A stretch of DNA of 13,274 bases from an uncultured Hyphomicrobiales bacterium. GTDB taxonomy: Bacteria > Pseudomonadota > Alphaproteobacteria > Rhizobiales > Aestuariivirgaceae. A program made the position numbers and the translations under genes. The stretch is from contig CAIYXE010000003.1 of the NCBI GenBank assembly GCA_903930095.1, positions 1-13,274 of the forward strand, in the 5' to 3' direction. The stretch's first letter is position 1; every line of letters starts with the position of its first letter. A model generated the notes under the pieces. It was not told the origin of the DNA. It ran no database searches and saw only the letters and a program-made list of their open reading frames with translations. Positions 1 through 13,274 of this stretch are shown here, piece by piece.

Positions 1-36
1 GATAGACGTAGCATCGCAGACGACGTAGATACAGCC

Positions 37-621
37 TTGCCGGAACTCCTTACCAAACTGTCCTTTGCAGGCACGGTCGATGAGTTTCTCGCCAACCCCG
101 ACCGCGACAGGGGCCTCGAGAAGCAATGGGTGCCCGAGGCACATTTCCTGTTCTCCGGCATGGAGGGCGACTGCCATGCTGGCATGACCCGCAAGTCCGA
201 CAGCCGCATGCTCAAGCAGTACAAGCGGAACACGGAGGTGAGGAATTCCCGTCAGGTATCCATCCTCTCGTTAGAGGAACTCGCCGAGGTTGCGGAGCGC
301 ATGGGCATTCCCGCAGTGAAACCGGAGTGGGTGGGGGCGAACATGGTGATCAGGGGCATCCCCGACCTTACCTTGCTGCCGCCCTCGACGCGCCTGCAAT
401 TCCCGTCGGGTGCGATGATCGTCGTCGATGCCGAGAATTATCCCTGCCGCTATCCGGCAGACATCATTGCGAAGCATCACCCCGAAGCCCGGAAAGGCTT
501 CGTTTCGGCCGCCATGCACAAGCGCGGCGTGGTCGGCTGGGTCGAGGCGGAGGGTGTTGTCTGCAAAGGTGATGCGATCACCATCTGGATTCCGCCGCAG
601 CGGCTGTACTCCCACGCATGA
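37..621 (+). CDS. MOSC domain-containing protein (possibly 5'-partial)
   Basis: Stand-alone MOSC (molybdenum cofactor sulfurase C-terminal) domain protein. MOSC domains are thought to handle sulfur or Moco during molybdoenzyme maturation, with a conserved cysteine as the active residue. Visible family signals, numbered from the TTG at 37, are GDCHAG at about 44-49, the NSRQVSILS segment at about 70-78, LTLLPPSTRLQFPSGA at about 111-126, and ENYPC with the conserved Cys137. The length of 194 residues suits the short MOSC family. The start is uncertain. TTG at 37 has no clear ribosome binding site, and the reading frame stays open leftward to base 1, so the true start may lie outside the window. 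The stop overlaps the mobA start (ATGA at 618-621), and the pairing with mobA and mobB supports a Moco-related role. The exact substrate cannot be read from sequence. Confidence 0.85.
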   Translation: MPELLTKLSFAGTVDEFLANPDRDRGLEKQWVPEAHFLFSGMEGDCHAGMTRKSDSRMLKQYKRNTEVRNSRQVSILSLEELAEVAERMGIPAVKPEWVGANMVIRGIPDLTLLPPSTRLQFPSGAMIVVDAENYPCRYPADIIAKHHPEARKGFVSAAMHKRGVVGWVEAEGVVCKGDAITIWIPPQRLYSHA

Positions 622-1211
622 GGATCTGCGCTGTCATCGTCGCCGGCGGGCACTCGTCGCGCATGGGCCGTGAGAAGGCGCTGGCGCTCGTGCATGGGCG
701 AACCCTTGTCGAAAGGGTCATCGATGCGTTGTCGGCACAGGTTGACGCCGTGGCGATCAACGCGAACGGAGACGTGGCGCGTTTCGCCATGACGACGCTT
801 CCGGTGTTCGGTGATCTGCGTAACGATATCGGAACGCCGCTTGCCGGCCTTCACGCGGCATTGACCCATGCTGTTCAGCATGGTTTTGATGCGGTGCTCA
901 CCACTCCCTCGGATGCCCCGTTCCTGCCGCATGATCTCGTGGCGCGGCTTGCCACGGCAGGTCCGCCTGCGGCCATCGCGGCCTCGGGCGGGCGGGAGCA
1001 TTATCTCACCGGGCTCTGGTCTTCCAACCTGCTGGGGGATCTCGAGAAAGCGCTTTCACAAGCATGCACGCCGCGGATGCAGGATTGGGCAAGGCATTGC
1101 CATGCGGCGGTCGTCGAGTGGCCAATCACCTCACATGATCCGTTCTTCAACGCGAACACGCCGGGCGAGCTTGCAGAAGCGGAGCGGATTGCGGCAGAGT
1201 TCGCCCCATGA
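618..1211 (+). CDS. mobA: Molybdenum cofactor guanylyltransferase MobA
   Basis: Cytoplasmic nucleotidyltransferase that joins GMP from GTP to molybdopterin-bound molybdenum, giving the guanine dinucleotide cofactor used by DMSO-reductase-family enzymes. The N-terminus has the glycine-rich nucleotide-binding motif of this family, AGGHSSRMGREK, at residues 9-20, with Lys20 as the expected catalytic lysine. TTPSDAPFLP at about 95-104 contains Asp99, the likely metal-binding aspartate. FFNANTPGEL near the C-terminus is typical of MobA and related MobA-like transferases. The 197-residue length matches MobA. The gene sits between a MOSC gene and mobB, overlapping each by four bases (ATGA), which indicates one transcript with coupled translation. 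A MocA-type cytidylyltransferase is the main alternative, but adjacency to mobB favours MobA. Confidence 0.93.
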   Translation: MRICAVIVAGGHSSRMGREKALALVHGRTLVERVIDALSAQVDAVAINANGDVARFAMTTLPVFGDLRNDIGTPLAGLHAALTHAVQHGFDAVLTTPSDAPFLPHDLVARLATAGPPAAIAASGGREHYLTGLWSSNLLGDLEKALSQACTPRMQDWARHCHAAVVEWPITSHDPFFNANTPGELAEAERIAAEFAP

Positions 1212-1708
1212 ACAGGGTCATTGGTGTTGCGGGTTTCAAGAATGCGGGAAAGACCACGCTGGTTGAGAAGCTCGTGACGGAGCTTACCCGGCGCGGCCAT
1301 CGCATCTCCACGGTGAAGCATGCACATCACTCCTTCGACATCGACCATCAGGGCCGCGACAGCTTCCGCCACCGCAAGGCCGGGGCTTCTGAGGTTGCCG
1401 TCGTCTCGCGCCACCGCTGGGCCATCATTCACGAATCGCGGGACGACGCGGAACCGACCCTTGAGGAAATCCTCGCCAAGCTGGCGCCCTGCGACCTGGT
1501 CATCGTCGAGGGATACAAACGTGACAGCCATGACAAGATCGAGGTGCGCAACCTCGACCTCGCCCACCCCGTGCTCGCGGGCGATGATCCGACCATCGTG
1601 GCAGTTGCCGCGAACGGGCCGGCTGGGGATTTGCCCGTTCCAGTCTTTGACCGGAACGACGTGACGGCACTCGTGGGCTTCATCGAAAAACATACCGGGC
1701 TCACATGA
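1208..1708 (+). CDS. mobB: Molybdopterin-guanine dinucleotide biosynthesis adaptor MobB
   Basis: P-loop GTP-binding protein that assists MobA in making and delivering the molybdopterin guanine dinucleotide cofactor; it is helpful rather than essential in characterised bacteria. The Walker A motif GFKNAGKT occupies residues 9-16. It is followed by the family signature around TVKHAHH and DIDHQGRDSFRHRKAG (about 36-59), and by a Walker B-like strand with CDLVIVEGYKRD at about 97-108. The 166-residue length is normal for a stand-alone MobB. The start overlaps the mobA stop as ATGA and the stop overlaps the next gene the same way, placing it third in a four-gene operon. Confidence 0.94.
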   Translation: MNRVIGVAGFKNAGKTTLVEKLVTELTRRGHRISTVKHAHHSFDIDHQGRDSFRHRKAGASEVAVVSRHRWAIIHESRDDAEPTLEEILAKLAPCDLVIVEGYKRDSHDKIEVRNLDLAHPVLAGDDPTIVAVAANGPAGDLPVPVFDRNDVTALVGFIEKHTGLT

Positions 1709-2241
1709 CACCACAGCAGGTGACGGACTTCTGGGAACAGGCGGGCGAAAGCCGTTGGTTCATAAAGGACGCCGCCTTCGACGGTGCCCTGAAAGTGCGC
1801 TTCGGGGATGCTCTGGTGCATGCACGGGCCGGGGCGTTCGACCACTGGTCCGAGACCCCGGAGGGAGCTCTGGGCCTCGTCATCCTGCTTGACCAGGTGC
1901 CGCGCAACACCCACCGAGGAAGCCCGATGGCCTTTGCGGCGGACGCCAAGGCGCTCCGCATGGCAAGAGGCTGGATCGGGCGGGGCTACCACCAGAAGCT
2001 TCCCGCACCGCGTGCGCGGTGGCTGGTCATGCCCTATGAACACGCCGAGGACATCGATGCGCAGCACAGAGCCGTTGCCCTGTTCCAGACCATGGGGCTG
2101 TCGCACATGGCCTACTGGGCGCAGGTCCACCTCGATATCATCGCCCGCTTCGGGCGCTTTCCGCACCGCAATGCCCTGTTGGGGCGGGTTTCCACTCCGC
2201 AGGAGCGGGCCTTCCTGACGGCGGGCGGATTCGCGGGCTGA
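1705..2241 (+). CDS. DUF924 family protein
   Basis: Conserved protein of unknown function belonging to the DUF924 family (helical, TPR-like fold predicted for the family). Recognisable signatures are the N-terminal VTDFWEQAG and WFIKDAAFD, the LVILLDQVPRNTHRGSPMAF block near the middle, MPYEHAEDIDAQ, and the C-terminal RFGRFPHRNALLGRVSTPQE. The length of 178 residues is typical. It shares an ATGA overlap with mobB, so it should be co-transcribed and translationally coupled to the Moco genes. That context does not by itself define a Moco function, because DUF924 genes occur in many settings. It is the last gene of the operon; a gap of 103 bases follows. Confidence 0.88.
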   Translation: MTPQQVTDFWEQAGESRWFIKDAAFDGALKVRFGDALVHARAGAFDHWSETPEGALGLVILLDQVPRNTHRGSPMAFAADAKALRMARGWIGRGYHQKLPAPRARWLVMPYEHAEDIDAQHRAVALFQTMGLSHMAYWAQVHLDIIARFGRFPHRNALLGRVSTPQERAFLTAGGFAG

Positions 2242-2330
2242 GTGTCGGATTCCGGCCTGCCCCGGTCGTTCCACCTCACGACTGTTGAACTGGTCTCACT
2301 ATTGTGCGGACACATCAACGGGGTTCTTTC

Positions 2331-2335
2331 AGGGA
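2331..2335 (+). promoter_or_regulatory. Ribosome binding site fixing the start at 2345
   Basis: AGGGA lies nine bases before the ATG at 2345. This is the best translation signal in the gap after the DUF924 gene and favours ATG 2345 over an in-frame TTG at 2285, which has no such site and would add 20 unconserved residues before the FAD-binding strand. No convincing -35/-10 pair was found in 2242-2344. Confidence 0.6.
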
Positions 2336-2344
2336 TTTGCCCAC

Positions 2345-4861
2345 ATGAAAACACATGCGCGCGTGGTCGTCATCGGAGGCGGCGTGGTCGGCGTCGGTAC
2401 GCTCTACCATCTGGCCAGGAAAGGCTGGAGCGACGTGGTCCTGATCGAGCGGAAGGAGCTGACCTCCGGCTCGACCTGGCATGCTGCAGGCCTGCTGCCG
2501 CTGTTCAACCTGTCCTACTCGGTGGGCCAGATCCACAAGTACTCGGTCAAGCTCTATGATTCCCTCGAGGCCGAGACTGGCCAGCATGTGGGCTTCAAGA
2601 AGGTCTCCAACATCCGCCTCGCCCGCACCAAGGACCGCTGGGATGAGTTCATGTACTACGCCGGGGTTGCCGAGACGATCGGCGTCAAGGTCAACATCCT
2701 CACCCCTCAGCAGGTCAAGGAGATCTGGCCGCTCTGCGAGACCGATGGCCTGCTCGGCGCGATCCAGCACCCCGATGACGGCTATATCCAGCCGGCCGAT
2801 CTCACCCAGGCCATGGCGAAGGGTGCGCGCTCACGCGGCGCTGAGATCTACCGCAACACCACCGTCACCGGCATCGAGCAGAAGCCGAACGGCGAGTGGG
2901 TGGTGAAGACCGACCAGGGCGAGATTACCTGCGAGCACGTCGTTTCCGCTACCGGCAACTTTGCGCGCAAGACGGGCGCGATGGTTGGCCTGGATATTCC
3001 GGTGGTTCCCGTCGAGCACCAGTATATCGTGACCGAGCCCCATCCGCTCATCAAGGAGCGCCAGGCCAAGGGCTTGCCCGAAATGGGCGTTCTGCGCGAA
3101 GCGGATTCCTCCTGGTACATGCGTGAGGAAAACGGTGGCCTGCTGCTTGGTCCTTACGAGCATGGGGCACCCTGCTGCTACATGGACGGCCCGTCTGACC
3201 AGAGCGAATACGAGCTCTTCCAGGAAGACCTCGACCGGCTCGCCCCGCACATTGAAACCGCGATCGCGCGCGTGCCAGCCTTTGGTGAGGTGGGCATCAA
3301 GAAGGTCTACAACGGCGCCATCGCCTATACGCCCGACGGTTCGCCGATCATCGGCCCCGCCTGGGACAGGAGGAACTTCTGGCTGAACGAAGGACATTCC
3401 TTCGGCGTCACAGCATCGGGTGGCGCGGGCTGGCAGCTCGCCGAGTGGATCGTCGAGGGTGAACCCTCTATCGATATGATGGGTGTCGATCCCCGCCGTT
3501 TCGGCCCCTACGCGACGCGGGGCTACCTCAAGACCAAGAACGAGGAAGCCTATGCCAACGTCTTCACGCCGCATTACCCGGACGAGGAGCGCTCTGCCGC
3601 CCGGCCCTTGAAGCGCACGCCGGTCTATGACCGCATGAAGGAGCTGGGTGCGGTGTTCGGCTCCGTCTACGGCTGGGAGCGCCCGGGCTGGTTCGCGCCC
3701 AAGGGCTATTCGCTGACCAAGGCGCAGATCAACAGTCCAGACGTTTTGACCAATCACAACTATGCTCCGCCTACGGAAGACGGCCGCATCGTTGAGAAAT
3801 GGTCATTCCGCCGCTCCAACTACTTCCCCTTCGTGGGCGAGGAATGCCGCAACGTGATGGGTAACGTGGCGATCCAGGACATGTCGGCCTTTGCCAAGAT
3901 GGAGGTGTCGGGTCCTGGTGCTCGCGACTGGCTCGAATCCATTCTCGCCAACAAGATCCCGAAGAAGCAGGGCCGCATTGCGCTGTGTCATCTCCTGACA
4001 CCACGGGGCGGCGTGCGCGCTGAGTTCACGGTCTATGAGTGGGCTCCGGGGCGCTTCTACCTCGTATCCGCTGGTGCATATGAGCGGCATGACCATGATT
4101 ATCTGCGCAAGCTCTGCCCGGCCGACGGCTCGGTGAGGCTGAACCCCATCACCACGCGCTTCGGCGTCCTCGTGCTGGCCGGCCCCAATGCGCGGAAGGT
4201 TCTGCAGAAGCTCACCGACGCGGATCTTTCCAATGAGGCCTTCCCGTGGCTGTCGGGCAAGGAAATCAGTGTGGGCCATTGCTCAGCGCATGCGCTGCGC
4301 GTGAATTTCGTTGGCGAACTGGGCTGGGAATTCCATCACCCGATCGAGCAGCAGGTTGCGCTGTTCGACCTCCTGATGGAGGCGGGCAGGGAGTTCGGCA
4401 TCCGTCCCTATGGCATCAAGGCCATGTCGTCACTGTCGATCGAGAAGAGCTACCGGCTCGTGCCGCGCGAACTCTCGATCGAGTACAACGCTTATGAGTC
4501 GGGACTCGACCGCTTCGTGCACCCAAACAAGGGACAGTTCATCGGCCGCGACGCCCTGGTGGAGGCCAAGCAGAAGGGTCTCGGCTGGAACTTCATCACC
4601 ATGGAAGTGCATGGCGTGGGTGATGGGGATTCCGATGCCAGAGGTTCCGAACCGCTCTATCGCAAGGGGCAGCTTATCGGCCGTGCCACAAATGGCGGCT
4701 ATGGTTTCCGCGTGAACAAGTCGCTGGCGCTCGGCATGGTGCATCCGGATTGTTCCGCGATCGGTACTGAACTCGAGATCAAGATCCTTGGAAAACTGTT
4801 CAATGCGACGGTGATTTCGGAGAGCCCGTACGACCCCGAGAATAGTGCACTTCGAGCCTGA
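2345..4861 (+). CDS. FAD-dependent oxidoreductase fused to GcvT-like folate domain (dimethylglycine/sarcosine dehydrogenase family)
   Basis: An 838-residue two-part enzyme. The N-terminal half (about 1-400) is a DAO-type flavoprotein. It has the dinucleotide-binding motif GGGVVG at 11-16, an acidic end of strand two (LIERKE), and STWHAAGLL, where His46 aligns with the histidine that carries covalent FAD in mitochondrial dimethylglycine and sarcosine dehydrogenases. The FAO_M-like bridge is around 390-450. The C-terminal half (about 450-830) is a GcvT/GCV_T_C aminomethyltransferase-like domain that binds tetrahydrofolate in this family, with SLSIEKSYR and FIGRDAL as recognisable blocks. The expected reaction is oxidative N-demethylation with formaldehyde captured on folate. 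The true amine substrate (dimethylglycine, sarcosine or another methylamine) cannot be assigned from sequence. It stands alone between the mob operon and a transporter pair. Confidence 0.9.
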   Translation: MKTHARVVVIGGGVVGVGTLYHLARKGWSDVVLIERKELTSGSTWHAAGLLPLFNLSYSVGQIHKYSVKLYDSLEAETGQHVGFKKVSNIRLARTKDRWDEFMYYAGVAETIGVKVNILTPQQVKEIWPLCETDGLLGAIQHPDDGYIQPADLTQAMAKGARSRGAEIYRNTTVTGIEQKPNGEWVVKTDQGEITCEHVVSATGNFARKTGAMVGLDIPVVPVEHQYIVTEPHPLIKERQAKGLPEMGVLREADSSWYMREENGGLLLGPYEHGAPCCYMDGPSDQSEYELFQEDLDRLAPHIETAIARVPAFGEVGIKKVYNGAIAYTPDGSPIIGPAWDRRNFWLNEGHSFGVTASGGAGWQLAEWIVEGEPSIDMMGVDPRRFGPYATRGYLKTKNEEAYANVFTPHYPDEERSAARPLKRTPVYDRMKELGAVFGSVYGWERPGWFAPKGYSLTKAQINSPDVLTNHNYAPPTEDGRIVEKWSFRRSNYFPFVGEECRNVMGNVAIQDMSAFAKMEVSGPGARDWLESILANKIPKKQGRIALCHLLTPRGGVRAEFTVYEWAPGRFYLVSAGAYERHDHDYLRKLCPADGSVRLNPITTRFGVLVLAGPNARKVLQKLTDADLSNEAFPWLSGKEISVGHCSAHALRVNFVGELGWEFHHPIEQQVALFDLLMEAGREFGIRPYGIKAMSSLSIEKSYRLVPRELSIEYNAYESGLDRFVHPNKGQFIGRDALVEAKQKGLGWNFITMEVHGVGDGDSDARGSEPLYRKGQLIGRATNGGYGFRVNKSLALGMVHPDCSAIGTELEIKILGKLFNATVISESPYDPENSALRA

Positions 4862-4872
4862 TCGCCCCGTCT

Positions 4873-4902
4873 GCCGTGGCGTCCATTGCGTGACGTGACG
4901 GC
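4873..4902 (+). terminator. Imperfect hairpin after the oxidoreductase gene
   Basis: An inverted repeat with 11-base arms (4873-4883 and 4892-4902) around an eight-base loop. The arms pair with one G-G mismatch and one G-U pair. It starts 12 bases after the stop codon. No run of T follows, so this is not a classic intrinsic terminator; it could be a transcript-end stabiliser or chance in GC-rich DNA. Confidence 0.3.
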
Positions 4903-4946
4903 GGAAGGCAAATACGGCGGTTGAACGGAGCGAATCAGACCACCGC

Positions 4947-5861
4947 ATGCAGGAGGCCCCAACACCGGGATACGGAACAGGCATCCTGTTCGTGCTGGGC
5001 GCCACCCTGGGATGGAGCCTTGCCGGCGTTTTCGTTCGCCTCATGCCCGGTCTCGATGGCTGGCAGATTAACTGCTGGCGGGGCTTCTGGATGTCCGTCT
5101 TCCTGCTCGTCTACCTGGTTGCGGTCTATGGGCGTGACACGGCCGCGAAGTTCCGCGAAGTTCCGCTTCCGGCGCTGATCGCGGTGGCGGGGTTTTTCAC
5201 GGCGGGCTCTACTCTCTATGTCACGTCGCTGACCCTCGCCGGCACCGCGACGGTATCGGTCATCGGCGCCCTGTCGCCGATCTTTGCTGGTGTGCTCAGC
5301 CCCTGGATCACGCAAGAACGCACGTCTCTCGCCTCCTGGGCGGCGGCTTTTCTGGCCCTGGCTGGGGTTGCCGTCATTGCCTGGGACGGTGTGAATGCCG
5401 GAAATCTCACCGGAATCCTGGTGTCGCTGCTTGTGCCACTGTCATTCGCGGGCCAGACGGTCACGTTGCGGCGGTACCGCGCCTTCGACATGGTTCCTGC
5501 CATTTGCGTCGGCGGCGTTGTCACGTTCCTTTTGGCCGGGCTAATGGGTTACATCTTTGGCGGACATTCTGGGGGCGGTTTCCAGGTCTCGCTGCAGCAG
5601 ATGCTGCTGCTGGCACTCATGGGTCCCTTGCAGCTTTCCATTCCCCTGATCTGTTATGCCAAGGGTGCCAAGGCAGTGCCCGCCGTGACACTGTCGCTGG
5701 TTGCGATGCTCGACGTGGTGTTGAACCCTCTCTGGAGCTGGGTCGGTGTCGGTGAAGTTCCAACGCAGTCTGCGTTTATCGGTGGTGCCATCATCGTGGG
5801 GGCGGTCGTGATATCGATCTTTGGCGACCGTTGGCTTCGCCAGAGAGGAGCGAACCGTTGA
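4947..5861 (+). CDS. EamA/DMT family transporter (first of a pair)
   Basis: Inner-membrane protein of the drug/metabolite transporter superfamily, 304 residues, with about ten hydrophobic segments arranged as two EamA repeats. The first repeat spans roughly residues 10-140 (starting GILFVLGATLGWSLAGVF) and the second roughly 155-295. Loops carry positive residues near the cytoplasmic ends, and the C-terminus is basic (RWLRQRGANR). Substrates in this superfamily range from amino acids to sugars and drugs, and none can be named here. The ATG at 4947 is the only good in-frame start, but it lacks a close Shine-Dalgarno site. The stop overlaps the start of a second EamA gene (TTGA, 5858-5861), so the two are co-expressed and may act separately or as a pair. 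Confidence 0.88.
   Translation: MQEAPTPGYGTGILFVLGATLGWSLAGVFVRLMPGLDGWQINCWRGFWMSVFLLVYLVAVYGRDTAAKFREVPLPALIAVAGFFTAGSTLYVTSLTLAGTATVSVIGALSPIFAGVLSPWITQERTSLASWAAAFLALAGVAVIAWDGVNAGNLTGILVSLLVPLSFAGQTVTLRRYRAFDMVPAICVGGVVTFLLAGLMGYIFGGHSGGGFQVSLQQMLLLALMGPLQLSIPLICYAKGAKAVPAVTLSLVAMLDVVLNPLWSWVGVGEVPTQSAFIGGAIIVGAVVISIFGDRWLRQRGANR
5143..5166 (+). repeat. Ten-base tandem repeat inside the first EamA gene
   Basis: CCGCGAAGTT occurs twice in direct succession (5143-5152, 5153-5162), followed by CCGC of a third partial copy. The ten-base period is not a multiple of three, so gain or loss of a unit would shift the frame. It encodes a loop segment (AAKFREVP). Confidence 0.7.
5844..5850 (+). 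promoter_or_regulatory. Ribosome binding site for the second EamA gene
   Basis: AGAGGAG ends seven bases before a TTG at 5858. This nearly ideal Shine-Dalgarno sequence lies inside the end of the upstream gene and selects TTG 5858 over the in-frame TTG at 5831, which precedes the site. Confidence 0.7.
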
Positions 5862-6745
5862 CCGGCCGGTCTGCCGCCACGCTGGTCGGGTTTACGGCCG
5901 TGCTCATGTGGGCGTTGCTGGCGCTCATGAGCGCCGCAAGTGGCAGTGTTCCGCCGTTCCAGCTCGCGGCCATGACCTTTCTGATCGGCGGCTTGATGGG
6001 TGCTGTCACATGGCCGTTCCGCAAGGGTGCAGTTGCAGCGCTGTGGCAGGGCTGGCAGGTGTGGCTTCTGGGTGTCGGCGGGCTCTTCGGCTATCACTTC
6101 GTCTATTTCAGCGCCATACGTGCGGCCCCCGCGGTCGAGGTCAGCCTGATTGCCTATCTCTGGCCCCTGTTCCTCGTGGTGTTTTCGGCCTTCCTGCCGG
6201 GCGAGCGGCTGAAGGTTCACCACCTCGCGGGAGTGGCGCTCGGCCTCGCGGGCGCTGCCATCATCATCACGGGCGGCCAGGGCTTGTCGCTGTTGAACGG
6301 CCTTGAGACTGGTCATCTGCTGGCATTCGCATGTTCGCTGATCTGGTCTGGATATTCTGTGCTGTCGCGGCGCTTCGGGAACGTCTCGACCGATGCCGTG
6401 GCAGGCTTCTGTCTGGCGACGGCCTTCCTGTCGGCGATTTGCCACGTTACGTTCGAAACCACTGTCTGGCCGGCTGATGCACTGCAGTGGGCCGCGGTGC
6501 TCGGCCTCGGACTTCTCCCTGTAGGGGCTGCCTTCTACACCTGGGACTATGGCGTAAAGCACGGTGACATTATGGTCCTGGGTGCTGCGTCCTATGCATC
6601 GCCACTGTTGTCGACGCTGGTTCTGGTCGCGGCAGGCTTTGCACCATTCGCATGGCCCGTGCTGGCGGCGTGCCTGCTGATCACGGCGGGAGCCGTGATC
6701 GCGGCTTGGGACATGCTGTTCAGGCGCGGGCCGCCTGTTACCTGA
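5858..6745 (+). CDS. EamA/DMT family transporter (second of a pair)
   Basis: Inner-membrane drug/metabolite transporter of 295 residues with about ten predicted membrane segments in two EamA repeats (roughly residues 7-130 and 145-285). It is distinct in sequence from the upstream copy, so it is not a recent duplication. Features include GLFGYHFVYFSAIRAAPAVE in the first repeat, resembling EamA proteins described as aromatic-amino-acid or amine exporters (YddG-like); this likeness is only suggestive. Translation should start at a TTG that overlaps the preceding TGA (TTGA) and follows a strong AGAGGAG site, giving translational coupling. The 3' end overlaps the convergent gloB gene by eight bases. 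Confidence 0.88.
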   Translation: MTGRSAATLVGFTAVLMWALLALMSAASGSVPPFQLAAMTFLIGGLMGAVTWPFRKGAVAALWQGWQVWLLGVGGLFGYHFVYFSAIRAAPAVEVSLIAYLWPLFLVVFSAFLPGERLKVHHLAGVALGLAGAAIIITGGQGLSLLNGLETGHLLAFACSLIWSGYSVLSRRFGNVSTDAVAGFCLATAFLSAICHVTFETTVWPADALQWAAVLGLGLLPVGAAFYTWDYGVKHGDIMVLGAASYASPLLSTLVLVAAGFAPFAWPVLAACLLITAGAVIAAWDMLFRRGPPVT

Positions 6746-7511
6746 AACCGTCCTTCCGGCGGCGCAGTTCCGCGAAAACGGTCACATCCGCTGCCCGTTC
6801 GAGACCGAGCTTCTCCCGGATCTCGAGGCTGCCGGTGCGCAGGAAGGGGTTGGTGCGAAGTTCCTCGCCGATGGTTGAGGGGCAGGTCGGCCTGCCCTCC
6901 GCGCGCAGCCGGTCTACTTCCGCCGCGCGCTGCTGGAGCGCCGGGTTGCCAGGTTCGACCGACAGAGCGAACCGGGCATTCGTCTGCGTGTATTCATGAC
7001 CGCAGTAGAGGGAGGTGGAAGGGTCAAGCGTCTTGAACTGGCTCACCGAGGAGAACATCTCCTCCAAAGTTCCTTCAAAGACCCGGCCGCAGCCGAGCGA
7101 AAACAGCGTGTCACCCGCGAAGACGACATGCTCCGAGGCCAAGTGGAAGGCGATGTGGCCCTTGGTATGGCCAGGGCAGCTCATCACCTGCACGCTGCGT
7201 CCGGCCCACGAGAAGGTATCGCCGCCTGATACCACCGTGTCGAGACCGGGGATGCGGCCGACCTCTTCCGCTGGCCCGATGACGGTGCAGCCGAATTTCT
7301 GCTTCAGGGCCAGATTTCCATCAACATGGTCGGTGTGGTGGTGGGTGGTGAAAATGTGCGTAAGCAGCCAACCACGGCCGGCGAGCTGCCGCTCGATCTC
7401 CGCCGCATCAGGCGCGTCGATTGTGGCGGTAAGGCCGGACTTGTGGTCGTGCAGGAGTAGGCCATAATTGTCTGAGCGGCAGATGAAAGAGTGGAATGCG
7501 AGATGAGTCAT
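6738..7511 (-). CDS. gloB: Hydroxyacylglutathione hydrolase (glyoxalase II)
   Basis: Metallo-beta-lactamase-fold thioesterase that hydrolyses S-D-lactoylglutathione to D-lactate and glutathione, completing methylglyoxal detoxification in the cytoplasm. The binuclear metal site is complete: THHHTDH at residues 56-62 (ligands His57, His59, Asp61, His62), His115 in SCPGHTKGH, bridging Asp134 in FAGDTLF, and His172 in CGHEYT. The C-terminal RRRKDGF matches the glutathione-binding tail of GloB. The 257-residue length is normal for bacterial GloB. The gene is convergent with the EamA gene, overlapping by eight bases, and divergent from the methyltransferase-like gene across a 67-base gap. No clear Shine-Dalgarno site precedes the ATG. 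Confidence 0.94.
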   Translation of the reverse strand: MTHLAFHSFICRSDNYGLLLHDHKSGLTATIDAPDAAEIERQLAGRGWLLTHIFTTHHHTDHVDGNLALKQKFGCTVIGPAEEVGRIPGLDTVVSGGDTFSWAGRSVQVMSCPGHTKGHIAFHLASEHVVFAGDTLFSLGCGRVFEGTLEEMFSSVSQFKTLDPSTSLYCGHEYTQTNARFALSVEPGNPALQQRAAEVDRLRAEGRPTCPSTIGEELRTNPFLRTGSLEIREKLGLERAADVTVFAELRRRKDGFR

Positions 7512-7578
7512 GAGGGAGAAACAGCCTTCCTGTCGATCCGGATGATGTCCATGCTGGCGGGTTTGGCGCGGGAGTTCG

Positions 7579-8328
7579 ATGGATATCGTTGATCTCAGGG
7601 AGTTCTACGGCAGCCGGCTTGGTTTGGCTACCCGGCGCTCGCTTGCGGGCCGCCTGCGCCCACGGCTTGGCAGTCTTGCCGGTGGTCGTGTCATGGGGCT
7701 GGGCTATGCCATGCCCTACCTCGCCGACTGTCTGCCTAATGCCGAAACACAGCTCGCCTTCATGATGGCCCGGCAAGGCGTGTTCCGTTGGCCGGACGAG
7801 GGTGCCGTGCAATCAGCACTCGTGGACGAATGCGACTTGCCGTTACTGGAAAGCGTGGTGGACGTGGCCCTTGTGGTCCACGGTCTCGAGCTTACGGACG
7901 CGCCGCAGGAGATGCTGCGCGAGGTCTGGCGCGTTCTGGCCCCGCAGGGCAGGCTTTTCCTGGTTGTCCCGAACCGCCGCGGGGTTTGGGCGCGATTCGA
8001 TACCTCGCCCTTCGGCTACGGGCAGCCCTTTTCGAGGCCTCAGCTTTCCGGACTACTTCGGGAGGCCCGGTTCTCTGTGGTCTCATGGTCCCATGCACTG
8101 TACTTTCCACCTTCCACCCGGAGCACCGTGCTCTCTGCGGCACCCGCAATCGAAGGACTGGGCTCCCGGCTGATGCCGGCCTTGTCCGGCGTCATCATCG
8201 TGGAAGCGGTGAAACAGCTCTATGCAATTGCCTCCGGCAAGCGTGCCCGCCGGATCTCGCCGCGGGTCCGGCCAGCTTTGGCCCCTTTGCCCACGACCCG
8301 TCGCCTGGAGCCCGGCGGCGGCGCGTAG
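7579..8328 (+). CDS. Class I SAM-dependent methyltransferase-like protein
   Basis: A 249-residue protein with the outline of a Methyltransf_11-type Rossmann fold. A weak motif I (GGRVMGLGYAMPYL, about 36-49) lacks the usual acidic residue and full GxGxG. Later signals are DVALVVHGLELTDAP and the post-motif EVWRVLAPQGRLFLVVPNRRG, which is typical of this family. The C-terminal part (about 185-249) is basic and proline-rich, without recognised motifs. Genes of this kind are commonly found divergent from gloB in alphaproteobacteria, but the substrate is unknown. The ATG at 7579 is preceded by GGGAG four bases upstream. The degenerate motif I leaves open whether it still binds SAM. The gene ends before a strong palindromic terminator. 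Confidence 0.8.
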   Translation: MDIVDLREFYGSRLGLATRRSLAGRLRPRLGSLAGGRVMGLGYAMPYLADCLPNAETQLAFMMARQGVFRWPDEGAVQSALVDECDLPLLESVVDVALVVHGLELTDAPQEMLREVWRVLAPQGRLFLVVPNRRGVWARFDTSPFGYGQPFSRPQLSGLLREARFSVVSWSHALYFPPSTRSTVLSAAPAIEGLGSRLMPALSGVIIVEAVKQLYAIASGKRARRISPRVRPALAPLPTTRRLEPGGGA

Positions 8329-8364
8329 GACAGGATTGCATTTCCCGGGCTGGCGCCTATGAAT

Positions 8365-8385
8365 AGCCCGCCGCGGCGGGCTTTA
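8365..8385 (+). terminator. Palindromic intrinsic terminator after the methyltransferase-like gene
   Basis: A perfect 18-base palindrome (8365-8382), AGCCCGCC-GC-GGCGGGCT, is followed by a short T run (TTTA, including the last palindrome base). It can fold into a seven-base-pair GC-rich stem with a four-base loop. It lies 36 bases after the stop at 8328 and separates the methyltransferase-like gene from the aromatic operon. Confidence 0.7.
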
Positions 8386-8425
8386 CCGCCAGACAACGCA
8401 GAGCAAGACTGAGTCCCGCGAACGA

Positions 8426-9205
8426 ATGACCGCCTCTTCCCCCGATACCGTGTTGGACGCCATCAGGCGGGAAATTGACGCGATCGATGATCAGATTCTT
8501 ATTCTCCTGGAGCGCCGTTTCGTGGCGTCGGGCCGTGTGAAGGCCAGCAAGGCCCAAGACGGATCAATCGCCTCATCCCCTTTCCGGCCGTCGCGGGAGG
8601 CGACCATGCTCCGCCGTCTGATCGCCCGGAGCGGCACGGACGTTTCCTCAGATGTCGTGGTGCGGCTCTGGAGGGTCATCTTGTCTGCTTCGACCCAAGT
8701 CCAGGCCCCCGTCACCCTCCACCTTGACCAGGCTCTTGGCAATGATCTTGAGACAAGGCTCCTGGTCGGCCAGCATTTTTGCGGAATGCCCGTAGAACTG
8801 CATGGATCTCCCTCCGCGGCCCTCGCTGCGCTGCGTGATGCAAAAGGAGACCTGGCCATCGTTGGTACCGCAACAGACTGGGCTCAAGACTTCTCGCCAG
8901 CTGAGAAGGGGTCCGCCCGGGTCATTGGAACACTGCCGGTGATCTCCGGCGGCACTCAGCCGCAGCTTCTCGTTTTCGGTCATGCGGAGCCGCGGGAGAG
9001 CGGTGACGACGAGACTCTTATCCTCAGCCTGGGGGAAGCGCCTGCACTTGCGTCGTCTCTCTGGCAGGTTGCTGCAGGACGCTTCACGCTCACGAGCCTG
9101 CCTGGCTTTCTCAGCGAGGATGCGGTCTTTCGCGGCTCCGCCCAGTTTCCACCAGATGCCTGCATCGCCGGGCGCTGCCCGCGTCCCATCAAGGTCTTGC
9201 CATGA
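8426..9205 (+). CDS. AroQ-type chorismate mutase with C-terminal prephenate dehydratase-like remnant domain
   Basis: Converts chorismate to prephenate, the branch point to phenylalanine and tyrosine. Residues 5-95 are an AroQ helical domain. By alignment with E. coli PheA the catalytic residues are present: Arg14, Arg31, Lys42, the Arg57-Glu58 pair, and the glutamine in SASTQ near residue 92. Residues about 95-259 are not part of AroQ. They resemble, only faintly, the two-lobed prephenate dehydratase fold (a [20 protein letters not shown] segment), but no TRF catalytic motif or ACT regulatory domain is visible, so dehydratase activity is unlikely. Similar long chorismate mutases occur next to hisC and tyrC in related bacteria. 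The stop overlaps the next start (ATGA). No strong ribosome binding site precedes ATG 8426. Confidence 0.87.
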
Positions 9206-10302
9206 CAATGACGTCACATTCCCGACCGCAGCCCAGGCCCGGCATTCTGGATATTTCGCCATATGTGCCGGGTAAGAGCGGGCCAAAGGGAGCAAAGGTC
9301 CACAAGCTCTCGTCCAATGAATCGCCCTTCGGTGCCAGTGCCATGGCTGTGGCCGCCTACAAGGCGGCGGGTGACCGGCTCGAGCTTTATCCTGACGGGG
9401 CCGCCACGCTGCTCAGGTCCGCGATTGCCAGCCGCTACGGCCTCATGGCCGAGCACATCGTCTGCGGTGCGGGCTCTGATGAGCTGTTGCAGCTGCTGGC
9501 GCACGCCTATCTGGGTCCCGGCGATGAGGCGATCTACAGCCAGTATGGCTTTCTCGTCTATCCCATCGCGATCCAATCCAACGGCGCCACAGCCGTGGTT
9601 GCCCCCGAAACAGATTACCTTGCCGATGTGGATGCCATTCTTGCCCGGGTGACCGGCAAGACGCGCATGGTCTTTCTTGCTAACCCCAACAACCCGACGG
9701 GCCGTTATCTTCCCTTCAGCGAAGTCAGGCGCTTGCATGCAGGGCTGCCGGCCGGTGTGCTGCTTGTGCTCGATGCAGCCTATGCGGAATATGTGCGCCG
9801 CAACGATTACGAGGCCGGGCTCGAGCTTGTTGCCACGAGTTCGAACGTCGTGATGACCCGCACATTCTCCAAGATCTACGGTCTGGCGGCGCTGCGTCTT
9901 GGCTGGGCCTATTGCCCGGCGCATGTCGCAGATGTGCTGAACCGTGTGCGTGGTCCTTTCAACATCAGCGGGCCAGCCATTGCGGCGGGTGCCGCGGCCA
10001 TGGCTGATCAGGATTTTGTCGAACGTGCAATCGCCCACAATGACATATGGCTTGGCTGGCTTTCCGCTGAACTCACCCGGCTTGGCCTCGAAGTGACGCC
10101 GAGTGTTGGAAACTTCGTGCTGGTCCATTTTCCTGCGGACGGGGCCCGCAATGCCCACGCCGCCGATTCATATCTCCAGGACAATGGTTTTGTCGTTCGC
10201 CGCATGGATGCTTATGGTCTGCCGGGTGCCTTGCGGATCACGGTCGGAACGCAGGAGGCGAACCATGGTCTCGTCGCCTGCCTGAAGGCGTTCATGTCAT
10301 GA
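9202..10302 (+). CDS. hisC: HisC-type aminotransferase (histidinol-phosphate / aromatic)
   Basis: Fold-type I PLP aminotransferase of 366 residues. Visible residues are NPNNPTG at 161-167, Asp191 in VLDAAYAEY (pairs with the PLP pyridine nitrogen), and the Schiff-base Lys224 in [15 protein letters not shown], with a C-terminal substrate-carboxylate arginine in GALRITVG. The family converts imidazole acetol phosphate to histidinol phosphate with glutamate, and several members also use phenylpyruvate, 4-hydroxyphenylpyruvate or prephenate. Its position between chorismate mutase and TyrC, with four-base overlaps at both ends, argues that the aromatic role is at least part of its job, as described for the hisH-tyrC unit of Zymomonas mobilis. 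Whether it is the only HisC of the genome cannot be told from this window. Confidence 0.92.
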
Positions 10303-11219
10303 GCGTCCAGTTCCGGCGCGTTGCTCTGATCGGAATCGGGCTTATTGGCTCCTCGCTTGCGCACGCCATGCGGCGGAAAGAGCTCGCAGGGGAAATCACC
10401 GGCTTTGCAAGAAGCGAGGCGACACGTGCCAAGGCCAGGGACATGGGATTGGTCGATGCCGTATTCCCCTCTCCGGGAGGGGCGGTGGAAGATGCCGATC
10501 TCGTGATACTCTGCTCGCCTGTCGGCACCTATGCCGCGCTGGCAGCGGAGATTGCGCCGGCGCTGAAGCCAGGCGCGATCCTGACTGACGTTGGCTCGGT
10601 GAAGGGTGCCGTGGTCCGCGATGTTGAGGGGCATGTGCCGCCTGGAGTTCATTTCATTCCCGGTCATCCGATCGCGGGGACGGAGCAGTCCGGTCCTGAA
10701 TCGGGCTTTGCCGAACTTTTCATCAATCGCTGGTGCATCCTGACGCCGCTTCCCGGCGCGGACACGCAGGCGGTGGAAAAGTTGTCGGAGTTCTGGCGAG
10801 GCTGCGGTTCGAATGTCGAGATAATGACGCCCGAGCACCATGACCTGGTGCTCGCGATCACCAGTCATCTTCCTCACCTGATCGCCTACAACATCGTCTC
10901 GACCGCGGCGGACCTCGAGGAAGTCACCTCCTCCGAAGTCATCAAGTATTCCGCTGGCGGCTTCCGGGACTTTACCCGCATAGCAGCCTCCGATCCGACA
11001 ATGTGGCGCGATGTGTTCCTGAACAACAAGGATGCCGTGCTCGAAATGCTGGGCCGCTTTTCCGAAGATCTTTCTGCACTGCAGCGTGCGATCCGCTGGG
11101 GTGACGGCGATACGCTGTTCAACATCTTTTCCCGCTCCCGTCAGATCCGCCGTGGCATTATTGCTGCCGGTCAGGATACGGCGGCGCCCGATTTCGGTCG
11201 TGGCGTTCCAAAGCCCTAG
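10299..11219 (+). CDS. tyrC: Prephenate/arogenate dehydrogenase (TyrC-type)
   Basis: Oxidative decarboxylation of prephenate (to 4-hydroxyphenylpyruvate) or arogenate (to tyrosine) using NAD(P). The N-terminal Rossmann motif is GIGLIG at residues 12-17. The family blocks [20 protein letters not shown], the [10 protein letters not shown] helix with its conserved histidines, and [19 protein letters not shown] are all present. At 306 residues it is a single-domain TyrA/TyrC without chorismate mutase or ACT extension, so the mutase step is supplied by the upstream AroQ gene. It starts within the hisC stop (ATGA) and ends three bases from the convergent DUF2125 gene. Substrate and cofactor preference cannot be fixed by eye. 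Confidence 0.93.
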
Positions 11220-11222
11220 GAT

Positions 11223-12152
11223 CTATTGGAGCGGCTGGAGTTCGGTGAGCTTGAAGGGACCGAGATAGAGTATGCCGTCCTTTGCGATGATCGGTGCCTT
11301 GGCTTCATTCCCCAGCAATCCGAGCATGGCGCGAAGACCCGACTTCTTGTCCTCCGTGAGTTGAAGGTGCGGCGCGAGGATCGCGAGCAGGCCATCAAGG
11401 TCATTCGTTTGCGTGTCGAGCTTGCCGGAAGGTCGGTTCGAATTGTCCAGATTGACTGAACCGGTTCCCGAGTAGTTCACCGTGTCCTGCTGCAAATGGA
11501 ACCGCTCGACCTTGAGCATCCTGTCGGAAGTCAGGGTGCCCACGAACTCTCCTTCCCCGATTGAGAGGGATGGCGTGCCCGGCCGCTGGAGGTTCACGTC
11601 CCTTGCAGAGACTGCGATGTCCGTGCCGCCGGTCACCGACGGCCTGGTGTGCAGCATCAGCAGTGACACGCCGCCGAGGTCTGGCATCGATAGCGCGGGA
11701 ATATCGGCTGAAATCTTGAGCTTCCAGTCACGGTCATAGGTGAGGGCAGCTATGGCTCTCTGGTGGCTTGCGGTACCCCCAGGAACCTCCGTGGTGGCGA
11801 AACTACTCGGCCCATCGAGCAGCGCCACGATCTGCCAGGGCGCGTAGGCCAGTGCGGTGAGAAAGAGAGAGGAAGACTGGATATGTCCGCGGTTCCTCCA
11901 CTCCAGCGCTGGAGAAACACAGGTGAACTCGAAGTGAAAGGGATAGCCGCCCCAGTCTTCCCTGGCGCAAGCGAGGGTCACGCCCTGGGCTGCGAACCTC
12001 GCACGCTCTTCGGCAAACCGGCGCTCGGCGATCCCGGATGCAACGAGCCAGTAGACCGTCCAGAGCAAGGCCAGAAGCAGGACGGCGGCCAAGGGCAGCA
12101 ACATGCGCCAAGATCGGACGGGAGAATTCGGCATTTGATCTCGGGGCATCAT
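11223..12152 (-). CDS. DUF2125 domain-containing membrane-anchored protein
   Basis: A 309-residue protein of the alphaproteobacterial DUF2125 family, function unknown. Residues about 17-38 form one hydrophobic segment after a basic N-terminus (uncleaved signal anchor), so the rest should face the periplasm. The family signature is around residues 62-78: Cys62, then GGYPFHFEFTC with Cys78, the two cysteines being able to form a disulfide. The remainder looks beta-rich with repeated short strands, as in AsmA-like lipid-associated proteins, though that comparison is only an impression. Starts at 12152, 12149 and 12134 are all in frame. None has a good Shine-Dalgarno site, and the first leaves just 22 bases to the divergent neighbour. 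The gene is convergent with tyrC. Confidence 0.87.
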   Translation of the reverse strand: MMPRDQMPNSPVRSWRMLLPLAAVLLLALLWTVYWLVASGIAERRFAEERARFAAQGVTLACAREDWGGYPFHFEFTCVSPALEWRNRGHIQSSSLFLTALAYAPWQIVALLDGPSSFATTEVPGGTASHQRAIAALTYDRDWKLKISADIPALSMPDLGGVSLLMLHTRPSVTGGTDIAVSARDVNLQRPGTPSLSIGEGEFVGTLTSDRMLKVERFHLQQDTVNYSGTGSVNLDNSNRPSGKLDTQTNDLDGLLAILAPHLQLTEDKKSGLRAMLGLLGNEAKAPIIAKDGILYLGPFKLTELQPLQ

Positions 12153-12174
12153 TTGCGTTAGTCAGAAACGCATC

Positions 12175-12717
12175 ATGCAGCAGTTCTGGATTTTTGGCTA
12201 TGGCTCGCTCATGTGGCGGCCCGGGTTCGATTTTCTGCGCAGCGAACCGGCCCTCGTCCACGGCCATCACCGCCGACTCTGTGTCTATTCCCACGTGCAC
12301 CGCGGAACGCCTGATCAGCCGGGACTGGTCCTCGGCCTCGACCGGGGCGGGTCATGTCATGGCCTGGCATTCCAGATCGCCCCGCAGCGCTGGGAAGAGA
12401 CCATTGCCTATCTCCGTGCCCGGGAACAGGTGACATCGGTCTATCTTGAGATGCGCAAGACCGTAAGGCTGCTCACCAGCGGCTTCATCACGGACGCGAC
12501 GACCTATGTCGTGGACAGAAACCATGTCCAGTACGCAGGCGCACTTGGAGAAGATGCACTCATGGAGCATGTATCACGTGGGCAGGGCATTTCCGGCCGA
12601 TGCATCGACTATGTCCAGAATACCGTCGAACATCTGAGAGCCATGAAGATTCATGATCCCACATTGGAACGCCTGGCCCGGAAACTTGCACTTCAGGCAG
12701 CGAGCAGATCCAGCTGA
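12175..12717 (+). CDS. Gamma-glutamylcyclotransferase (ChaC-like)
   Basis: A 180-residue ChaC-family enzyme, expected to split glutathione into 5-oxoproline and cysteinylglycine in the cytoplasm. The substrate-binding loop FGYGSLMW is at residues 7-14, and the catalytic glutamate is Glu84 in YLRAREQVTSVYLE, the arrangement found in ChaC proteins. LVLGLDRGGSCHGLAFQI (about 51-68) and the C-terminal GISGRCIDYVQNTVEHL (about 139-155) also fit the family. It diverges from the DUF2125 gene with only 22 bases between the two ATGs, so its promoter probably lies inside that gene. Its 3' end overlaps the convergent SOS-type gene by 25 bases. Activity on glutathione versus other gamma-glutamyl compounds is inferred from the family. 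Confidence 0.91.
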   Translation: MQQFWIFGYGSLMWRPGFDFLRSEPALVHGHHRRLCVYSHVHRGTPDQPGLVLGLDRGGSCHGLAFQIAPQRWEETIAYLRAREQVTSVYLEMRKTVRLLTSGFITDATTYVVDRNHVQYAGALGEDALMEHVSRGQGISGRCIDYVQNTVEHLRAMKIHDPTLERLARKLALQAASRSS

Positions 12718-13103
12718 ACGGGTCTTGCAAGAGGCCTGGGTTCGGTGATGGCCGGAGGATCCGAACTCACGGCTGCCAGAAGATCGGCCAGAACCTGTTG
12801 CGCACCCTCCTCATCCTGGGCGATGAGGTGGACGTGGATCTCCTCCTCTACGGGCCAGCCTCCGTCGGTATGCGCGCCGCATGAGGTCATGTGAGAATGG
12901 AAGCGCCCGACAGAAACGGCCCGTCGCATTCCGCCCTTCACGTTGACGATGACGAACACAGCGCCCGCGACCGGCGGACAAAGATCGCGGCGATAGATCG
13001 AGTGGATGTAGCGGCGGCCCGATGCGCCGCGCCAATACCAGAACCGTTCACCAAGGCCTGGATCTTCAGGTAGGACGGCAGTGAGGGAGTGACCTTGCAG
13101 CAT
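12693..13103 (-). CDS. Small LexA-controlled protein with C-terminal clamp-binding-like motif
   Basis: Not a named family that I recognise. From ATG 13103 it encodes 136 residues. Residues about 19-110 are a compact alpha/beta domain with FWYWRGASGRRYIHSIY (21-37), a hydrophobic strand AVFVIVN (48-54), and EEIHVHLIAQDEEG (87-100). Residues 115-129 are proline-rich and probably disordered, ending in QLDLL (130-134), which fits the consensus of bacterial sliding-clamp binding peptides. The frame also opens from ATG 13229, but that longer version would contain the promoter and LexA box, so 13103 is preferred. The promoter predicts a leaderless message. The 3' end overlaps the gamma-glutamylcyclotransferase gene. 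The order of domain and tail is seen; an SOS/clamp role is inferred. Confidence 0.75.
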   Translation of the reverse strand: MLQGHSLTAVLPEDPGLGERFWYWRGASGRRYIHSIYRRDLCPPVAGAVFVIVNVKGGMRRAVSVGRFHSHMTSCGAHTDGGWPVEEEIHVHLIAQDEEGAQQVLADLLAAVSSDPPAITEPRPLARPVQLDLLAA

Positions 13104-13105
13104 GA

Positions 13106-13120
13106 GAACAAATATAGAAC
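13106..13120 (-). promoter_or_regulatory. LexA (SOS) box of alphaproteobacterial type
   Basis: On the plus strand the sequence is GAACAAATATAGAAC, an exact GAAC-N7-GAAC direct repeat, equal to GTTC-N7-GTTC on the minus strand. This is the established LexA operator form in alphaproteobacteria. The N7 spacer contains the -10 element of the minus-strand promoter, so LexA binding would block RNA polymerase. Confidence 0.85.
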
Positions 13121-13138
13121 AAACCTCGATCCTGTCAA
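13111..13138 (-). promoter_or_regulatory. Sigma70-type promoter of the SOS-type gene, leaderless start
   Basis: On the minus strand a perfect -35 TTGACA (13138-13133) is separated by 16 bases from a near-consensus -10 TATATT (13116-13111). The ATG at 13103 begins eight bases after the -10 element, where transcription is expected to start, leaving essentially no 5' leader and no room for a Shine-Dalgarno site. Confidence 0.8.
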
Positions 13139-13274
13139 GCGCCTTCAACTGCATTTCGAGAAGCCACAGGACAGACACGTCGCGCAGCCTTCCTGGAACA
13201 TCAGCGATTGTCCGCCGCAACGTGGACATGAGACTCGCCGCTCGCCGTCCCTTTCGGCGACTGCGAAACGTTGC
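13139..13274. other. Right-edge region without a supported gene
   Basis: Upstream of the SOS-type promoter. Both strands have open frames here, including a plus-strand frame from 13102 and one from 13228 that run off the edge, but none shows a recognisable protein or a ribosome binding site. A six-base-pair hairpin (13242-13260) lacks a T tract. A divergent gene beginning near or beyond the edge is possible. Confidence 0.4.

Follow-up and report, generated by a model that had tools for sequence, protein, structure and literature searches.

The DNA analysed here (the window; 13,274 nt) is the whole of contig C3 of genome G000, from an uncultured bacterium of the order Hyphomicrobiales. MOSC-type, MobA-like and MobB-like genes, named by eye, stand in a row at positions 37–1708, which we take to be a molybdenum cofactor cluster. 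Towards the other end, a gene for a small protein (the window protein) converges with a ChaC-type gene (Table 1). The protein consists of a core that is conserved among its relatives, with the pattern RFWYWRGASG..YIHSIY..CPP..GAVFV..GRF..EIHVHL..DL, and a tail made up of a variable linker, the peptide QLDLL and a final AA (A135, A136), followed by the stop codon at 12693–12695. The translated C-terminus is EPRPLARPVQLDLLAA before the stop (...PRPLARPVQLDLLAA) and reads ...PVQLDLLAA, with the proline-rich stretch PPAITEPRPLARPV directly before QLDLL. A preliminary description had placed this peptide at residues 130–134, two residues before the stop and behind a proline-rich linker, and translation bears out both points. 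Residues 115–136 have pLDDT values below 50 in a predicted model that is weak over its whole length, and the tail is judged flexible from its composition and these low values.

Table 1. Features at the locus of the window protein (positions in the window)
Feature	Positions	Strand	Description	Basis
ChaC-type gamma-glutamylcyclotransferase gene	12175..12717	plus	convergent	Pfam PF04752, E 2e-38
Predicted SOS protein gene	12693..13103	minus	136 aa, stop codon included	translation, homologues
LAA C-terminus, candidate ssrA-like degron	12696..12704	minus	residues 134–136	tail-end counts, tmRNA tag
QLDLL, clamp-binding-type motif	12702..12716	minus	residues 130–134	translation, shuffles, anchor controls
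Variable proline-rich linker	12717..12767	minus	residues 113–129	sequence, alignment
Conserved core	12768..13052	minus	residues 18–112	alignments, bridge member L207, weak models
LexA box	13106..13120	minus	GTTCTATATTTGTTC	sequence
-10 hexamer	13111..13116	minus	TATATT, within LexA box	sequence
-35 hexamer	13133..13138	minus	TTGACA, 16 nt ahead of -10	sequence

Promoter and LexA-type box

The start ATG lies 2 nt downstream of the LexA box, and because of this spacing transcription would begin at the start codon itself, so that the mRNA is probably leaderless. In work on Caulobacter, the alphaproteobacterial LexA consensus is given as GTTCN7GTTC (PMC12700426). A box of this form is found within about 250 nt upstream of 57 of the 58 homologues in the same bacterial family (f1) and of 102 of 131 homologues overall, the sole f1 exception being G080, with none in 595 nt upstream. 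Of the 102 boxed homologues, 83 have a TTGAC no more than 24 nt ahead of the box, and in 72 an ATG follows 1–2 nt past it. As a background, 119 of 1916 segments (290 nt, loci L001–L132, both strands) contain such a box, true sites counted in.

In the whole of the window's own genome, GTTCTN4TTGTTC has three matches, and the same pattern read backwards has none. One of the three sites precedes the window gene, one lies 89 nt before ssb in the interval that separates it from a divergent gene, and the third precedes a PA0069-family gene. Among relatives, boxes are found upstream of dinB (G081) and adjoining imuA-type genes (G017, G065 and G081), the box near the imuA-type gene reading on the opposite strand in G017 and G065; DinB of G081 was assigned by PF00817; imuA and ssb are assignments by eye. 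The LexA control proposed in the preliminary description is supported by an intact box at the promoter that recurs among the homologues, and we predict with near certainty that the window gene is under such control.

In G012, G019, G022 and G033 (L021, L025, L035 and L019), the -35 TTGAC lies under a further LexA-type box (GTTCTTGACATGTTC or GTTCTTGACTTGTTC), so that the promoter is doubly covered. The PA0069-family radical SAM gene mentioned above (L165:340-1671, on contig C661 of G000, minus strand; NF033668, E 1e-168) carries a LexA-type box, GTTCTTGTTTTGTTC, close to where it probably starts; its product ends ...PPQPGEQLTLI, a second clamp-motif-like C-terminus on an SOS-type gene.

The core and its likeness to GIY-YIG domains

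Relatives of the window protein occur in 58 of 69 f1 genomes, in 134 of 297 genomes sampled from the order Hyphomicrobiales (single-sequence query) and in 8 of 289 sampled from the class, with at most 15 candidates scored per genome. The 131 homologues analysed comprise all 58 of f1 and 73 of the 124 other matches in the order. In the alignment of 82 members, G26 and D107 occur without exception, and conservation is 90% or higher at F21, W24, S28, G29, Y32, G66, E88, H90, H92 and L108. The window protein has no match in NCBIfam, PHROGs or PADLOC, and its one Pfam match falls below the cut-off (E 0.061); when the 82 members were scanned against known families, weak matches were obtained, each in one or two members. 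A PDB sequence search gave a best E of 0.47, Foldseek with two weak models returned nothing at E ≤0.001, no relative was found among the plasmids and viral contigs searched, and no paper in the literature searched was recognized as describing the family. The earlier characterization as an undescribed small protein therefore stands with respect to Pfam, NCBIfam, PHROGs, PADLOC and this literature.

A possible origin of the core is indicated by a family member from outside the order, L207 (G551; 1450–1857, plus strand), which matches the family profile with E 6e-17 and the window protein in single-pair BLAST with E 1e-7. L207 has a fuller GIY-YIG-like motif of the YAG type, YIFV..LYAGMTTDLETR. 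Its best Pfam model is PF01541 (E 0.0074; 17.0 bits, below the cut-off of 22.6), its only NCBIfam match is excinuclease Cho (E 0.02), and PADLOC gives PDC-S14 (E 0.02). In a GIY-YIG profile search, E was 1.9e-4 for L207, 0.061 for L210 and 1.1 for the best of the unrelated decoys, in a decoy set that included family members from L204–L211 and one likely GIY-YIG fragment. The 300 nt upstream of L207 contain no LexA box, and a search of 96 genomes found no relative of L207 apart from itself; we regard it as a useful bridge for structure work.

The window protein itself has no GIY-YIG profile match above the curated cut-off, and GIY-YIG is absent from the Foldseek listing for the second weak model. 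The column of the GIY tyrosine holds Tyr in 52 of 82 members and Phe in the window protein; at the YIG tyrosine position no member has Tyr (Ala in 31, Trp in 16, Ser in 10). At or next to the UvrC glutamate, Glu is found in 17 of 82 members and Leu105 in the window protein, which likewise has no counterpart of the UvrC helix arginine. A reverse search with the family profile found none of 29 GIY-YIG domains (best E 5.8). This search and the glutamate column lower the odds of GIY-YIG ancestry; we still lean towards a core of divergent GIY-YIG ancestry without the YIG tyrosine, and consider it improbable, as a prediction, that the core is an active nuclease.

The C-terminal tail

For bacterial clamp binders the motif is described as QL(S/D)LF, with a consensus that may vary more (PMC9690074), and the clamp motif of mycobacterial ImuB is given as QLPLWG (PMC10421592). 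QLDLL fits this consensus type, as had been pointed out, and DinB of the relative G081 contains QLELPF. For counting, a Q-anchored motif was defined as Q..[LM][FLWIY] or Q..L.[FLWY], a pattern written after the tails had been inspected. It occurs in 27 of the 64 tails of f1, f5 and f36 (the nearest relatives), where 2000 shuffles that preserved composition gave 2.16 on average and never more than 7, f5 and f36 having been joined to this count after inspection of their tails; f1 alone gives 24 of 57 tails against a shuffle mean of 1.85. The signal is specific for Q: the rate is 0.338 tails per Q, and at most 0.076 when any of eleven other letters serves as the anchor. Read in reverse, the motif matches one of the 64 tails; none of the 64 cores contains the motif itself. 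A chance origin is rejected on the basis of the shuffles and anchor-letter controls.

The motif takes the forms QLELL or QLDLL (8 genomes), QLSLL (2), QLVLI, QIELAF, QTELAF, QPGLF, QPSLF, QSELF, QAEMF, QGSLF, QVDLF, QIDLF and QLSLW, and in all six genomes of genus g26 it is QxxLPLF (QPVLPLF, QVSLPLF). The check named in the preliminary description was whether the tail motif is conserved among orthologues while the linker varies. The linkers after the core do vary in length and sequence, with motif-type peptides recurring behind them in several genera, but 25 of the 37 tails of the window's own genus lack the motif, as do all 55 remaining scorable tails of the order. The tail count excluded G080, which runs off its contig at the 3' end, and 11 rest-of-order tails without an anchor. 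On a core-only tree (69 rows), the motif label needs 11 changes, at least eight of them by well-supported branches, and none of 500 shuffles was as low (mean 21.5). The motif is therefore inherited within clades, yet was gained or lost several times. Its recurrence in varied forms supports a functional clamp-binding motif, and binding to DnaN is a prediction that we consider likely to be correct.

The last 25 nt of the ChaC-type gene overlap the tail codons of the window protein (12693–12717), with third codon positions opposite third positions. A convergent frame of the same geometry is present in 11 genomes, 10 of which bear the motif; the overlap was examined in 30 genomes, and ChaC identity was assigned by profile in the window alone. 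As the motif codons overlap this gene, conservation in the window's clade is partly dual coding, and the conservation argument has least force in the subclade to which the window belongs. Other antisense frames of at least 80 codons cross or end in most tails (e.g. G063, G064 and G073–G075); antisense frames of such length are usual in GC-rich DNA. A pure dual-coding artefact is rejected for the family, as 17 of the 27 motif bearers lie outside the 25-nt overlap group, and stays a caveat for the window's clade.

An ssrA-like end, missed in the preliminary description, outnumbers the clamp motif within the genus, with AA ends in 26 of the 37 own-genus tails versus the motif in 12. The more specific [LVMI]AA closes 22 of these 37 tails, where 0.36 would be expected, and 11 of the 20 tails from other f1 genera (0.17 expected). 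It closes none of the seven f5 and f36 tails (0.04) and one of the 55 tails from elsewhere in the order (0.40), where plain AA ends nine of 55 (2.31 expected). Among the 64 tails, 16 combine motif and AA end, 24 have the AA end only, 11 the motif only and 13 neither. The two elements can be fused, as in QLDLL-AA in the window and QPVLPLF-SDMAA in a sister genus. The tmRNA tag is ANDNYAPVAVAA in the window's own genome, where it ends ...AVAA, and in G017, ANDNYAEARLAA in G065 and ANDNYAPAALAA in G081; the tags of these four genomes end VAA or LAA, and the window protein ends LLAA. This likeness suggests that the tail ends mimic the hosts' own ssrA tags, and the sequence makes -LAA a candidate ClpXP degron, a role that we slightly favour.

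A model for the window protein and its alternatives

The gene, its box and promoter, the recurrent motif and the recurrent -[LV]AA end are established. We propose that DNA damage leads to expression of the LexA-repressed gene and hence of a small two-part protein with a conserved core and a flexible tail. The core, possibly of GIY-YIG fold, would act on or bind DNA, the tail peptide (QLDLL here) would bind the clamp, and -LAA, as an ssrA-like signal, would let ClpXP clear the protein once the damage is over. We assign a probability of about 0.65 to this explanation as a whole, that is, an SOS two-part protein with a clamp-type tail and an ssrA-like end.

Parts of this arrangement have counterparts in known systems. 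Cho, the UvrC-like GIY-YIG excinuclease of E. coli that L207 weakly matches (E 0.02), is SOS-induced and is not known to bind the clamp; unlike Cho, the window protein matches no NCBIfam model and has no YIG tyrosine. An SOS-type GIY-YIG-domain exonuclease of Bacteroidetes is described as lying under a LexA-like motif (PMC8565304), and the window protein, as a possible GIY-YIG protein under a LexA-type box, is likened to it by description only. Like DinB- and ImuB-type clamp binders, the window protein has a Q-anchored hydrophobic peptide; unlike them, it is a small protein, is no polymerase and bears the motif at its very C-terminus, fused to the AA end. The LexA N-terminal fragment is reported as an SOS protein with a ClpXP-dependent C-degron (PMC5742171). 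That degron arises by cleavage, whereas the candidate degron of the window protein is encoded at its natural C-terminus. The LexA fragment ends VAA.

SocB of Caulobacter, described as a toxin whose clamp binding relies on the usual motif and which ClpXP degrades via the adaptor SocA (PMC9690074, PMC5422525), resembles the window protein, by description only, in combining a clamp-type motif with a ClpXP-type signal, both predicted here. This combination would also suit a replication brake, in which the protein fills the DnaN cleft and blocks the polymerase as a checkpoint until proteolysis releases it. Against a brake speaks the well-conserved core (W24, G26, S28, Y32, E88, H90, H92, D107): most relatives keep it without any clamp motif, which suggests that it has a job of its own. 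We consider such a brake unlikely.

Still less probable is a tail that serves degradation only, in which -LAA is an ssrA-like ClpXP degron while the QLxL seen in the window's clade is a by-product of the ChaC-type overlap. AA ends are indeed commoner than the motif in the genus (26 versus 12 of 37), and 10 of the 11 genomes sharing the 25-nt overlap bear the motif, but 17 of the 27 bearers lie outside this group and 11 of the 27 have no AA end (including G069, G073–G076, G085 and G191). We have similar doubts about a reading in which the protein is an active nuclease of the GIY-YIG type, cleaving DNA at clamps as a counterpart of Cho that is directed to them: the YAG-type motif of L207 and its weak matches to PF01541 and Cho are set against a YIG column without Tyr in 82 of 82 aligned members, Glu in only 17 of 82 beside the UvrC glutamate, with Leu in the window protein, and a UvrC helix arginine without counterpart there. 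A speculative extension of the two-part model, which we think improbable, is that clamp docking hides the ssrA-like end, so that the protein would persist only for as long as it stays on DNA-loaded clamps at damage, and its release would lead to its destruction; the core, in this view a GIY-YIG domain remodelled to carry a new polar site (Y32, H34, E88, H90, H92, D107), would act on DNA at the clamp.

The window protein is a testable candidate for an SOS factor common in Hyphomicrobiales, with relatives in 134 of the 297 genomes sampled. The repeated gain or loss of its clamp-type tail offers a natural experiment in how proteins become connected to the replication clamp. If a clamp motif does stand directly beside a degron, this would be a simple coupling of protein lifetime to clamp occupancy.
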